Shown here: piece after piece, positions 1-64,000 of the stretch | How the letters are laid out: every line of letters starts with the position of its first letter | How positions within the stretch are numbered: position 1 is the stretch's first letter | DNA from: Ruoffia tabacinasalis | GTDB taxonomy: Bacteria > Bacillota > Bacilli > Lactobacillales > Aerococcaceae | DNA length: 64,000 nucleotides | NCBI RefSeq assembly: GCF_005864045.1 | Contig: NZ_VBSP01000003.1 | Coordinates: forward strand, 1-64,000 | Reading direction: 5' to 3' | The notes under the pieces: generated by a model | The model's input: only the letters and a program-made list of their open reading frames with translations | Told to the model about the DNA's origin: nothing | Databases searched by the model: none | Position numbers and translations under genes: made by a program

Positions 1-60
1 TTAAAGATGAGAACACAACACAAACTATCGTTGCATAGAGAGACACTTAAACATAGGAAT

Positions 61-95
61 AAAAAAAGAGCCAAGGTGACTGCGTCACCTGGCTC
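61..95 (-). terminator. Rho-independent terminator of plsC
   Basis: Arms at 68-80 and 84-95 (GAGCC-A-AGGTGAC against GTCACCTGGCTC) form a 12-bp stem with one bulged A and a 3-base loop. On the minus strand the stem is followed by seven T (61-67). It lies 64 bases past the plsC stop, so it probably ends that transcript. Bases 1-60 hold nothing I can assign. Confidence 0.8.
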
Positions 96-158
96 CTCGG
101 TCCACCAACATCAAAAATTCATGAACCCAAATTGGAAGGAAAGTTAGATGTCTTTTTA

Positions 159-785
159 TTAGTCTTTTTTATTTGGAATATATTCGTAATCAGGATCAAG
201 TTGCTTGTCTAATTTATCGAAAGCCTCTGCGATTGCAATATCAATTTGTTTCAGTTCTTCCCGAGTATACTTTTTAGAATCATCGAAAGAAATAGGTTCA
301 CCAATGGCTACTTTTGCTTTTTTTCGCAAGAAAAATTCTTTCGCATTCATTGGCGGTTGTAAAGCAATTGGAATAATATCCTTCTTACTCAGTCTTTGAA
401 TAAAGGCAGTTCCACCTTTTACTTCAGTAGAGTAGCGTGAGCCTGTAGGGAAAATTCCTAGATGTTTATTTTCTTCATTCATTACCTCAACACCACGACG
501 AAGTGACTTCGGTGATGGTTTTTCTCTTTTGACAGGGAAAACATTTAATTTTGGTAATAAATAGCGGAAGATTTTATTTTTAAACAAAGTATCCTTAGCC
601 ATAAAAGCAATTTCAGTTGGTTCAACAACCATAGCTAAGAAAATTGGATCTAACCAATGACGGTGAGTTGATGCAATAATTGCAGCATCCTTTGATAAAT
701 TTTCTTGACCAACGACATATGGTTTTCCGTTAAAAATGTAAACAATGTATTTGACTATAAATAATAAAAATGAATAGAGATTCAT
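159..785 (-). CDS. plsC: 1-acyl-sn-glycerol-3-phosphate acyltransferase (PlsC family)
   Basis: 208-residue membrane-associated acyltransferase expected to acylate lysophosphatidate to phosphatidate in phospholipid synthesis. An N-terminal hydrophobic stretch (about residues 3-18) precedes the HX4D catalytic motif in STHRHWLDP; the usual Asn before the His is Thr. The second motif appears as FPTGSRYS, replacing the common FPEGTRS form. The start has GAAAGG about 10 bases upstream. It is transcribed divergently from the glutaminyl cyclase gene and ends in its own terminator. The family is clear; the true acceptor has not been shown, and the altered motif could mean a paralogue with a different substrate. 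Confidence 0.88.
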   Translation of the reverse strand: MNLYSFLLFIVKYIVYIFNGKPYVVGQENLSKDAAIIASTHRHWLDPIFLAMVVEPTEIAFMAKDTLFKNKIFRYLLPKLNVFPVKREKPSPKSLRRGVEVMNEENKHLGIFPTGSRYSTEVKGGTAFIQRLSKKDIIPIALQPPMNAKEFFLRKKAKVAIGEPISFDDSKKYTREELKQIDIAIAEAFDKLDKQLDPDYEYIPNKKD

Positions 786-856
786 TACTAACGACCTTTC
801 TATTAAAAAATATGATAAAATTACTATATTATCAGGTTGGGTTAAAGGAGTTTTTT

Positions 857-1633
857 ATGAAGAAAATCATTCACAAAATAACATTATTAATTTGCGTTCA
901 TTGTATTATACCAATAATACCAGTGGCTTCTCAAGATGAATATGAACTTTTGTCAATTCATCCAAGTGATTCGACGGCGTTCACGCAAGGGTTCGAATTA
1001 AATGAAGCAGGTGAGTTACTGCTAGGGACAGGTTTGTACGGTGAATCAAAGATTGGTTATTTAGATTTAGACACAGGTCATTATGACGTCGTCGATCAAT
1101 TAGATAAAGAATTTTTCGGTGAAGGTCTAACAGTCACTTCAGATGCTGTGTGGCAACTGACATGGCGGAGTGGCGTTGCATTTAAAAGAGATAAAGATAC
1201 TTTAGAAATAATAGATACCGTTGATTATGAAGGTGAAGGCTGGGGACTAGCTTATGATGACCAAGAAGATGTCATTTGGATGTCAGATGGAACGAGTGTG
1301 CTTGAACAAAGAGATCCAAATACCTTTGAAGTGATCGACACAATTGACGTGACTTATAATGATCAATTAGTAGAAGAAATCAATGAGTTGGAATTTGCTA
1401 ACGGATATATTTACGCAAATGTATGGTATACTAATGAAATCATTGTCATCGATCCAAAAACGGGTATTGTGGCATATAAGTATGACCTGACTGAAGTTCT
1501 CGAAGAGAATTTGACAGACCAAGAGTTGGATGAAATAGACTCCCTTAATGGAATTGCACATATTGAAGGCAATCAGTTTTATATTACAGGGAAACTGTAT
1601 CCGGTTATTTTTGAGATAGAATTAAAGCAATAA
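857..1633 (+). CDS. Secreted glutaminyl-peptide cyclotransferase (beta-propeller type)
   Basis: 258 residues. The open frame begins at 770, but ATG 857 follows AAAGGAG (844-850) and opens a signal peptide (MKK, a hydrophobic core, cleavage near VAS-QDE), so I start there. The mature part has the AFTQGFEL signature and repeated short blades (LYGESKIGYLDL, WGLAYD, ELEFANGYIYANVW, LNGIAHI) typical of the plant/bacterial glutaminyl cyclase family (PF05096). This family converts N-terminal glutamine to pyroglutamate. It lies 15 bases before tgt and may be cotranscribed with it. Its target in this organism is unknown. Family call is confident; secretion is inferred from the N-terminus. Confidence 0.85.
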   Translation: MKKIIHKITLLICVHCIIPIIPVASQDEYELLSIHPSDSTAFTQGFELNEAGELLLGTGLYGESKIGYLDLDTGHYDVVDQLDKEFFGEGLTVTSDAVWQLTWRSGVAFKRDKDTLEIIDTVDYEGEGWGLAYDDQEDVIWMSDGTSVLEQRDPNTFEVIDTIDVTYNDQLVEEINELEFANGYIYANVWYTNEIIVIDPKTGIVAYKYDLTEVLEENLTDQELDEIDSLNGIAHIEGNQFYITGKLYPVIFEIELKQ

Positions 1634-1636
1634 TAG

Positions 1637-2794
<1,158 letters not shown>

Positions 2795-2865
2795 ATTGTG
2801 GCTAAATGTCTCAATTTTTGATACACTGTCTTTATGCTTAAAAAATGAAAGGATGACAAACGTTA

Positions 2866-3237
2866 ATGGAATTTATTCTAAGTTTTATGCCGTTTATAGT
2901 TTTATTTGCTGTAATGTACTTCATGCTAATAAGACCACAAAAGAAACAGGCACAGAAAAAACAAGAGATGTTAAATGACATGAAACCAGGTGACGCAGTA
3001 GTGACTATCGGAGGACTTCATGGTGTTGTAGATGAAGTAAGCCAAAGTAGTCAAACAGTCGTACTTGATTGTGAAGGTGTATATTTAACATTTACATTAG
3101 GTGCTATCGCTACAGTTACTCAAGGTGGTAACATTGTAGATCGTCAAGACGAAATTGAAGTAGCGAACGATATTGCTCGCGAAGAAAACCGTGAAGACAT
3201 CGCTGAAGAAAGCGATGAAACTGAAAGCACTCTTTAA
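2866..3237 (+). CDS. yajC: Preprotein translocase subunit YajC
   Basis: 123-residue protein with one N-terminal membrane helix (about residues 2-21) followed by the family hallmark IRPQKKQAQKKQ, a small soluble domain containing PGDAVVTIGGLHGVV, and an acidic tail. YajC associates with SecDF/SecYEG and assists protein export. The start ATG 2866 follows GAAAGGATG at about 14 bases. An out-of-frame reading from 2796 is a shadow. It is the last gene before the terminator at 3248-3291; the pairing with tgt is conserved. Confidence 0.93.
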   Translation: MEFILSFMPFIVLFAVMYFMLIRPQKKQAQKKQEMLNDMKPGDAVVTIGGLHGVVDEVSQSSQTVVLDCEGVYLTFTLGAIATVTQGGNIVDRQDEIEVANDIAREENREDIAEESDETESTL

Positions 3238-3247
3238 TTTCAATAAA

Positions 3248-3291
3248 GCTCCAAGAATTCCTGTATAAGGAATTTCTTGGAGCATTTTTTT
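3248..3291 (+). terminator. Terminator after yajC
   Basis: Arms GCTCCAAGAA-TTCC and GGAA-TTTCTTGGAGC (3248-3283) form a long stem around a short loop, followed by ATTTTTTT. It closes the tgt-yajC unit. Confidence 0.9.
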
Positions 3292-3336
3292 GTTGACATA
3301 TAAAGACGTCTGGAAATATTACTTAAGCAGTAGAGA

Positions 3337-3365
3337 TTGATTTTACGAACAAGTGTTTGTATAAT
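3337..3365 (+). promoter_or_regulatory. dinB promoter with LexA (SOS) box
   Basis: A -35 TTGATT (3337-3342) and a perfect -10 TATAAT (3360-3365) are 17 bases apart. CGAACAAGTGTTTG (3346-3359) fills the spacer and abuts the -10. It fits the Gram-positive LexA/DinR consensus CGAAC-RNRY-GTTYC at 13 of 14 positions. Binding there would block polymerase directly. Confidence 0.85.
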
Positions 3366-3391
3366 ATATACAATAAAGAGAGGTGAGTTGC

Positions 3392-4507
3392 GTGCAATAT
3401 GGTATTTTATCTTTTGATGAAGTTGAACCCGATATATCTAGAAAAATTCTCCATGTCGACATGGATGCCTTTTATGCCAGTGTTGAAGTGAGAGATAATT
3501 CTAAATTAAAGAATAAGCCAGTTGTTATAGCAAAGCATCCCAAACTTACCGGCGGACGAGGAATCGTATCAACCTGTAATTATGAAGCAAGAAAGTATGG
3601 CATTCACTCTGCGATGTCTGCTCAAGAAGCCTATATGCGCTGTCCTAAAGCTGTCTTTATCCAAGGAGATTTAAATTACTATCGAGAAATATCGATGCAA
3701 ATCAGAGAAATTTTTAATGAATATACGGATTTAATTGAGCCTGTATCTCTAGATGAGGCTTATTTGGACGTCACTAATAATAAGAAGAATATGAAGAGTG
3801 CGACAATCATGGCTATGGAGATAAAGGAAGAAGTATTTCGCCGAACGCGTTTAACTTGTTCGGTGGGGATATCGTATAACAAATTCATCGCAAAAATTGC
3901 CTCAGATTATAATAAACCAAACGGAATCACCTTAGTTGAACCTAAAGATGCAGTTCAATTCTTAAAAGAGTTAAGTATCGATAAATTTCATGGAGTAGGA
4001 AAGAAGTCACTCCCGCATTTTCATGATTTGGGAATTTTTACTGGGGAAGATTTATATGAAAAGTCCCTCGATGATTTAATTGAAAACTTTGGTAAGATGG
4101 GTTATTCCTTATATTTTAAAGTGCGAGGTGTTCATAATACACCAGTGAATAATAAGCGCGAACGAAAATCAATTGGAAGAGAAAGAACCTTTTCGGTATT
4201 TCTTGAATTAGAGTCTGAAGTAGTAGATAATATAGTTAAATTGATACACAAGGTTGACAATCGACATCATATTTCTGATATGAGAGCACATACGATTACT
4301 TTGAAAATTCGATACGATAATTTTGAGACGATTACTCGACAAATTCAATCCATTGAATCGATTGAGTCTGTTGAAAAGAGTATAGAATTAGCTAAAGAAA
4401 TTTGGGAAGAACATGGACATCTTGACCGGACTATTCGATTATTAGGTGTGACTTTTTCAAATTTTGACCATCCTTTATATACATCAATTAAACTTGACTT
4501 AGAATAG
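3392..4507 (+). CDS. dinB: DNA polymerase IV (Y-family translesion polymerase)
   Basis: 371 residues. Two in-frame GTG codons (3383, 3392) exist; AGAGAGG at about 3376-3382 touches the first, so 3392 is the better start. Palm-domain signatures are MDAFYASVE and SLDEAYLDVT with acidic catalytic residues, followed by an HhH region (FHGVGKKS) and the little-finger domain (SIGRERTF). It copies past damaged template bases. It sits directly behind a LexA-box promoter, so SOS induction is expected. The ZIP gene follows after 12 bases, which makes cotranscription likely. Confidence 0.95.
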   Translation: MQYGILSFDEVEPDISRKILHVDMDAFYASVEVRDNSKLKNKPVVIAKHPKLTGGRGIVSTCNYEARKYGIHSAMSAQEAYMRCPKAVFIQGDLNYYREISMQIREIFNEYTDLIEPVSLDEAYLDVTNNKKNMKSATIMAMEIKEEVFRRTRLTCSVGISYNKFIAKIASDYNKPNGITLVEPKDAVQFLKELSIDKFHGVGKKSLPHFHDLGIFTGEDLYEKSLDDLIENFGKMGYSLYFKVRGVHNTPVNNKRERKSIGRERTFSVFLELESEVVDNIVKLIHKVDNRHHISDMRAHTITLKIRYDNFETITRQIQSIESIESVEKSIELAKEIWEEHGHLDRTIRLLGVTFSNFDHPLYTSIKLDLE

Positions 4508-4519
4508 GAGAATTTATAT

Positions 4520-5323
4520 ATGGCATTATTTAGTAATCCAATTTTTCAAGCACTAGTTGCGGGAATATTTACATGGCTTTGTACATTATTTGGTTCTGCT
4601 TTTGTTTTTCTTTTTAAAGAAGTGAATGATCGCTTTTTAGCAATTATGCAAGGTTTTGCGGCAGGAGTGATGATCGCAGCATCTTTTTGGTCGTTACTAG
4701 CACCTGCGTTAGAATATGCTGAATCTAGCTCATCATCGTTACCGTCTTGGTTACCCGTAGCAGTCGGCTTTGTGGTTGGAGGTTTATTTTTAAGACTCCT
4801 TGACTACACGGTTCCGCATACGCATTTATCTGAAGACCATGGAGACTCAGATAATAGAAAATTATCGAAGACGATGATGTTATTCTTAGCCGTAACCATA
4901 CATAATATTCCAGAAGGGCTTGCCTTAGGTGTTGCCTTCGCGGCAGCAAGCGTTGGTAATGCTGGAGCGACTTTAACTGGAGCCATTGCATTAGCTATTG
5001 GTATCGGTTTACAAAATATACCTGAAGGATCAGCCTTATCATTACCATTATATGCAGACGGAAGAACGAAACGAAAAGCATTTCAAATGGGACAGTTATC
5101 AGCGGTTGTTGAACCAGTTTCAGCTGTTATTGGGGCAGCAGCCGTTCTAGTTGTTCAAGAAATATTACCTTATGCACTTGCTTTCGCAGCTGGAGCAATG
5201 ATCTTTGTGGTTGTTGAACAATTAATACCTGAATCACAATCCTCTAACCATACGGATGAAGCAACTTTAGCATTAATTGGTGGTTTTGTCCTAATGATGA
5301 TATTAGATGTGGCCTTAGGTTAA
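4520..5323 (+). CDS. ZIP family divalent metal transporter
   Basis: 267-residue membrane protein with about eight hydrophobic segments. The two ZIP signatures are HNIPEGLALGVAFA in helix 4 and NIPEGSALSLPL in helix 5, whose His, Asn and Glu residues line the metal path. A His/Asp-containing loop (HTHLSEDHGDSD) lies before helix 4. The family imports zinc or related divalent ions; specificity cannot be read here. Organisation resembles the GufA/ZupT branch. It probably shares the SOS promoter of dinB by readthrough, an odd pairing, and ends at the hairpin 5346-5393. Confidence 0.9.
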   Translation: MALFSNPIFQALVAGIFTWLCTLFGSAFVFLFKEVNDRFLAIMQGFAAGVMIAASFWSLLAPALEYAESSSSSLPSWLPVAVGFVVGGLFLRLLDYTVPHTHLSEDHGDSDNRKLSKTMMLFLAVTIHNIPEGLALGVAFAAASVGNAGATLTGAIALAIGIGLQNIPEGSALSLPLYADGRTKRKAFQMGQLSAVVEPVSAVIGAAAVLVVQEILPYALAFAAGAMIFVVVEQLIPESQSSNHTDEATLALIGGFVLMMILDVALG

Positions 5324-5345
5324 TAATTATTTTCAATCTGTAATT

Positions 5346-5393
5346 AAACTGTTATACTGTAAATATCGAATTACAGTATAACAGTTTTTTATT
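5346..5393 (+). terminator. AT-rich 17-bp perfect hairpin with T-run after the ZIP gene
   Basis: Arms AAACTGTTATACTGTAA (5346-5362) and its exact complement (5371-5387) flank an 8-base loop and run into TTTTATTT. Position and T-run say terminator. It lies only about 23 bases before the next start codon, and its symmetry also resembles an operator, so a regulatory role for the ytoI-like gene is possible. Confidence 0.7.
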
Positions 5394-5409
5394 TATCTGG
5401 AGGGATTTA

Positions 5410-6729
5410 GTGACTACAAAGCATAATCAAATACTACAATATATTGAAACACTTCCCATTGGCAAAAAAATATCCGTTCGAGGCATCGCCAAGCATTTAA
5501 ATATGAGTGAAGGAACGGCTTACCGAGCAATTAAAGATGCTGAAACACTGGGTATTGTCTCAACAATCGAGAGAGTTGGAACAATACGTATTGAGAAGAA
5601 ATCAAAGTTTTTACCAGAAATGTTAAGATTTAATGAAATGGTTTCAATAATCGAAGGAACTGTTCTAGGTGGAGAAGAAGGTTTAGATCGTCACCTTAAT
5701 AAATTCATTATTGGCGCAATGCAAGAAAATGACGTTAAAAAATACTTTGTACCTAATTCACTCATCATCGTGGGAAACAGGGAAGAAGTTCAACAATTGG
5801 CGTTAGAGAATGATGTCGCTGTCCTTATTACAGGTGGCTTTGATACGAGTGATAAGATCGTGAAGCTTGCTAACGAGAAGAAATTACCAGTTATTTCGAC
5901 GCCTTTTGATTCATTTACAGTAGCGACGATTATTAACCGGTCTATGGCAGACCAAGAAATAAAGAAAGAAATTATGACTATTGCCGATATCTTTACGCCG
6001 ATTAATCAAACGCCTGCATTAACGGCTCAAGATACTGTGAACACATTCTACGAGCTTTCACGTAAATCTGGACTTTCACGCTTTCCAGTCCATCATAACA
6101 GCCGTTTGATCGGAGTTGTGACGGCGAAAGACCTCATAGGAAAATCTGAATCAGTCCTAATTGAAAGAGTCATGACTAAAGATTTGGTGACTGTTCAGAA
6201 ACATATGACTGTCGCAAGCGTCTCACAACTGATGGTGCGTGAAGATATTGAGATGATTCCTGTTATAGAAGATAATATGGAATTATTAGGCGTTGTCTCA
6301 CGTCAAGATATTATGCGTGGAATTCAAATGATTCAAAAGCAACCACAAATTGTGAATACATTTGAAGATGATATTGTTATGCATATTGAAGAATATATCT
6401 TAAAGTCACAAGAACAGAAGTATGACTACCGCGTTGTCGTCCAGCCACAAATGTTAAACAGTTTAGGAACGATTTCTTATGGTGTTCTTTGTGAATTAAT
6501 TTCGCATTCTGCTTATCAAAAATTTTATGACACAACAAATCAAAATCATATTATTGAGAAGATTGATTTGCATTATTTCAAATTAATTCAAATGGGGAAT
6601 TTAATTCAGTTTAAAGTTGATATTTTCAATCAGAATAGACGAACAGCCCTAATTGAGGTCAATGTTTTCCACGAGAATTCTTTAGTTTCAAAAGCAATTA
6701 TTACGACCCAAGTTATTGAAACAAAGTAA
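5410..6729 (+). CDS. ytoI: YtoI-like regulator: HTH, DRTGG, CBS pair, hotdog domain
   Basis: 439 residues starting at GTG 5410 behind GGAGGG. The order is a winged-helix-like N-terminus (residues 1-60, GIAKHLNMSEGTAYRAIKDAE), a DRTGG-like domain (about 65-180, with VLITGGFD), two CBS domains (about 190-310, HNSRLIGVVTAKD and MELLGVVSRQD) and a C-terminal hotdog-fold thioesterase-like region (about 320-435). This is the architecture of Bacillus YtoI. CBS pairs usually bind adenine nucleotides. Being 23 bases ahead of nrnA, which degrades nanoRNA and pAp, suggests a link to nucleotide signalling, but no function is established. Confidence 0.85.
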   Translation: MTTKHNQILQYIETLPIGKKISVRGIAKHLNMSEGTAYRAIKDAETLGIVSTIERVGTIRIEKKSKFLPEMLRFNEMVSIIEGTVLGGEEGLDRHLNKFIIGAMQENDVKKYFVPNSLIIVGNREEVQQLALENDVAVLITGGFDTSDKIVKLANEKKLPVISTPFDSFTVATIINRSMADQEIKKEIMTIADIFTPINQTPALTAQDTVNTFYELSRKSGLSRFPVHHNSRLIGVVTAKDLIGKSESVLIERVMTKDLVTVQKHMTVASVSQLMVREDIEMIPVIEDNMELLGVVSRQDIMRGIQMIQKQPQIVNTFEDDIVMHIEEYILKSQEQKYDYRVVVQPQMLNSLGTISYGVLCELISHSAYQKFYDTTNQNHIIEKIDLHYFKLIQMGNLIQFKVDIFNQNRRTALIEVNVFHENSLVSKAIITTQVIETK

Positions 6730-6752
6730 ATGAGTTATAGAAAGGATAGACT

Positions 6753-7733
6753 ATGTATTTAGAAACTGAGAAAGTACAAGAATTATTAACATACATAAAA
6801 AAACATGACACAATTATTATTCATCGACATGTGAGACCCGATCCAGATGCATTTGGCTCACAGCTGGGATTAAAGTATCTAATTAAGAATGCTTTTAAGA
6901 ACAAAAAAGTGCTAGCAGCTGGAACGATGTCAAAAGGGTTATCTTGGATGGGTGACATGGACGAAATTGAAGATTCAGATTATGAAGATGCCTTAGTCAT
7001 TGTTGTTGATACAGCCAATTATCCTAGAATTGAAGATAAGCGGTATAATAAAGGGGCAAAACTTGTAAAAATAGACCATCATCCTGATGTGGATAGTTAT
7101 GGCGATTTAGAAATGGTTTATACAAAAGCAAGTTCATGTAGTGAAATTATCGCAAATATTTCACTTGAATTGGGAGAGGCGTTACCTCTAACAAAAGAGG
7201 CTGCATTTATGCTATATGCTGGCATTGTCGGGGATACTGGACGTTTTCAATATGATTCAACAAGTGCGACAACACTAACAACAGCAGCGGAGTTACTTAA
7301 ACAAGGGATTGATCACTTTATTATCAATGACCGATTCAATACAAAATCAATGGAACAAGCGAAATTTCAAGGTTTTGTCTTAGACCAATTAGAAATTACA
7401 GACAATGGTGTGGCTCACATCATAATTAATCAAGCTGATTTAAAACGTTACGGAATTACTGAAGAAGAGTCGAATGTCGCTGTCGGAATTCCAGGGAGTA
7501 TAATGGGTGTGAATACTTGGGCTTTATTTATTGAACAAGAAGGTAGCCATCCATATTGGAGAGTTCGTGTGCGGTCAAAAGGACCAGCAATCAACGAAAT
7601 AGCGGCTAAATACCATGGTGGAGGCCATCCTAAAGCAAGTGGTGCCTCGGTCTATAGCAAAGAGGAAATGAGTCAATTATTAGAGGATTTAGGGCAAGCA
7701 GCGCAAGCATATTTAGATAATATAAGTGAATAG
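6753..7733 (+). CDS. nrnA: Bifunctional oligoribonuclease/pAp phosphatase
   Basis: 326-residue DHH/DHHA1 phosphoesterase. The DHH signature is KIDHHPDVD near residue 108, with upstream metal motifs HRHVRPDPDAFGSQLG and VVDTANYPR; the DHHA1 glycine-rich element is KYHGGGHPKASG near the C-terminus. NrnA removes 2-5 nucleotide RNAs and dephosphorylates 3'-phosphoadenosine 5'-phosphate. ATG 6753 follows GAAAGGA. It follows the YtoI-like gene as in Bacillus (ytoI-ytqI) and ends at a bidirectional terminator shared with zwf. Confidence 0.95.
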   Translation: MYLETEKVQELLTYIKKHDTIIIHRHVRPDPDAFGSQLGLKYLIKNAFKNKKVLAAGTMSKGLSWMGDMDEIEDSDYEDALVIVVDTANYPRIEDKRYNKGAKLVKIDHHPDVDSYGDLEMVYTKASSCSEIIANISLELGEALPLTKEAAFMLYAGIVGDTGRFQYDSTSATTLTTAAELLKQGIDHFIINDRFNTKSMEQAKFQGFVLDQLEITDNGVAHIIINQADLKRYGITEEESNVAVGIPGSIMGVNTWALFIEQEGSHPYWRVRVRSKGPAINEIAAKYHGGGHPKASGASVYSKEEMSQLLEDLGQAAQAYLDNISE

Positions 7734-7736
7734 AGA

Positions 7737-7772
7737 AAAGACCAAGTTGATTTTGAGTCAACTTGGTCTTTT
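7737..7772. terminator. Bidirectional terminator between nrnA and zwf
   Basis: AAAGACCAAGTTGA (7737-7750) and its exact complement (7758-7771) form a 14-bp stem with A-rich and T-rich flanks. It serves both convergent genes. Confidence 0.88.
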
Positions 7773-7786
7773 ACTTTGTATTTTAT

Positions 7787-9226
7787 TTAATCAAACCAAT
7801 CAAAGCCTTGTTTATTAATGAGATCATCAGCAGCTTTTGGCCCACTAGACATCGCTGGATAGTTTGGAAAATCAGGTTTCGGTGCCTCTTTCCATAAGCA
7901 CTGAATATTATCAACAAATTTCCAATCATGTGCAACTTCAAGCCAGTGATTAAAGTTATTTAAATTCCCTTGAATACATGCTAAGATTAAACGCTCGTAA
8001 TCTGCAGGCATTGCGTTAATTTCTTCCTCATCTGGTGAGTATGACAATTCAATTTGTTTTAATTCATTAGTATAACCGATCGTTTCTTGATTTAAATAAA
8101 GTCGATAAGCTAGGTCTGGATTAATTTCAATCATTAATCTATTGCCAGGCACATCTTCTTTAGTTGCTTTAAATTGAATGTGAATCGTTGTATATTTTCC
8201 TTCTAGTCGCTTTCCAGAGCGAATATAGAAAGGTGTACCTTCCCATTCTGGTAAATCAATTAAAACTTTGGCTGCGAAATATGTTTCAGTGGTTGACTCA
8301 GCATCTACCTTATCTTCATCACGGTATGCTTTGTACTCATTGGATTCGCTCGCTCCATATTGGCCTCGAACGACATTTTCTTGTAATTCAGCAACAGAAT
8401 CATATTGATGTAGATTTTTTAAGATATGAATTTTTTCTTGACGAATCGACTCAGGCTCATCGTCCTTTGGTTCGTTCATAGCAACTAATGAAAGCATTTG
8501 AAGTGCATGATTTTGTATCATGTCTTTAGATACACCACTATTTTCATAGTAGTCACCACGATCTTCAACACCAACTTCTTCAGCAAGTGTAATTTGAACA
8601 TGGTCGATATTCTCTTTATTCCAAATTGACTTTAACATGATGTTACTAAAGCGTAAATTTAGGAGTGACTTAACAAAACCTTTTCCTAAATAATGGTCAA
8701 TACGGTAAATTTCATTTTCTTCAAAAGAAACTTGAAGTTGTTCTTGTAATTCATTGGCTGAATTAAAGTCATTTCCGAATGGTTTTTCGATAATTAATCG
8801 GTTATAACCTTGTTCCGTAGCTAAGCCAGAACCTTTAATATGCTGCGTAATTATAGGGAATAGACTAGGCGAGAGTGAGATATAGAAGATTCGATTCCCT
8901 TCTGTTTGATACTTTTCCTCTAACTCTAAAGCTAATTCTTGTAAATTATGATACTCATCTTCATCATTCACATCGTGTGATTGATAATAGAAGTGTGATG
9001 CAAATTCTTCAGCATGTGCTTGGTCATCAATTTCATTTTTAATACTGTTTAGGACTACCTCACGCAAATAATCGTCTGTCCAAGGGCGACGAGCAGTTCC
9101 TATTAATGCAAAATGTTCAGATATATAATTGTTTTTGTATAATCGATATATTGCTGGAAATAACTTACGGGCAGCTAAATCACCCGTAGCTCCGAACAAT
9201 GTAATGAGTAAACGATGTTTTTCCAT
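7787..9226 (-). CDS. zwf: Glucose-6-phosphate 1-dehydrogenase
   Basis: 479 residues, normal length. It oxidises glucose 6-phosphate with NADP+ to 6-phosphogluconolactone, the entry to the oxidative pentose phosphate branch. The coenzyme motif is LFGATGDLAARKL (residues 10-22), the active-site signature RIDHYLGK (175-182), and the catalytic Asp/His region lies around 222-238 (MIQNHALQMLSL). The start has GGAGGG upstream on the minus strand, and a TTGTAA-17-TATAAT promoter is present. The next enzyme, gnd, is in the window but 11 kb away and independently transcribed. Confidence 0.97.
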   Translation of the reverse strand: MEKHRLLITLFGATGDLAARKLFPAIYRLYKNNYISEHFALIGTARRPWTDDYLREVVLNSIKNEIDDQAHAEEFASHFYYQSHDVNDEDEYHNLQELALELEEKYQTEGNRIFYISLSPSLFPIITQHIKGSGLATEQGYNRLIIEKPFGNDFNSANELQEQLQVSFEENEIYRIDHYLGKGFVKSLLNLRFSNIMLKSIWNKENIDHVQITLAEEVGVEDRGDYYENSGVSKDMIQNHALQMLSLVAMNEPKDDEPESIRQEKIHILKNLHQYDSVAELQENVVRGQYGASESNEYKAYRDEDKVDAESTTETYFAAKVLIDLPEWEGTPFYIRSGKRLEGKYTTIHIQFKATKEDVPGNRLMIEINPDLAYRLYLNQETIGYTNELKQIELSYSPDEEEINAMPADYERLILACIQGNLNNFNHWLEVAHDWKFVDNIQCLWKEAPKPDFPNYPAMSSGPKAADDLINKQGFDWFD

Positions 9227-9253
9227 GAAATCCCTCCATCTTTAACAACCAAT

Positions 9254-9282
9254 ATTATAGCTTAAAAATGACTTAGTTACAA
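9254..9282 (-). promoter_or_regulatory. zwf promoter
   Basis: Read on the minus strand: TTGTAA (9282-9277), 17-base spacer, TATAAT (9259-9254), about 27 bases ahead of the zwf start. Confidence 0.7.
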
Positions 9283-9337
9283 TTTAAGGAGAAAAAAATC
9301 TAATAATTTGTTCATTTTATTTTAATATTACTATGGT

Positions 9338-9366
9338 TTGTTTTTTTTAACCGATACTTGTATAAT
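9338..9366 (+). promoter_or_regulatory. cshB promoter
   Basis: TTGTTT (9338-9343), 17-base spacer, TATAAT (9361-9366), 40 bases before the start codon. A T-rich tract fills the upstream spacer. Confidence 0.7.
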
Positions 9367-9405
9367 TTGACATGTTAGTAAAAAGTACAGTGAAAGGAGA
9401 TTATT

Positions 9406-10722
9406 ATGAAATTATTTAAAGAATTACCATTGAAACAATTTATTCAAGATGCGTTATTAGACATTCACTTTGAAACTTTAACGCCAGTTCAAGAAGAAGT
9501 GATTCCACAAGCTTTAGATGGACACAGTTTAATTGTTCAATCCCAAACCGGCTCAGGAAAAACACATAGTTTTTTAGTGCCCATCTTAAACCAAATTGAT
9601 GCTGATGCAAATGAAGTCCAAGCAGTAGTTACTGCACCAAGTAGAGAATTAGCAGAACAATTATATAATGTAGCAATTCAAATTGCTGAGTTTTCAGAAA
9701 AACCAATCAAAGTCGTGCGTTATATTGGAGGTACTGATAAGCAACGCCAACTTGAAAAATTACAAAATAATGAACAACCTCAATTAGTTATTGGTACTCC
9801 GGGGAGAATTTTCGACTTAATGTCTGAAAATGCACTTTGGGTTCAATCAACCAAAACATTCGTTGTTGATGAAGCTGACATGACAATGGATTTAGGATTT
9901 TTATCGATAGTAGACGAGATTGCTTCAAGAATGCCGGAAGAATTACAAATCATGGTTTTCTCAGCAACAATCCCTCAAACATTAGAAGTGTTCTTAAATA
10001 AATATATGACGGCACCAAAAGTAATCGAAATCGATAATCAAGGTGTAATCGCCGATATGATTGAGAATTACTTAATCTATACGCGGGGCAGAGATAGAGC
10101 GGAGATAGCTTATTCCTTACTAACAATGGGTGAGCCATACTTAGCATTGATCTTCTGTAACACAAAGCAATATGCCGATGAAGTCAGTCATTTCCTGAAA
10201 AATAAGGGACTAAAAGTAGCGACAATTCATGGCGGACTAACACCTAGAGAACGTAAAAGAGTGATGCGACAAATTCGTGATTTAGAATTCCAATATGTCG
10301 TCGCGACAGATTTAGCTGCCCGTGGTATTGATATTCCAGGAACGTCTATGGTTATTAATATGGAAATTCCTACTGAATTAGAATTCTTTATCCACCGAGT
10401 TGGTCGTACCGGACGTAACAATATTAAAGGTGTCGCTTATACTTTAATTGAGCCTGACAATGAACGTGACATTCATACTTTAGAGAAAAAAGGGATTGAA
10501 TTTGAGCACGTTGACATCGTTAAAGGTGAAATTAGAGAAGTTAAAGCTAGAAATGCTCGTGCAAAACGTGAAGACAAAAAGAAAAATGAAGATACTGTGA
10601 TTAAAGGTATGATTCAACGTAATAAAAAACGTAAAGTAAAACCGGGCTATAAGAAAAAATTAGATCGACAAATCCAATCACACAAACGAACACAAACACG
10701 TCAAAATAAGCGCAAGAAATAA
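9406..10722 (+). CDS. cshB: DEAD-box ATP-dependent RNA helicase CshB-like
   Basis: 438 residues. Conserved motifs run in order: Q motif region (FETLTPVQE), Walker A SQTGSGKT (46-53), PSRELAEQ, GTPGR, DEAD (155-158), SAT, ARGIDIPG and HRVGRTGR. The C-terminus (about 375-438) is strongly basic with many Lys/Arg, a typical RNA-binding tail. CshB-type helicases help ribosome assembly and cold growth by unwinding RNA. Assignment to CshB rather than CshA rests on length and the short basic tail. It has its own promoter and terminator. Confidence 0.9.
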   Translation: MKLFKELPLKQFIQDALLDIHFETLTPVQEEVIPQALDGHSLIVQSQTGSGKTHSFLVPILNQIDADANEVQAVVTAPSRELAEQLYNVAIQIAEFSEKPIKVVRYIGGTDKQRQLEKLQNNEQPQLVIGTPGRIFDLMSENALWVQSTKTFVVDEADMTMDLGFLSIVDEIASRMPEELQIMVFSATIPQTLEVFLNKYMTAPKVIEIDNQGVIADMIENYLIYTRGRDRAEIAYSLLTMGEPYLALIFCNTKQYADEVSHFLKNKGLKVATIHGGLTPRERKRVMRQIRDLEFQYVVATDLAARGIDIPGTSMVINMEIPTELEFFIHRVGRTGRNNIKGVAYTLIEPDNERDIHTLEKKGIEFEHVDIVKGEIREVKARNARAKREDKKKNEDTVIKGMIQRNKKRKVKPGYKKKLDRQIQSHKRTQTRQNKRKK

Positions 10723-10766
10723 CAAAAAACCAGCTTTCCAATTTTAATGGATGCTGGTTTTTTGTT
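10721..10766. terminator. Bidirectional terminator between cshB and the DUF1189 gene
   Basis: AACAAAAAACCAGC (10721-10734) pairs exactly with GCTGGTTTTTTGTT (10753-10766). The A-run and T-run let it end transcripts from both sides. Confidence 0.85.
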
Positions 10767-10770
10767 GATA

Positions 10771-11664
10771 TTATTTTTCTTCATCATCATCGTTGTCTTG
10801 ACTATCTGTATCATCTTTAAAGTTTAAATCGATCGTATCAATATCATCAAGGCTATTCATAATAGTATGAATAAATTTAGTGTGGTTTTTAAAAGCAAGA
10901 TACAACAGGAATAAAGTAATAGCAGCTAAAGTAAACTGTGTTGCGACGAATCCCGGAATCAGTATAGACATTAACTCCAGTAATAGAATTGGGACAAATG
11001 AGATTACAACCGTTAACTTCAGTCTTGCTTTGAAATTAATGGCTCTAGTCAGTCGAACATTAAAGAAACCAGCCATAATACTGATTAATATAATTTGGAA
11101 CCAGTAAACGAAGAAAGCAGTCACTAGCATTACTAAAAACATCATTGTATTAATTGAAAATGATTCTTCAACAATATAATTTAAGAATAATTCAAAGCGA
11201 TGATTGTTTGCAAAAAGATAATCATAACCTGGGATTTCTTGAACAACCTCACCAACAGTTAGAAATGCGTAGTCCTCAATAATAAAGATCCCAAAAGGGG
11301 AACTAGGCATCAACATTTCTCTTTGTTCAGCTGGAATTTCAGTTTCAAAGCCCATTTCTGTATTGATTGAATCATCAATGACGATTTGCACTGAATCAGA
11401 TTGATAATAGAGTGGTTTTTCTCCTTCAGCTATATTCAAAGTTCCTTCTGATAAAGAATACTCTGGTATATACTCAACAGCGTTAGAGAAGTCATCTGAA
11501 ATTTGTGAAAAAACTGGAATAATATTAACGAACATCGCTAGTGTCATTGCTAATATCGAACCAAAAGCAACCAAATGAATATATTTCCACGGCACATTTA
11601 TCGATTCAATATAATAGCGAGGGTTCTTTAACCCTAGTTTAAGTAAATTAAATATTTTCTTCAT
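10771..11664 (-). CDS. DUF1189 family membrane protein
   Basis: 297 residues with an N-terminal membrane helix (about 28-52), an extracytoplasmic domain of about 110 residues and a cluster of hydrophobic helices (about 172-265), then an acidic tail rich in Asp and Glu. The opening (LKLGLKNPRYY, then PWKYIHL) matches the DUF1189 family found in bacilli and lactic acid bacteria. No biochemical function is established for the family. Its promoter is at 11699-11726. The YfhO gene upstream on the same strand is separated by 149 bases, so they need not be cotranscribed. Confidence 0.8.
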   Translation of the reverse strand: MKKIFNLLKLGLKNPRYYIESINVPWKYIHLVAFGSILAMTLAMFVNIIPVFSQISDDFSNAVEYIPEYSLSEGTLNIAEGEKPLYYQSDSVQIVIDDSINTEMGFETEIPAEQREMLMPSSPFGIFIIEDYAFLTVGEVVQEIPGYDYLFANNHRFELFLNYIVEESFSINTMMFLVMLVTAFFVYWFQIILISIMAGFFNVRLTRAINFKARLKLTVVISFVPILLLELMSILIPGFVATQFTLAAITLFLLYLAFKNHTKFIHTIMNSLDDIDTIDLNFKDDTDSQDNDDDEEK

Positions 11665-11698
11665 TGAACCGTCCTTTACTAATTAAATTCATTAATTT

Positions 11699-11726
11699 AT
11701 CATACCAAAGTCAATTGAATTATCAA
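11699..11726 (-). promoter_or_regulatory. Promoter of the DUF1189 gene
   Basis: On the minus strand TTGATA (11726-11721), 16-base spacer, TATGAT (11704-11699), 34 bases before the start codon. Confidence 0.6.
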
Positions 11727-11813
11727 GTAAATTTATGACTTTGCCTTTCTTTAAATAGTAACTTATTTATATTAAATCAATATGTACTCAAGTTATTTAT
11801 GTATGATCTGAAT

Positions 11814-14477
11814 TTAGTCAGTATCCAAGCTGATATTTTTTTGAGAGGTCTTTCTATCCCAATAAATAATACCGACTAAACTGATTATACCAATCAAGCT
11901 CGATATGCCTCCAAAGACAATCGAACGAGGGAAGTAAGTTAATTCAACATTATGTTGACCACTCGTTATAGGTATCGCCATTAAAGTATCACTTAATACA
12001 TTTACCGGTTCAACACTTGTGCCATCCACAGTTATGTCCCAAGCTGCATCATAAGGGATTGTGAATAAGACATAAGCGTCATCTTGTTCAATGGTAATAT
12101 TTCCTTTGATGTGATTGTGACTAAAATGGGTCACATTAAACTTATTATCTTCTTTAGTATCCATCATCTTTTCATAACGCTCTAAGTCAAATTCGTATAA
12201 TTCAAGTAAATTCGCTTGCAATTCTTCTTCCTCAAGCTCTACATCAAAGTATTGATCTTCACGAACAGTGTCATAACTGGCGTTATAAACTTGACGTCTC
12301 CTAAATGGCGAATAGAATCGATAATGATTAGAGTTTAAATCAAACGAAACATTCTTACTTGAGAACTGACTTGGTATACTAAAGTAGTATGGGTTTCGAT
12401 TAGTTGTTTCAAAATGCCAACGAATTCTCGGTGTTTGTGCATCGTTTTCTGTTTTATCAATATATGTATAGTAATCTCCATCTCCGGTATCCGCTACTTC
12501 GACGTTTTCATAAGTGACATCCGTAAAGTCATGCTCTGTAAAGTAAGGAGCGCCATTACCGTTATAATCTATAAGACTTAATAATAATTCTTGGTTTTCA
12601 ATGGGTCTATGTGATGTAAATTCAATTCCATCATTAGCAATATCTGAACTCACTTCCATGCCTAGACCAAAGTTTCTTTCGTTTTCATAAACTTTTACCC
12701 TTGAATATTGAGTCGAGATAGGGTGGAATTCCATATCTAAATCAGTGGCTTCTGGATATAAGACATAACCTTCATCCGCTGTGTGTTCGCTCGAATTTGT
12801 CGTTGGAGCTAAGAAATAACGAATATTAAAGAAATCATCTAAGAATAGCGTTCCGTTAGTATAGGTTGCAAAGCCATTACCATCAGGTAAGCCAAGATAA
12901 CCATATAACTCAGGGACATGTGCTTCGATGGTCGAGCCAAAGTGATCCATACCACTATAGTGTGTATACATCGCTTCGTTTTTAGTACGCATAAATGTTT
13001 TGTTTATTCGATAGAAATCATTATCTGGATGACGTAAACCAGCTAAACTTTGATTAAGTGTTTCAGTATAATCTTCAAATTTCGACTGTTGAACATAATT
13101 AATATCTGACATAATAATATACGCATTAATGAATAGTTCGCTAAAAACAAATACTAACAGTACCGAGTTTAGAATGATTTTTTTAGGTCTTTCTAATTGA
13201 ATAATTATGACAAAGGCCAAGAAGAAAGCCAGAGAAATAAAGATATTAATATCATTTAAGAAAGTATATTCATCAATCCATAAATAATAACCAGAGAATA
13301 AAGCCATCGCAACAATGGCAGTAATTAATACACCAAGCGGGAAACGCTTGGGTTGATTCTTAAAGGCTTTAATGGCCATTACAAGTAGAAAGAAACTTGT
13401 CGTGAACGAGAATCTAAAGTGATACCAAATTGGGAATTGTCCACCATGCCAAAGTTTATTAAATAAATCAAATCTAAAAGAAAGTGCAAACACTGTAAAA
13501 ATTAATATCGCAACGATTTTTTCAGACAATTTAATTTTTTTATTAATAAAGAAAAGACCTACAAAGAGGATAACTAACATCCCAGCATAGATATTAGGAG
13601 AACCTGAAGACATTTCATCAAAGTTGAAACTACCAACGAATAGTTTTGACGCAATATCTTGAAGTGTATGAGCAACTTCCCAATCTAACTCAAATTCCAA
13701 GTAACTGCCTTTGTTTTGGGTTAGAGAGTAATAGGTCGGAATAAGGGTAATTCCAGCTATTAAAGCTGCGATGATTGAATGAATTCCAAATCGGAAGTAT
13801 GAGACAATCGTTTCTTTAATGTTGAATACAGTTTGTTTTTCGACGATGACAAAGAGTGCATATATTGCTAAGAAAAGACAAATCATATAACCGATATAAT
13901 AATTCGCAATTAACATAATTGCTAACGAACCAACATAAAGTAAGCGACTCTTTCCACTTATTAATTGACCTAAACCTAAGGCAATAAGCGGTAATAATAC
14001 TAAGCCATCTAACCACATTATATTTAACTGATACACGATGGTATAACTCATGAAAGTATAGGATAAGCTAAAAATGATTGATGGGAGCGTACTTAAGTCA
14101 TATTTATGACGTGAGAAGTACATAAATGTTAAGCTACTTGCCAGTAATTTGAGGTAAGTAATTAACGTTACTGCTATTTCAAAGTTTGACTCGTTAAATA
14201 ATAAGAAAATCAAATTAAAGGGACTCAACAAGTAGTATGCCCATAAACCTATCATTTCTCCGCCAATCGCTTTTTCAAAGCTGTAAAGGAGCATTTCAGG
14301 CGAATGGGTTAAAGTTTCTTTATACATACTAAAGAAATCAATATATTGTTGACCTAAATCAACAGTAAGCATTGTATCTTTACCAAAAGGCGCAAATTGA
14401 AAAATTATTGCAAGCCCGATAAAGAAAATCGATACAAATATAGTATTTAATAAATACGGTTTAAGTTTATTTATCAT
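11814..14477 (-). CDS. yfhO: YfhO family membrane protein (GT-C type, polymer glycosylation)
   Basis: 887 residues when started at 14477, where TAGGAGT lies at a good distance; the open frame extends 45 bases further without a comparable site. About a dozen hydrophobic helices fill residues 8-470, then a large extracytoplasmic C-terminal domain and a final helix near 850-870. The N-terminal acidic motif TVDLGQQYIDFF fits the first-loop Asp motif of GT-C transferases. In Listeria and Bacillus, YfhO-type proteins glycosylate lipoteichoic or wall teichoic acid using lipid-linked sugars. Substrate is unknown here. It is divergent from the PBP gene. Confidence 0.85.
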   Translation of the reverse strand: MINKLKPYLLNTIFVSIFFIGLAIIFQFAPFGKDTMLTVDLGQQYIDFFSMYKETLTHSPEMLLYSFEKAIGGEMIGLWAYYLLSPFNLIFLLFNESNFEIAVTLITYLKLLASSLTFMYFSRHKYDLSTLPSIIFSLSYTFMSYTIVYQLNIMWLDGLVLLPLIALGLGQLISGKSRLLYVGSLAIMLIANYYIGYMICLFLAIYALFVIVEKQTVFNIKETIVSYFRFGIHSIIAALIAGITLIPTYYSLTQNKGSYLEFELDWEVAHTLQDIASKLFVGSFNFDEMSSGSPNIYAGMLVILFVGLFFINKKIKLSEKIVAILIFTVFALSFRFDLFNKLWHGGQFPIWYHFRFSFTTSFFLLVMAIKAFKNQPKRFPLGVLITAIVAMALFSGYYLWIDEYTFLNDINIFISLAFFLAFVIIIQLERPKKIILNSVLLVFVFSELFINAYIIMSDINYVQQSKFEDYTETLNQSLAGLRHPDNDFYRINKTFMRTKNEAMYTHYSGMDHFGSTIEAHVPELYGYLGLPDGNGFATYTNGTLFLDDFFNIRYFLAPTTNSSEHTADEGYVLYPEATDLDMEFHPISTQYSRVKVYENERNFGLGMEVSSDIANDGIEFTSHRPIENQELLLSLIDYNGNGAPYFTEHDFTDVTYENVEVADTGDGDYYTYIDKTENDAQTPRIRWHFETTNRNPYYFSIPSQFSSKNVSFDLNSNHYRFYSPFRRRQVYNASYDTVREDQYFDVELEEEELQANLLELYEFDLERYEKMMDTKEDNKFNVTHFSHNHIKGNITIEQDDAYVLFTIPYDAAWDITVDGTSVEPVNVLSDTLMAIPITSGQHNVELTYFPRSIVFGGISSLIGIISLVGIIYWDRKTSQKNISLDTD

Positions 14478-14669
14478 TTTGTGACTCCTAACGAAATTAA
14501 TAATCCTATCATATATTAACAAAGAAAAATCTGCTAATCATCTTTTTAGTGAGTAAAATTTATGAAGATAAATTAAAGATTGATGTTAATCTTTGGGTTT
14601 GATACAATTTTGATTAATTGTTTGATATAATAATCAGGTGAATTTAAACTATTAGAGGGGAGAAGATAA

Positions 14670-16790
14670 ATGGCACTCTACAAAATAAAGCAAAAGAAAA
14701 CACGTTCGCATATACCTGGACGATTGAATCTCTTGTTTTTTATTTCGTTTTTGGTGTTTACTGTGTTATTTATCCGATTAGGATATATTCAATTATATAG
14801 TGGTGAACGTTACTCCAATATGGTAGAACGAACCGAATCAACGTTATCAACTGGTTCAGTACCCAGAGGGATGATGTACGATAGTAATGGGAATATTTTA
14901 GTGGGTAATAGACCAGAGCAAGCCATTCTTTATACACGTGATCGTGATTCAAGAGTGTCGGCTCAAGATATAGTAGATATTGCAACACAACTTGCTTCAT
15001 TAATTGAAGTTCCAACGTCTAATTTAACTGAACGTGATTTAAAAGATTATTTCATTATTAAGAATGAAGACTTAGTTAATAGTCGTTTAACTGAAGATGA
15101 GTTATTATTGCCTGGACCTGAGTTATACACTGTTCAACTTGAAAGCGTTACTGAAGAAGACATCCAATTTAGTAACGCTGAAATGAAGATTGCGGCTTTA
15201 TTCAAACAAATGAATAGTGCCTATGCATTATCAACTGTTACAGTTAAGAATCAAAATGTTACAGAAGAAGAGGTTGCACGTGTATCTGAACAATTAAGTC
15301 AATTACCTGGTATTAGTATTGGGACCGATTGGCAGCGTGTCTACCCGATGGGAGAAATGCTTAGATCGATCTTCGGTCAAGTTTCAACTGAACAGGGCGG
15401 TATTCCAAGTGAATTAGCTCCTGAGTTGCTTCGTCGTGGATATGCTATGAATGACCGTGTTGGAATGAGTTATCTTGAACAAGAATATGAAAATGCCCTA
15501 AAAGGGACAAAATCATTATTTAATTTTGTGACAGATTCTTCAGATGATATCTTAGAAAATGATATGTTATATAAAGGAACTAAAGGGGATAACTTGGTTC
15601 TGACAATCAATTCTGAATTCCAAAGGAAACTAGATGAAATTGCTGAAAATTCATTGAGAACGATGGAACAACAAGGTCTGAATGACCGTGTATACATCGT
15701 TGCATCAAATCCAAAAAACGGGGATATCTTAGGTATCTCAGGAAAACGATTTGAATACAATGAAGATACAGATTCTTATAATACGGACAAAATCGTTGAT
15801 GATACACTTGGAGCGATTAATACGAGTTATGGTATGGGGTCAAGTATAAAACCTGCCATGGTAGCTACAGGTTACATGGAAAATGTTATTTCTTTAGATA
15901 ATAATATCCTAGTGGATGAGCCGTTGAAATTCCAAGCCTCACAAGTAAAAACATCAGTATTTAACCGTACTGGCGAAATGCCAATTGATGATATTGAAGC
16001 TTTACAATTATCATCGAATATTTATATGATTAAATTAGCGATGATGATTGGTGGGCAGATGACTTATGAAGAAAATGACCGCTTATCTATTCATGATAAC
16101 ACAATCAACATCATACGTGATTATTTAGCTCAGTTTGGTTTAGGAACAACTACCGGAATTGACTTACCTGTTGAATCAGCTGGATTTAGTCCAGAAAGTG
16201 ATCAACTTGTAAGTGCACTCGATTTATCCTATGGACAATTTGACCTGTATACACCTTTACAATTAGGACAATACGCAGCAACTATCGCTAATGGCGGTAT
16301 ACGTTATGCACCTAGACTAGTTAAAGAAATACGTGGAACGGATGCGAATGGAGAATTAGGTTCTGTTAAATCATCGAATGAAACTGAAATCTTGAATGTA
16401 ATACCGATTGATGAAGCAGCGATGGAGCGAATTCATGAAGGGATGAGACAAGTATCACATACACTTGACGGTACTGCGCGTTATCTATTCATGAATTACC
16501 CAATTGAAGTTGGATCTAAGACAGGGACTACAGAGGCATTCTATTCTGGCCCGATCCAATATGCACAAAATCAACCGGTAACTAACGCGACATATATTGG
16601 TTTTGCACCATTTGATGATCCAGAAATTGCTATTTCAGTAGTTATTCCATATTTAGAAGAAGAGAACTGGGGACGTGAAAGTACTCGTGTTGCCCACCAA
16701 GTTATGAACGCTTATTTCGAAATGCAAGCTGAAACAAGTGGGACAATTGAAACATACTTAGATAGTCCAGCTGCTCAAGAAATTAACTAA
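14670..16790 (+). CDS. Class B penicillin-binding protein (PBP2b-like transpeptidase)
   Basis: 706 residues. A short basic cytoplasmic tail, one membrane helix (about 20-42), a dimerisation domain starting at SVPRGMMYDSNGN, and the transpeptidase domain. Catalytic motifs are S391-S-I-K394, S448-S-N450 and K617-T-G619. It crosslinks peptidoglycan outside the membrane. Basic N-terminus, length and motif context match the PBP2b group of lactic acid bacteria, which works with the elongation machinery (RodZ is also in the window); a PBP2x/FtsI role is less likely as no PASTA repeats are present. GAGGGG precedes the start. Confidence 0.88.
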   Translation: MALYKIKQKKTRSHIPGRLNLLFFISFLVFTVLFIRLGYIQLYSGERYSNMVERTESTLSTGSVPRGMMYDSNGNILVGNRPEQAILYTRDRDSRVSAQDIVDIATQLASLIEVPTSNLTERDLKDYFIIKNEDLVNSRLTEDELLLPGPELYTVQLESVTEEDIQFSNAEMKIAALFKQMNSAYALSTVTVKNQNVTEEEVARVSEQLSQLPGISIGTDWQRVYPMGEMLRSIFGQVSTEQGGIPSELAPELLRRGYAMNDRVGMSYLEQEYENALKGTKSLFNFVTDSSDDILENDMLYKGTKGDNLVLTINSEFQRKLDEIAENSLRTMEQQGLNDRVYIVASNPKNGDILGISGKRFEYNEDTDSYNTDKIVDDTLGAINTSYGMGSSIKPAMVATGYMENVISLDNNILVDEPLKFQASQVKTSVFNRTGEMPIDDIEALQLSSNIYMIKLAMMIGGQMTYEENDRLSIHDNTINIIRDYLAQFGLGTTTGIDLPVESAGFSPESDQLVSALDLSYGQFDLYTPLQLGQYAATIANGGIRYAPRLVKEIRGTDANGELGSVKSSNETEILNVIPIDEAAMERIHEGMRQVSHTLDGTARYLFMNYPIEVGSKTGTTEAFYSGPIQYAQNQPVTNATYIGFAPFDDPEIAISVVIPYLEEENWGRESTRVAHQVMNAYFEMQAETSGTIETYLDSPAAQEIN

Positions 16791-16800
16791 TAGAAACACA

Positions 16801-16829
16801 CCCACTTTCTAAATGGAAGTGGGTTTTTT
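16801..16829 (+). terminator. Terminator after the PBP gene
   Basis: CCCACTT (16801-16807) and AAGTGGG (16817-16823) enclose a 9-base loop and are followed by six T. Confidence 0.85.
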
Positions 16830-16836
16830 CTTGTAC

Positions 16837-16873
16837 AAAAAAAGCCTTGTGGATTAAATAAAATCCACAAAGC
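16837..16873 (-). terminator. Terminator of the MltG-like/SwrB-like operon
   Basis: TTGTGGATT and AATCCACAA (16847-16872) with outer AGC/GCT pairs form the stem. On the minus strand it is followed by a T-run (complement of the A-run 16837-16843). Confidence 0.82.
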
Positions 16874-16886
16874 TAAATTCATTATA

Positions 16887-17537
16887 TTAATAGTAGTAAT
16901 ATGCTCCGTCTGTAATAATTGAAGCGATATCGTGAATACTCATATCAGAATTCAATTCAAAATCTCCGGCTTGGATCACAGCGTTTAAGTCCCACTCATC
17001 TAATAAGCTTTGGAATTCGTCAGCTGAGTCTATAAATCCGTCTGATTCTAATCGAGCAGCAATTTCACTAGATGCTTCGCCTGAAGCAATCGAGAAGCTG
17101 CCTTCTAAGTCTGGTTGAGCTTCGGTTACTTCACCAGTTTCTGAACCTGTATTATCAGCTTCAGTATCTGTGTCAGTACCATTGTCCGTTGTCTCTGTAT
17201 CAGATTCATCGTTATTTGTTTCTGTGCCAGTATTATCGAGTTGAGCGACAAGTGATTCGTTAGCTTCAGTTAAGCTACTTATCTGTTCTTGCGCAGATGA
17301 TTCGTCCTGATTATCTCCAGAGGATAGTGATTCATTTAATGAATCACGCTCAGCAACTAAAGAACTTACTTGTTCTTCATATTGACTTATTTGCTCTTGA
17401 TCGCCGGAGCCGAGAAGAGAGTTTACTTGTAACCCTTCAACTGGGGCTTGGCCTTGAACAAATATGGCGAAAGCACCTGATAAAATGCCGGCAGAAAGAA
17501 ATCCGATACCTAATGAACGTAATGTGTTTTTTTTCAT
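16887..17537 (-). CDS. Secreted protein with coiled coil, acidic linker and MltG-type LysM-like domain
   Basis: 216 residues from ATG 17537, which follows GAAAGGA; the longer frame to 17576 lacks such a site. An N-terminal signal or anchor (MKKNTLRSLG plus a hydrophobic stretch, no lipobox Cys) leads into a coiled coil (about 45-110), a linker rich in Thr, Asp, Glu and Asn (about 95-135), and a C-terminal 70-residue domain. That domain (IASGEASSEIAARLESDG, then VIQAGDFEL and IHDIASIIT) resembles the LysM-like N-terminal module of MltG/YceG lytic transglycosylases. The catalytic MltG domain is absent. It follows the SwrB-like gene by 13 bases, so they form one operon. Function unknown. Confidence 0.65.
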   Translation of the reverse strand: MKKNTLRSLGIGFLSAGILSGAFAIFVQGQAPVEGLQVNSLLGSGDQEQISQYEEQVSSLVAERDSLNESLSSGDNQDESSAQEQISSLTEANESLVAQLDNTGTETNNDESDTETTDNGTDTDTEADNTGSETGEVTEAQPDLEGSFSIASGEASSEIAARLESDGFIDSADEFQSLLDEWDLNAVIQAGDFELNSDMSIHDIASIITDGAYYYY

Positions 17538-17550
17538 CGAATGTTCCTTT

Positions 17551-17949
17551 CTAACGATTTTCAATATAATCGTCAATAACTTTTTGAATCGTTACTGAGT
17601 TCAATTGAACTTCTTGACTGATTTCATGCATTGTATAACCTTGAGAGTAAAGACGGATAATCATTTCGTGTTGATTATCTGAAACTTCTTCTATCTCTTG
17701 TGATTCTACAGGCTCGTCATCGTAAACTTCATCAGTTGAATTATATACAACTGTTTCGTTATATGGTGTGTTTTGAGATTTTTCAAGTTCAGCTAAACGA
17801 GTTTTGATTGCATATAACTCTTCTGATTGTTGAACTGTATATTCATTCATTTGCTCAGTAACATCTTGGTCATCTCCTGCGAAGAATGAAGCAATTAATA
17901 AGATAATTGCAATGACTAATAGGGCAATGACTAAAATCCAAATGTCCAT
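17551..17949 (-). CDS. SwrB/DUF6115-like small membrane protein with C-terminal helix-turn-helix
   Basis: 132 residues from ATG 17949, behind GAAAGAGG; the frame continues upstream to 18084 but those residues look non-coding. One membrane helix (about 3-23), a coiled coil (about 30-55), an acidic linker, then a 40-residue helix-turn-helix-like end (IIRLYSQGYTMHEISQEV). This arrangement matches DUF6115-type proteins such as Bacillus SwrB. There are no flagellar genes nearby. It is the first gene of a two-gene operon with the MltG-like secreted protein, suggesting a joint envelope role. That is inference. Confidence 0.6.
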   Translation of the reverse strand: MDIWILVIALLVIAIILLIASFFAGDDQDVTEQMNEYTVQQSEELYAIKTRLAELEKSQNTPYNETVVYNSTDEVYDDEPVESQEIEEVSDNQHEMIIRLYSQGYTMHEISQEVQLNSVTIQKVIDDYIENR

Positions 17950-18112
17950 AAAGCACCTCTTTCCGTGAGTTTGTATTCTTACTTCATACAATTTTATCAA
18001 ATCTACAACAAGATTCAACTCTAAGCATGTTACAGATTCGTAATAATTTAAATTCATTTTACCAATATATAAGGAAAAGAGCAAAATATAAAGAGTTTTT
18101 TGAAAATAATAT

Positions 18113-18140
18113 TTGTTACTTGCGCATTTTGTGATATAAT
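18113..18140 (+). promoter_or_regulatory. rpmG promoter
   Basis: TTGTTA (18113-18118), 16-base spacer, TATAAT (18135-18140), about 64 bases before the rpmG start. Confidence 0.6.
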
Positions 18141-18203
18141 ATTTTGGTATTGTATAGAGAATACATTAAAAATCAAAACTCAATCAAGTTTGGAGGGATA
18201 ATA

Positions 18204-18356
18204 ATGCGCATTAATATTAATTTAGAATGTACTGAGTGTGGAGAACGTAATTACTTAACAAATAAAAACCGTCGTAACAACCCTGATCGTTTAGAGAAAA
18301 ATAAATATTGCCCTCGTGATCGCAAAGTTACACTTCACAGAGAAGTTAAAAAATAA
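18204..18356 (+). CDS. rpmG: 50S ribosomal protein L33
   Basis: 50 residues from ATG 18204 behind TGGAGGG; the open frame from 18144 is non-coding upstream of this. It has the L33 pattern [25 protein letters not shown] and TLHREVKK. The first knuckle is CxxC but the second is CPRD, with only one Cys. So it belongs to the zinc-poor type (as in Bacillus RpmGA), not the four-Cys type. In B. subtilis this gene also neighbours the formyl-THF cyclo-ligase and rhomboid genes. Confidence 0.95.
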
Positions 18357-18370
18357 GTCTATATAACACG

Positions 18371-18413
18371 ATACAGAGATTCATCGAGAAATCGAGAATC
18401 TCTGTATTTTTTT
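18371..18413 (+). terminator. Terminator after rpmG
   Basis: ATACAGAGATTC (18371-18382) pairs with GAATCTCTGTAT (18396-18407), followed by a T-run. Confidence 0.88.
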
Positions 18414-18524
18414 GATTGTATTTTACTAAATTAAGAGCATCTTCTAATATAACTGAATTACTATGGTTTACTAGGGGAAAAATATGGTAGAATATATGAG
18501 TGCATGGGAGGAGAGCGGATACAA

Positions 18525-19115
18525 ATGAAAGATAATATAAGTGAAAAAGTAAACATTCGGCGTTCGACGCTCACTTCAATGAAAGCCATGGATGCGAATC
18601 ATCGCAAAAAGCTTGAAGCAAATTTATGCGAGCAATTAATTAATTATATAAATGAAAACCAATTTCAATCGATTGGCTTTTATTACGGCTTTCATCCTGA
18701 AATTAACACGCCACTAATTATGGAAGAAATATTTAAATTAACAAATAGTTCATTATATTTGCCTAGAATAGAAGCTAATTATCAATTAAGCTTTCGTGAA
18801 TATCAAGACGAAACTCAATTAGAAACGGTTCAAAGAAAAATCAGACAACCGAAAAGTGATGCAAAAAGCATTCATATAGAAGAGATTGATTTATTAATCG
18901 TCCCAGGTGTTTCTTATCAAGAGAATGGCTATCGGATTGGTTTCGGTGGAGGCTATTATGATAGAGCCCTTGCAGGTGCTAATATCGATACCGTGTCACT
19001 CATCTTTAATGAGCAACTTTACCCTAATGGATCATGGAAGGTTGAGGCGCACGATATTCCGATTAAAAAGTTGATTATTCCAGGAAAAGGAGAGTTTGAT
19101 GAACAATCAATTTAG
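18525..19115 (+). CDS. yqgN: 5-formyltetrahydrofolate cyclo-ligase
   Basis: 196 residues from ATG 18525, 10 bases after GGGAGGAG; an upstream ATG at 18504 precedes that site and is rejected. It converts 5-formyl-THF to 5,10-methenyl-THF using ATP. The family signature is GYRIGFGGGYYDRAL with the nearby LLIVPGVSY strand; an N-terminal basic helix (NIRRSTL) fits phosphate binding. The last 17 bases overlap the rhomboid gene, so the two are translationally coupled. Order rpmG, cyclo-ligase, rhomboid matches Bacillus yqgN-yqgP. Confidence 0.92.
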   Translation: MKDNISEKVNIRRSTLTSMKAMDANHRKKLEANLCEQLINYINENQFQSIGFYYGFHPEINTPLIMEEIFKLTNSSLYLPRIEANYQLSFREYQDETQLETVQRKIRQPKSDAKSIHIEEIDLLIVPGVSYQENGYRIGFGGGYYDRALAGANIDTVSLIFNEQLYPNGSWKVEAHDIPIKKLIIPGKGEFDEQSI

Positions 19116-19794
19116 AGTGTATAATCAAAAGCAATATAGACCATTTATGACCTATATATTTTTAGGTATTAATGTCGCTGTCTACGTATTTATGCTATTA
19201 AAGTATCATACGACAACAGATATCATGGCATTACTTGAGATGGGAGCCAACTTTTCACCCGCGGTGATTATCTTTAATGAATGGTGGCGACTATTAACTG
19301 CGGCATTTATTCATATCGGTTTCTCACATATTTTAATGAATGGAATATCTTTATATTTTCTAGGTATGGATTTAGAGAAGATACACGGTCACGGTAAATT
19401 TACGTTAATTTACTTAATTTCGGCAATTGGTGGAAATTTATTTTCCTTTGCTTTTAACGTGAATATTTCAGCAGGAGCATCTACTGCAATATTTGGGATG
19501 TTTGCGAGTTACTTAGTGTTAGCGTATTTAAACCCCGATTCACCCATATTTAAACAAAGGGCGAGTACATTCACAGTTTTACTAGTATTGAATTTCTTGA
19601 ATGGTTTATTTACATCAGGAATTGATAATTGGGGACATCTTGGTGGGGCGATATTTGGAGCTTTAATGACGTTTGCGGTTGGTTTTGGATCAAAGCGAAC
19701 ATTAACAAGGACAAATCGTCTACTAGCTATTTTAGCTATGCTCGTGATCGCACTGATACTAGTATTTATCGGTCGTAATCGGATTTTAAGTTAA
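19099..19794 (+). CDS. Rhomboid family intramembrane serine protease
   Basis: 231 residues from ATG 19099 (AAAGGAGA upstream; TTG 19096 is an alternative). Six or more membrane helices. The catalytic Ser is in SAGASTAIFG (GxSx motif) and the His in GHLGGAIFGAL; the conserved HIGFSHILMN segment with His and Asn precedes them. It cuts membrane proteins within the bilayer. Bacillus GluP carries extra soluble and TPR domains that are missing here, so I give no symbol. It overlaps the cyclo-ligase gene by 17 bases; a rhodanese-like gene follows at 48 bases. Confidence 0.92.
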   Translation: MNNQFRVYNQKQYRPFMTYIFLGINVAVYVFMLLKYHTTTDIMALLEMGANFSPAVIIFNEWWRLLTAAFIHIGFSHILMNGISLYFLGMDLEKIHGHGKFTLIYLISAIGGNLFSFAFNVNISAGASTAIFGMFASYLVLAYLNPDSPIFKQRASTFTVLLVLNFLNGLFTSGIDNWGHLGGAIFGALMTFAVGFGSKRTLTRTNRLLAILAMLVIALILVFIGRNRILS

Positions 19795-19842
19795 TATTTT
19801 AAATAAATGATAATAAATGAAAATAGAGGAGTCAGGTAGGAA

Positions 19843-20238
19843 ATGAATATTTTATTATTTCTTTTAGCGTTAATCGCTATCGGTTTAGTTGCTTATGGGA
19901 TTTATTTGTTAGTATTATGGGTGATGCGTAAACAATCCGCAGAAATGGCTGAAAGTCATGAGATTAGGGAGAACATCCGTAAAGTTCAAATTATTGATGT
20001 GAGAGAAACACCAGAATTTGATGCTAAACATATCTTAGGAGCAAGAAGTATACCGATGTCACAGTTTAAGCAAAGATTCAGAGAAATCCGTAAGGATAAA
20101 CCTGTGTATTTATATGATGATGCATTGAATTATGCATCAAGAGCAGCCAATATCTTAAAAAAAGAAGGCTATGATAAGATTTATATCTTAAAAGGTGGCT
20201 TTTCTAGTTGGACTGGAAAAGTTAAATCAGAACTATAA
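19843..20238 (+). CDS. Membrane-anchored rhodanese-like protein lacking the catalytic cysteine
   Basis: 131 residues. One membrane helix (about 3-28), then a rhodanese fold: IIDVRETPEFDAKHILGARSIP at the start and ILKGGFSSW at the end. The active loop that should hold a Cys reads LYDDALNYASRAA, with Asp in that place, and no Cys is seen in the domain. It cannot act as a sulfurtransferase by the usual route, so a binding or scaffolding role is more likely. It follows the rhomboid protease in probable operon arrangement. Confidence 0.82.
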   Translation: MNILLFLLALIAIGLVAYGIYLLVLWVMRKQSAEMAESHEIRENIRKVQIIDVRETPEFDAKHILGARSIPMSQFKQRFREIRKDKPVYLYDDALNYASRAANILKKEGYDKIYILKGGFSSWTGKVKSEL

Positions 20239-20248
20239 TCGACTATTG

Positions 20249-20290
20249 AAAAAGAACACGCTACATCTGAAAAGATGTGACGTGTCTTTT
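20249..20290. terminator. Bidirectional terminator between the rhodanese gene and the DUF4044-like gene
   Basis: Arms AAAAGA-ACACG-C-TACATCT and AGATGTG-A-CGTGT-CTTTT around GAAA form a long stem with A and T flanks, between convergent genes. Confidence 0.8.
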
Positions 20291-20293
20291 GCT

Positions 20294-20461
20294 TTAGTTA
20301 AATGTAGATAAACTAACCATTAAGCTTATAACAACTGAAGCTAGCATAATTACTACCATTGCAATTGCGACAAATCTAACAATTCGATCCATCTTTGATT
20401 TTTTACCTTTATTCGATTGAGCCGCAAGTTTATTCCAATTTCTTTTTTTCGATTTAGCCAT
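20294..20461 (-). CDS. DUF4044-like small single-pass membrane protein
   Basis: 55 residues, too short for usual ORF cut-offs. It starts at 20461 with TGAGGGA 12-18 bases upstream and ends with TAA at 20294. It begins MAKSKKRNWNKLAAQSNK, has a Lys-rich stretch, then KSKMDRIVRFVAIAM leading into one hydrophobic helix (about residues 28-50). Lys-rich head plus single helix is the pattern of the DUF4044 miniproteins of lactic acid bacteria. It stops right at the bidirectional terminator. No function is known. A different frame here (20353-20538) is longer but has no such pattern. Confidence 0.7.
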   Translation of the reverse strand: MAKSKKRNWNKLAAQSNKGKKSKMDRIVRFVAIAMVVIMLASVVISLMVSLSTFN

Positions 20462-20628
20462 GTTTGCATATCCCTCACTTTTGTAGCCATTATTATAATT
20501 GTAAATATAAAAAACGTCAAATCAATCATAGAGAACAATTATGAATAGACTATAAATAAGTATTGAATAATATATTTCTCATCAAATATTTAAATATAGA
20601 TGTAAACCTTTAATATTCTAATGATATT

Positions 20629-20637
20629 TGCTAAAAT
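20629..20637 (+). promoter_or_regulatory. Extended -10 element of gnd
   Basis: TGCTAAAAT (20629-20637) has the TGn extension, 31 bases before the gnd start. The -35 region is poor, as is usual with extended -10 promoters. Confidence 0.5.
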
Positions 20638-20667
20638 AGTAAAGGAATCATAAGGAGGCAAATAAAC

Positions 20668-22110
20668 ATGACAAAACAACAAATTGGTGTAGTGGGTATG
20701 GCCGTAATGGGTCGTAATATCGCATTAAATATTGAAAGCCGTGGCTACTCTGTTTCACTTTATAACCGTACGGATTGGAAAACAACTGAAGTTGTTGACG
20801 AAAATCCAGATAAGAATTTAGTGGCAACATATGACATTGAAGAATTCGTTAATTCATTAGAAAAACCACGTAAAATTTTATTAATGGTTCAAGCTGGTAA
20901 AGGTACAGACGCAACGATTGAAAATTTATTACCTCATTTAGATAAAGACGATATTTTAATTGATGGTGGGAATACGTTCTTTAAAGATACAATTCGTCGT
21001 AATGAATATTTAGCAGATTCAGGCATTAACTTTATTGGTGCAGGAATTTCTGGTGGTGAAGAAGGGGCACGTTTTGGACCGTCAATCATGCCAGGTGGCC
21101 AAGAAGAAGCTTATGCTTTAGTCAAAGATATCTTAGAAGCAATCTCAGCTAAAGCTGAAGATGGGCAACCATGTGTAACATACATTGGTGCTGATGGTGC
21201 AGGACACTATGTGAAGATGGTTCATAATGGTATTGAATATGGAGATATGCAATTAATTGCAGAATCATATGACATTATGCACCGTGGTTTAGGTATGTCT
21301 GCTCAAGAAGTTGGTGACATCTTTACTGAATGGAATAATGGTGAGTTAGATAGTTTCTTAATGGAAATTACATCACATATTCTAAAAACTACGGATCCAG
21401 AAACTGGTAAAGCAATGGTCGAAGTGATTATGGACCGTGCAGGAAACAAAGGGACAGGTAAATGGACTTCGCAAAGTGCACTAGACTTAGGTGAGCCATT
21501 ATCATTAATTACTGAATCTGTATTTGCTCGTTTCATCTCAGCTCAAAAAGAGGAACGTGTTAAAGCAAGTAAGATTATTCCTGCGATTGAAGCAGAAATG
21601 GAAGTGACTGAAGAAGAAAAGAAAGACTTTATCGAATTGATTCGTAAAGCGTTATACTTCAGTAAAATCATGAGTTATGCTCAAGGATTTGCTCAATTAC
21701 GTGCAGCAAGTGAAGAAAATGAATGGAACTTACCATACGGTGAAATCGCTAAGATCTGGCGTGAAGGATGTATTATCCGTGCTAAATTCTTACAAAACAT
21801 TACTGATGCGTACGAAAAAAATGCAGACTTACAAAACTTAATGTTGGATGATTACTTCTTAGACATTGTAACGAAAAATAACAGTGCCGTAAGAGGGGTA
21901 GTTTCTAAAGCAATCGCAGCAGGAATTCCAGTACCAACATTCTCAGCAGCTATTGCATATTACGATTCATATCGTTCAGAAGTTTTACCTGCGAATATTA
22001 TTCAAGCACAACGTGACTTCTTCGGTGCACACACATATAACCGTGTGGACAAAGAAGGAACATTCCACTTCTTATGGAACGAAGGTAAAGAAGAAGAAAT
22101 CGATTGGTAA
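20668..22110 (+). CDS. gnd: 6-phosphogluconate dehydrogenase, decarboxylating
   Basis: 480 residues, slightly longer than the usual 470. It oxidises 6-phosphogluconate to ribulose 5-phosphate with NADP+ and release of CO2. The N-terminal Rossmann motif is [15 protein letters not shown], followed by NRT; the catalytic-region signatures are [21 protein letters not shown] and [17 protein letters not shown] with the conserved Lys and Glu. AAGGAGGC gives a strong ribosome site. It is monocistronic: extended -10 upstream, terminator at 22146. It works after Zwf (7787-9226). Confidence 0.97.
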
Positions 22111-22145
22111 TATGTTTCATTACAAATTAATATCACATGAGATTT

Positions 22146-22178
22146 CGGCCGTAAACATTAACTTTACGGTCGTTTTTT
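22146..22178 (+). terminator. Terminator after gnd
   Basis: CGGCCGTAAA (22146-22155) pairs with TTTACGGTCG (22163-22172, one G-T pair), followed by six T. Confidence 0.85.
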
Positions 22179-22218
22179 CTTCTAAAGAAAGAAATACAAC
22201 AGATCAATTCAACTCAGG

Positions 22219-22298
22219 GCATATTAATAACTACTAATAAAAATTGAGAAAATATTCTAATTATATTAGAATTAATCACTTAATTAGTAGCAATATGC
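22219..22298. repeat. Nested inverted repeats ahead of the covR-like gene
   Basis: Outer arms GCATATT and CTACTAAT (22219-22225, 22231-22238) pair with ATTAGTAG and AATATGC (22283-22290, 22292-22298). Inside, ATTCTAAT (22254-22261) pairs with ATTAGAAT (22265-22272) around a 3-base loop. No T-run follows. It lies between the gnd terminator and the response regulator start, so an operator or structured leader is plausible. Confidence 0.6.
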
Positions 22299-22356
22299 GA
22301 TAATATTGTGTAGAATTGATAAGGAAGATATTAGAATATGTTAAGGAGGATAATGA

Positions 22357-23058
22357 ATGAGTGAAGAAAATAAACAACGTGTACTAATTATTGAAGACGA
22401 AAAAAACTTAGCTCGCTTCGTTGACTTAGAATTAAAACACGAAGGCTATGAAACTGAGATTAGATATGACGGTCGTAGTGGACTAGATGCTGCATTAAAT
22501 GAGGATTGGGATGTCATCCTATTAGATTTAATGTTACCAGAATTAAACGGTCTAGAAGTATGCCGTCGTATTCGTCCGGTTAAAGATACACCAATCATTA
22601 TTATGACAGCAAGAGATTCGGTTATTGACCGTGTTTCTGGTTTAGACCAAGGGGCAGATGATTATATTGTTAAGCCTTTTGCAATCGAAGAATTATTAGC
22701 ACGTCTACGTGCATTATTCCGTCGTTTAGACCATGAAGATGAGCAGCGTGCACAACAACAACCAACGGTTAAATATCGTGATTTAACGGTAGAAAAGGCC
22801 AACCGTATTGTTAAACGTGGTGAAGAAGTTATTGATTTAACTAAACGTGAATATGAATTATTATTATACTTAATGGAAAACATTAACATGGTAATGTCTC
22901 GTGACGTACTTTTAGATAAAGTATGGGGTTATAAATCCGAAGTTGAGACAAATGTTGTTGACGTATATATTCGTTATTTACGTAATAAAATTGACGTTCC
23001 TGGGCAAGATAGTTATATTCAAACTGTTCGTGGAACGGGATATGTCATGAGAAACTAA
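22357..23058 (+). CDS. covR: OmpR/PhoB-family response regulator, CovR/ArlR-like
   Basis: 233 residues. The receiver domain (1-120) has the acidic pair in IEDEK, the phosphoacceptor Asp57 in ILLDLMLP, the switch Thr in MTARDS and Lys in IVKPF. The DNA-binding winged helix (about 140-230) includes LTKREYELLLYLM and VDVYIRYLRNKID. It sits one base before its sensor kinase. The sequence most resembles CovR/CsrR of streptococci and ArlR of staphylococci, which control capsule, adhesion and virulence traits; the exact orthology needs a tree. AAGGAGGA precedes the start. Confidence 0.88.
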   Translation: MSEENKQRVLIIEDEKNLARFVDLELKHEGYETEIRYDGRSGLDAALNEDWDVILLDLMLPELNGLEVCRRIRPVKDTPIIIMTARDSVIDRVSGLDQGADDYIVKPFAIEELLARLRALFRRLDHEDEQRAQQQPTVKYRDLTVEKANRIVKRGEEVIDLTKREYELLLYLMENINMVMSRDVLLDKVWGYKSEVETNVVDVYIRYLRNKIDVPGQDSYIQTVRGTGYVMRN

Positions 23059-23059
23059 G

Positions 23060-24568
23060 ATGGAAACATTTAAAGAAAAAATAAAACAGCCCCTTTCCCT
23101 TAAGTGGAAATGGGGAATTTTATTATTTACATTTTTTGCGCCAGTTATCATCATTAGTTTAACTTGGTATCATCAAGATGTGAATGATAATTTAAGTAAG
23201 CAGGTTTATGATACGTATCAGAATAAATACGAAAACATTGATGAATATTTTCAGCAATTTGCTTTTCCATTTTTAGTGTACAACCAATCTGAAACAACAG
23301 CACGTCCATTATCGGACGAACAATATCAAGTACAAAGTAATGCAGTAAGCAACTTAGAGTATTTTGAAGATGAATATACGACAATTCGATTGTTTAGTGA
23401 ATCAAATCAGTTGATTTATGAAACAATGACATTGAACTTACCATCTATTAATCATTCAGATCAGTTGCAAGAAGTGCAACATAACGACGAAACATTTTTA
23501 ATGGGTTATAACACCGTGGTTTCTGATTCAACAGGTAAAAAAATTGGTTCGTTCCAATTAATTGTGAAACCAGAATATTATACAAATGTTATTCAACACC
23601 AAAATCAATTATTTTGGCGAGTGTTGTTATTAATTATCGTTATTATTGGCGTATTATCGTTTATTTTAAGTCATCGTTTCCTAAGACCTCTAACTTATCT
23701 TAATAACTCATTGGATTTGGTAGAAGAAGAAAACTTATCTGACATTCGAATTAGAAAACCAGTCTCAGAGGATGAGTGGAGCGATTTAAGTTTACACGTG
23801 AATAAGTTACTAGACAAAATTGATAAATATGTCACAAACCAAAAACAATTCGTCGAAGATGTGTCACACGAATTAAGAACACCTGTTGCGATTGTTGAAG
23901 GTCACTTGAAATTATTAAATCGTTGGGGTAAAGACGATCCCGAAGTTCTTGAAGAATCCATCGCCTCTTCCTTACAAGAAATAACCAGAATGAAAGGCTT
24001 AGTGCAAGAAATGTTAGATCTTTCTCGAGCGGAAAATGTGGATATCGACTATAAAGATGAGATAACAGAAGTCTATTCGACGACCGAGCAAGTATTCAAT
24101 AACTTTAAAATTATCCACGAAGATTTTGATTTCTATCTTGATTCCGATGATGATGGTGAAAGCTTATATATTCAAGCATTTCGAAATCATATTGAACAAG
24201 TTCTCATTATTTTACTGGATAATGCAGTTAAATATAGCCGTGACCGTAAAGAAATCCACGTATCTATCAGTAAGAGCTTTACTAAAGTTGAGATTGCGAT
24301 ACAAGATTTTGGTGAGGGTATGACTGATGAAGATAAAGAAAAAGTATTTGGTCGATTTTATCGAATTGATAAAGCAAGATCACGTGATAAAGGTGGGAAT
24401 GGTTTAGGCCTAAGTATTGCGAAACAATTAGTTGAAGGGTATAAAGGGGCGATTCGAGTGGAGAGTGTAATTAATCACGGTTCGATTTTTTATATTGAAT
24501 TTCCAATCTTGAATGACACTCGACAAATATATAAGAGTAAGCAAATCGCCGAACGTAAAAAACTATAA
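23060..24568 (+). CDS. covS: Sensor histidine kinase, CovS/ArlS-like
   Basis: 502 residues. Membrane helices at about 17-36 and 186-205 bracket a 150-residue extracytoplasmic sensor. Then come a HAMP domain (about 206-258), the DHp helix with His270 in VSHELRTPVAIVEG, and an ATPase domain with N box (LLDNAVKYS), G1 (FGEGMTD), F and G2 (GGNGLGLSIAKQLV) boxes. The start codon comes one base after the regulator stop, so they are coupled. The signal sensed cannot be read from sequence. It ends at the shared terminator 24584-24656. Confidence 0.88.
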   Translation: METFKEKIKQPLSLKWKWGILLFTFFAPVIIISLTWYHQDVNDNLSKQVYDTYQNKYENIDEYFQQFAFPFLVYNQSETTARPLSDEQYQVQSNAVSNLEYFEDEYTTIRLFSESNQLIYETMTLNLPSINHSDQLQEVQHNDETFLMGYNTVVSDSTGKKIGSFQLIVKPEYYTNVIQHQNQLFWRVLLLIIVIIGVLSFILSHRFLRPLTYLNNSLDLVEEENLSDIRIRKPVSEDEWSDLSLHVNKLLDKIDKYVTNQKQFVEDVSHELRTPVAIVEGHLKLLNRWGKDDPEVLEESIASSLQEITRMKGLVQEMLDLSRAENVDIDYKDEITEVYSTTEQVFNNFKIIHEDFDFYLDSDDDGESLYIQAFRNHIEQVLIILLDNAVKYSRDRKEIHVSISKSFTKVEIAIQDFGEGMTDEDKEKVFGRFYRIDKARSRDKGGNGLGLSIAKQLVEGYKGAIRVESVINHGSIFYIEFPILNDTRQIYKSKQIAERKKL

Positions 24569-24583
24569 TGTTTATTCCATAAT

Positions 24584-24656
24584 AAAAAAAACGGATATGC
24601 GTCTGTTGTAACTACCTAAATTAAGGAAGTGCAACAGATTAGCGTATCCGTTTTTT
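24584..24656. terminator. Long bidirectional terminator between the covS-like gene and yidC
   Basis: Arms 24584-24607 and 24632-24656 pair along about 20 positions, with inner TCTGTTG/CAACAGA and outer ACGGATA/TATCCGT, flanked by A-run and T-run. Confidence 0.85.
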
Positions 24657-24683
24657 ATGTATAAATTTATGTTTTAAAATTGA

Positions 24684-25640
24684 TTAACGTCTTTGTTTAC
24701 CTTCGTTACGGCGTTTCTTATTGGAAGTATTGACATTGTTCTTCGTCGGCACTAAGCGTTTTGAATCACCTTTGTTCGTATTTTTAGCTTTAGTTGCTTT
24801 TTTACGAGGTGTACGTTTAACATGTGCGTATTTCTCAGCTTCAGCTTCCATATCTTTTTCAATTCTTGGTCTTACCACTTTATTCATATAAAGTTGTTGG
24901 AAGATTGCGAACACACCACCGGTTAAGAAGTAAATTCCTAATCCAGCTGCGGAAGCATAAGTAATCCAACCAATCATTAGCGGATTCATTAACATCATTG
25001 TACGCGATGTTTGTTGCGCTTGAGGGTTATCAGATTGAGGCGTATTTTTCTGCATCATCCAGCCTTGTAGTGCATAAAGTAGAACAACACCAATTACAAG
25101 TGGAATATTTTGCTCACCTAAGTTAATACCTAAGAAGTTACTTCTTAAGATTTCTGGAGACGAACGAATCGCAGTATATACAGCAGAAATAATAGGCATT
25201 TGGATTAGTAGTGGTAGACATCCTGCTAAACCACCAAACATATTAATATCATATTTCTTATACACTTGCATAAGTTCTTGTTGTAACGCTGCTTTTTCAT
25301 TTTGATCGCTTGTTTCTTCCATTTCAGCATTGATTTCATCAATCTCAGGCTGAGCGATCTTCATTTTTGATTGACTAATCATTGAATTTTTAGTCATATT
25401 TACTGATGATGGCATCATAAGTAATCGTGTGATGATTGTAATAATTATGATTGCTACCCCGTAGCTACCGCCGAAAATCCCAGCAATCCAGTCCATTAGA
25501 GTGGATGCAGGTCGACCAATATACTCGTAAACCCATCCAGAAGGGTTACCAGCACTATCGTAAGAGACACAGCCGGACATAACTAGTATAACAACAGCTA
25601 GTAGTCCAATAATTTTTATCCATTTTTGCTTCTTTTTCAT
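24684..25640 (-). CDS. yidC: Membrane protein insertase YidC (lipoprotein, YidC2/OxaA2 type)
   Basis: 318 residues. A lipoprotein signal ends in VMSGC, so the mature N-terminus is lipid-anchored. Five membrane segments of the YidC/Oxa1 core follow, with the hydrophilic-groove Arg in ITRLLMMPSS and the coiled cytoplasmic loop (about 85-125). The C-terminus (about 275-318) is very rich in Lys and Arg, as in YidC2-type proteins that contact ribosomes. It inserts membrane proteins alone or with SecYEG. A TTGAAT-17-TATTAT promoter lies at 25676-25704. The jag/rnpA partners of YidC1 loci are absent, fitting a second copy. Confidence 0.93.
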   Translation of the reverse strand: MKKKQKWIKIIGLLAVVILVMSGCVSYDSAGNPSGWVYEYIGRPASTLMDWIAGIFGGSYGVAIIIITIITRLLMMPSSVNMTKNSMISQSKMKIAQPEIDEINAEMEETSDQNEKAALQQELMQVYKKYDINMFGGLAGCLPLLIQMPIISAVYTAIRSSPEILRSNFLGINLGEQNIPLVIGVVLLYALQGWMMQKNTPQSDNPQAQQTSRTMMLMNPLMIGWITYASAAGLGIYFLTGGVFAIFQQLYMNKVVRPRIEKDMEAEAEKYAHVKRTPRKKATKAKNTNKGDSKRLVPTKNNVNTSNKKRRNEGKQRR

Positions 25641-25675
25641 CTAAGTTATCACTCCATTAAAATTCATACTCTTAT

Positions 25676-25704
25676 ATAATATAGAAAAGAGATGAAGAAT
25701 TCAA
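25676..25704 (-). promoter_or_regulatory. yidC promoter
   Basis: On the minus strand TTGAAT (25704-25699), 17-base spacer, TATTAT (25681-25676), about 35 bases ahead of the start. Confidence 0.6.
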
Positions 25705-25735
25705 TCAGATTCTCACTATATTTAATTAACAAAAG

Positions 25736-26011
25736 TTAATATACTACAGAAAAATCATCATAAACTTTATCGAGTTGCAAATCGTGGATCTCGACATCTT
25801 TAATTTTCATAAATTGATGTTGAGGTTGTTTGATTCGCTCAACCATCTTATTCAAAGTATCATCATCTGTTTGAGCGATAATTTTGACATCACCGTCAGA
25901 CAAATTTCTTACTGTTCCTTTAATATTAAGATCTTTTGCAATTTGGCTTACATAATTTCTAAAGCCAACACCTTGTACGCGTCCTGATACGATTAATTCA
26001 GTTGTTTTCAT
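25736..26011 (-). CDS. Acylphosphatase
   Basis: 91 residues from ATG 26011, where AAAGGGAG is well placed; the open frame continues to 26200 without a ribosome site. It hydrolyses acyl phosphates. The signature VSGRVQGVGFRNYVSQIA holds the catalytic Arg; the second signature is GTVRNLSDGDVKIIAQ with the catalytic Asn. Small cytoplasmic enzyme. It is transcribed towards yidC and divergent from ftsK; acylphosphatase next to yidC is common in lactic acid bacteria. Confidence 0.93.
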   Translation of the reverse strand: MKTTELIVSGRVQGVGFRNYVSQIAKDLNIKGTVRNLSDGDVKIIAQTDDDTLNKMVERIKQPQHQFMKIKDVEIHDLQLDKVYDDFSVVY

Positions 26012-26142
26012 GTAATCGCTCCCTTTCTTTTGTTTACATTGTAACACAGAATTTCTAATAAAGAATTCGATATATCCACCATTCAATGCTATAATTAGTG
26101 TTGCGTAAAGTTTAGCGAATAGAAGAACGAGGAGGATGGTCC

Positions 26143-28905
26143 ATGACGAAAAAGAAGAAAGCTCAAACAAAAAAGTCAGAGCAAATAAGTGATCATTCAA
26201 AACATTATATATATTTAATTATAGGCTTGATTGTCGCTTTTATATCGATAATAGCCTTATTTAATTGGGGATTTTTTGGTTCACTTGTCTTAAATACATT
26301 TCGACTGTTTGTCGGTGAAGCTTATGATTTATTATTAGTTGGAATTGCTTTTATTGGATTAGCAATGTTTGTGAAGCGTTCCATTGTTAATATCCCCGCA
26401 TTAAAATTAATGGGTTCATTGTTTATATTAATAGCGATGACGACATTACTTCATTTTAATCAATTTTATCCTTTAGAACCTTTACCTGATTCCATTTTTG
26501 CGATTACTTTTGATATTTTCAAAAATGAATTTGTAACTGGTCAAAACCAAGTCAGTCTTGGTGGTGGGATGCTCGGTGCAGTTTTTTATGCGAGTTTTGG
26601 TTATTTATTTGGACAATGGGGAACATATTTATTAGTAGGTATTGTGTTCTTTATTGGGCTTTTTATGACTACAGGTGTGACTTTTGAAGCATTTATTAAT
26701 GCAATTAAACACTTTTTCATTTTAATATATGGAGGATTTAAACGAGTTGGAAACACAATTAGTGAAGTTCGTTCTACATATAAAGAATCTTTCGTAGAAG
26801 AAGAGGAAATTACTGAAGACATCGAACCTGTGGTTGATGAAGCTATTTATGAACAAAATGATTCATTTAATGAATATGAGGATTACTCAAGAGAAGAAGT
26901 GTCTTATGTAAGTAAGCAAAGACCTCAGAGAAGAGGTTTATTTGATAAAATAAAGAACAAATTTAATGTCAACGATGCTGAGGAAACGACCGAACAGTGG
27001 CAACCCCGTTATCAGCCTTCCATTAAAGTAGATAAAGAACCTAGTTGGGAAGTATATGATGATACGGATGCACTAGCGTCAACAGCAGCTAGTGAACGTG
27101 CAAGACTAGAACGAGATAAAGATTTAGTCTTAGATTTAGATTATTTTGACCAAATTTCTAATCATACAAAAGAAGATGAGTCAGAATCAGTTGTTGATGT
27201 GCCACAGCAACCTAATTATGATTACAATAATCCATCTGATTGGGATGCGCCAACGACTTATGAAGAAGAATCTTATAACAACGTAGAAATTGATGCAGAT
27301 GATGATATATTGGCTCATGAGATTGCGGATACCTTACCTGAAGAACCGACAAACCAAGAAACGGTTCAACACTCTAATGCCGCTCATTGGCAACAACAAT
27401 CTGATAATATCCAAAACACAACTGATAATGATTTAGATTCTGTTCTTGAACAAAGCAGTAAAGCCAATCCAACTCAGAAAAAAGAATCGAAAAAAAGTAA
27501 GCATAAAAGGTATAAATTACCATCAAAAAACTTATTAACGAAAATTCCGCCGGTGGATCAATCTGAAGAATACAAACGGATTAATGAAAACATCGATAAA
27601 CTTGAAAGAACATTTAAAAGTTTTGGTGTAGATGCTAAAGTTGTTAAAGCAAATTTAGGACCATCGGTTACGAAATATGAAATTGAACCAGCTATTGGTG
27701 TGAAAGTAAGTAAAATTGTTTCATTATCTGATGATATTGCATTATCACTCGCAGCCAGAGATATTCGTATGGAAGCTCCCATTCCAGGCAAATCATTAAT
27801 TGGGATAGAAGTACCAAATACTCAAGTGAGCCCAGTTTCTTTTTGGGAAATTGTAGATGCGGCCTTAAAATCACCAAATCTTTTAGAAGTGCCTTTAGGA
27901 CGAGATATATCAGGATCAGTGTGTACAGCCGATTTAACTAAAATGCCTCACTTACTAATTGCTGGTGCGACGGGGAGTGGTAAATCAGTGGGAATGAATG
28001 TTATTATTGCTTCTTTATTAATGAAGGCAAAACCTAATGAAGTGAAATTCTTAATGATTGACCCTAAAAAAGTTGAGTTGACTATGTATAATGAATTACC
28101 TCATCTTTTATCTCCGGTAGTTACTAACCCGAGAAAAGCGGCTCAAGCATTAAACAATGTAGTCCAAGAGATGGAACATCGTTATGAATTATTTGCAGCA
28201 TCTGGTGTAAGAAACGTAGATAGCTATAATGACTATATTGAAGAGCAAAACAAAAATGAAGGAACTGGCTATGAAAGACTGCCAAAAATTGTGGTCTTTA
28301 TTGACGAGTTAGCAGACTTAATGCTAGTAGCTAGTAATGAAGTAGAGAATGCGATTATTCGCTTAGCTCAAATGGCACGTGCTGCTGGTATACATATGAT
28401 TATCGCAACTCAAAGACCATCCGTAGATGTTATCACAGGGATTATAAAAGCAAATGTGCCATCAAGGTTAGCCTTTGCGGTTTCAAGTGGGACTGATTCG
28501 AGAACAATCTTAGATTCAAACGGTGCTGAGAAGTTACTTGGTAGAGGAGATATGCTATTCCAACCAATGGGTATGAATAAACCATTACGTGTTCAAGGTG
28601 GATATATTTCTGATGCTGAAGTAGAGCGTATTACAGACTTTATCAAAGATCAAAGTGAGCCTGATTATGATGAAGCGATTGTTGTGACAGATGAAAGTCT
28701 TGAAAAAGCTAATGCATCTGATGACGAATACTTTGAAGATGCGGTTGCACTTATTAAAGAACAAGAAACAATCAGTATCTCTCAATTACAAAGAAGATTT
28801 AGAATTGGTTATAATCGAGCAGCGAGATTAATCGATGATATGGAAGCTTTAGGTTTAGTAAGTGAACCTGATGGAAGTAAACCAAGACAAGTCTTAATAG
28901 ATTAA
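26143..28905 (+). CDS. ftsK: DNA translocase FtsK/SpoIIIE
   Basis: 920 residues. Four or five N-terminal membrane helices (about 25-190), a long acidic, Gln/Asn-rich linker (about 210-450), then the RecA-like motor: alpha/beta parts with Walker A G608-ATGSGK-S615, Walker [12 protein letters not shown], and the C-terminal winged gamma domain that reads polarity motifs (about 855-920, [20 protein letters not shown]). It pumps chromosome DNA through the closing septum and activates XerCD; xerD is also in the window. GAGGAGG precedes the start. Confidence 0.95.
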
Positions 28906-28910
28906 AATTA

Positions 28911-28951
28911 AAATGCCTAGTAGATCAATGTTTACTACTAGGCATTTTTTT
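28911..28951 (+). terminator. Terminator after ftsK
   Basis: AAATGCCTAGTAG (28911-28923) pairs exactly with CTACTAGGCATTT (28935-28947), followed by more T. Confidence 0.9.
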
Positions 28952-29045
28952 ATTTTGAGCGAATTTTTTATGGAAATGTTGTTAAATCAATGATTGTAAA
29001 AGGATAAAAATATTTGAAAAATTAAAAGAAACATAATCGCTTACA

Positions 29046-29074
29046 TTGTCTTTTTGACAAGCTTACGGTATAAT
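29046..29074 (+). promoter_or_regulatory. Promoter of the first BMP gene
   Basis: TTGTCT (29046-29051), 17-base spacer, TATAAT (29069-29074), 31 bases before the start codon. Confidence 0.75.
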
Positions 29075-29104
29075 CTTAAATGAATAAAAAAGGAGGAAGA
29101 TTGA

Positions 29105-30130
29105 ATGAAAAAATTACTTAAATTATCTGCCGTAGCATTAATGGCTACAGGAGTTGCATTACCAACGATGGTGGCAGCGCAAGAAGAGTTCTCTGCTATT
29201 ATGATTACGGATATTGGTGGGGTGGATGACAAATCATTTAACCAATCAGCATGGGAAGGATTAACTGCATGGGGTGAAGAGCACGGTAAAGAACGTGGAG
29301 TGAGTGGATATGACTACTTACAATCAAACAGTGACTCAGACTTTGTTACAAACATTAACACGGCTTTATCATCAAACTTTGATATAATTTTCGGTATTGG
29401 ATTTAAATTAGAGCCAGCGATTAATGATATGGCTCAACAATATCCAGATCGTCATTTCGCAATCGTTGATGCTGTTGTAGACCAACCAAATGTGGCTTCA
29501 TTAAACTTTAAAGACCATGAAGCAGCATTCTTAGCTGGTGTCGCAGCTGCATTAACAACTGAAACAGATCACCTAGGTTTTGTTGGTGGAGTTGAAGGGG
29601 TTGTTATTGACCGCTTTGAAGCGGGATTCGTTGCAGGAGCACAAGCAATTAACCCAGATATCGAATTTTCTGTTGAATACGCAGGTAGCTTCGGTGATGC
29701 TTCACGAGGTAAACAAATTGCAGCAGCAATGTACGCGAACGATGCAGATATTATCTTCCATGCATCTGGAGATACAGGGAATGGAGTATTCTCAGAGGCA
29801 AAAGACTTAGTAACAAACGACCCTTCACGTAATTTATGGGTAATCGGGGTTGACCGTGACCAAGCAGAAGAAGGTATCGTAACTGTTGATGGAGAAGAAC
29901 GCCACTTAACATTAACTTCTACATTAAAACAAGTTGGAGACGCAGTGAAACAATTCGCTGAGCAAACTGAAGCCGATGGCTTTACCGCTGGTAACACTGT
30001 CTATGGTTTAGCAGACGGTGGAGTTGAATTAACTGAAGGTCAATTAACTGACGAAGTTAAAGAAACAATTGAAGAATACCGTCAACAAATTGTTAATGGG
30101 GAAATTGAAGTTCCAGAAACGCCAGAATAA
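29105..30130 (+). CDS. BMP-family nucleoside-binding protein, copy 1 (no lipobox)
   Basis: 341 residues; substrate-binding protein of the Bmp/PnrA/Med family. The family pattern is ITDIGGVDDKSFNQSAWEGL near the start, then VDQPNVASLNF, GGVEGVVIDRFEAGF and SGDTGNGVFSEAKD. It should capture nucleosides for the ABC system encoded downstream. The signal peptide ends VAA-QEE, a signal peptidase I type site. The whole protein has no cysteine, so it cannot be a lipoprotein, whereas Gram-positive BMP proteins normally are. It has its own promoter. Codon choice looks well adapted, suggesting high expression. Confidence 0.88.
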   Translation: MKKLLKLSAVALMATGVALPTMVAAQEEFSAIMITDIGGVDDKSFNQSAWEGLTAWGEEHGKERGVSGYDYLQSNSDSDFVTNINTALSSNFDIIFGIGFKLEPAINDMAQQYPDRHFAIVDAVVDQPNVASLNFKDHEAAFLAGVAAALTTETDHLGFVGGVEGVVIDRFEAGFVAGAQAINPDIEFSVEYAGSFGDASRGKQIAAAMYANDADIIFHASGDTGNGVFSEAKDLVTNDPSRNLWVIGVDRDQAEEGIVTVDGEERHLTLTSTLKQVGDAVKQFAEQTEADGFTAGNTVYGLADGGVELTEGQLTDEVKETIEEYRQQIVNGEIEVPETPE

Positions 30131-30176
30131 AACACGAACAATAACGGCATAATTAAAGAGATAATACGTCAAACTA

Positions 30177-30205
30177 TTGAGAGCTCGTTTTTTATAACCT
30201 ATAAT
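30177..30205 (+). promoter_or_regulatory. Promoter of the second BMP gene
   Basis: TTGAGA (30177-30182), 17-base spacer, TATAAT (30200-30205), 33 bases ahead of the TTG start. The second copy can therefore be transcribed on its own. Confidence 0.75.
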
Positions 30206-30237
30206 ACCTTTAGACATTAACTAAGGGAGGAAATACA

Positions 30238-31266
30238 TTGAACAAATTACTTAAATTATCAACAATTACTTTACTTGCCGGAGGATTAGCTTCTCCAATT
30301 TTTGCTAACGCACAAGAAGATTTTAGTGCAATCATGATTACTGACCAAGGTGGGGTAGATGATAAATCATTTAACCAATCTGCATGGGAAGGTTTACAAC
30401 TATGGGGAGAAGAGAATGGCCTAGAAAGAGGTACTTCTGGTTTTGATTATTTAGAATCAGCAACTGACTCAGACTACATTACTAACTTAAACACGGCGGT
30501 TCAAAGTGGTTTTGATTTAATTTATGGAGTAGGGTTCAAATTAGAAGCAGCGATTAATGATATTGCTCAACAATATCCAGATCAACAGTTTGCGATTATT
30601 GACTCTGTAGTGGACCAACCAAATGTTGCTTCTATTAATTTCCAAGACAATGAAGCAGCTTTTCTAGCTGGTGTTGCTGCAGCTTCTACAACTGAAACAA
30701 ATAAAATTGGATTTATTGGTGGAGTTGAAGGTGTTGTCATTGACCGTTTCGAAGCTGGCTTTGTAGCTGGTGCTGAAACTGTAAATCCTGACGTTGAAAT
30801 TACAATTGAATATGTTGGAAGCTTTGCTGACGCACCACGTGGTCGTCAAATAGCAGCAGCTATGTATGCAGCTGATACTGATATTATTTTCCAAGCAGCT
30901 GGAGATTCAGGTAACGGAGTCTTCTCAGAAGCAAAAGACTTAGTTTCTGCTGACCCAGACCGTAATATTTGGGTTATCGGTGCAGACATGGATCAAGACG
31001 CTGAGGGGATCATTGAAATCGATGGAGAAGAACGTGGATTAACTTTAACTTCTACGTTAAAACAAATCGGTGATTCGATTCAATTATTTACAAACGAAAC
31101 AAAAGCAGGTAATTTCGAAGCTGGAACACATGTCTTTGGATTAGCTGATGGTGGAGTTGACTTAGCTGAAGGAAATCTTTCAGAAGAAGTTCTAACAACA
31201 GTAAATGATTACCGTCAACAAATTATTGATGGTGAAATTGAAGTCCCAGAAACTCCTGAAAACTAA
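30238..31266 (+). CDS. BMP-family nucleoside-binding protein, copy 2 (no lipobox)
   Basis: 342 residues, starting at TTG behind GGGAGGAAA. It aligns along its full length with copy 1 just upstream, including the GGVDDKSFNQSAWEGL, VVDQPNVAS and GGVEGVVIDRFEAGF blocks and the C-terminal EIEVPETPE tail, so this is a tandem duplication. The signal peptide ends FANA-QED; again there is no cysteine and no lipid anchor. Ligand-contact loops differ (QAAGDSG against HASGDTG), so ligand preference may have diverged. It has its own promoter and a strong terminator. Confidence 0.88.
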   Translation: MNKLLKLSTITLLAGGLASPIFANAQEDFSAIMITDQGGVDDKSFNQSAWEGLQLWGEENGLERGTSGFDYLESATDSDYITNLNTAVQSGFDLIYGVGFKLEAAINDIAQQYPDQQFAIIDSVVDQPNVASINFQDNEAAFLAGVAAASTTETNKIGFIGGVEGVVIDRFEAGFVAGAETVNPDVEITIEYVGSFADAPRGRQIAAAMYAADTDIIFQAAGDSGNGVFSEAKDLVSADPDRNIWVIGADMDQDAEGIIEIDGEERGLTLTSTLKQIGDSIQLFTNETKAGNFEAGTHVFGLADGGVDLAEGNLSEEVLTTVNDYRQQIIDGEIEVPETPEN

Positions 31267-31280
31267 TAGTTTTTTAAGTA

Positions 31281-31310
31281 AAGGGCGCCTCGCGGAGGTG
31301 CCCTTTTTTT
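31281..31310 (+). terminator. Terminator after the second BMP gene
   Basis: AAGGGCGCCTC (31281-31291) and GAGGTGCCCTT (31295-31305, one G-T pair) with a 3-base loop and seven or more T. It separates the binding-protein genes from the transporter operon. Confidence 0.92.
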
Positions 31311-31402
31311 ATGAGGATTTACCATTATAGAACATGGAAAATTAAAAAACACTGTGAAATTACTAATTTGGATAAGTACAAACACTAATTTTTTTACAAA
31401 AA

Positions 31403-31494
31403 TTGCAATTATAGAATACTTTAATATGATTTTTACTATGCTTTTTTAGTATACTTGTCTATAATTATATATGATAACCGATTGCAAAATTATA
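31403..31494. repeat. Inverted and direct repeats around the nupA promoter
   Basis: AATTATAGA-ATACT (31407-31420) is inverted as AGTAT and TCTATAATT (31448-31452, 31458-31466); the right arm covers the likely -10 TATAAT (31460-31465). TTGCAATTATA (31403-31413) recurs as TTGCAAAATTATA (31482-31494). This could be an operator. The surrounding 207-base gap is otherwise AT-rich with no gene seen. Confidence 0.4.
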
Positions 31495-31517
31495 AGTATA
31501 GAATGTGAGGAGCAATT

Positions 31518-33077
31518 ATGACAGATACAAATGTACCTGTAATTGAGATGCGTGACATTTCCAAAAAATTTGGTGAGTTCTACGCGAACAAAAATATCAA
31601 TTTACAGTTGAAAAAAGGTGAAATTCATGCCTTATTAGGGGAGAACGGAGCAGGAAAATCAACATTAATGAATATTCTCTCTGGTTTATTAGAACCTACA
31701 TCAGGTGATATTTACATGGGAGGAGAAGTTGTTCAAATTGATTCTCCAACCAAAGCCAACCAACTTGGAATCGGGATGGTTCACCAACATTTTATGTTGA
31801 TTGATGCTTTTATGGTCGTTGAAAACATTATATTGGGTGAAGAACCTGTCTCAGGTCTAACAATTGATAAAGGAACAGCTCAGAAAAAAATCGAAGAAAT
31901 TTCTCAACAATATGGTTTGAGTGTCGATCCTTCAGCTCGTATTTCATCTATTAGTGTAGGAATGCAACAGCGTGTTGAGATTCTTAAAGTGCTTTATCGT
32001 GGGGCAGACATTTTGATTTTTGATGAGCCGACTGCGTCACTAACGCCTCAAGAAGTGACAGATTTAATGATAACATTGCGTAAATTAGCAGAAGAAGGTA
32101 AGTCAATTATTATCATCACACATAAGTTAGATGAAATTAAACAAGTTGCCGATCGCTGTACTGTTATTCGTCGTGGTCAATCAATTGATACCGTTGATGT
32201 AGCAACAACAACATCTAATGAGTTAGCTGATATGATGGTTGGTCGTGCGGTGTCATTTACTACTGAAAAAACACCTGCAAATCCATCGGATACTATTATA
32301 GATATCAAATCACTTAATGTATTGGATGAACGCGGTATAAAAGCGGTTGAGGATCTCTCATTTAATGTTCGCAAAGGTGAAATTGTTGGTATTGCGGGGA
32401 TTGATGGGAATGGTCAATCAGAATTAATTCTTGCAATGACAGGATTAATGCCAGTTGAGTCAGGTCAAATTCTCTTCGAAGGGGAAGATATTACAAGCCT
32501 TTCACCGAGAGATGTGAATGAAAGTGGCATTGCACATATTCCAGAAGACCGTCATAAGTATGGTTTAATTCTAGATATGCAATTAGAAAGTAATATGGTA
32601 TTAAAAAACTATTACGCGAAACCTTATTCAAGTAATGGATTATTACATTTTAGTAAAATTGAACAACAAGCGAGAAAATTAATTGAAACTTACGATGTAA
32701 GAACAACTTCTGAGAAAGCTTTTGCTAGATCACTATCTGGAGGTAATCAACAGAAAGCGATTATTGCTAGAGAAATAGATAGTGATCCTAAATTCTTAAT
32801 TGCAGCAAACCCAACCCGTGGATTAGATGTGGGAGCGATTGAATTTATTCATAAAGAATTAATTAACGAACGTGATAAAGATAAAGGTGTTCTATTAATG
32901 AGTTTCGAACTTGATGAGATATTAAATGTAACTGATAGAGTTCTAGTCATGTTTGATGGAAAGATTGTTGCGGACATTCCAACACATGAAACAAATGAAC
33001 GTGAGTTAGGATTGATGATGGCGGGAACACCATTTTCAGAAATTGAAGCGGCTCGTCAGGAAGGAAGTGTTGTATAG
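31518..33077 (+). CDS. nupA: Nucleoside ABC transporter ATP-binding protein (two NBDs)
   Basis: 519 residues made of two ABC domains in tandem, as in sugar/nucleoside-type importers (YufO, NupA). The first has Walker A GENGAGKST (41-49), signature SVGMQQRVEI and Walker B ILIFDEPTA. In the second the Walker A is degenerate (GIDGNGQS, 294-301, no Lys), with signature LSGGNQQKAI; such asymmetry is normal in this family. It powers uptake with the two permeases that follow and overlap. Start ATG behind GTGAGGAG. Confidence 0.93.
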   Translation: MTDTNVPVIEMRDISKKFGEFYANKNINLQLKKGEIHALLGENGAGKSTLMNILSGLLEPTSGDIYMGGEVVQIDSPTKANQLGIGMVHQHFMLIDAFMVVENIILGEEPVSGLTIDKGTAQKKIEEISQQYGLSVDPSARISSISVGMQQRVEILKVLYRGADILIFDEPTASLTPQEVTDLMITLRKLAEEGKSIIIITHKLDEIKQVADRCTVIRRGQSIDTVDVATTTSNELADMMVGRAVSFTTEKTPANPSDTIIDIKSLNVLDERGIKAVEDLSFNVRKGEIVGIAGIDGNGQSELILAMTGLMPVESGQILFEGEDITSLSPRDVNESGIAHIPEDRHKYGLILDMQLESNMVLKNYYAKPYSSNGLLHFSKIEQQARKLIETYDVRTTSEKAFARSLSGGNQQKAIIAREIDSDPKFLIAANPTRGLDVGAIEFIHKELINERDKDKGVLLMSFELDEILNVTDRVLVMFDGKIVADIPTHETNERELGLMMAGTPFSEIEAARQEGSVV

Positions 33078-34162
33078 TGAAGTCAAATATTAGACAAATT
33101 ATGGTCCCATTACTATCAATCGTTATTGGACTTGTCTTTGGTGCAATTATTATGTTGGTTTTTGGTTATAATCCAATTGAAGGTTATAAAGCTTTACTTA
33201 CAGGAGCATTAGGAAATCCATTTAATATTGGACAAACAATTCGTGCAGCAACTCCCTTAATCTTTACTGGTTTAGGTTTTGCGGTAGCTTATACGGCTGG
33301 ATTCTTTAATATTGGTTTAGCTGGTCAAGCCTTAGCAGGTTGGTTAGTATCAGTATGGATTGGTATATCATTACCTGATTCACCAGGTTGGCTTGTCTTA
33401 CCGCTTGCAATACTTGGTGGAACGATTGCTGGTGCTTTATGGGCTGGAATTGCCGGAGTTTTAAAAGCATTCTTTGATACCAGTGAAGTTATCGTAACAA
33501 TTATGTTAAACTATGTAGCCATTTATATTTCTGATCATATTATTCGTAACGTAATCACTGATCGCGCAGATGCAACGCCTTTCGTTGGGGAGAATGCATC
33601 ATTACGCTTGCAATGGTTAACTGATTTAACAAACGGGTCAACGATTCATGGTGGTATTTTCTTAGCCTTAATCTTTGCAGTTCTTGTATCAATTTTACTT
33701 CAAAGAACAACCGTTGGTTTCGAGTTGAGATCCGTTGGTTTCAATAAGCATGCTGCGAATTACGCAGGTATGAATGCGAAACGTAATATTATTTTAGCAA
33801 TGTTATTATCTGGAGGATTAGCTGGATTAGGTGGAGTTATGAACGGCTTAGGCGAGTTTAGAAACGTCTTCTTAACGAACGGTGTTGCTCCAGCCATTGG
33901 TTTTGATGGACTTGCTGTAGCATTATTAGGTGGTCTGAATCCAATCGGAATTATCTTTGCAAGTCTTTTATTTGGTGGGTTAAAAACAGGTGGAACGATT
34001 ATGCCACTTATGGCAGGGGTTCCTTCTGAAATTGTTGATATTGCAACGGCGGCAATTATCTTCTTCGTAGGTGCTAACTATGTTATTACTTATTTTATGG
34101 ATCGTCGTGAGAAATCTAAATTAAGTAATACAGAAGTGATTGTACAAGGAGGAGATGAGTAA
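33077..34162 (+). CDS. nupB: Nucleoside ABC transporter permease 1
   Basis: 361 residues starting at GTG that overlaps the previous stop by one base. About ten hydrophobic helices; the family segment ELRSVGFNKHAANYAGMNAKR is the cytoplasmic coupling loop, followed by SGGLAGLGGVMNGLG. It belongs to the BPD_transp_2 (LivH/YufP) family. With NupC it forms the membrane channel for nucleosides delivered by the BMP proteins. It is translationally coupled on both sides. Confidence 0.93.
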   Translation: MKSNIRQIMVPLLSIVIGLVFGAIIMLVFGYNPIEGYKALLTGALGNPFNIGQTIRAATPLIFTGLGFAVAYTAGFFNIGLAGQALAGWLVSVWIGISLPDSPGWLVLPLAILGGTIAGALWAGIAGVLKAFFDTSEVIVTIMLNYVAIYISDHIIRNVITDRADATPFVGENASLRLQWLTDLTNGSTIHGGIFLALIFAVLVSILLQRTTVGFELRSVGFNKHAANYAGMNAKRNIILAMLLSGGLAGLGGVMNGLGEFRNVFLTNGVAPAIGFDGLAVALLGGLNPIGIIFASLLFGGLKTGGTIMPLMAGVPSEIVDIATAAIIFFVGANYVITYFMDRREKSKLSNTEVIVQGGDE

Positions 34163-35115
34163 TGGTCAATTTATTAGCATTAATTGTATCATCTACATTA
34201 GTATACTCAGCCCCGTTAATATTTACGGCGATCGGTGGAGTATTTTCTGAACGAAGTGGTATTGTAAACGTTGGTTTGGAAGGTATTATGGTGATGGGAG
34301 CTTTCAGTTCCGTAGTTTTCAACCTATTTTATGCTGAAACATTTGGATCTTGGACTCCTTGGCTTGGTTTATTGGTTGGAGCCCTTGCGGGTGTATTCAT
34401 TGCTGCAGTCCATGCTTTAGCAACAGTAAATTTAAGAGCAGATCATATTATTTCAGGTACAGTTGTTAACTTAGCTGCTCCAGCTTTAGCTGTGTTCTTA
34501 ACACGAGTTTTATTTGAACAAAGAGGACAAACAGACATTATTCGCGAATCATTTGGGTATTTTAATTTCCCACTTTTAAGTGATATCCCTGTTATTGGAC
34601 GTATTTTCTTCCAATCAACTTCTTTACCAGCTTATGTAGGTATTATTGTTGCCTTTATCTGTTGGTTCTTCTTAGCGAGAACTCGCTTTGGATTAAGAAT
34701 CCGAGCGGTTGGTGAGAATCCTCAAGCAGCAGATACAATGGGAATTAATGTTTACGCAATGAAATACGCTGGTGTACTACTTTCAGGTGTATTCGGTGGA
34801 ATTGGGGGAGCGGTATTATCTCAATCAATTTCATTAAACTTCTCTGTTTCTACTATTGCAGGACAAGGGTTTATGGCGATGGCGGCAATGATTTTTGGTA
34901 AATGGAATCCAGTAGGAGCTATGTTAGCTGCGATATTCTTTGGTTTTGCTCAAAGTTTATCAGTGGTTGGTTCTCAAATACCATTCATTGAATCAATCGA
35001 TCCAGTATACTTACAAATCGCACCTTACATTATTACAATTATTGTACTTGTGAGCTTTGTAGGTAAAGCATCTGGTCCAGCTGCTAATGGTAAAACTTAT
35101 ATTAAATCTAAATAA
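34162..35115 (+). CDS. nupC: Nucleoside ABC transporter permease 2
   Basis: 317 residues; ATG overlaps the nupB stop by one base. It opens with ERSGIVNVGLEGIMVMGA, typical of YufQ/NupC permeases, and carries the coupling loop LRIRAVGENPQAADTMGINV and SGVFGGIGGAVLSQS. About eight or nine membrane helices. It ends the operon at the hairpin 35123-35156. The order ATPase, permease, permease matches Lactococcus nupABC and Bacillus yufOPQ. Confidence 0.93.
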   Translation: MVNLLALIVSSTLVYSAPLIFTAIGGVFSERSGIVNVGLEGIMVMGAFSSVVFNLFYAETFGSWTPWLGLLVGALAGVFIAAVHALATVNLRADHIISGTVVNLAAPALAVFLTRVLFEQRGQTDIIRESFGYFNFPLLSDIPVIGRIFFQSTSLPAYVGIIVAFICWFFLARTRFGLRIRAVGENPQAADTMGINVYAMKYAGVLLSGVFGGIGGAVLSQSISLNFSVSTIAGQGFMAMAAMIFGKWNPVGAMLAAIFFGFAQSLSVVGSQIPFIESIDPVYLQIAPYIITIIVLVSFVGKASGPAANGKTYIKSK

Positions 35116-35122
35116 TACTTAT

Positions 35123-35156
35123 AAAAAGCGGCCTACATTTGTAGTGCCGTTTTTTT
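35123..35156 (+). terminator. Terminator after nupC
   Basis: AAAAGCGGCCTAC and GTAG-T-GCCGTTTTTT form a stem with one bulged T around a 4-base loop, then a T-run. Confidence 0.82.
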
Positions 35157-35255
35157 GCATTATCAAAAGCAATTCTATGATATATATGTCTTAAATTTAT
35201 AAGATTAAAACATGACAAAATACTTTACATTAGAGATTACTAACTTTAAATTCTA

Positions 35256-35264
35256 TGCTATAAT
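35256..35264 (+). promoter_or_regulatory. Extended -10 promoter of rodZ
   Basis: TGCTATAAT (35256-35264), a full extended -10, 40 bases before the rodZ start; no good -35 is seen. Confidence 0.6.
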
Positions 35265-35303
35265 ACAAGAGTATAGATTTAGATACAAAGAGGAGTCTGT
35301 TTT

Positions 35304-36344
35304 ATGAGCGAATTGGGAACTAAATTACGCGAAGCGCGTGTAGAAAAAGGTTACACCCTAAATACATTACAACAAATGACAAAAATTCAAAAAAAATATT
35401 TACAAGCCATTGAATTGGGTAATTACGATGAAATGCCTGGCAGTTTTTATGTGCGAGCATTTATTAAGCAGTACGCTGATATGGTTGGCTTAGATGGTGA
35501 TGAGTTATTAATTGAATATGAGGATGAATTGTCTTCAAGTTCTGACAATTCAAACGATTCTGAAGATGTGGAAGGCGATAAAATTCCGAGTCGTGCAGAA
35601 CGTTATGTTACTAATGAAAATAATTCTTTTGATGCGGTCGTTGCTTATTTACCGGTCATCTTACTAGTAGCCATTGTAATTGGAATAATGATTGCTTTAG
35701 TCTTTGCGATTAATAGTATCGGTCAAAGTGATCAGCCGGCAGAATCAGTATCAAGTGAGACGTCGACAAGTATTGTGAGTGTTGTTGAACCGGAATCAGT
35801 TGAACAAGATGAGCTAGCAACAGAATCAGGAGCTGAATCTGAAAGCACTACTGAAGAGCCAACACTTGGAGAGAACGATATAATGGTTGGAGATCAAGTA
35901 TTAACATTAACTTCACAACCTGGTGAGGCTACGACTTATGAATTGAATGCACCGTTCTCAGAGTATACTTTTGAGTTTGAAGGAAATAACTTTGTGTGGG
36001 TTGGTGTATTTGAAGACGGTGTGATTGTACAAGATACAACCATTGTTGAAGATGAAGTGTTAGAACATACTGTTACTCCAGGTACTCAAGAAGTTAGAAT
36101 TTCCTTCGGATATCCTGAGGGAGCTAATTTATCAGTTAATGGTACGTTAATTGAGCCTCAAGGACAATACTTAACAGAGACGATGATCTTTACAGCAGCG
36201 GAAGAGAGTGAAGAAGCTGATACGGAAACTGAAGAGGATACAATCGAGTTAGATATACCAGAAGAAGATGCAGCTACTTCTGAAGAAGACTTTCAAGGAC
36301 CCGCTGTATTAGCACCAGAAGATGGTACGGAGGGAGTTGAATAA
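35304..36344 (+). CDS. rodZ: RodZ-like cell-shape protein (HTH, TM, DUF4115)
   Basis: 346 residues. An N-terminal Xre-type helix-turn-helix (about 5-75, LREARVEKGYTLNTLQQMTK), a linker, one membrane helix (about 113-135), a Ser/Glu/Thr-rich spacer, and a beta-rich extracytoplasmic DUF4115 domain (about 195-285), ending in an acidic tail. RodZ links MreB-type elongation machinery to the membrane. Its place before pgsA-cinA-recA matches Bacillus ymfM. GAGGAGT precedes the ATG; pgsA follows after 2 bases. Confidence 0.9.
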   Translation: MSELGTKLREARVEKGYTLNTLQQMTKIQKKYLQAIELGNYDEMPGSFYVRAFIKQYADMVGLDGDELLIEYEDELSSSSDNSNDSEDVEGDKIPSRAERYVTNENNSFDAVVAYLPVILLVAIVIGIMIALVFAINSIGQSDQPAESVSSETSTSIVSVVEPESVEQDELATESGAESESTTEEPTLGENDIMVGDQVLTLTSQPGEATTYELNAPFSEYTFEFEGNNFVWVGVFEDGVIVQDTTIVEDEVLEHTVTPGTQEVRISFGYPEGANLSVNGTLIEPQGQYLTETMIFTAAEESEEADTETEEDTIELDIPEEDAATSEEDFQGPAVLAPEDGTEGVE

Positions 36345-36346
36345 TC

Positions 36347-36934
36347 ATGCTAATGAATATTGCTAACAAACTGACCGTAGCAAGAATGTTTTTAATTCCT
36401 GTGTTCATCATTTTAATGTATATACCAAATCAATATGGCAATATTGATGTATTGGGAGCGAGTATTCCAGTCTTTCAATTTATCGCTGGTTTAGTATTTA
36501 CAATTGCCAGTATTACTGATTATTTAGATGGCTACTTAGCTAGAAAACACAATTTAATTACATCATTTGGAGAGTTTTTTGATCCTATGGCAGATAAACT
36601 ATTAGTTATTGCTGCTTTAATTATGCTTGTTCAAGCAAATACAGTTCCAGGTTGGGTAGTCGTGATTATTGTAAGTCGCGAACTACTAGTTACTGGATTG
36701 CGAGTATTACTTGCAACTCAAAGCGGTAAAGTAATGGCTGCCGCATGGCCAGGAAAAATTAAAACATTTACTCAAATGTTTGCGATAATATTCTACTTAT
36801 TTGACGATATTGGTTTTGCGTTATTCAATATCCCTATTTCGACCATTTTAATTTACGTTTGTTTAATATTTACGGTATATTCTGGAGCAGAGTATTTTTA
36901 TAAAGGTCGACATGTCTTTGCTGACACGCAATAA
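36347..36934 (+). CDS. pgsA: CDP-diacylglycerol--glycerol-3-phosphate 3-phosphatidyltransferase
   Basis: 195-residue integral membrane enzyme making phosphatidylglycerol phosphate, the first step to phosphatidylglycerol. The CDP-alcohol phosphotransferase signature D-G-x2-A-R-x8-G-x3-D-x3-D is complete (residues in DYLDGYLARKHN, then GEFFDPMADK). Several hydrophobic helices. It begins 2 bases after rodZ, so is cotranscribed; ATG 36353 is an alternative start. A terminator hairpin follows at 36984. Confidence 0.95.
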   Translation: MLMNIANKLTVARMFLIPVFIILMYIPNQYGNIDVLGASIPVFQFIAGLVFTIASITDYLDGYLARKHNLITSFGEFFDPMADKLLVIAALIMLVQANTVPGWVVVIIVSRELLVTGLRVLLATQSGKVMAAAWPGKIKTFTQMFAIIFYLFDDIGFALFNIPISTILIYVCLIFTVYSGAEYFYKGRHVFADTQ

Positions 36935-36983
36935 ATTTTAAAAACTAATTCGTTTTAAATAAACAACAGCATATTATTTTTAG

Positions 36984-37031
36984 AACAATTTACTTCATGA
37001 TAATCTTATCTGGGGTAAATTGTTTTATTTT
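36984..37031 (+). terminator. Terminator after pgsA
   Basis: AACAATTTAC (36984-36993) pairs with GTAAATTGTT (37015-37024); the loop contains a second small hairpin GATAA-TC-TTATC. A T-rich tail follows. Confidence 0.75.
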
Positions 37032-37089
37032 TAAAATAAATTAATGGAATTGACCATTTTTCTTGTATATATATATAGGGGGAGTTTTT

Positions 37090-38346
37090 TTGAAGGCAGA
37101 AATTATAGCTGTAGGTACTGAATTATTAATGGGATACATAGTGAATACGAATGCGAGTGATATCGCACAAGAATTACTAGATATTGGAATTGGGACGTAT
37201 TATCAATCTGTTGTCGGAGATAATAGTGACAGGATAAATGAAGCTTTAGAGATTGCATCTTCTAGATCTGATTTAATTTTTCTTTCTGGAGGTTTAGGGC
37301 CAACGGAAGACGATATTACAAAGCATGTTTTGGCTGAATTTTTAGGTGAGGAATTATATCACGACAAGAAGCAACTCGAGAGAGTCGAAACTTATTTCAA
37401 AGATCAAAATCGTGAGATGACAAAGAATAATTATAGACAAGCTTTAACGATTAAAGGCGGAGAAACAATTCTTAACGATGTAGGACTAGCAGCTGGGTTA
37501 ATCTACACGAAAGAAAAAGATAATAAAACGATATATTACGTCGTTTTACCTGGCCCTCCATTTGAGATGAAGCATATGCTAAATGAACATGTCAAACCGT
37601 TTATTAGAAGTGTGATGGCTAAGCAAGGTGTTATTAGCTCTAAATACATTAATTTATATAGCGTAGGGGAATCTTTCGTTGCAGATAAACTGAGTGATTT
37701 AATTGAAACTCAAACAAACCCAACGATAGCTATTTACGCTAAACCTAAACGTGTTACGGTTCGTTTAACATATAATTCTGAAACCTATGAAGAGTCCGAA
37801 GATGTTTTAGATGAATTAGCTGAACAAATTCGTCAACGCTTTACGAAGAATTTTATTGGTTATGGGTCTGAGCAAACTTTTGAAAAATTCATTGTCGACG
37901 AATTAAGAAAACATAACAAAACATTATCGGCAGCAGAAAGTTTAACGGGTGGATTAGTCCTAGAAAAGTTAACGAACACACCTGGTGCTGGGGATGTTAT
38001 TGTTGGTGGGTTCGTCACTTATCAAACAGAACAAAAAGTCAAAATGCTTGGAATACCGGAAAGTATTATAAAAGAACATACAGTTGTTAGTGCTGAGGTG
38101 GCTAAAGAAATGGCTGAAAGAACGTTAAGTTTAACAGGAAGTGATTTAGCTATTTCTTTAACTGGTGTAGCCGGACCGAAATCTTTAGATGGCCATCCAC
38201 TAGGCAAGGTCTTTGTTGCTTTAGCAGCAAAAAATCATCCAGTCCAAGTAGCAGAATTAAACATCTCAAATAAACCTAGAAATGTTGTAAGAGAAGTGGC
38301 AGAGTTTGAAGTTTTAAACTTAGTAAAAGAATTTTTAAATAAATAG
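37090..38346 (+). CDS. cinA: Competence/damage-inducible protein CinA (nicotinamide-nucleotide amidohydrolase)
   Basis: 418 residues from TTG 37090, preceded by AGGGGGGAG; the frame to 37063 lies upstream of that site. The N-terminal MoCF-like domain shows [13 protein letters not shown] and [13 protein letters not shown]; the C-terminal CinA domain shows [17 protein letters not shown] and SLTGVAGP. The C-terminal part deamidates NMN in NAD recycling, the N-terminal part acts on ADP-ribose type substrates in homologues. It precedes recA, as is typical. Its stop codon overlaps the LexA box of recA. Confidence 0.95.
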
Positions 38347-38397
38347 AACATATGTTCGTTTTTTTTGCTTGCAAAACGATAAAAGTAAAGCTACAAT
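38345..38397 (+). promoter_or_regulatory. recA promoter with upstream LexA box
   Basis: AGAACATATGTTCG (38345-38358) holds a perfect GAAC-N4-GTTC palindrome. It ends 10 bases before the -35 TTGCAA (38369-38374), which is 17 bases from the -10 TACAAT (38392-38397). recA can thus be transcribed apart from cinA and under SOS control. Confidence 0.82.
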
Positions 38398-38426
38398 GTA
38401 ATAGAAATGAAATGGAGGCACAAGTA

Positions 38427-39494
38427 ATGGTAGATAAAGATAGAAGAAAAGCGCTAGACTTAGCATTAAAGGGAATTGAAAAAAACTTTGGTAAAGGTGC
38501 AATTATGCGCCTCGGAGATCGTACGGATACACGTATTTCAACTGTACCAACTGGATCTTTACAATTAGATATTGCCTTAGGTGTCGGTGGATACCCAAGA
38601 GGACGTATAATTGAATGTTACGGACCAGAATCATCTGGTAAGACAACAGTTGCACTACATGCTATTGCAGAAGTTCAAAAAAATGGAGGCTTAGCTGCCT
38701 TCATTGATGCTGAGCATGCATTAGATCCAGATTACGCAGCAAATTTAGGTGTCGATGTAGAGGAATTATTACTTTCTCAACCAGATACAGGGGAGCAAGC
38801 CTTAGAAATTGCGGATGCATTAGTATCATCTGGAGCCATTGATATCGTTGTTATTGACTCTGTTGCAGCATTAGTTCCAAGAGCTGAAATTGAAGGTGAG
38901 ATGGGTGATACTCATATTGGTCTTCAAGCTCGTTTAATGTCTCAAGCATTGAGAAAATTATCCGGTTCAATTAGTAAAACAAAAACAATTGCCTTTTTCA
39001 TTAACCAAATTCGTGAAAAAGTGGGTGTTATGTTCGGAAACCCTGAAACAACGCCTGGTGGACGTGCACTTAAATTCTATTCATCAGTTCGTTTAGAAGT
39101 CAGACGTGCGGAATCAATTAAAGATAGCGGAAACTTTGTAGGGAATAGAACGCGTATTAAAGTAGTTAAGAATAAAGTAGCCCCTCCATTTAAAGAAGCA
39201 ATGGTAGATATTATCTATGGTAAAGGGATTTCTAAAATTGGAGAACTCGTTGATATTGCTGCTGATTTAGAAATCATTAAAAAAGCAGGTTCTTGGTATT
39301 CTTATGGTGAAGAGCGAATCGGACAAGGACGAGAGAATGCGAAAACATTCTTAGAAGAGAATCCAGATATTCTAGAAGTTGTTGAAGCTCAAGTGCGTGA
39401 GCACTACTTCACACCAAAAGAAGTTAAAGAAGAAAAAGCTAACGAAGAAAAAGTAGAAGAAAGCACTGAATTACCTTTAGATAGCGAAGAATAA
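38427..39494 (+). CDS. recA: Recombinase RecA
   Basis: 355 residues from ATG 38427, which follows GGAGG (38414-38418); upstream in-frame ATG codons are non-coding. It forms ATP-dependent filaments on single-stranded DNA, drives strand exchange and triggers LexA self-cleavage. Walker A GPESSGKT (66-73), the Walker B strand [14 protein letters not shown], loop L2 region [22 protein letters not shown], and an acidic C-terminal tail are all present. Own LexA-box promoter and a strong terminator. Confidence 0.98.
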
Positions 39495-39520
39495 TAATAG
39501 ATAATTAATTTCAATAATTT

Positions 39521-39573
39521 AGACCAGTTAGCCTGTTATACTTTATAGCAGGCTGGCTGGTCTTTAATTTAAT
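39521..39573 (+). terminator. Terminator after recA
   Basis: A nearly perfect 20-bp stem: AGACCAG, then TTA, GCCTG and TTATA on the left pair with TATAG, CAGGC, TGG and CTGGTCT on the right through a 3-base loop, then TTTAATTT. Confidence 0.88.
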
Positions 39574-39877
39574 CATAAGAATAATCCCCTTAGATAGTTC
39601 CGAGGAAAAATAATTAAATAATATTTTATAAACTAAAAAATATAGTAAGCGATTTACATCAGGTAGCTTCAAAGTTAAGCATTCATAGGCCTGAGCACCT
39701 ACTCCGAGATTTCTATTAGAAAATAATTTGAAAATATCTATATTTTATAATTGTGATTGATTGACTAATTGACAAAATAGTCATATGATAGTATGTGTGG
39801 TTGCACACTATTTATTTTACTTAATTTTAACACTAAAATGAATACTTTAAAATTACATAGATCAGGAGGTGACTCAT
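39574..39877 (+). other. Intergenic leader region between recA and rny
   Basis: About 300 bases without a gene. A less AT-rich block at about 39648-39712 contains short complementary pieces (TCAGG/CCTGA, AGGT/ACCT) and might be a structured RNA. TTGACA (39769-39774) is a perfect -35 with a poor -10 at 17 bases (TATGTG, 39792-39797). GTGTG-GTTG-CACAC (39795-39808) is a small hairpin near the expected transcript start. No riboswitch class was recognised. Confidence 0.4.
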
Positions 39878-41437
39878 ATGGACTTTATGTCAATCGCCTT
39901 CGCGATCGTTGCTTTAATAGTTGGAATTATAATCGGCTTTTTAATCAAAAAAGTGTCAGACAATAAACGTATTGAGGGTGCGAAAGCAAATGCTGAAGTC
40001 ATTGTTGACGATGCAATTAAACAAGCTCAAAATCTTAAACGAGAAGCGCTATTCGAAGCGAAGGAAGAAAATCTAAAGTACCGTAATGAGATTGAGGCGG
40101 AATTAAAAGAGCGTCGCAATGAAGTCAGTAGATCCGAGAATCGTTTAATTCAAAAAGAAGAAAATTTAGATCAAAAAGGTAATAATTTAGACAAAAGAGA
40201 ATTAAATATTGAATCTAAAGAAGATGATTTGAACAAACGACTACAAAGTGTTACTGATAAAGAAGCAAGAGTGAATGAAATAATTCAACAACAAAAAGAT
40301 GAATTAGAACGTGTCGCAGCATTGTCTCGAGACGATGCAAGAGAGTTAATTATTGACGAAACAAAAGATGGTTTAACTCAAGACATAGCAATAATGGTTC
40401 GTGATGCAGAGCAACAAGCTAAAGACGAAGCAGACCGTAATGCGAAGAATATTATACTACAAGCAATTCAAAGAACATCAACCGATATTGTCACAGACAA
40501 TTCAGTGAGTGTTGTTCAATTACCTAACGACGATATGAAAGGTCGTATTATAGGTAGAGAAGGTAGAAATATTCGAACATTCGAAAGCTTAACTGGTATC
40601 GATTTAATTATTGATGATACACCAGATACTGTCGTATTAAGTGGATTTGATCCAATCCGACGCCAAATTGCAAAAATTGCTTTAGAAAAATTAATCCAAG
40701 ATGGACGAATTCATCCTGCTCGTATTGAAGAGATGGTTGAAAGAGCTAGAAAAGAAGTTGATGAAAAAATTCGAGAAGTCGGTGAAGAAGCTACATTTGA
40801 ATTAGGCATTCATTCACTGCATCCAGACTTGATTAAAATCATTGGTCGACTAGCTTATCGAACTAGTTATGGTCAAAACGTCCTAAAACATTCAATCGAA
40901 GTAGCTAAATTAACGAGCTATATGGCGGGTGAATTAGGTGAAGACGTTGTCGTAGCTAAACGAGCTGGTTTACTACATGATTTAGGTAAAGCATTAGATA
41001 ATGAAATCGAAGGTACACACGTTGAGATTGGGACAGAGATTGCAAAACGTTATAAAGAATCAGACGTTATTATTAACGCAATTGCTTCCCATCATGGAGA
41101 TACTCAACCAACTTCAATGATATCAGTGTTAGTTGCTTTAGCAGATGCATTTTCTGCAGCAAGACCTGGTGCTAGAAGTGAATCACTTGAGAATTATATA
41201 CGTCGACTTGAACAATTGGAAGAAATTTCAACAAGTTTTGATGGTGTCTCTCATGCTTATGCAATTCAAGCTGGACGAGAAGTCAGAGTAGCAGTTAGAC
41301 CAGACAAAATCAATGACGCACAAGCGGCTAAGGTGGCTCATGACATTCGAAAACGTGTCGAGTCTGAGATGAATTATCCAGGAAACATTAAAGTAACGGT
41401 AATTCGCGAAACAAGATCTGTCGAATATGCCAAATAA
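39878..41437 (+). CDS. rny: Ribonuclease Y
   Basis: 519 residues from ATG 39878, 8 bases after AGGAGG; a GTG at 39869 overlaps that site. One N-terminal membrane helix (about 3-24), a long charged coiled coil (about 30-190), a KH RNA-binding domain ([19 protein letters not shown], about 225-243) and an HD domain with [13 protein letters not shown] and ASHHGD metal ligands. It starts mRNA decay at the membrane. Followed by a terminator, then ymdB. Confidence 0.97.
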
Positions 41438-41445
41438 TTGAGTTA

Positions 41446-41482
41446 AAACTACGAGCGTTAATGCTCGTAGTTTATTTTTTTT
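41446..41482 (+). terminator. Terminator after rny
   Basis: AAACTACGAGC (41446-41456) pairs exactly with GCTCGTAGTTT (41463-41473), then a long T-run. Confidence 0.9.
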
Positions 41483-41620
41483 GGTATTAATGTATTTTTA
41501 AAAGCTAAAAACGATAAATATAAAGCAATAATCAGAAGAAGTCGGATAATACTGTCGGCTTTATTTTACATGGAAATATTGATATGATACTAGGTAAGAT
41601 TAACTGGAAAGAGGACTCGC

Positions 41621-42403
41621 ATGAAAATTTTATTTATAGGCGACATTGTTGGAGTAAGTGGGCAAGAGGCAATAAAAAAATATTTAACTCAACTGAAACA
41701 AGAACACAAACCACAAGTTACGATTGCAAATGGTGAAAACATTGCAGACGGACATGGAATTACAGAAACACTTTATAAATGGCTAATGTCATCTGGAGTA
41801 GATGCGATTACACTAGGAAATCACGCATTTGATAATCGAAATATTTACGAATTCATTTCGGACGCAAAGTGTTTAGTGCGCCCGGTCAATATGCCAGAAG
41901 GAACACCAGGTAAAGGTGTTCACTATGTTAGAGTGAATGATAAGGAATTGGCTATCATTAATGTCATAGGGAATGTATTTATGAAACCCTCACTCGATGC
42001 ATTTAATTACTTGAAGCCGTTAATCGAAACGGTTAAGAAAAGAACAAACCATATTTTTATTGATTTTCATGGTGAAACAACGAGTGAAAAACAAGCGATG
42101 GGCTTTTTATTTGATGGACAAATTTCTGCACTTGTCGGAACGCATACACATGTTCAAACAAATGATGGCAGAGTCCTTCCACAAGGGACAGCTTATATAT
42201 CAGATGTCGGCATGACAGGTGCTTTAAATAGCGTGCTTGGTTTCCGTAAAGAAGATTCCATTCGACGTTTTACAAGCCAATTGCCAACACGATTAGAACA
42301 AGAGATTTCGAATGAAGCAGTTATTAGTGCAGTTGTCATCGATATCAATCCATCAACAGGGTTAGCAAAATCAATTAAAACAATATATCAGCAAATTAGA
42401 TAG
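41621..42403 (+). CDS. ymdB: YmdB-family metallophosphoesterase
   Basis: 260 residues, the usual length of the TIGR00282 family. Metal ligands are visible in FIGDIVG (Asp8), ANGENIADGHG, TLGNHAFDN, DFHGETTSEK and THTHVQTNDG. B. subtilis YmdB cleaves 2',3'-cyclic nucleotides and affects cell-fate decisions, and it follows rny there too. Here mutS comes 10 bases later, so it may lie in the mutSL operon. Start ATG behind GAAAGAGG. Confidence 0.95.
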   Translation: MKILFIGDIVGVSGQEAIKKYLTQLKQEHKPQVTIANGENIADGHGITETLYKWLMSSGVDAITLGNHAFDNRNIYEFISDAKCLVRPVNMPEGTPGKGVHYVRVNDKELAIINVIGNVFMKPSLDAFNYLKPLIETVKKRTNHIFIDFHGETTSEKQAMGFLFDGQISALVGTHTHVQTNDGRVLPQGTAYISDVGMTGALNSVLGFRKEDSIRRFTSQLPTRLEQEISNEAVISAVVIDINPSTGLAKSIKTIYQQIR

Positions 42404-42413
42404 GAAGATGTAA

Positions 42414-44990
42414 ATGGCAAAAAAGACGAAACAAACGCCAATGATGGAACAATATTTAAAGATTAAAGAAAGTTATCCGGATGCGTTTTTATTTTATCGG
42501 TTAGGTGATTTTTATGAGTTATTTCATGAGGACGCAATCCAAGCATCGAAAATATTAGAAATCACTTTAACATCCAGAAATAAAAATGCTGATAATCCGA
42601 TACCTATGTGTGGGGTTCCTTATCATTCTTCAACAGAGTATATAAAACGCTTAATTGAAGCCGGTTATAAAGTCGCGATCTGTGAACAAATGGAAGACCC
42701 TAAACAAGCAAAAGGTATGGTCAAAAGAGAAGTTGTTCGAGTAGTCACACCTGGAACCATTCTTGAAGATGATGCGATACCAACAAAAGAGAACAATTAT
42801 CTTGCATGTATCCATATCGGTGATAAAGGCTATTATTTAAGCTATATTGATATCTCAACGGGGGAATTGTATTTAACAAAAACGACCATCTGGAATCAAT
42901 TAGTAAACGAAGTCAAAGGAATTAATCCTTCAGAAGTGATCGTAGATTCAAAAATCGATGCCGAATTATTAGACAAATTAAAACAACATCTAGGTAGTTT
43001 CTTTACTTTATTCGAAAGTAACCATGAAATAACAAATTCATGGAAGATAGCTGATCCAACAAATGACGAATTAATGAACTTAAATATGCTTTATGGCTAT
43101 TTAGAGAGTATTTATATTACTAATTTAGATCATATAAAAGAAGTTGAGCGTTACGAACTCAGTTCTTATATGCAAATGAACTATTATGCGAAGTCACAAT
43201 TAGAATTGACCCGCTCATTACGTTCTCAAAAGAAAAAAGGTTCGTTACTCGACTTAATTGACAAAACTAAAACAGCCATGGGCGGCCGGAAATTACATCA
43301 ATGGTTAGATAAGCCCTTGCTTGATATGAACGATTTAACTGATCGACATCAAAAAGTTGAAAACTTAATGGGCTTTTATTTTGAACGTGTAGACTTAATG
43401 GACAGTTTGAGCCAAATCTATGATTTAGAACGACTTGTAACAAAGATTAGTTTAGGGAATGCAACTGCACGTGATTTAAATCAATTACGTAATTCATTAC
43501 AAGGTATTCCTAGAATCAACAAAATATTAGAAGTCATTAACAATCATTTAGCTCATGATGTCAATAGTACGCCTTTTAAATTATTAGATGAATATAAACC
43601 ATTATTAGAATACGTCGATTCAGTATTAGTGGATGATCCTCCCATTTCAATCACTGAAGGAAATATTATAAAAGACAAGGTCAATGAACAATTAGATACA
43701 TATAGAGACGCCTTGGAAAACGGCCAAAAATGGCTCTCAGAGCTACAAAAGAGAGAGCGCGAGCAGACAGGTCTTAAAACGTTAAAAGTGGGTTACAATA
43801 AAGTATTTGGCTATTATATTGAAATTAGTCGCCTCCAAGCAGCGAACTTTAATGATGACCGCTATATTCGTAAACAAACGCTGACAAATGCCGAGCGTTA
43901 TATTACTGAAGAACTGAAAGAAATTGAAGCAACTATTCTCGGAGCCCAAGAGAAATCAACGTCTTTAGAGTATGATTTATTTATTGCACTGAGAGAACAC
44001 GTAGCCAAATATGTGAGCGGCTTACAAGAACTTGCTCATGAAGTAGCTACACTCGATGTCTTAGTCAACTTTGCTAATATTAGTGAGTCCGAAGACTATG
44101 TGCGAGCGGAATTAACCCATGAAGCTAAAAGAATTGAATTAGAAGACTCACGGCATCCAGTTGTCGAAAGTTTAATTGGGAAAGCCAATTTTGTACCTAA
44201 TTCGTTATCGGCAGATGATGATCGATCTTTATTCTTACTGACTGGGCCTAACATGTCTGGTAAAAGTACATTTATGCGCCAAATTGCATTTTGTATTATT
44301 TTAAACCAAATCGGTTGTTTTGTTCCGGCTAAACGAGCAAAACTACCAATCGTAGACAAAATCTTTACACGTATTGGAAGTTCAGATGATACAACAAGTG
44401 GTCAAAGTACGTTCATGGTTGAGATGATGGAGACGAATGTGGCTTTAGAAGAAGCGACAGAGAATAGTTTACTATTATTTGATGAGATAGGACGTGGAAC
44501 AGCGACCTTTGATGGGATGGCTTTAGCTGAAGCGATTATTAAATACATCGCAAAAAACGTTAAAGCACTGACTATATTCTCAACTCACTATCATGAACTG
44601 ACTGAATTAGATAAGTCGATTGATGAAGTAAAAAATATTCACGTTGGCGCGCAAGAATACGAAGGAAATTTAATTTTCTTACATAAAGTGCTGGATGGAC
44701 CGGCAGATAAAAGTTACGGTATCCACGTAGCTAAACTAGCTGGCTTACCAGAGAGCGTCTTAGAAGAGAGTCAAGAAATTTTAGTTGAACTTGAATCCAA
44801 TGCGAAAAACTTACGTGAATCTGGGGCAGTCCAATTAGATTTATTCGCTGAGCGAGAAGTTGAATTAGTACAAGAAAAGGTACCAGATAATATTCAATCT
44901 ATTATGGATGATTTACGTTCGTTGAATATTAATCAAATGACACCCATTGAAGCGATGCAAAAACTTTATGAATGGCATCAAGAACTATAG
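42414..44990 (+). CDS. mutS: DNA mismatch repair protein MutS
   Basis: 858 residues. The mismatch-binding domain carries the FYRLGDFYE segment with the wedge Phe-Tyr-Glu. Connector, lever and clamp domains follow, then the ATPase with Walker A GPNMSGKST (611-619), Walker B LLLFDEIGRGT and THYHEL. It recognises mispairs and recruits MutL, encoded 21 bases downstream. Bacillus genes spoVS, tdh, kbl and cotE, which separate ymdB from mutS there, are missing here. Confidence 0.98.
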   Translation: MAKKTKQTPMMEQYLKIKESYPDAFLFYRLGDFYELFHEDAIQASKILEITLTSRNKNADNPIPMCGVPYHSSTEYIKRLIEAGYKVAICEQMEDPKQAKGMVKREVVRVVTPGTILEDDAIPTKENNYLACIHIGDKGYYLSYIDISTGELYLTKTTIWNQLVNEVKGINPSEVIVDSKIDAELLDKLKQHLGSFFTLFESNHEITNSWKIADPTNDELMNLNMLYGYLESIYITNLDHIKEVERYELSSYMQMNYYAKSQLELTRSLRSQKKKGSLLDLIDKTKTAMGGRKLHQWLDKPLLDMNDLTDRHQKVENLMGFYFERVDLMDSLSQIYDLERLVTKISLGNATARDLNQLRNSLQGIPRINKILEVINNHLAHDVNSTPFKLLDEYKPLLEYVDSVLVDDPPISITEGNIIKDKVNEQLDTYRDALENGQKWLSELQKREREQTGLKTLKVGYNKVFGYYIEISRLQAANFNDDRYIRKQTLTNAERYITEELKEIEATILGAQEKSTSLEYDLFIALREHVAKYVSGLQELAHEVATLDVLVNFANISESEDYVRAELTHEAKRIELEDSRHPVVESLIGKANFVPNSLSADDDRSLFLLTGPNMSGKSTFMRQIAFCIILNQIGCFVPAKRAKLPIVDKIFTRIGSSDDTTSGQSTFMVEMMETNVALEEATENSLLLFDEIGRGTATFDGMALAEAIIKYIAKNVKALTIFSTHYHELTELDKSIDEVKNIHVGAQEYEGNLIFLHKVLDGPADKSYGIHVAKLAGLPESVLEESQEILVELESNAKNLRESGAVQLDLFAEREVELVQEKVPDNIQSIMDDLRSLNINQMTPIEAMQKLYEWHQEL

Positions 44991-45011
44991 TATTTATTTG
45001 GAGGTGATATT

Positions 45012-46946
45012 GTGGGAATTATCAAGCAAATGCCAGACTTTTTAGCGAATCAAATTGCTGCTGGGGAAGTCGTTGAACGACCTGCCTCAGTAGTAAAAGA
45101 ATTAGTGGAAAATGCTATCGATGCAGAAAGTACACAAATTATTGTTGAATTAATCGAAGCAGGTATTCAACAAATTAAAGTGAGCGATAACGGTAAAGGG
45201 ATTATTGCCGAAGATTTACCTATGGCGTTTATGGCACATGCGACAAGTAAGATTTACGAAACAACAGATTTATTCAATATCAATTCCTTAGGTTTCCGTG
45301 GAGAAGCTCTAGCAAGTATTGGTTCTGTAAGTAAAGTTCGTGTCGAGTCAATGACAGAAGATGACGATAGTAGGCATTTTATTGAGATAGAAGGGTCTAA
45401 GATCATTGAAGAAGGATTGACTCAAGCGAAGATCGGTACAACGGTGGAAGTGAATAGTTTATTCTATAATACACCTGCGCGACTTAAACATTTAAAGACG
45501 ATCAAGACAGAATTAAGTCATTCCTTAAAATTCATCCAAAATATTGCTTTAGCTTATCCTAACATTCGGTTTAAACTGACTCACAATGGTCAGGAGATTT
45601 TCGCCAGTCATGGAAACGATAATCTTCAACAAGTGATTGCGAGTGTGTATCAACCTGCATTAGCAAGAGATTTAATTCCAATCCAAAGCGAATCGGATGA
45701 TTTCTCGATCAATGGTTTCATTTCTAAACCTACTTTAACTCGTACGAGCAAACAATATATCCATTGGATTATTAACGGTCGTTCAGTGAAGAGTTATATG
45801 TTAGATGAAGTATTAATCAAAGCTTATGGTAGACAATTGATGATTGGACGTTACCCCATCGGCATTATTCGCATTCAACTCGATCCAAGACTGGTCGATG
45901 TAAATGTTCATCCAACTAAGCAAACGGTGCGCTTAAGTAAGGAAGATGAATTAAGTGAGTTAATTACACAAGCGGTGCACAGAACGTTAGATGTAGTCAA
46001 TCCAATCCCTTCTTTAGAAGAAAGTGATTTGCCCAATGTGAATAGAAACAATACAAATTATGATCCAGTTCAGTTTAACTTTACGCAAAAAACATTATCA
46101 ACAAATAACGAACCAAACAGGGGTCAAGATACAGAGCCCGAAGCGAAACTGACAGATTATAAAGAGCAATTGCAAAATGCACTCAATAATAATGGCTCAA
46201 ATCGAAGTAGCTCCATTGGAGAACCGACTGAAGTTAACTATCAGCGAAGCGAACCAACGAACGAAACAATTCAAACGACTGACTTCGATCCTTCGACAAC
46301 AAATAAGCAGCCTGTAGAAGAAAGCAAACGATATTCCTTAGATTTTTACAGTTTAAGATATGTCGGTCAAATTCATGGAACTTATTTAATTGCAGAAAAT
46401 GAGACAGGATTTTATTTAATTGACCAACATGCGGCCCAAGAACGTATCCGTTATGAAGACTTAATGAACGAAGAAGTCGATGTTTCAATTCAACAACAGC
46501 TACTTATGCCAATTATTATAAATTTTACGACAAGTGAAATGGAGATAATTAGCGAACTGGAAGAACAATTTGAAAAATTAGGACTTTATTTAGAACTCAT
46601 GGGTCCTACAAGCTACAAGTTGGAAAGTTATCCGGATTGGTTGTATTATGAAGAGGTCGAAGGATTAGTAACGGATTTAGTAGAACTATTGAATAAGCAA
46701 CCGGATTTGACAGTTCAAGAATTAAAAGAACGGTCAATTATTATGCAAAGTTGTCGAGGCGCGATTAAAGCGAATCATTATTTAGATGATAAACAAGCGA
46801 TTGCTTTAATTCATGGACTGGATGGATTAGAAGATCCATATCATTGTCCACATGGACGCCCAGTGTTTGTCGAATTTGATCAAAACACTTTAGAGAAACT
46901 ATTCAAACGAATCCAAGATACACACGAGAGAGGGGTATTTAGATGA
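45012..46946 (+). CDS. mutL: DNA mismatch repair protein MutL
   Basis: 644 residues starting at GTG 45012 behind GGAGGTGA. The N-terminal GHKL ATPase has [28 protein letters not shown] and [11 protein letters not shown] Gln/Asn/Thr-rich linker (about 340-445) joins a C-terminal dimerisation and endonuclease domain with [14 protein letters not shown] (DQHAxxERxxYE type metal motif), [10 protein letters not shown] and CPHGRP. The nuclease motif fits an organism without MutH. The msrB start overlaps its stop (ATGA). Confidence 0.97.
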
Positions 46947-47383
46947 GTAAAGCAGAAAAATACAATGAAAACATTAATAAATTAGATGAATTACAATACA
47001 AGGTGACACAAGACAGCGCAACGGAACGACCATTTACTGGAGAATATGATGATTTCTATGAAAAAGGTATATATGTCGATATTGTCAGTGGAAAACCGTT
47101 ATTCTCAAGTTCAGATAAGTATGATGCGGGTTGTGGTTGGCCATCATTTTCACAGCCAATTGAAGAATCATTTGTTACTGAACACGATGATTTCAGCTTG
47201 AACCGTAAACGTACTGAAATCCGCAGTTCCGATGCCGATTCACATTTAGGTCATGTATTTCCAGATGGGATTGAGGAATTGGGTGGCCTGCGCTACTGCA
47301 TAAACTCAGCGGCATTAAGACTTATTCCTGAAGAAGAGATGGTAGAAAAAGGATATAGCGAATATCTTAAATATGTAAAATAG
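46943..47383 (+). CDS. msrB: Peptide-methionine (R)-S-oxide reductase MsrB, copy 1
   Basis: 146 residues, coupled to mutL by an ATGA overlap. It reduces methionine-R-sulfoxide. The pattern is [29 protein letters not shown] (Cys64, possible resolving Cys), [13 protein letters not shown] and [10 protein letters not shown] (catalytic Cys119). The zinc-binding CxxC pairs of some MsrB enzymes are absent. A second, closely similar gene follows at 11 bases. Confidence 0.93.
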
Positions 47384-47394
47384 GAGTGAGTATA

Positions 47395-47832
47395 ATGGCT
47401 AAATTAGATTATCAAGAACAAATTAAAAATTTAAATGAAACTCAATATCAAGTAACACAAAACGAAGGAACAGAAAGACCTTTCACGGGTGAGTACGATG
47501 ACTTTTATGAAAAAGGCATTTACGTTGATATCGTTAGTGGTGAACCTTTATTCTCAAGTAGTACTAAATATGATGCGGGTTGTGGTTGGCCGTCATTCTC
47601 ACAACCAATCACAAAGACAAATATTGTCGAAAATACCGATTTAAGTCACGGAATGGTTAGAACTGAAGTAAGAAGTACCGATGCTGACTCACATCTTGGA
47701 CATGTATTTAACGATGGACCACAAGATCAAGGTGGCTTACGTTATTGTATTAACTCAGCCTCATTAAAATTCATTCCTTTTGAAGAGATGGATGAAGCGG
47801 GTTACAGTGAATACAAAAGCCAGGTGGAGTAA
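47395..47832 (+). CDS. msrB: Peptide-methionine (R)-S-oxide reductase MsrB, copy 2
   Basis: 145 residues from ATG 47395, 8 bases after TAGGAG; GTG 47386 is too close to that site. It repeats the copy 1 pattern almost block for block: [51 protein letters not shown]. The variable middle (about 70-90) differs. Both catalytic and resolving cysteines are kept, so both copies should be active. A local duplication inside the mutL-ruvA operon. Confidence 0.93.
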
Positions 47833-47839
47833 TTAGACT

Positions 47840-48439
47840 ATGTATGAATTTATAGAAGGAATATTATACTCTGTTACACCACAATATATTGTTATCAATG
47901 TTAATGGGATTGGCTATAAAATTATTACAGCCAATCCTTTTCGTTGGCAAGACTACTTAAGTCAAACAGTTCAATGTCAAGTTGAGTTAGTTACTCGAGA
48001 AGATTCAATGACTTTATACGGTTTTTATGATGCGAATGAAAAACAATTGTTCCACAAGTTGAATAAAGTGTCCGGGATTGGACCTAAAAGTGCTTTATCT
48101 ATCTTAGCTTTAGATGATCATGATGGCTTAATTCAAGCGATTGAATCAGGAGACAGCCAGTATCTCACGAAGTTTCCAGGTGTGGGTAAAAAGACAGCCC
48201 AGCAAATGGTCCTAGACTTGAGAGGACAATTAGACTTTGCCTCTGAAGTAGCTAAGAGTGACACAACACAAAACACAAGTGCATCAGATGAGATTAATGA
48301 GAAAGTCATCGAAGCGCTCGAAGGCCTTGGTTACTCGCAACGTGAAATTAAACGCGTTGAGAAAGCGATAAAAGCTGAGCAGTTTAACTCAACCCAAGAC
48401 GGCTTGAGTTATGCTTTCAAATTATTAATTAAAAACTAA
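47840..48439 (+). CDS. ruvA: Holliday junction branch migration protein RuvA
   Basis: 199 residues. N-terminal OB fold (MYEFIEGILYSVTPQYIVI, LVTREDSMTLYGF), the tandem HhH region (LNKVSGIGPKSALSIL and KFPGVGKKTAQQMVLDL), a flexible linker and a C-terminal domain III that contacts RuvB (IEALEGLGYSQREIKRV). It binds four-way junctions and loads RuvB. It starts 7 bases after the second msrB, in the same run. Confidence 0.97.
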   Translation: MYEFIEGILYSVTPQYIVINVNGIGYKIITANPFRWQDYLSQTVQCQVELVTREDSMTLYGFYDANEKQLFHKLNKVSGIGPKSALSILALDDHDGLIQAIESGDSQYLTKFPGVGKKTAQQMVLDLRGQLDFASEVAKSDTTQNTSASDEINEKVIEALEGLGYSQREIKRVEKAIKAEQFNSTQDGLSYAFKLLIKN

Positions 48440-48454
48440 CAAGGAGGGCAGAGT

Positions 48455-49477
48455 ATGAGTCATGAAGACCGTATTTTACAAAACGAACCGTTAAATGAAG
48501 CAGAAGAAATGCAAGAGCAATTACTGCTTCGACCAAAATTACTCAAAGATTATATTGGTCAAGACAAATTAAAAAAAGAATTATCAGTCTATTTACAAGC
48601 AGCTAAAATGCGTGAAGAAGCGTTAGACCATATTTTAGTTTATGGCCCTCCAGGCTTAGGTAAAACAACATTAGCGATGATTATTGCGAATGAGTTAGAA
48701 GTCGGAATACAAACAACGAGTGGGCCAGCCATAGAAAGACCTGGGGATTTATTAGCAATATTGAATGAGTTAAATCCAGGAGACGTTCTCTTTATCGATG
48801 AGATTCATCGGCTGCCTCGTATTATAGAGGAAGTATTGTATTCTGCGATGGAAGATTATTTTGTTGATATTGTTATTGGACAAGGTTTAGCAAGTCAGCC
48901 AATCCACTTTGAATTGCCACCGTTCACACTGATTGGAGCAACAACGAGAGCAGGAATGCTTTCGCAACCTTTAAGAGACCGATTTGGGATTGTGTCTCAT
49001 TTGGAATATTATAATACGGATGATTTAAAAGCGATTGTTAATCGAACAGCGAATGTCTTTCAAATTGAGATTGATGATCATGGCGCTCAAGAAATTGCCT
49101 TAAGAAGCCGAGGGACACCCCGTATTGCGAATCGTTTACTTAGACGTGTGCGAGATTTTGCACAAGTTAAAAGTAATGGTAGAATAACTCAATCAGTGAC
49201 AGATGAATCTCTTCAAGTCCTTGATATTGATGAGTACGGACTTGATGGAGTTGATCGTAAATTACTGTCAACTATGATTGAATTGTATGATGGTGGACCG
49301 GTCGGCTTAAGTACGATTGCGATAAACATCAGTGAAGATACTGAGACAGTCATTGATATGTACGAGCCGTACTTATTACAGAACGGCTTTATCCAAAGAA
49401 CACCCAGAGGCCGAGTGGCAACTAAAAAAACATATGAACACTTAGGCTACCCATGGATGGAAACGAAAGAGGAATAG
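48455..49477 (+). CDS. ruvB: Holliday junction helicase motor RuvB
   Basis: 340-residue AAA+ ATPase driving branch migration. Walker A GPPGLGKT (64-71), Walker [10 protein letters not shown], sensor 1 GATTRAGML, arginine finger region LRDRFGIV, sensor 2 [18 protein letters not shown], and a C-terminal winged helix with [18 protein letters not shown] precedes the start. No RuvC homologue is seen, normal for Firmicutes, which use RecU. Confidence 0.98.
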
Positions 49478-49478
49478 A

Positions 49479-50513
49479 ATGTTAACGACAAAAGATTTTG
49501 ATTATGAATTACCAGAGCATTTAATTGCTCAAACACCCCTAGAAGACCGAAGCGCTTCGCGACTTTTAGTTCTTAATAGAGAAGATGACACACTTGAAGA
49601 CACTGACTTTAAACATATCTTAGATTATTTAAACCCTGGAGATGCTTTAGTAGTCAATGAGACGCGAGTGATTCCAGCACGCATCTTTGGTGTGAAACCA
49701 GATACTGGTGGACATTTAGAAGTATTACTTCTAAATAATACTCAAGGGAACGAATGGGAAGTGTTAGTGAAACACGCTCGTCGTGCTAAAGTTGGAACGG
49801 TCATCGAATTTGGTAAAGAAGCTCAACTTCGCGCAGTAGTTAAAGAAGAGTTAGATCATGGTGGACGTATTATTGAATTTGAATACGAAGGTGTCTTTTT
49901 AGAAATATTAGAAACATTAGGTCAAATGCCACTGCCACCTTATATCAAAGAAAGACTCGAAGATCCAGATCGTTATCAAACGGTTTATGCAAAAGAAAAC
50001 GGATCAGCCGCAGCTCCAACAGCGGGTCTACATTTTACGAATGAGTTATTTGATCAAGCAAAAGAAAAAGGAATCGAAATTATTCCATTAACGTTACATG
50101 TTGGTTTAGGAACATTTAGACCTGTATCGGTAGAGAAGCTTGAAGAGCATGAAATGCACGCTGAATTTTATAATTTAAGTGCTGAAAGTGCTAAACGCAT
50201 TAATAAAATAAAAGACAACGGTGGAAAAATTGTTGCGGTTGGAACAACCTCAGTCAGAACTTTAGAAACCATTGCTCACGATAATAATGGAGACATTAAA
50301 GCAGGCTCAGGATGGACTTCCATCTTTATTACTCCTGGCTATGAGTTTCAAGCGGTGGATCATTTAATAACGAACTTCCACTTACCTCAATCGACGCTAG
50401 TTATGCTAGTCAGTGCCTTCTATAATCGAGAACGAACACTGCAAGCTTATAGACATGCGGTAGACAATGAATATCGATTCTTTAGTTTTGGAGATGCGAT
50501 GTTAATTCTGTAA
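49479..50513 (+). CDS. queA: S-adenosylmethionine:tRNA ribosyltransferase-isomerase
   Basis: 344 residues. It transfers the ribosyl part of AdoMet to preQ1 in tRNA to form epoxyqueuosine. Signatures: [25 protein letters not shown] at the start (first 15 residues of the match typical), [25 protein letters not shown] and [11 protein letters not shown]. It begins one base after ruvB and ends the operon. In many relatives tgt and yajC follow directly; here they are at 1649-3237. Confidence 0.97.
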
Positions 50514-50523
50514 GTAAATTAGA

Positions 50524-50558
50524 GCGCTTTGTTGGATAAAACCAACAAGGCGTTTTTT
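50524..50558 (+). terminator. Terminator after queA
   Basis: CGCTTTGTTGG and CCAACAAGGCG (50525-50552, one T-G pair) followed by six T; it ends the ymdB/mutS to queA run. Confidence 0.87.
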
Positions 50559-50597
50559 CTCTCTCAAAGATTGAGGATAGAGGGAATAGGAGTGATA

Positions 50598-50606
50598 TGG
50601 TATGAT
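50598..50606 (+). promoter_or_regulatory. Extended -10 promoter of dnaE
   Basis: TGGTATGAT (50598-50606) is an extended -10, 30 bases before the dnaE start; no convincing -35 at the usual distance. Confidence 0.45.
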
Positions 50607-50635
50607 ATTGACGAGAATGATTAGGAGGTGATCCG

Positions 50636-53600
50636 ATGTTATTGAATGTTCAAAGTGAGTATTCACTTTTGAGTAGTACGTTAAGAATCAATGATTATAT
50701 TAAAGAAGCGAAACGGTTAGGTTATGATGCGATTGGTTTAGCTGATAATCAAGTGCTTCATGGAGCGTTACAATTTTATACACGCGCGAATAAAATGGGT
50801 TTAAAGCCTTTAATAGGTTTAAACCTTACATTAATTGGCGGTATCAGACAAGACGAGCGTTACCCATTTATGCTCTATGCAAAGAGTGAAGCGGGTTATC
50901 ACCATCTAATTAAAATATCAAGAATGGTTGAAAATAATCACATCGATGATTTAGACGTTTGGACTTATCTTGAACAACAAGCCACTGATTTAGTATATAT
51001 ATCATCGGGAAGACTGAGTGAGATGGAACAAGCCATTATTCATGAAGATGACAATCATGGCAGAGAAATAGTGACGTATCTTAATCAAGTATTCGGGAAA
51101 AATCATGTATTTATGGGAATGACCATCTATCCATACAATAAATCCGAAGTTGAGATGTTGTCACATTTTGCTCAAGCAAATCATATCCAACAAGTGGCAG
51201 CTCAATTAGTGAATTCATTAAATGTAGATGAAGCTTTCAGTTTACAAATCCTTGAAGCCATTAAAGACAATGAAACGATTGATCATTCACTAAGGTATTC
51301 AAAAGGATCAAACTTCTTATTTCCAAAAGAAACACTTCGATCAATGTATGTTGATAACGGATTACAAGAAGTTTGGGATAATACAGAAAAACTCGTAGCA
51401 ACATTGAATGTGTCTATTGATTCGAGCCAATCTTATTTACCAAAGTATCAAGCCCCTGATAATTTAACGTCAGCAAAATATGTCAAAGCATTGACTTTCA
51501 AACAACTAGATACCATTGGTAAGGGTCAAGATGAAATATATATCCAACAATTAAATCATGAATTACAAGTCATTGACCGAATGGGCTTCAGTGATTACTT
51601 CTTAATTGTATGGGATATTATTAAATATTGTCACGAGAAAAATATTCGTATTGGACCAGGTAGGGGTTCTGCAGCGGGTTCATTAGTCAGCTATTTATTA
51701 CAAATTACTCTAGTTGACCCTATCGAATTTGATTTATTATTTGAACGATTTTTAAACCCTGAACGATATAATATGCCCGATATTGATATTGATATTCCAG
51801 ATAATAAAAGAGAATCAGTATTAAAATACATCCAAAAGAGATATGGGCGTGAGCAAGTGGCTCAAATTGTGACGATGGGAACCTTTGGTGCGAAAGCTTC
51901 GGTTCGAGATACTTTACGTGTCATTGGAGCGGATAGTGACCAATTAAAACGCTGGTCGCAAGCCATACCATCTGATCAAAATCAGTTAATGACCTTAGAG
52001 CGAGCAGTCAAAGAATCCAATTCCTTACAAGCAATTGTTTCAGAAAGCGAATTTAATCGAGACATCTTTAAAGCGGCACAAACTATCGAAGGGTTGCCTC
52101 GACATAACTCAACCCATGCGGCAGCAGTAGTGATTAATGATTTTCCGCTTGATTCGATTATTCCCGTTAAAGACCGTGAGAATGACTTGTTGATCACACA
52201 GTTTACAATGAACGATGTCGAACAAATGGGCTTACTGAAGATGGATTTTTTAGGATTAAGAAACTTAACAATTCTAGATAATATTATCCGTAATATTAAA
52301 ACAAATAAAAACATCGATATCTTAGCCCAGGACATTCCGATGAATGATTTTGAAACGATTAAACTGTTTCAAGAAGCCGATACAAATGGTGTGTTTCAGT
52401 TTGAATCAGACGGAATTAAAGATGTTTTAAAACGACTGAAGCCAGAAAACTTTGAAGATATTGTCGCTGTTAACGCCCTGTATCGACCAGGTCCTATGAA
52501 ACAAATTGATTCTTTTATTCGAAGAAAGCATGGCAAAGAAAAAATTGAGTACGTTAATGATGTCCTGGAACCTATATTGAATACGACTTATGGAATTATC
52601 GTCTATCAAGAGCAAGTCATGCGGATTGTTGTTGATATGGCTGGATTTTCTCTAGGAGAAGCGGATATATTACGTCGCGCTATGGGGAAAAAGCAAGTAG
52701 ATGTCATGGAGAAAGAACGAGAACACTTTGTCAATGGAGCAATCAATAAAGGTCATACAGAGCACGCTGCTAAAGAAGTTTACAATTATATATATGAATT
52801 TAGTAATTACGGGTTTAACCGAGCACATGCAGTTGTTTACTCAACATTAGCCTATCAATTAGCTTATTTAAAAGCCAATTATACAGAAGAATTTTATCAA
52901 GCGATACTGAACAATGGACGTTCACAATCAACATCCTATAATCATTATATTCAAGAAGCCAAACATAGATTACAAAAGTTATTACCATTGGATATAAATA
53001 AAAGTGGGGCAGGATTTAATGTTGATGAAGGATTGCGTATCGGGTTTAATTCAGTTAATGGTGTGAGAGGTGAGCTTATTGACCACATCTTGGAAGATCG
53101 AAGTCAAATGGGGACATATAAAAGTCTATTAAACTTTCTACAAAGATTACCACTCAAGTTATTAAAAGCAGAGATGATATCGCCATTAATTTATGCCGGA
53201 GCTTTTGATGGTTTCGGAGCGAATCGAGCCACTTTAGTACACAATTTATCTGCCATGATTCAATCCGTTGAGTTTAGTGGACAAAATATTAATTTATTTC
53301 AAGAAATGGAACCAAAAATTGATTGGAAAGAAGATTATTCACTAATAGAAAGATTAAATTACGAAAAAGAAGCTCTAGGATTTACGATTTCTGGGCATCC
53401 ACTTGACGCTTATAAAGATATTATTGAAAATGATCCAGATTTTATTAATATTTCCCAAGCCTTGAAGTCACCATTAAAGAAAAAAATAAAACTGATTGCG
53501 ATGGTTCAAAATGTAAAAGTAATTCGAACTAAGAAAAATGATTTAATGGCTTTCTCTACAATTGGGGAAGAATTCTACTCTGTTGATGTGGTTGTTTTCC

Positions 53601-53992
53601 CAACGATTTATCAAAAAAGTATGCAATTACTGAAAGAGAATAATATATTAATTGTCGAAGGTACGGTAGGTGTTGACCGGCGCGAAAATTTACAAATCGT
53701 CGTTGATGCATTAAAACCCGTCAGTGAATATAAAAATAATCAGAAAACACCGCAACAAATGAATACCATTCGTCGTTGTTTTATACAAATAGAAGATTTC
53801 GCTCAAGACCAAGCAAAAATTGAGAATGTGAAGCAATTAGCCTTGGACAATTTTGGGCCAGCAGATATCATTTTAGTGGACCGAAATCGACGAACAATTC
53901 AATTAGATTCGCCCTATACGATTAGTTATAGTTACCGAGTGCAACAACAACTGAAAGAAATCTTCGGTCAAGAACGGGTAGTTTTTAAATAA
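50636..53992 (+). CDS. dnaE: DNA polymerase III alpha subunit, DnaE type
   Basis: 1118 residues behind AGGAGGTGA. The PHP domain (1-200) begins NVQSEYSLL; the metal-binding His residues of the usual HLHVHS are lost, as in other Firmicutes DnaE, so no proofreading is expected from it. Palm motif GPGRGSAAGSLVSYLL and catalytic MPDIDIDIPD (Asp382, 384, 386) follow, then fingers, HhH and an OB fold near the C-terminus. In Firmicutes DnaE extends primers before PolC takes over. accD and accA, which lie between dnaE and pfkA in Bacillus, are absent here. Confidence 0.96.
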   Translation: MLLNVQSEYSLLSSTLRINDYIKEAKRLGYDAIGLADNQVLHGALQFYTRANKMGLKPLIGLNLTLIGGIRQDERYPFMLYAKSEAGYHHLIKISRMVENNHIDDLDVWTYLEQQATDLVYISSGRLSEMEQAIIHEDDNHGREIVTYLNQVFGKNHVFMGMTIYPYNKSEVEMLSHFAQANHIQQVAAQLVNSLNVDEAFSLQILEAIKDNETIDHSLRYSKGSNFLFPKETLRSMYVDNGLQEVWDNTEKLVATLNVSIDSSQSYLPKYQAPDNLTSAKYVKALTFKQLDTIGKGQDEIYIQQLNHELQVIDRMGFSDYFLIVWDIIKYCHEKNIRIGPGRGSAAGSLVSYLLQITLVDPIEFDLLFERFLNPERYNMPDIDIDIPDNKRESVLKYIQKRYGREQVAQIVTMGTFGAKASVRDTLRVIGADSDQLKRWSQAIPSDQNQLMTLERAVKESNSLQAIVSESEFNRDIFKAAQTIEGLPRHNSTHAAAVVINDFPLDSIIPVKDRENDLLITQFTMNDVEQMGLLKMDFLGLRNLTILDNIIRNIKTNKNIDILAQDIPMNDFETIKLFQEADTNGVFQFESDGIKDVLKRLKPENFEDIVAVNALYRPGPMKQIDSFIRRKHGKEKIEYVNDVLEPILNTTYGIIVYQEQVMRIVVDMAGFSLGEADILRRAMGKKQVDVMEKEREHFVNGAINKGHTEHAAKEVYNYIYEFSNYGFNRAHAVVYSTLAYQLAYLKANYTEEFYQAILNNGRSQSTSYNHYIQEAKHRLQKLLPLDINKSGAGFNVDEGLRIGFNSVNGVRGELIDHILEDRSQMGTYKSLLNFLQRLPLKLLKAEMISPLIYAGAFDGFGANRATLVHNLSAMIQSVEFSGQNINLFQEMEPKIDWKEDYSLIERLNYEKEALGFTISGHPLDAYKDIIENDPDFINISQALKSPLKKKIKLIAMVQNVKVIRTKKNDLMAFSTIGEEFYSVDVVVFPTIYQKSMQLLKENNILIVEGTVGVDRRENLQIVVDALKPVSEYKNNQKTPQQMNTIRRCFIQIEDFAQDQAKIENVKQLALDNFGPADIILVDRNRRTIQLDSPYTISYSYRVQQQLKEIFGQERVVFK

Positions 53993-54030
53993 ATCATTGA
54001 ATTACTGATGTTAAAGCAATGAAATGAAAA

Positions 54031-54047
54031 TGAAAACGCTGCTTTCA
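54031..54047 (+). promoter_or_regulatory. Possible CcpA (cre-like) site upstream of pfkA
   Basis: TGAAAACGCTGCTTTCA (54031-54047) is a near-palindrome whose left half fits the cre consensus TGNAANCGNT but with three extra bases before the right half. A weak promoter (ATGACT 54069-54074, TAAAAT 54092-54097) and a small leader hairpin TGGTAA-AAATC-TTACCA (54106-54122) lie downstream. An alternative is a dnaE terminator remnant. Confidence 0.3.
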
Positions 54048-54150
54048 TAAAAAAAGAAATGAAATGATATGACTTTATATATGAATAATGATAAAATAAC
54101 GGCAGTGGTAAAAATCTTACCAATCTGTATTATTGAATTAGAGGTGGAAA

Positions 54151-55131
54151 ATGGAAATCAAACGTATTGCCGTTTTAACAAGTGGTGGTGATGCACCTGG
54201 TATGAACGCAGCTGTTCGTGCAGTTGTTGAGCAGGGGATTCATCATGGTTTAGAAGTTTATGGAGTATACTATGGTTATCGTGGTTTAGTAGAAGGGGAT
54301 TTCCGACTACTAACACTCTCAGATGTGCATCATAACATTCGCCGTGGGGGAACAATGTTATATTCAGCACGCTATCCTGAATTTAAACACAAAGAGAATC
54401 AAGAAAAAGCAATTAGCCAATTAGAAAAATTTGGTATTGATGCTTTAGTGGTTATTGGTGGTGACGGATCATTTGCCGGGGCTTTAAGTTTATCTAAATT
54501 AGGTTTCCCAGCCGTAGGAATTCCTGGAACAATCGATAATGATATCCCTGGAACAGAATACACTATCGGGTTTGATTCAGCTGTCAGTGTCGCCTTAGAC
54601 GCGATTGATAAAATTTCAGATACTGCTGCATCACATAATCGTACATTTGTTGTAGAAGTAATGGGAAGACACGCTGGAGATATCGCAATTTGGGCGGGTG
54701 TAGCTGCGGGTGCAGATGCAATTATTATCCCCGAAGAAGAATTCTTAATTGAAGATGTTGTTCGCCGTACAGAAGCAGGACGCTCAGCAGGTAAAGATTA
54801 TTCACTTGTTGTTCTAGCTGAAGGGGCGATGGATGTTGACAATTTCGTTGAACAATTCCAAGAATTAGCGCCGGATCAAAGTGTTCGCGGTGTTACGTTA
54901 TCACATATTCAACGTGGTGGAACACCTACGGCACGTGACCGTGTCTTCGCAACTTTAATGGGAGCTCGATCTGTTGACTTACTTATCGAAGGACAAAAAG
55001 CTATCTACTTGGGTGTTCGTGAAGAGCAATTAACTGTATTTGATATTGTAGAAACTTTAGAAAAAACTGAACACCATGTTAGACAAGATCTATTCCAATT
55101 AAATCAAGAATTAACTGATCGTGGAAACTAA
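54151..55131 (+). CDS. pfkA: ATP-dependent 6-phosphofructokinase
   Basis: 326 residues. It phosphorylates fructose 6-phosphate to the 1,6-bisphosphate, the committed step of glycolysis. ATP-binding VLTSGGDAPGMNAAVRA, Mg/ATP loop IGGDGSFAGA, catalytic PGTIDNDIPGTEYTIGFD and the substrate/effector segment MGRHAGDIA are all standard for the tetrameric allosteric bacterial type. GAGGTGG precedes the ATG. pyk starts 27 bases later, so the two form an operon. Confidence 0.98.
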   Translation: MEIKRIAVLTSGGDAPGMNAAVRAVVEQGIHHGLEVYGVYYGYRGLVEGDFRLLTLSDVHHNIRRGGTMLYSARYPEFKHKENQEKAISQLEKFGIDALVVIGGDGSFAGALSLSKLGFPAVGIPGTIDNDIPGTEYTIGFDSAVSVALDAIDKISDTAASHNRTFVVEVMGRHAGDIAIWAGVAAGADAIIIPEEEFLIEDVVRRTEAGRSAGKDYSLVVLAEGAMDVDNFVEQFQELAPDQSVRGVTLSHIQRGGTPTARDRVFATLMGARSVDLLIEGQKAIYLGVREEQLTVFDIVETLEKTEHHVRQDLFQLNQELTDRGN

Positions 55132-55158
55132 ATTTAATTAAAAGGGGAAATAATATCA

Positions 55159-56922
55159 ATGAATATTAAAAAAACTAAAATTGTTTGTACTTTAGGACCA
55201 GCAAGTGACGCTCAAGAAACAATGGAGCAATTAATCGAATCAGGAATGAACGTTGCTCGTTTTAACTTCTCTCATGGTGACCATGAAGAGCAATTAGTTC
55301 GTTTCAACACTTTAAAAGCTGCTCGTGAAGTAACTAAACGTAACGTTGGTATCTTATTAGATACTAAAGGACCAGAAATCAGAACTCATTTAATGGCAAC
55401 GGATATTGTTACATTAGAAAAAGGTAAAACAGTTCGCATTTCTATGGAAGAAGTTGCCGGTACTGAAGAAAGATTCTCTGTATCTTACGACCAATTAATT
55501 AATGACGTTAAAGTTGGCGGACACATCTTATTAGATGATGGTTTAGTTGATTTATTAGTTACTGAAATCGACCATGAAAATGGCGACATCGTAACAGAAA
55601 TCCAAAACAACGGAATTCTTAAATCTCGTAAAGGTGTAAACGTACCTAACGTTTCACTTAACTTACCAGGTATTACTGAAAAAGATGAAAAAGATATTCG
55701 TTTCGGAGTACGCGAAGGAGCTGACTTTATTGCAGCAAGTTTCGTACGTCGTGCATCAGACGTTATGGAAATTCGTCAAGTACTTGAAGAAGAAGGACGT
55801 CCTAATGTTAAGATTATTTCTAAGATTGAAAACCAAGAAGGTGTAGACAACTTAGATGAAATTTTAGAAGTCTCTGATGGTATCATGGTTGCACGTGGTG
55901 ACTTAGGGGTAGAAATCCCAACGCCAGAAGTTCCAATTGTGCAAAAACACATCATCAAAAAATGTAATGAAGCAGGTAAAGTTGTAATTACTGCAACTCA
56001 AATGCTAGATTCAATGCAAAGTAATCCTCGTCCAACACGTGCCGAAGCCGGAGACGTTGCGAACGCAATCTTTGATGGAACAGACGCTGTCATGTTATCA
56101 GGTGAAACTGCCGCAGGTGATTACCCAGTTGAAGCTGTTAAAACAATGTCAAGTATTGCATTACGTACTGAAGAAGCATTAGTTGGTCAAGATGCGGTTA
56201 CTCTTAAAGAATATGACAAACGTGACTTAACTGAAGCGATTGGTCAAGCTGTAGGACATACTGCACGTAACTTATCTATTAATACAATTGTAGCAGCGAC
56301 AAGTTCTGGACATACTGCTCAAATGATTTCTAAATACCGTCCACAAGCTAATATTATTGCAGCGACATTCGATAACGAAATTAGTCGTTCATTAACATTA
56401 ACATGGGGAGTACAAGCTTTCGAAATCGAAGCACCAGGATCAACAGATGAGATGTTAGACTCAGCAACTCAATTGGTTCAAGAAAAAGGTTTTGCAAGTG
56501 AAGGTGACTTAATTATCATCACTGCAGGTGTTCCAGTAACTGAATCTGGTACAACTAACTTAATGAAGATCCAATTAATCGGAACATTGTTAGCGCAAGG
56601 TGAAGGTGTTGGTAGCGGAAACTACATCGGTAAAGCTGTTATTGCAAACTCTGCTGAAGAAGCAAATATTAAAACAGTTGTTGGTTCAGTATTAGTTGCT
56701 AAAAACACAGATGCTGATTACTCTGAAGCAATCAATAAAGCTGGAGCAATTATTGTTGAAGAAGGTGGAATTACTTCTCACGCTGCAGTTGTTGGACTTG
56801 AACGTGGAATTCCAGTTATTGTTGCAGTTGAAGGAGCATTATCTTCAATTAAAGCTGACGAATTAGTTACAGTAGATGCTCGTCGTGGACGCATTTACCG
56901 TGGAGCAACAGTAAGTATCTAA
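55159..56922 (+). CDS. pyk: Pyruvate kinase with extra C-terminal PEP-utiliser domain
   Basis: 587 residues, about 110 longer than the classical enzyme. It makes pyruvate and ATP from phosphoenolpyruvate. TKIVCTLGPAS, NFSHGDHEEQ, LDTKGPEIRTH and KIENQEGVDNLDEI mark the catalytic barrel; MVARGDLGVEIP and ATQMLDSM complete it. Residues about 480-587 form a phosphohistidine swivel-like domain with EEGGITSHAAVVGLERGIP, as in many Bacillales and Lactobacillales. AAGGGGAA lies before the start. Codons are highly adapted. Ends at a perfect 15-bp hairpin. Confidence 0.97.
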   Translation: MNIKKTKIVCTLGPASDAQETMEQLIESGMNVARFNFSHGDHEEQLVRFNTLKAAREVTKRNVGILLDTKGPEIRTHLMATDIVTLEKGKTVRISMEEVAGTEERFSVSYDQLINDVKVGGHILLDDGLVDLLVTEIDHENGDIVTEIQNNGILKSRKGVNVPNVSLNLPGITEKDEKDIRFGVREGADFIAASFVRRASDVMEIRQVLEEEGRPNVKIISKIENQEGVDNLDEILEVSDGIMVARGDLGVEIPTPEVPIVQKHIIKKCNEAGKVVITATQMLDSMQSNPRPTRAEAGDVANAIFDGTDAVMLSGETAAGDYPVEAVKTMSSIALRTEEALVGQDAVTLKEYDKRDLTEAIGQAVGHTARNLSINTIVAATSSGHTAQMISKYRPQANIIAATFDNEISRSLTLTWGVQAFEIEAPGSTDEMLDSATQLVQEKGFASEGDLIIITAGVPVTESGTTNLMKIQLIGTLLAQGEGVGSGNYIGKAVIANSAEEANIKTVVGSVLVAKNTDADYSEAINKAGAIIVEEGGITSHAAVVGLERGIPVIVAVEGALSSIKADELVTVDARRGRIYRGATVSI

Positions 56923-56939
56923 TCTTACATTTTAATTAA

Positions 56940-56992
56940 GAGCACCATCAAATCTACGTATTTTAACTTCGATTTGATGGTGCTCATTTTTT
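56940..56992 (+). terminator. Terminator after pyk
   Basis: GAGCACCATCAAATC (56940-56954) pairs exactly with GATTTGATGGTGCTC (56971-56985), then ATTTTTT. Confidence 0.92.
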
Positions 56993-57126
56993 ATGAATTT
57001 GCGCATAAAATACAAGTAACAAAGATTATAAAGGATATATAATGGATGTTTAAGAAGAAATCCATGTCGACTTTATGTTAAAATAGAAATTAAATAGCAG
57101 TAAAAATTATAAGAAGGAGGGCTTAA

Positions 57127-57987
57127 ATGGTTCAATTTGGAGAAATAATTGAAGCAAAAATTATAGATGAAAATGATCTAAATTATTTTGCCCAAAAAGA
57201 CGGGATTACATTTACTATCCCAAAGGATTCTACTGAAGAAACTTATGAAAATGGTGAAATAGTAGAGGGATTAATCTATCAAGATAAAGACGAGACGAAC
57301 ATCTTGCAAGTAGAATTACCAGATATTCGTCCAGGTTATTATGGTTGGGGAAGAGTCATTCAATCAATATATAGTCTTGGAATTTTCGTTGATGTTGGTT
57401 TAATTAATAAAGACGTCGTAGTATCTCTGGATGTTTTACCAGAAGATAATAAAAAATGGCCTCGTCACGGAGATAAGTTATACTTAACATATCAAGTTGA
57501 TAATAAAGACCGTTTTTGGGGTGTTCTAGCACAAGAAGAGGATTTTAATAAATTAAAACGCAAAGCACCAGCCCGTATGATGAATCAGGAAGTTAGTGCA
57601 ACAGTAATAAGCAATAAAGGTGTGGGTGTTCAAGCGATATCTGTCGAAGGTTTCGAGATATTTGTTCATGAAAGTGAAATGGAACACCGACTTCGTGTAG
57701 GTGAGCCAGTACAATTAAGAATTATTCATGTTCATAAAGATGGTACTTTAAATGGATCTGCGAAACCACGTGCTTTTGAAGCATTAGATGATGATTCAGA
57801 AATGATTTATGCGGTCTTAAGTAAGACACCTGATAAATTCTTACCTCTACACGATAAATCAGATCCTGAGGAAATCAAAAATTATTTAGGGTTGAGTAAA
57901 TCACAATTCAAACGTGCCGTTGGAAGATTGATGAAGAACGGCCGTGTTACACAAGAGAAGGAAAAAGGAATTTTTCTGAAGGATTAA
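57127..57987 (+). CDS. cvfB: CvfB-family S1 RNA-binding protein
   Basis: 286 residues built of S1-like beta domains (about 1-65, 66-140, 145-210) and a C-terminal winged helix (about 225-286, LGLSKSQFKRAVGRLMKNGRV). The middle S1 repeat is visible as GRVIQSIYSLGIFVDVGL. The family includes S. aureus CvfB and Bacillus YitL, RNA-binding proteins tied to virulence regulation in S. aureus. Strong AAGGAGGGC upstream. It begins a run with xerD at 15 bases. Confidence 0.92.
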   Translation: MVQFGEIIEAKIIDENDLNYFAQKDGITFTIPKDSTEETYENGEIVEGLIYQDKDETNILQVELPDIRPGYYGWGRVIQSIYSLGIFVDVGLINKDVVVSLDVLPEDNKKWPRHGDKLYLTYQVDNKDRFWGVLAQEEDFNKLKRKAPARMMNQEVSATVISNKGVGVQAISVEGFEIFVHESEMEHRLRVGEPVQLRIIHVHKDGTLNGSAKPRAFEALDDDSEMIYAVLSKTPDKFLPLHDKSDPEEIKNYLGLSKSQFKRAVGRLMKNGRVTQEKEKGIFLKD

Positions 57988-58002
57988 AATAGGAGTGATT
58001 GA

Positions 58003-58899
58003 ATGGATGAATTAATAGATGATTACGAACGTTATTTATTGATTGACCAAGGAAAATCACAAAACACCATCCAAAGTTACATGAGAGATTTGAAGAAGTT
58101 TGTTACATTTATTAATGAACAGGAACTTGTCGAAATTAATAATATTAATAAAGACACAATCCAATTGTATATTATAAGCCTAAACAAAGCGGGATTTGCA
58201 GCAAGTACAACGAATCGAATGATTTCGACTTTAAAAAATTTTTTCCATTATTTAATTAGGGAACAAAAGATGGATCATAACCCGATGGATCTAATCCAAG
58301 GGGCAAAGAATCGAAAACATTTACCAAAAACGTTGAGTTCAAAAGAAATTGATCGTTTACTTGACTCACCGGACGCGGAAACTAATAATGGTATCCGTGA
58401 CCGCGCCATTTTAGAAGTCATGTATGCATCTGGTTTGCGAGTGAGTGAATTAACACATTTAAAGATAAATGAACTTCATTTGGAATTAGGTTTTATACAG
58501 ACAATCGGTAAAGGGGATAAAGAACGAATTATTCCCATCGGTGAAGAAGCACTATTTTGGATTAAAAAGTATCTTGAGGAAGTTTATCCAGTTTATTCTA
58601 AAAAATCGACCGATTCTACCATTCTATTCTTAACCCAACGCGGTAAACAATTTACCCGTCAAGGAATTTGGAAAAATTTAAAAAAATATGTGAACTTGGC
58701 TGGAATCGACCACGAAGTGTCACCTCATATTTTGCGCCATTCTTTTGCGACACATTTGTTAGAGAATGGGGCCGATTTAAGAATGGTACAAGAACTACTT
58801 GGTCATTCAGACATTTCCACCACACAAATTTATACTCATGTATCCAAACAGCGACTACAAGAAATATATCGTAACTCATTTCCAAGAGCGATAGATTAA
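58003..58899 (+). CDS. xerD: Site-specific tyrosine recombinase XerD
   Basis: 298 residues. N-terminal SAM-like core-binding domain (about 1-95) and C-terminal catalytic domain with Arg146 (SGLRVSEL), Lys170 (GKGDKER), His242 and Arg245 (SPHILRHSF), His268 (LLGHSD) and nucleophile Tyr277 (IYTHV). It resolves chromosome dimers at dif with XerC, activated by FtsK (26143-28905). In the xerD-drm-pupG order of Bacillus, as here, deoB follows closely. Confidence 0.93.
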   Translation: MDELIDDYERYLLIDQGKSQNTIQSYMRDLKKFVTFINEQELVEINNINKDTIQLYIISLNKAGFAASTTNRMISTLKNFFHYLIREQKMDHNPMDLIQGAKNRKHLPKTLSSKEIDRLLDSPDAETNNGIRDRAILEVMYASGLRVSELTHLKINELHLELGFIQTIGKGDKERIIPIGEEALFWIKKYLEEVYPVYSKKSTDSTILFLTQRGKQFTRQGIWKNLKKYVNLAGIDHEVSPHILRHSFATHLLENGADLRMVQELLGHSDISTTQIYTHVSKQRLQEIYRNSFPRAID

Positions 58900-58911
58900 A
58901 GGAGTAAAAAT

Positions 58912-60081
58912 ATGACATTTGATAGAATACATTTATTAGTTATGGACTCAGTAGGTATTGGAGAAGCAGCAGACGCCAAAGAATTTGGTGATGTTGGCTC
59001 AAATACTTTAGGTAATATTGCAAACACGGTTGGTTTAAAATTACCAAACTTAACAAAAATGGGGTTAGGTAATATAGCGCCACTTAAAGGCATCGATCCA
59101 GTTGAAAACTCTACTGCGTATTTTACTAAATTGGAAGAAGTATCTGCAGGTAAAGATACAATGACTGGACATTGGGAAATCATGGGTCTTCGTATTGACC
59201 AACCATTCCGAGTGTTTCCGGACGGCTTCCCAGATGAATTGATTGAGAAGATTGAAACTTTTTCTGGGCGCAAAATTATCGGGAATAAACCAGCGTCTGG
59301 AACTGAAATTTTAGATGAATTAGGGCAACACCAAATTGAAACAGGTGATTTAATTGTCTACACATCAGCGGACTCGGTTCTACAAATTGCCGCTCATGAA
59401 GAAGTAATTCCATTAGAAGAATTATACAAAATTTGTGAGTACGCAAGAGAAATTACTTTAGAAGATCCTTATATGATTGGTCGAATTATTGCACGTCCAT
59501 ATCTAGGTGAAGAGGGTAATTTTGAAAGAACGAGTAATAGACATGATTACGCGTTAAGTCCTTTTGGAAACACAACTTTAGATTACTTGAAAGACGAATC
59601 TTTTGATGTTATTTCTATTGGTAAAATCGAAGATATCTTTAACGGTCAAGGAATTACCGAAGGTCACCGAACTGAAAGTAATATGGATGGTGTTGACAAA
59701 TTAATTAAAGTGATGGATAAAGACTTTAAAGGCTTGAGCTTTACGAATCTAGTTGATTTTGACGCTAAATTCGGTCACCGTCGTAATACACAAGGATATG
59801 CAGACGCATTAGAAGATTTTGATGCACGCATTCCAGAAATGATTGACCACTTAGCAGAGAATGACTTATTAATTATTACTGCTGATCATGGAAATGATCC
59901 AACTTTCTCTGGAACCGATCATACACGTGAATATGTTCCAGTATTAGTTTATAGCAAAGCGATTAAAGAACCGAAAGAATTAGACGCAACATACTTCAGT
60001 GATATCGCTGCGACAATTTCTGCTAACTTCTCAGTGAAGCAAACTGAAGAAGGACAATCATTCTTAGACCAATTAAAATAA
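58912..60081 (+). CDS. deoB: Phosphopentomutase
   Basis: 389 residues of the alkaline-phosphatase superfamily. It interconverts ribose or deoxyribose 1- and 5-phosphates. Metal-binding [12 protein letters not shown], the phospho-acceptor Thr in [14 protein letters not shown], and [19 protein letters not shown] with Asp/His ligands are clear. It starts 12 bases after xerD with AAGGAG and sits 14 bases before the nucleoside phosphorylase, so the pair forms a nucleoside salvage unit feeding ribose 5-phosphate to central metabolism. Confidence 0.97.
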
Positions 60082-60095
60082 AAGGGGTATAAACT

Positions 60096-60896
60096 ATGTT
60101 TACAGAAGCTATTGATTATATTAAAAGTAAAGGAATCACAGAACCAAAAGTAGGCTTGATTTTAGGATCAGGTTTAGGTGATTTAGCTGATGAAATTGAA
60201 GAGTCTATTCAACTTGATTATTCAGATATTCCAAATTTCCCAGTGTCAACAGTTGAAGGACATGACGGGAAATTAGTATATGGAAAACTTGCTGGGAAAA
60301 AAGTTATCGCTTTAAAAGGACGTTTTCATTATTATGAAGGCTATGACTTAGACAAAGTAACATTCCCTGTGCGTATCTTTAAAGAATTAGGTGTTGAATC
60401 AGTTATTATTACAAACGCTGCAGGCGGAGTAAATGAATCATTTAATCCAGGTGATTTAATGATTATTACTGACCACTTGAACTTTACGGGCTCTAACCCA
60501 CTGATTGGTCAAAATATTAGCGAACATGGACCACGTTTTGTAGACATGACCGAAACATATAGTCAACGCGGTCAACAATTATTAAAAGACATTGCCAAAG
60601 ATAATGACTTCCCGATTAAAGAAGGCGTTTATACTTGGTTTACAGGACCAACATATGAAACACCTGCTGAAATAAAAGCAACACGCGTGATGGGTGGAGA
60701 TGCTGTTGGAATGTCAACTGTACCAGAAGCCATTGTTGCAAAACATTGTGGTTTAGAAGTATTTGGTATTTCTTGTATTACCAATCTAGCTGCTGGTATG
60801 CAAGCTGAATTGAATCACGAAGAAGTTGTAGAAGTTTCTACTAAAGTAAAACCAAGATTTAAATTACTTATTACAGAATTAATCAATCAAATTTAA
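60096..60896 (+). CDS. punA: Purine nucleoside phosphorylase (trimeric PNP-I type)
   Basis: 266 residues. It splits inosine or guanosine with phosphate into base and ribose 1-phosphate. Phosphate-binding GLILGSGLGDLADEI, GRFHYYEGY, NAAGGVN and substrate-binding TWFTGPTYETPAEIKA are family landmarks, with Glu and Asn contacts in SCITNLAAGM. AAGGGG precedes the ATG. With deoB upstream and the Nup/BMP importer at 29-35 kb the window encodes uptake and breakdown of purine nucleosides. Confidence 0.95.
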   Translation: MFTEAIDYIKSKGITEPKVGLILGSGLGDLADEIEESIQLDYSDIPNFPVSTVEGHDGKLVYGKLAGKKVIALKGRFHYYEGYDLDKVTFPVRIFKELGVESVIITNAAGGVNESFNPGDLMIITDHLNFTGSNPLIGQNISEHGPRFVDMTETYSQRGQQLLKDIAKDNDFPIKEGVYTWFTGPTYETPAEIKATRVMGGDAVGMSTVPEAIVAKHCGLEVFGISCITNLAAGMQAELNHEEVVEVSTKVKPRFKLLITELINQI

Positions 60897-60900
60897 CCAA

Positions 60901-61026
60901 TGCATTTGGAAAAAGACAGGGTAAATTTATAATGAGAAGATTTGTTTTGAAAGTGGCCAATTTTATATCTATGTCTACTAAAAAAACGAATTGAATTATA
61001 AAGGTATATCATGTCTTTTTTCAATG
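60901..61026. repeat. Imperfect distant inverted repeat in the punA-ribT gap
   Basis: CATTTGGAAAAAGACA (60903-60918) is matched inversely by TGTCTTTTTTCAATG (61012-61026). The 93 bases between hold no gene. It might be a long terminator stem or chance in A/T-rich DNA. Confidence 0.25.
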
Positions 61027-61126
61027 TGTTTGTTCATATATAGAATCAACTTAATATGCAATTTCTTGAAATAATTATCATAACATGGTAATATCACTCA
61101 AGTGATTAAGGGACGAGGAGGTTTCC

Positions 61127-61534
61127 ATGTTAATTAGTTCAAAAAATAAAAACGAAAAAATTATATTAGGGTTACTTTCTTATACTTATGACGATGAGAA
61201 AGCGAATTTAAGTGAAATGAGCAATCTATTAGAGTCATACCGAGAAGATCCTAATTTTGATATTTTATTATATAAAAATGATGAAAGTGATAATTTTATC
61301 GGATTAATATGTATTGAAAAGAATACGTTAGAGTCTCAAAATGAAGATACACCATCATCGACAACGATTATCATACATCGAATTGCGGTTGTGCCTTCTT
61401 TCAGAGATGAAGGTATCGGTTATAAAATGTATGAATTACTGCGTAAGCAACACCCTAATGCGACGGTTATTGGATCGATGAATACGGTGGATATCTTAGC
61501 TAAATGGAGTACAAAATATAATCAGTCATTATAG
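61127..61534 (+). CDS. ribT: GNAT-family N-acetyltransferase, RibT-like
   Basis: 135 residues. The acetyl-CoA motif A is IHRIAVVPSFRDEGIGYKMYELLRK (shown in part: RDEGIG loop), with preceding beta strands FDILLYKND and NFIGLICIEK. Size and position just before scpA-scpB match RibT of Bacillus, where it follows the riboflavin operon. Here no rib biosynthesis genes are adjacent, but an FMN riboswitch and probable ribU lie 2 kb downstream. Acceptor unknown. GAGGAGG precedes the ATG. Confidence 0.8.
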   Translation: MLISSKNKNEKIILGLLSYTYDDEKANLSEMSNLLESYREDPNFDILLYKNDESDNFIGLICIEKNTLESQNEDTPSSTTIIIHRIAVVPSFRDEGIGYKMYELLRKQHPNATVIGSMNTVDILAKWSTKYNQSL

Positions 61535-61561
61535 AATTTACGAATGTAATGGGGAGATTGT

Positions 61562-62308
61562 TTGCAAAACACAGAATTAAGAATTGAATTAGAGTCATTT
61601 CAAGGTCCTTTTGACTTACTACTTCATTTGATTAAGCAGATGGAAGTAGATATCAATGATATTCCCATGACTGCGATAACCAATCAATATATCAAGTATA
61701 TTGAGGCAATGAATGAGTTAGAATTAGATATTATTGGAGAATATTTGGTTATGGCTGCGACGTTGCTAGAGATTAAAAGTAATATCTTACTTCCGATTGA
61801 GCCAAGTCCAGATTATGAAGAAGATTACGATGAGGGCGATCCACGAGATATTCTTGTTCAACAATTGCTTTTATACCAACAATTTCAAACCGTCGCGACT
61901 CAATTACAAATCAAACAAGACGAGAGGGCGCGACTATTTTCACGTCCGATGGCTGATTTAAGTTCGTATCAAGAATTTGTCCCATTAGATGAAGATGCAC
62001 TTTCACTGACTGATTTAGCTGAGGCGATGGCCAGTGTTGTTGAAAAAGCAGCGAGTCGAGAACCACTTGAAAGGCAAATTCAACATGAATCATTAACGGT
62101 CTCAGATCAGATGGATAAGATTATGGCCGCATTTCAATTTGATACAGATAATGATTCAGTGACTCTTGATCAATTTTTCCAATACGGAACACGTAATGAA
62201 ATTATAACGACATTTTTAGCGATGTTGGAATTAGTAAGAAAGCAACATCTAATCTTTCTTCAAAAGAGTAAAGATGATCCAATCCAAATGAAGAAATTAG
62301 AGGAGTAA
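61562..62308 (+). CDS. scpA: Segregation and condensation protein A
   Basis: 248 residues, starting at TTG 61562. ScpA is the kleisin that bridges Smc heads in bacterial condensin. The start LESFQGPFDLLLHLIKQMEVDINDIP is the typical N-terminal domain; MAATLLEIKSNILLP follows, and the C-terminal winged helix (about 175-240) ends FLAMLELVRKQHLIFLQ. A variable acidic and helical middle lies between. scpB comes 5 bases later. Confidence 0.95.
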   Translation: MQNTELRIELESFQGPFDLLLHLIKQMEVDINDIPMTAITNQYIKYIEAMNELELDIIGEYLVMAATLLEIKSNILLPIEPSPDYEEDYDEGDPRDILVQQLLLYQQFQTVATQLQIKQDERARLFSRPMADLSSYQEFVPLDEDALSLTDLAEAMASVVEKAASREPLERQIQHESLTVSDQMDKIMAAFQFDTDNDSVTLDQFFQYGTRNEIITTFLAMLELVRKQHLIFLQKSKDDPIQMKKLEE

Positions 62309-62313
62309 GATTT

Positions 62314-62922
62314 GTGAATGAGTTAATAAAGAGAGTATTTGGTATATTATTTGTAGCAGGTGATGACGGAGTGAGTCGGCAAGAGTTGGCTCAAAGTTTA
62401 GAAGAGCCAATAAGTAACATTGACGACTGTCTTGAACAGTTAAAACTTAATTTTCAAACGGATGATTCATCAGCGCTTGAAGTTGTCAATTTCAATCAAA
62501 GATACCGATTAATTACAAAAAAAGAATTGGCAGAAGATGTAGAAAAATATGCTCAAGCTCCATTTTCACAAAACTTAACAAGAGCATCGATTGAAACTTT
62601 ATCAATCGTAGCCTATCGCCAACCAATTACGCGTATGGCTATTGACGAGATCAGAGGAGTTTCTTCGAGTAGTTTAATCCAGAAACTAATTTCTCGAGAT
62701 TTGATCAAAGAAATTGGAAGGATTGAAGCACCGGGGCGTCCCGTATTATATGGGGTAACCGATTACTTTATGGATTATTTTGGTTTAAAGACATTAGATG
62801 ATTTACCAGAAATTGAACCCATTGCATTAAATGCAGAACTTTCCTCCGAAGAATTGTTTGACTTGAAAGAATGGCCAATTGAATTATATGACGAAGAAAA
62901 TAATCAGAATGAGGATGAGTAA
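62314..62922 (+). CDS. scpB: Segregation and condensation protein B
   Basis: 202 residues beginning at GTG 62314 behind GAGGAG. Two winged-helix domains; the family core is RASIETLSIVAYRQPITRMAIDEIRG (in part), SSSLIQKLISRDLIKEIGR and APGRPVLYGVTDYFMDYFGL. It dimerises and binds ScpA to complete condensin. The acidic C-terminus is variable. rluB starts 4 bases later, an arrangement widespread in Firmicutes. Confidence 0.96.
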   Translation: MNELIKRVFGILFVAGDDGVSRQELAQSLEEPISNIDDCLEQLKLNFQTDDSSALEVVNFNQRYRLITKKELAEDVEKYAQAPFSQNLTRASIETLSIVAYRQPITRMAIDEIRGVSSSSLIQKLISRDLIKEIGRIEAPGRPVLYGVTDYFMDYFGLKTLDDLPEIEPIALNAELSSEELFDLKEWPIELYDEENNQNEDE

Positions 62923-62926
62923 CTAA

Positions 62927-63649
62927 ATGGAAAGATTACAAAAAGCAATGGCGAATGCGGGTGTCGCAAGTCGTCGTAAAAGTGAAGATTTAATCGTAGA
63001 TGGACATGTAAAAGTAAATGGTGAATTAGTAACGGAACTAGGTACAAAAGTATCTAAGACGGATGTTATTGAAGTAGATGGCGTTCCAATTTATAAAGAA
63101 GAACCAAAATACATTATGTTATATAAACCAAAAAACGTTATCAGTGCTGTGAGTGATCCCACTGACCGTCAAGTAGTTGTGGATTTTATTCATGGTGTAG
63201 AAGAACGTATTTATCCTATTGGACGATTAGATTTTGATACAACTGGATTAATTTTATTAACAAATGATGGTGATTTTGCGAACTTATTAACTCACCCACG
63301 CTATAATATTGATAAAGTATATATTGCAACGGTCAACGGTATTGTTGACACAAAAGCACTGACTAAATTAGAGCAAGGTGTTATGATTGACGGTAAGAAA
63401 ACTTCTAAAGCCCGTGCGAAAGTTATTTCAACAAATAAAGACAAGAAAACATCCGTTGTACAGTTAACAATACATGAAGGTTGGAATCACCAAGTGAAAA
63501 ATATGTTCGAAGCCGTAGGGCATGAAGTATATCGCTTGAAACGTGAAAGATTTTCATTCTTAGATTTAGGTACTTTACAGCCAGGCGAGTGGCGTGATTT
63601 AACAGCTTTTGAAGTGGATAAGTTAAAGAAAATTGCTTTAGATGATTAA
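62927..63649 (+). CDS. rluB: 23S rRNA pseudouridine synthase RluB
   Basis: 240 residues. An N-terminal S4 RNA-binding domain (RLQKAMANAGVASRRKSEDL), then the RsuA/RluB catalytic domain with the active Asp in IGRLDFDTTGLILLTNDG and the motif HEGWNHQVKNMFEAVGHEV. RluB makes pseudouridine 2605 in 23S rRNA. It is the last gene of the ribT-scpA-scpB-rluB run; no standard terminator follows, only a palindrome without T-run (63662-63679). Confidence 0.95.
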   Translation: MERLQKAMANAGVASRRKSEDLIVDGHVKVNGELVTELGTKVSKTDVIEVDGVPIYKEEPKYIMLYKPKNVISAVSDPTDRQVVVDFIHGVEERIYPIGRLDFDTTGLILLTNDGDFANLLTHPRYNIDKVYIATVNGIVDTKALTKLEQGVMIDGKKTSKARAKVISTNKDKKTSVVQLTIHEGWNHQVKNMFEAVGHEVYRLKRERFSFLDLGTLQPGEWRDLTAFEVDKLKKIALDD

Positions 63650-63661
63650 GCTTCAAAATTT

Positions 63662-63705
63662 TTTGTGATTATTCACAAAGGACTTGCCATATTCAAATGA
63701 ATATG
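63662..63705. repeat. Two palindromes ahead of the FMN riboswitch
   Basis: TTTGTGATTATTCACAAA (63662-63679; 7-bp arms, 4-base centre) and CATATTCAAATGAATATG (63688-63705; 8-bp arms) lie between rluB and the probable ribU promoter, whose -10 TATAAT is at 63712-63717. They could be operators; the first might act as a weak terminator. Confidence 0.5.
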
Positions 63706-63734
63706 CTAAGATATAATTAAATAAAATACAATAC

Positions 63735-63846
63735 GTCTTCAGGGCAGGGTGTAATTCCCGACCGGTGGTAAAGTCCACGAACTCGAGGCATCGAGCTGAT
63801 CTGGTGAAATTCCAGTACCGACAGTAAAGTCTGGATGGAAGAAGAT
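63735..63846 (+). ncRNA. FMN riboswitch (RFN element)
   Basis: The conserved core is all present: AGGGCAGGGTG, AATTCCCGACCGG, AAGTCCACGA, GGTGAAATTCCAGTACCGACAG and AAGTCTGGATGG in part, with closing stem P1 TCTTC (63736-63740) and GAAGA (63841-63845). It binds flavin mononucleotide and represses the downstream gene. A -10 TATAAT at 63712-63717 lies just upstream. Confidence 0.97.
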
Positions 63847-63882
63847 TAAATGATATACACTTTTTTTGAGTATATTCTTTTA

Positions 63883-63934
63883 AAGTACGTCTTTTTACCC
63901 TGGGAAAAATTAGGGTGAGAAGGCGTACTTTTTT
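63883..63934 (+). terminator. Riboswitch-controlled terminator
   Basis: AAGTACGTCTTTTTACCCT (63883-63901) pairs with AGGGTGAGAAGGCGTACTT (63912-63930) along 19 positions with three G-T pairs, then a T-run. A small hairpin ATATAC/GTATAT (63853-63875) between aptamer and terminator may be part of the switch. Confidence 0.88.
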
Positions 63935-63963
63935 AGTCTTGGGACGAAAAAGGAGAAGAAAAA

Positions 63964-64000
63964 ATGCAAAAAAGATCACAGGTTAGAACGATGATGTTGT
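63964..64000 (+). CDS. ribU: Probable riboflavin ECF transporter S component RibU (5' end only)
   Basis: Only the first 12 codons lie in the window (MQKRSQVRTMML), behind AAGGAG at 63950-63955. The basic start leading into hydrophobic residues and the FMN riboswitch just upstream fit RibU, the membrane-bound riboflavin-binding subunit of an energy-coupling-factor transporter. A riboflavin synthesis gene is the alternative, but such proteins rarely begin this way. The call rests mainly on context. Confidence 0.65.
   Translation, partial: MQKRSQVRTMML

Follow-up and report, generated by a model that had tools for sequence, protein, structure and literature searches.

Binding proteins of ABC importers are generally held to be retained in Gram-positive bacteria, which have no outer membrane, by a lipid anchor, whereas in Gram-negatives the corresponding proteins are soluble in the periplasm, lose their signal sequence to signal peptidase I and carry no lipid. 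Isolated lipid-free binding proteins are nevertheless known in Gram-positives, as in the case of BspA from Lactobacillus fermentum, a basic, lipid-free cystine-binding protein held at the wall by charge. Nucleoside-binding proteins of the PnrA/BmpA type (Pfam family PF02608) are lipoproteins with a lipobox, a cysteine at the +1 position and a long linker, encoded upstream of an ATPase and two permeases. A review puts binding proteins at a large proportion of Gram-positive lipoproteins (PMC7530257), and deletion of lgt in the pneumococcus has been reported to markedly reduce zinc uptake and to lower the levels of several cations (PMC3404074), from which it follows that dropping the anchor carries a cost when proteins and transporters are unadapted to its absence.

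We analysed a 64,000-nucleotide stretch of DNA from Ruoffia tabacinasalis (the window), a genus that NCBI taxonomy places in Aerococcaceae, Lactobacillales. Two tandem paralogues on the plus strand encode the PnrA-type nucleoside-binding proteins BMP1 (29105..30130, 341 amino acids, ATG start) and BMP2 (30238..31266, 342 amino acids, TTG start), which have the same residue at 240 of 342 aligned positions; the tandem duplicate occurs in each of the three species examined within the genus. PF02608 matches BMP1 and BMP2 at 245 and 250 bits, respectively, across residues 30–338 (curated cut-off 24.1). The solved structures closest to BMP1 (6yab, 6ya3 and 6y9u; E 8e-93, query residues 30–338) are entries titled 'Lipoprotein', which we take to be PnrA of Streptococcus pneumoniae. 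Intact NupABC-like importer genes adjoin the pair downstream on the same strand, encoding a NupA-like ATP-binding protein of 519 amino acids (31518..33077), a NupB-like permease of 361 amino acids (33077..34162) and a NupC-like permease of 317 amino acids (34162..35115), so that both the domain and the gene order are those of the PnrA/BmpA systems. Purine nucleosides are the probable ligands of BMP1 and BMP2, judging by their family, and the presence in the window of phosphopentomutase (deoB, 58900–60081) and purine nucleoside phosphorylase (60093–60896) fits nucleoside use. The NCBIfam label of a putative B6 ABC transporter (NF047927–NF047930) was rejected, as every subunit scored far under its curated cut-off (the BMPs reached 87 to 88 of the 400 bits required, and the other subunits 457 of 670, 158 of 400 and 145 of 465).

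The two proteins differ from PnrA/BmpA lipoproteins at their N-termini. There is no cysteine anywhere in BMP1 or BMP2, and neither has the lipobox with a cysteine at +1 by which a Gram-positive lipoprotein is recognised. Each has a basic start and a hydrophobic helix, and AxA-Q closes the signal sequence, the predicted signal peptides spanning 29105–29179 in BMP1 (MVAA^QEE) and 30238–30312 in BMP2 (FANA^QED), both on the plus strand. By sequence rule these are the features of a signal peptidase I substrate, and cleavage is predicted. The original prediction was thus correct in the coordinates and reading of both genes and in the absence of cysteine and lipobox, and its signal peptidase I-type ends (VAA-QEE and ANA-QED) are borne out by motif. 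It had also asked whether a missed upstream in-frame start might supply a lipobox. None exists, since an in-frame TGA immediately adjoins the ATG of BMP1 and only eight codons, none of them for cysteine, lie between the TTG of BMP2 and the preceding stop. These stop codons refute a missed start, and with a like N-terminus found in two other species of the genus and in 14 genera, the chance that a missed start or an assembly fault conceals a lipobox is negligible. From the two sequences, the absence of lipidation of BMP1 and BMP2 is strongly supported. Lack of cysteine in the mature domain is by contrast not special, since it is shared by 39 of 41 lipobox-bearing BMPs and 42 of 43 lipobox-free ones; the informative point is that the +1 cysteine and the lipobox are both missing.

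A promoter-like site precedes each of the two genes on the plus strand, TTGTCT-17-TATAAT before BMP1 (29046..29074; a similar sequence occurs in two relatives) and TTGAGA-17-TATAAT before BMP2 (30177..30205), a site conserved, at 17-base spacing, across the three species compared within the genus. These are the two best-scoring promoter-like matches of the region. The whole region holds 14 such matches against 9.9±3.6 in shuffled sequence, not much above chance, and it is because this total lies so near the shuffles that position and score carry the weight. The suggestion that the two copies have separate promoters therefore stands as regards a promoter-like site before each, but not as an oddity, since there is nothing unusual in a tandem duplicate whose copies have promoters of their own. 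A terminator-like hairpin lies 3′ of BMP2 (31280..31306, plus strand), and no Rfam family was found in 28850–31600. A CcpA cre-like site suspected by eye before BMP1 was dropped, as the pattern search had no match there; across the window the cre pattern gave 12 matches against 15.7 expected.

The lipoprotein pathway is presumably in use in the genus, since lgt and lspA score above curated cut-offs in all three of its genomes and a gene on the minus strand of the window encodes a YidC insertase with the lipobox VMSGC (24684..25640), a predicted lipoprotein that served as an internal control. One of these genomes (G001) has two lgt genes (L010 and L013) and the other two have one each; a further locus of G001 (L009) is identical letter for letter to sequence within NZ_JACAOA010000042.1 of Ruoffia halotolerans INB8. 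The open reading frame adjoining YidC (25736–26200, minus strand) looks acylphosphatase-like by eye.

In the window's own genome a lipobox was present in 2 of 39 intact binding proteins whose N-terminus was read. This count covers nine families, namely BMP (3), SBP_bac_1 (5), SBP_bac_3 (9), SBP_bac_5 (7), MetQ (7), ZnuA (4), NMT1 (2), ABC_sub_bind (1) and Peripla_BP_4 (1), the last three drawn from a 400 kb sample of the genome only. The loss is therefore not total, the lipobox being kept in an SBP_bac_8-type protein (L119, G000:C5:29361–30092, LAAC) and an NMT1-type protein (L151:17690–18646, LSAC). Set aside from the count were two broken or partial MetQ genes (L148 and L149) whose N-terminus was not read and an SBP_bac_3 gene broken by an internal stop (L131, G000:C24:20957–21643), which has a lipobox and, if counted, makes the proportion 3 of 40. 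All three BMP paralogues of the genome are without a lipobox. A signal census of 400 kb samples, in which both classes included false positives, serves here only as a source of named examples.

We extended the comparison to the family in the GTDB sense, searching PF02608 in all 76 genomes of its 21 genera (with a match in 69) and MetQ (PF03180) and ZnuA (PF01297) in one genome per genus, each matching in 21 of 21; across genera, these three families were the ones counted. Duplicates with the same last 120 residues, open reading frames shorter than 230 amino acids and matches below 70 bits were left out, and the survey omits one ZnuA (G058:C1:2353623), one MetQ (G020:C1:1473550) and one partial ZnuA (G020:C1:514741). 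The family falls into two sets. In 14 genera, among them Ruoffia, Falseniella, Facklamia, Abiotrophia, Globicatella, Eremococcus, Dolosicoccus, Fundicoccus, Hutsoniella and Ignavigranum with four others, a lipobox was found in none of 138 BMP, MetQ and ZnuA proteins with a readable N-terminus. By family the counts are 0/52, 0/55 and 0/33, respectively, before removal of two BMP rows whose N-terminus lies in another frame (L050, frame 4944, and L069, frame 2239). In the seven remaining genera 94 of 96 such proteins have a lipobox (BMP 52/53, MetQ 25/25, ZnuA 17/18), the exceptions being one BMP (L103, G023) and one ZnuA (L322, G024). Loci L272, L367 and L369 carry a lipobox. For L145, L352 and L360 the position of the start is uncertain, and no lipobox was seen in them. 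An AxA-type site was found, by a permissive pattern, in 134 of the 138 in-clade rows, with mostly Q, A, S or E at +1; of the four without one by script (L145, L360, L376 and L381), L376 and L381 have GHA by eye.

Several individual genes in the survey deserve mention. L050 (G026:C10) and L069 (G027:C26) are frame-broken tandem BMP copies that lie beside intact ones in two genomes of one genus (g6). The exceptional BMP L103 (G023:C12:131329–132234) is a divergent, lipobox-free protein in a lipobox genus, and it groups in the BMP tree with L096 of the Globicatella genus group. The exceptional ZnuA-type protein L322 (G024:C16:4482–5288) matches L307 of the window's genome (G000:C68:1686–2492) at 312 of 316 positions, although one lies outside the clade and the other inside it, in distant genera; both have an N-terminal membrane helix and no lipobox, and their near-identity looks like a recent transfer.

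In named genomes, 85 BMP genes were read from the best 80 of 452 confirmed loci, and a lipobox was present in all 62 outside the clade (including those of Bacillaceae, Vagococcus, Enterococcus, Carnobacterium, Trichococcus and Granulicatella) and in none of the 23 inside it. These 62 genes uphold the original proposal that a BMP without lipid is out of the ordinary in Gram-positives. What did not hold is that the missing lipobox is an oddity of BMP1 and BMP2, since it is common to all readable BMPs of 14 genera and extends to MetQ and ZnuA.

An rpoB protein tree covering all 21 genera, with Rossellomorea as outgroup, places the 14 lipid-free genera behind one branch with 100/100 support, recovered in 100% of 200 bootstrap trees; as a single-gene tree, this shows the clade rather than each branch within it. 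Since all 14 genera sit behind this one fully supported branch, the simplest reading of counts and tree is a single loss in their common ancestor followed by vertical descent. Every BMP of the named loci outside the clade has a lipobox, which is why we read the change as a loss. In a tree of 103 BMP proteins, a single branch (SH-aLRT 97), set among lipobox-bearing BMPs of the same family, unites the clade's 44 PnrA-type BMPs, and it is therefore most likely, as far as this tree can tell, that the body of the protein was inherited and its N-terminus changed; replacement by lipid-free genes from outside the clade is disfavoured by the same tree. The other seven lipid-free rows fall in long-branch BMP-like subfamilies, which include L103. 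The tree was made by a quick method and drawn from its midpoint, and the program warned of long branches meeting.

The change at the N-terminus extends beyond the lipobox itself. From the lipid or cut site to a conserved D motif, lipobox BMPs have a median of 31 residues (n=41, quartiles 28–32), whereas lipid-free BMPs have a median of 12 (n=43, quartiles 10–18) and so retain much less of the flexible tether found behind the cysteine of a Gram-positive lipoprotein. Because only a membrane-bound binding protein needs such a tether, the short linker points to a free protein and against an uncleaved helix. We consider it likely, taking the explanation as a whole, that BMP1 and BMP2 serve the adjacent NupABC-like importer as ordinary PnrA-type nucleoside-binding proteins, and that they work as soluble proteins. 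Their predicted route is export by Sec and cleavage by signal peptidase I behind the AxA motif, which would leave the mature proteins free of lipid on the outer face of the membrane. In the ancestor of the 14 genera the lipobox would have been lost, once, from BMP, MetQ and ZnuA at the least, and BMP would also have lost much of the tether behind it. The soluble binding proteins would then work in the thin space under the cell wall, where the wall, as a slow diffusion barrier, and docking to the permeases most likely keep them near the transporter. An extra permease domain that might hold BMP was not seen, as permease lengths overlap between the clade and outside.

The other ways in which the proteins might be placed fare less well. 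The original prediction had offered, among its means of holding them, that the signal helix remains uncut and serves as a membrane stalk anchoring the protein by its N-terminus. The helices are hydrophobic enough for this, and two other binding proteins of the genome, L118 and L307, resemble uncleaved N-terminal anchors by eye. We nevertheless think a stalk improbable for the BMPs, given the AxA-type site that the permissive pattern finds in nearly every in-clade row and a stretch between site and domain that has shortened, the opposite of what a stalk needs; of the options first offered, docking to the transporter or loose retention remain. Nor does charge offer a ready substitute. BspA provides the precedent of a lipid-free binding protein in a Gram-positive, and BMP1 and BMP2 resemble it in this respect, but where BspA is basic and thereby wall-bound, mature BMP1 (pI 4.09, charge −41) and BMP2 (pI 4.05, the floor of the calculation script; charge −46) are strongly acidic, and the clade medians of pI 4.1–4.5 are similar to those of lipobox relatives. 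Adhesion to the wall by charge of the BspA kind is accordingly most improbable here. The lipid-free state of the clade differs from BspA also in running through at least three protein families and 14 genera.

A further possibility is that the BMPs leave the cell altogether and act in the medium or as adhesins, the transporter working alone or with some other, anchored binding protein. No anchor is visible in the sequence of BMP1 or BMP2, and the BMP–importer pairing is looser in the clade, with NupABC beside the BMP gene in 9 of 21 named loci inside it against 56 of 59 outside, where the full set is missing in three, counting the DNA examined around each locus. Of the 12 clade loci without adjoining NupABC, five are on contigs that end early and seven have about 6 kb of flank. 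Against release, no BMP paralogue of the genome has a lipobox and no anchored BMP was found that could serve the importer, whose own genes are intact and adjacent in the window. In addition, BMP was among the proteins of PBS-washed cell pellets of Globicatella sanguinis, with a biofilm/cell-pellet ratio of 0.79 in the published comparison (PMC6753514). These pellet data favour retention of BMP, though weakly, since pellets also hold unexported precursor and since some other binding proteins are biofilm-enriched: the excess in biofilm over pellets was 25-fold and 85-fold for two ZnuA-like proteins and 51-fold for one of the two OppA-like ones (PMC6753514). Growth conditions differ between the two sides of that comparison, and its biofilm samples include a supernatant fraction (PMC6753514). 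Taken together, we regard release from the cell as unlikely for BMP1 and BMP2, while the looser pairing may leave room for another role of BMP in some members of the clade.

Retention of soluble proteins beneath the wall, the reading that we prefer, invites comparison with two known situations. In the way they would work, BMP1 and BMP2 resemble Gram-negative periplasmic binding proteins, which are likewise cut by signal peptidase I (here by motif), free of lipid and with the domain beginning soon after the cut; the Gram-negative system has an outer membrane, however, whereas none is expected in this family and the wall alone would hold the protein. The lgt mutant of S. pneumoniae also presents Gram-positive binding proteins without lipid, but there, as reported, the signal peptide stays on the protein and uptake suffers (PMC3404074), whereas the genes of the clade encode AxA sites and lgt is present. 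The cost reported for that mutant counts against our reading. The original prediction had envisaged that homologues throughout the clade might prove lipid-free and anchored by a known route. All of those read are indeed lipid-free; anchoring by a known route did not emerge. On balance, and by a narrower margin of confidence, we favour the broader proposal that in this clade, which has a wall and a single membrane, nearly all ABC importers came to depend on soluble, non-lipidated binding proteins after one ancestral switch, relying either on a periplasm closed by the wall or on some shared and so far unknown means of retention.

The components of this system, PnrA proteins, signal peptidase I and Nup importers, are already known. 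What would be new is a clade-wide, multi-family loss of the lipobox placed on one branch, a pattern of which we found no description in the open-access literature searched, a body that lacks most subscription journals. In the proteins read, the loss appears general, old and cleanly bounded. A clade that has dropped the anchor from at least three families while lgt and lspA are kept (as read in one genus) offers a natural experiment on the need for the anchor and on the capacity of the sub-wall space to serve as a periplasm. Lipoproteins are a main bacterial ligand of TLR2, and loss of the lipobox may therefore bear on TLR2 recognition. It also bears on annotation. A ZnuA-like protein of G. sanguinis has been called a lipoprotein with reference to lipoprotein orthologues (PMC6753514), whereas in a genome from the Globicatella genus group (G040) the two ZnuA genes that were read are without a lipobox.

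Some smaller observations accompany these results. NupABC was absent from the flank examined at BMP loci of Facklamia, Ignavigranum and Hutsoniella (L200, L204, L206, L207, L211 and others). Three SBP_bac_3 genes of the window's genome have open frames of 982, 497 and 478 amino acids, and these long frames may be permease fusions. Finally, one BMP of Globicatella (L087, G041) carries a long acidic C-terminal tail that is absent from the other 15 aligned sequences.
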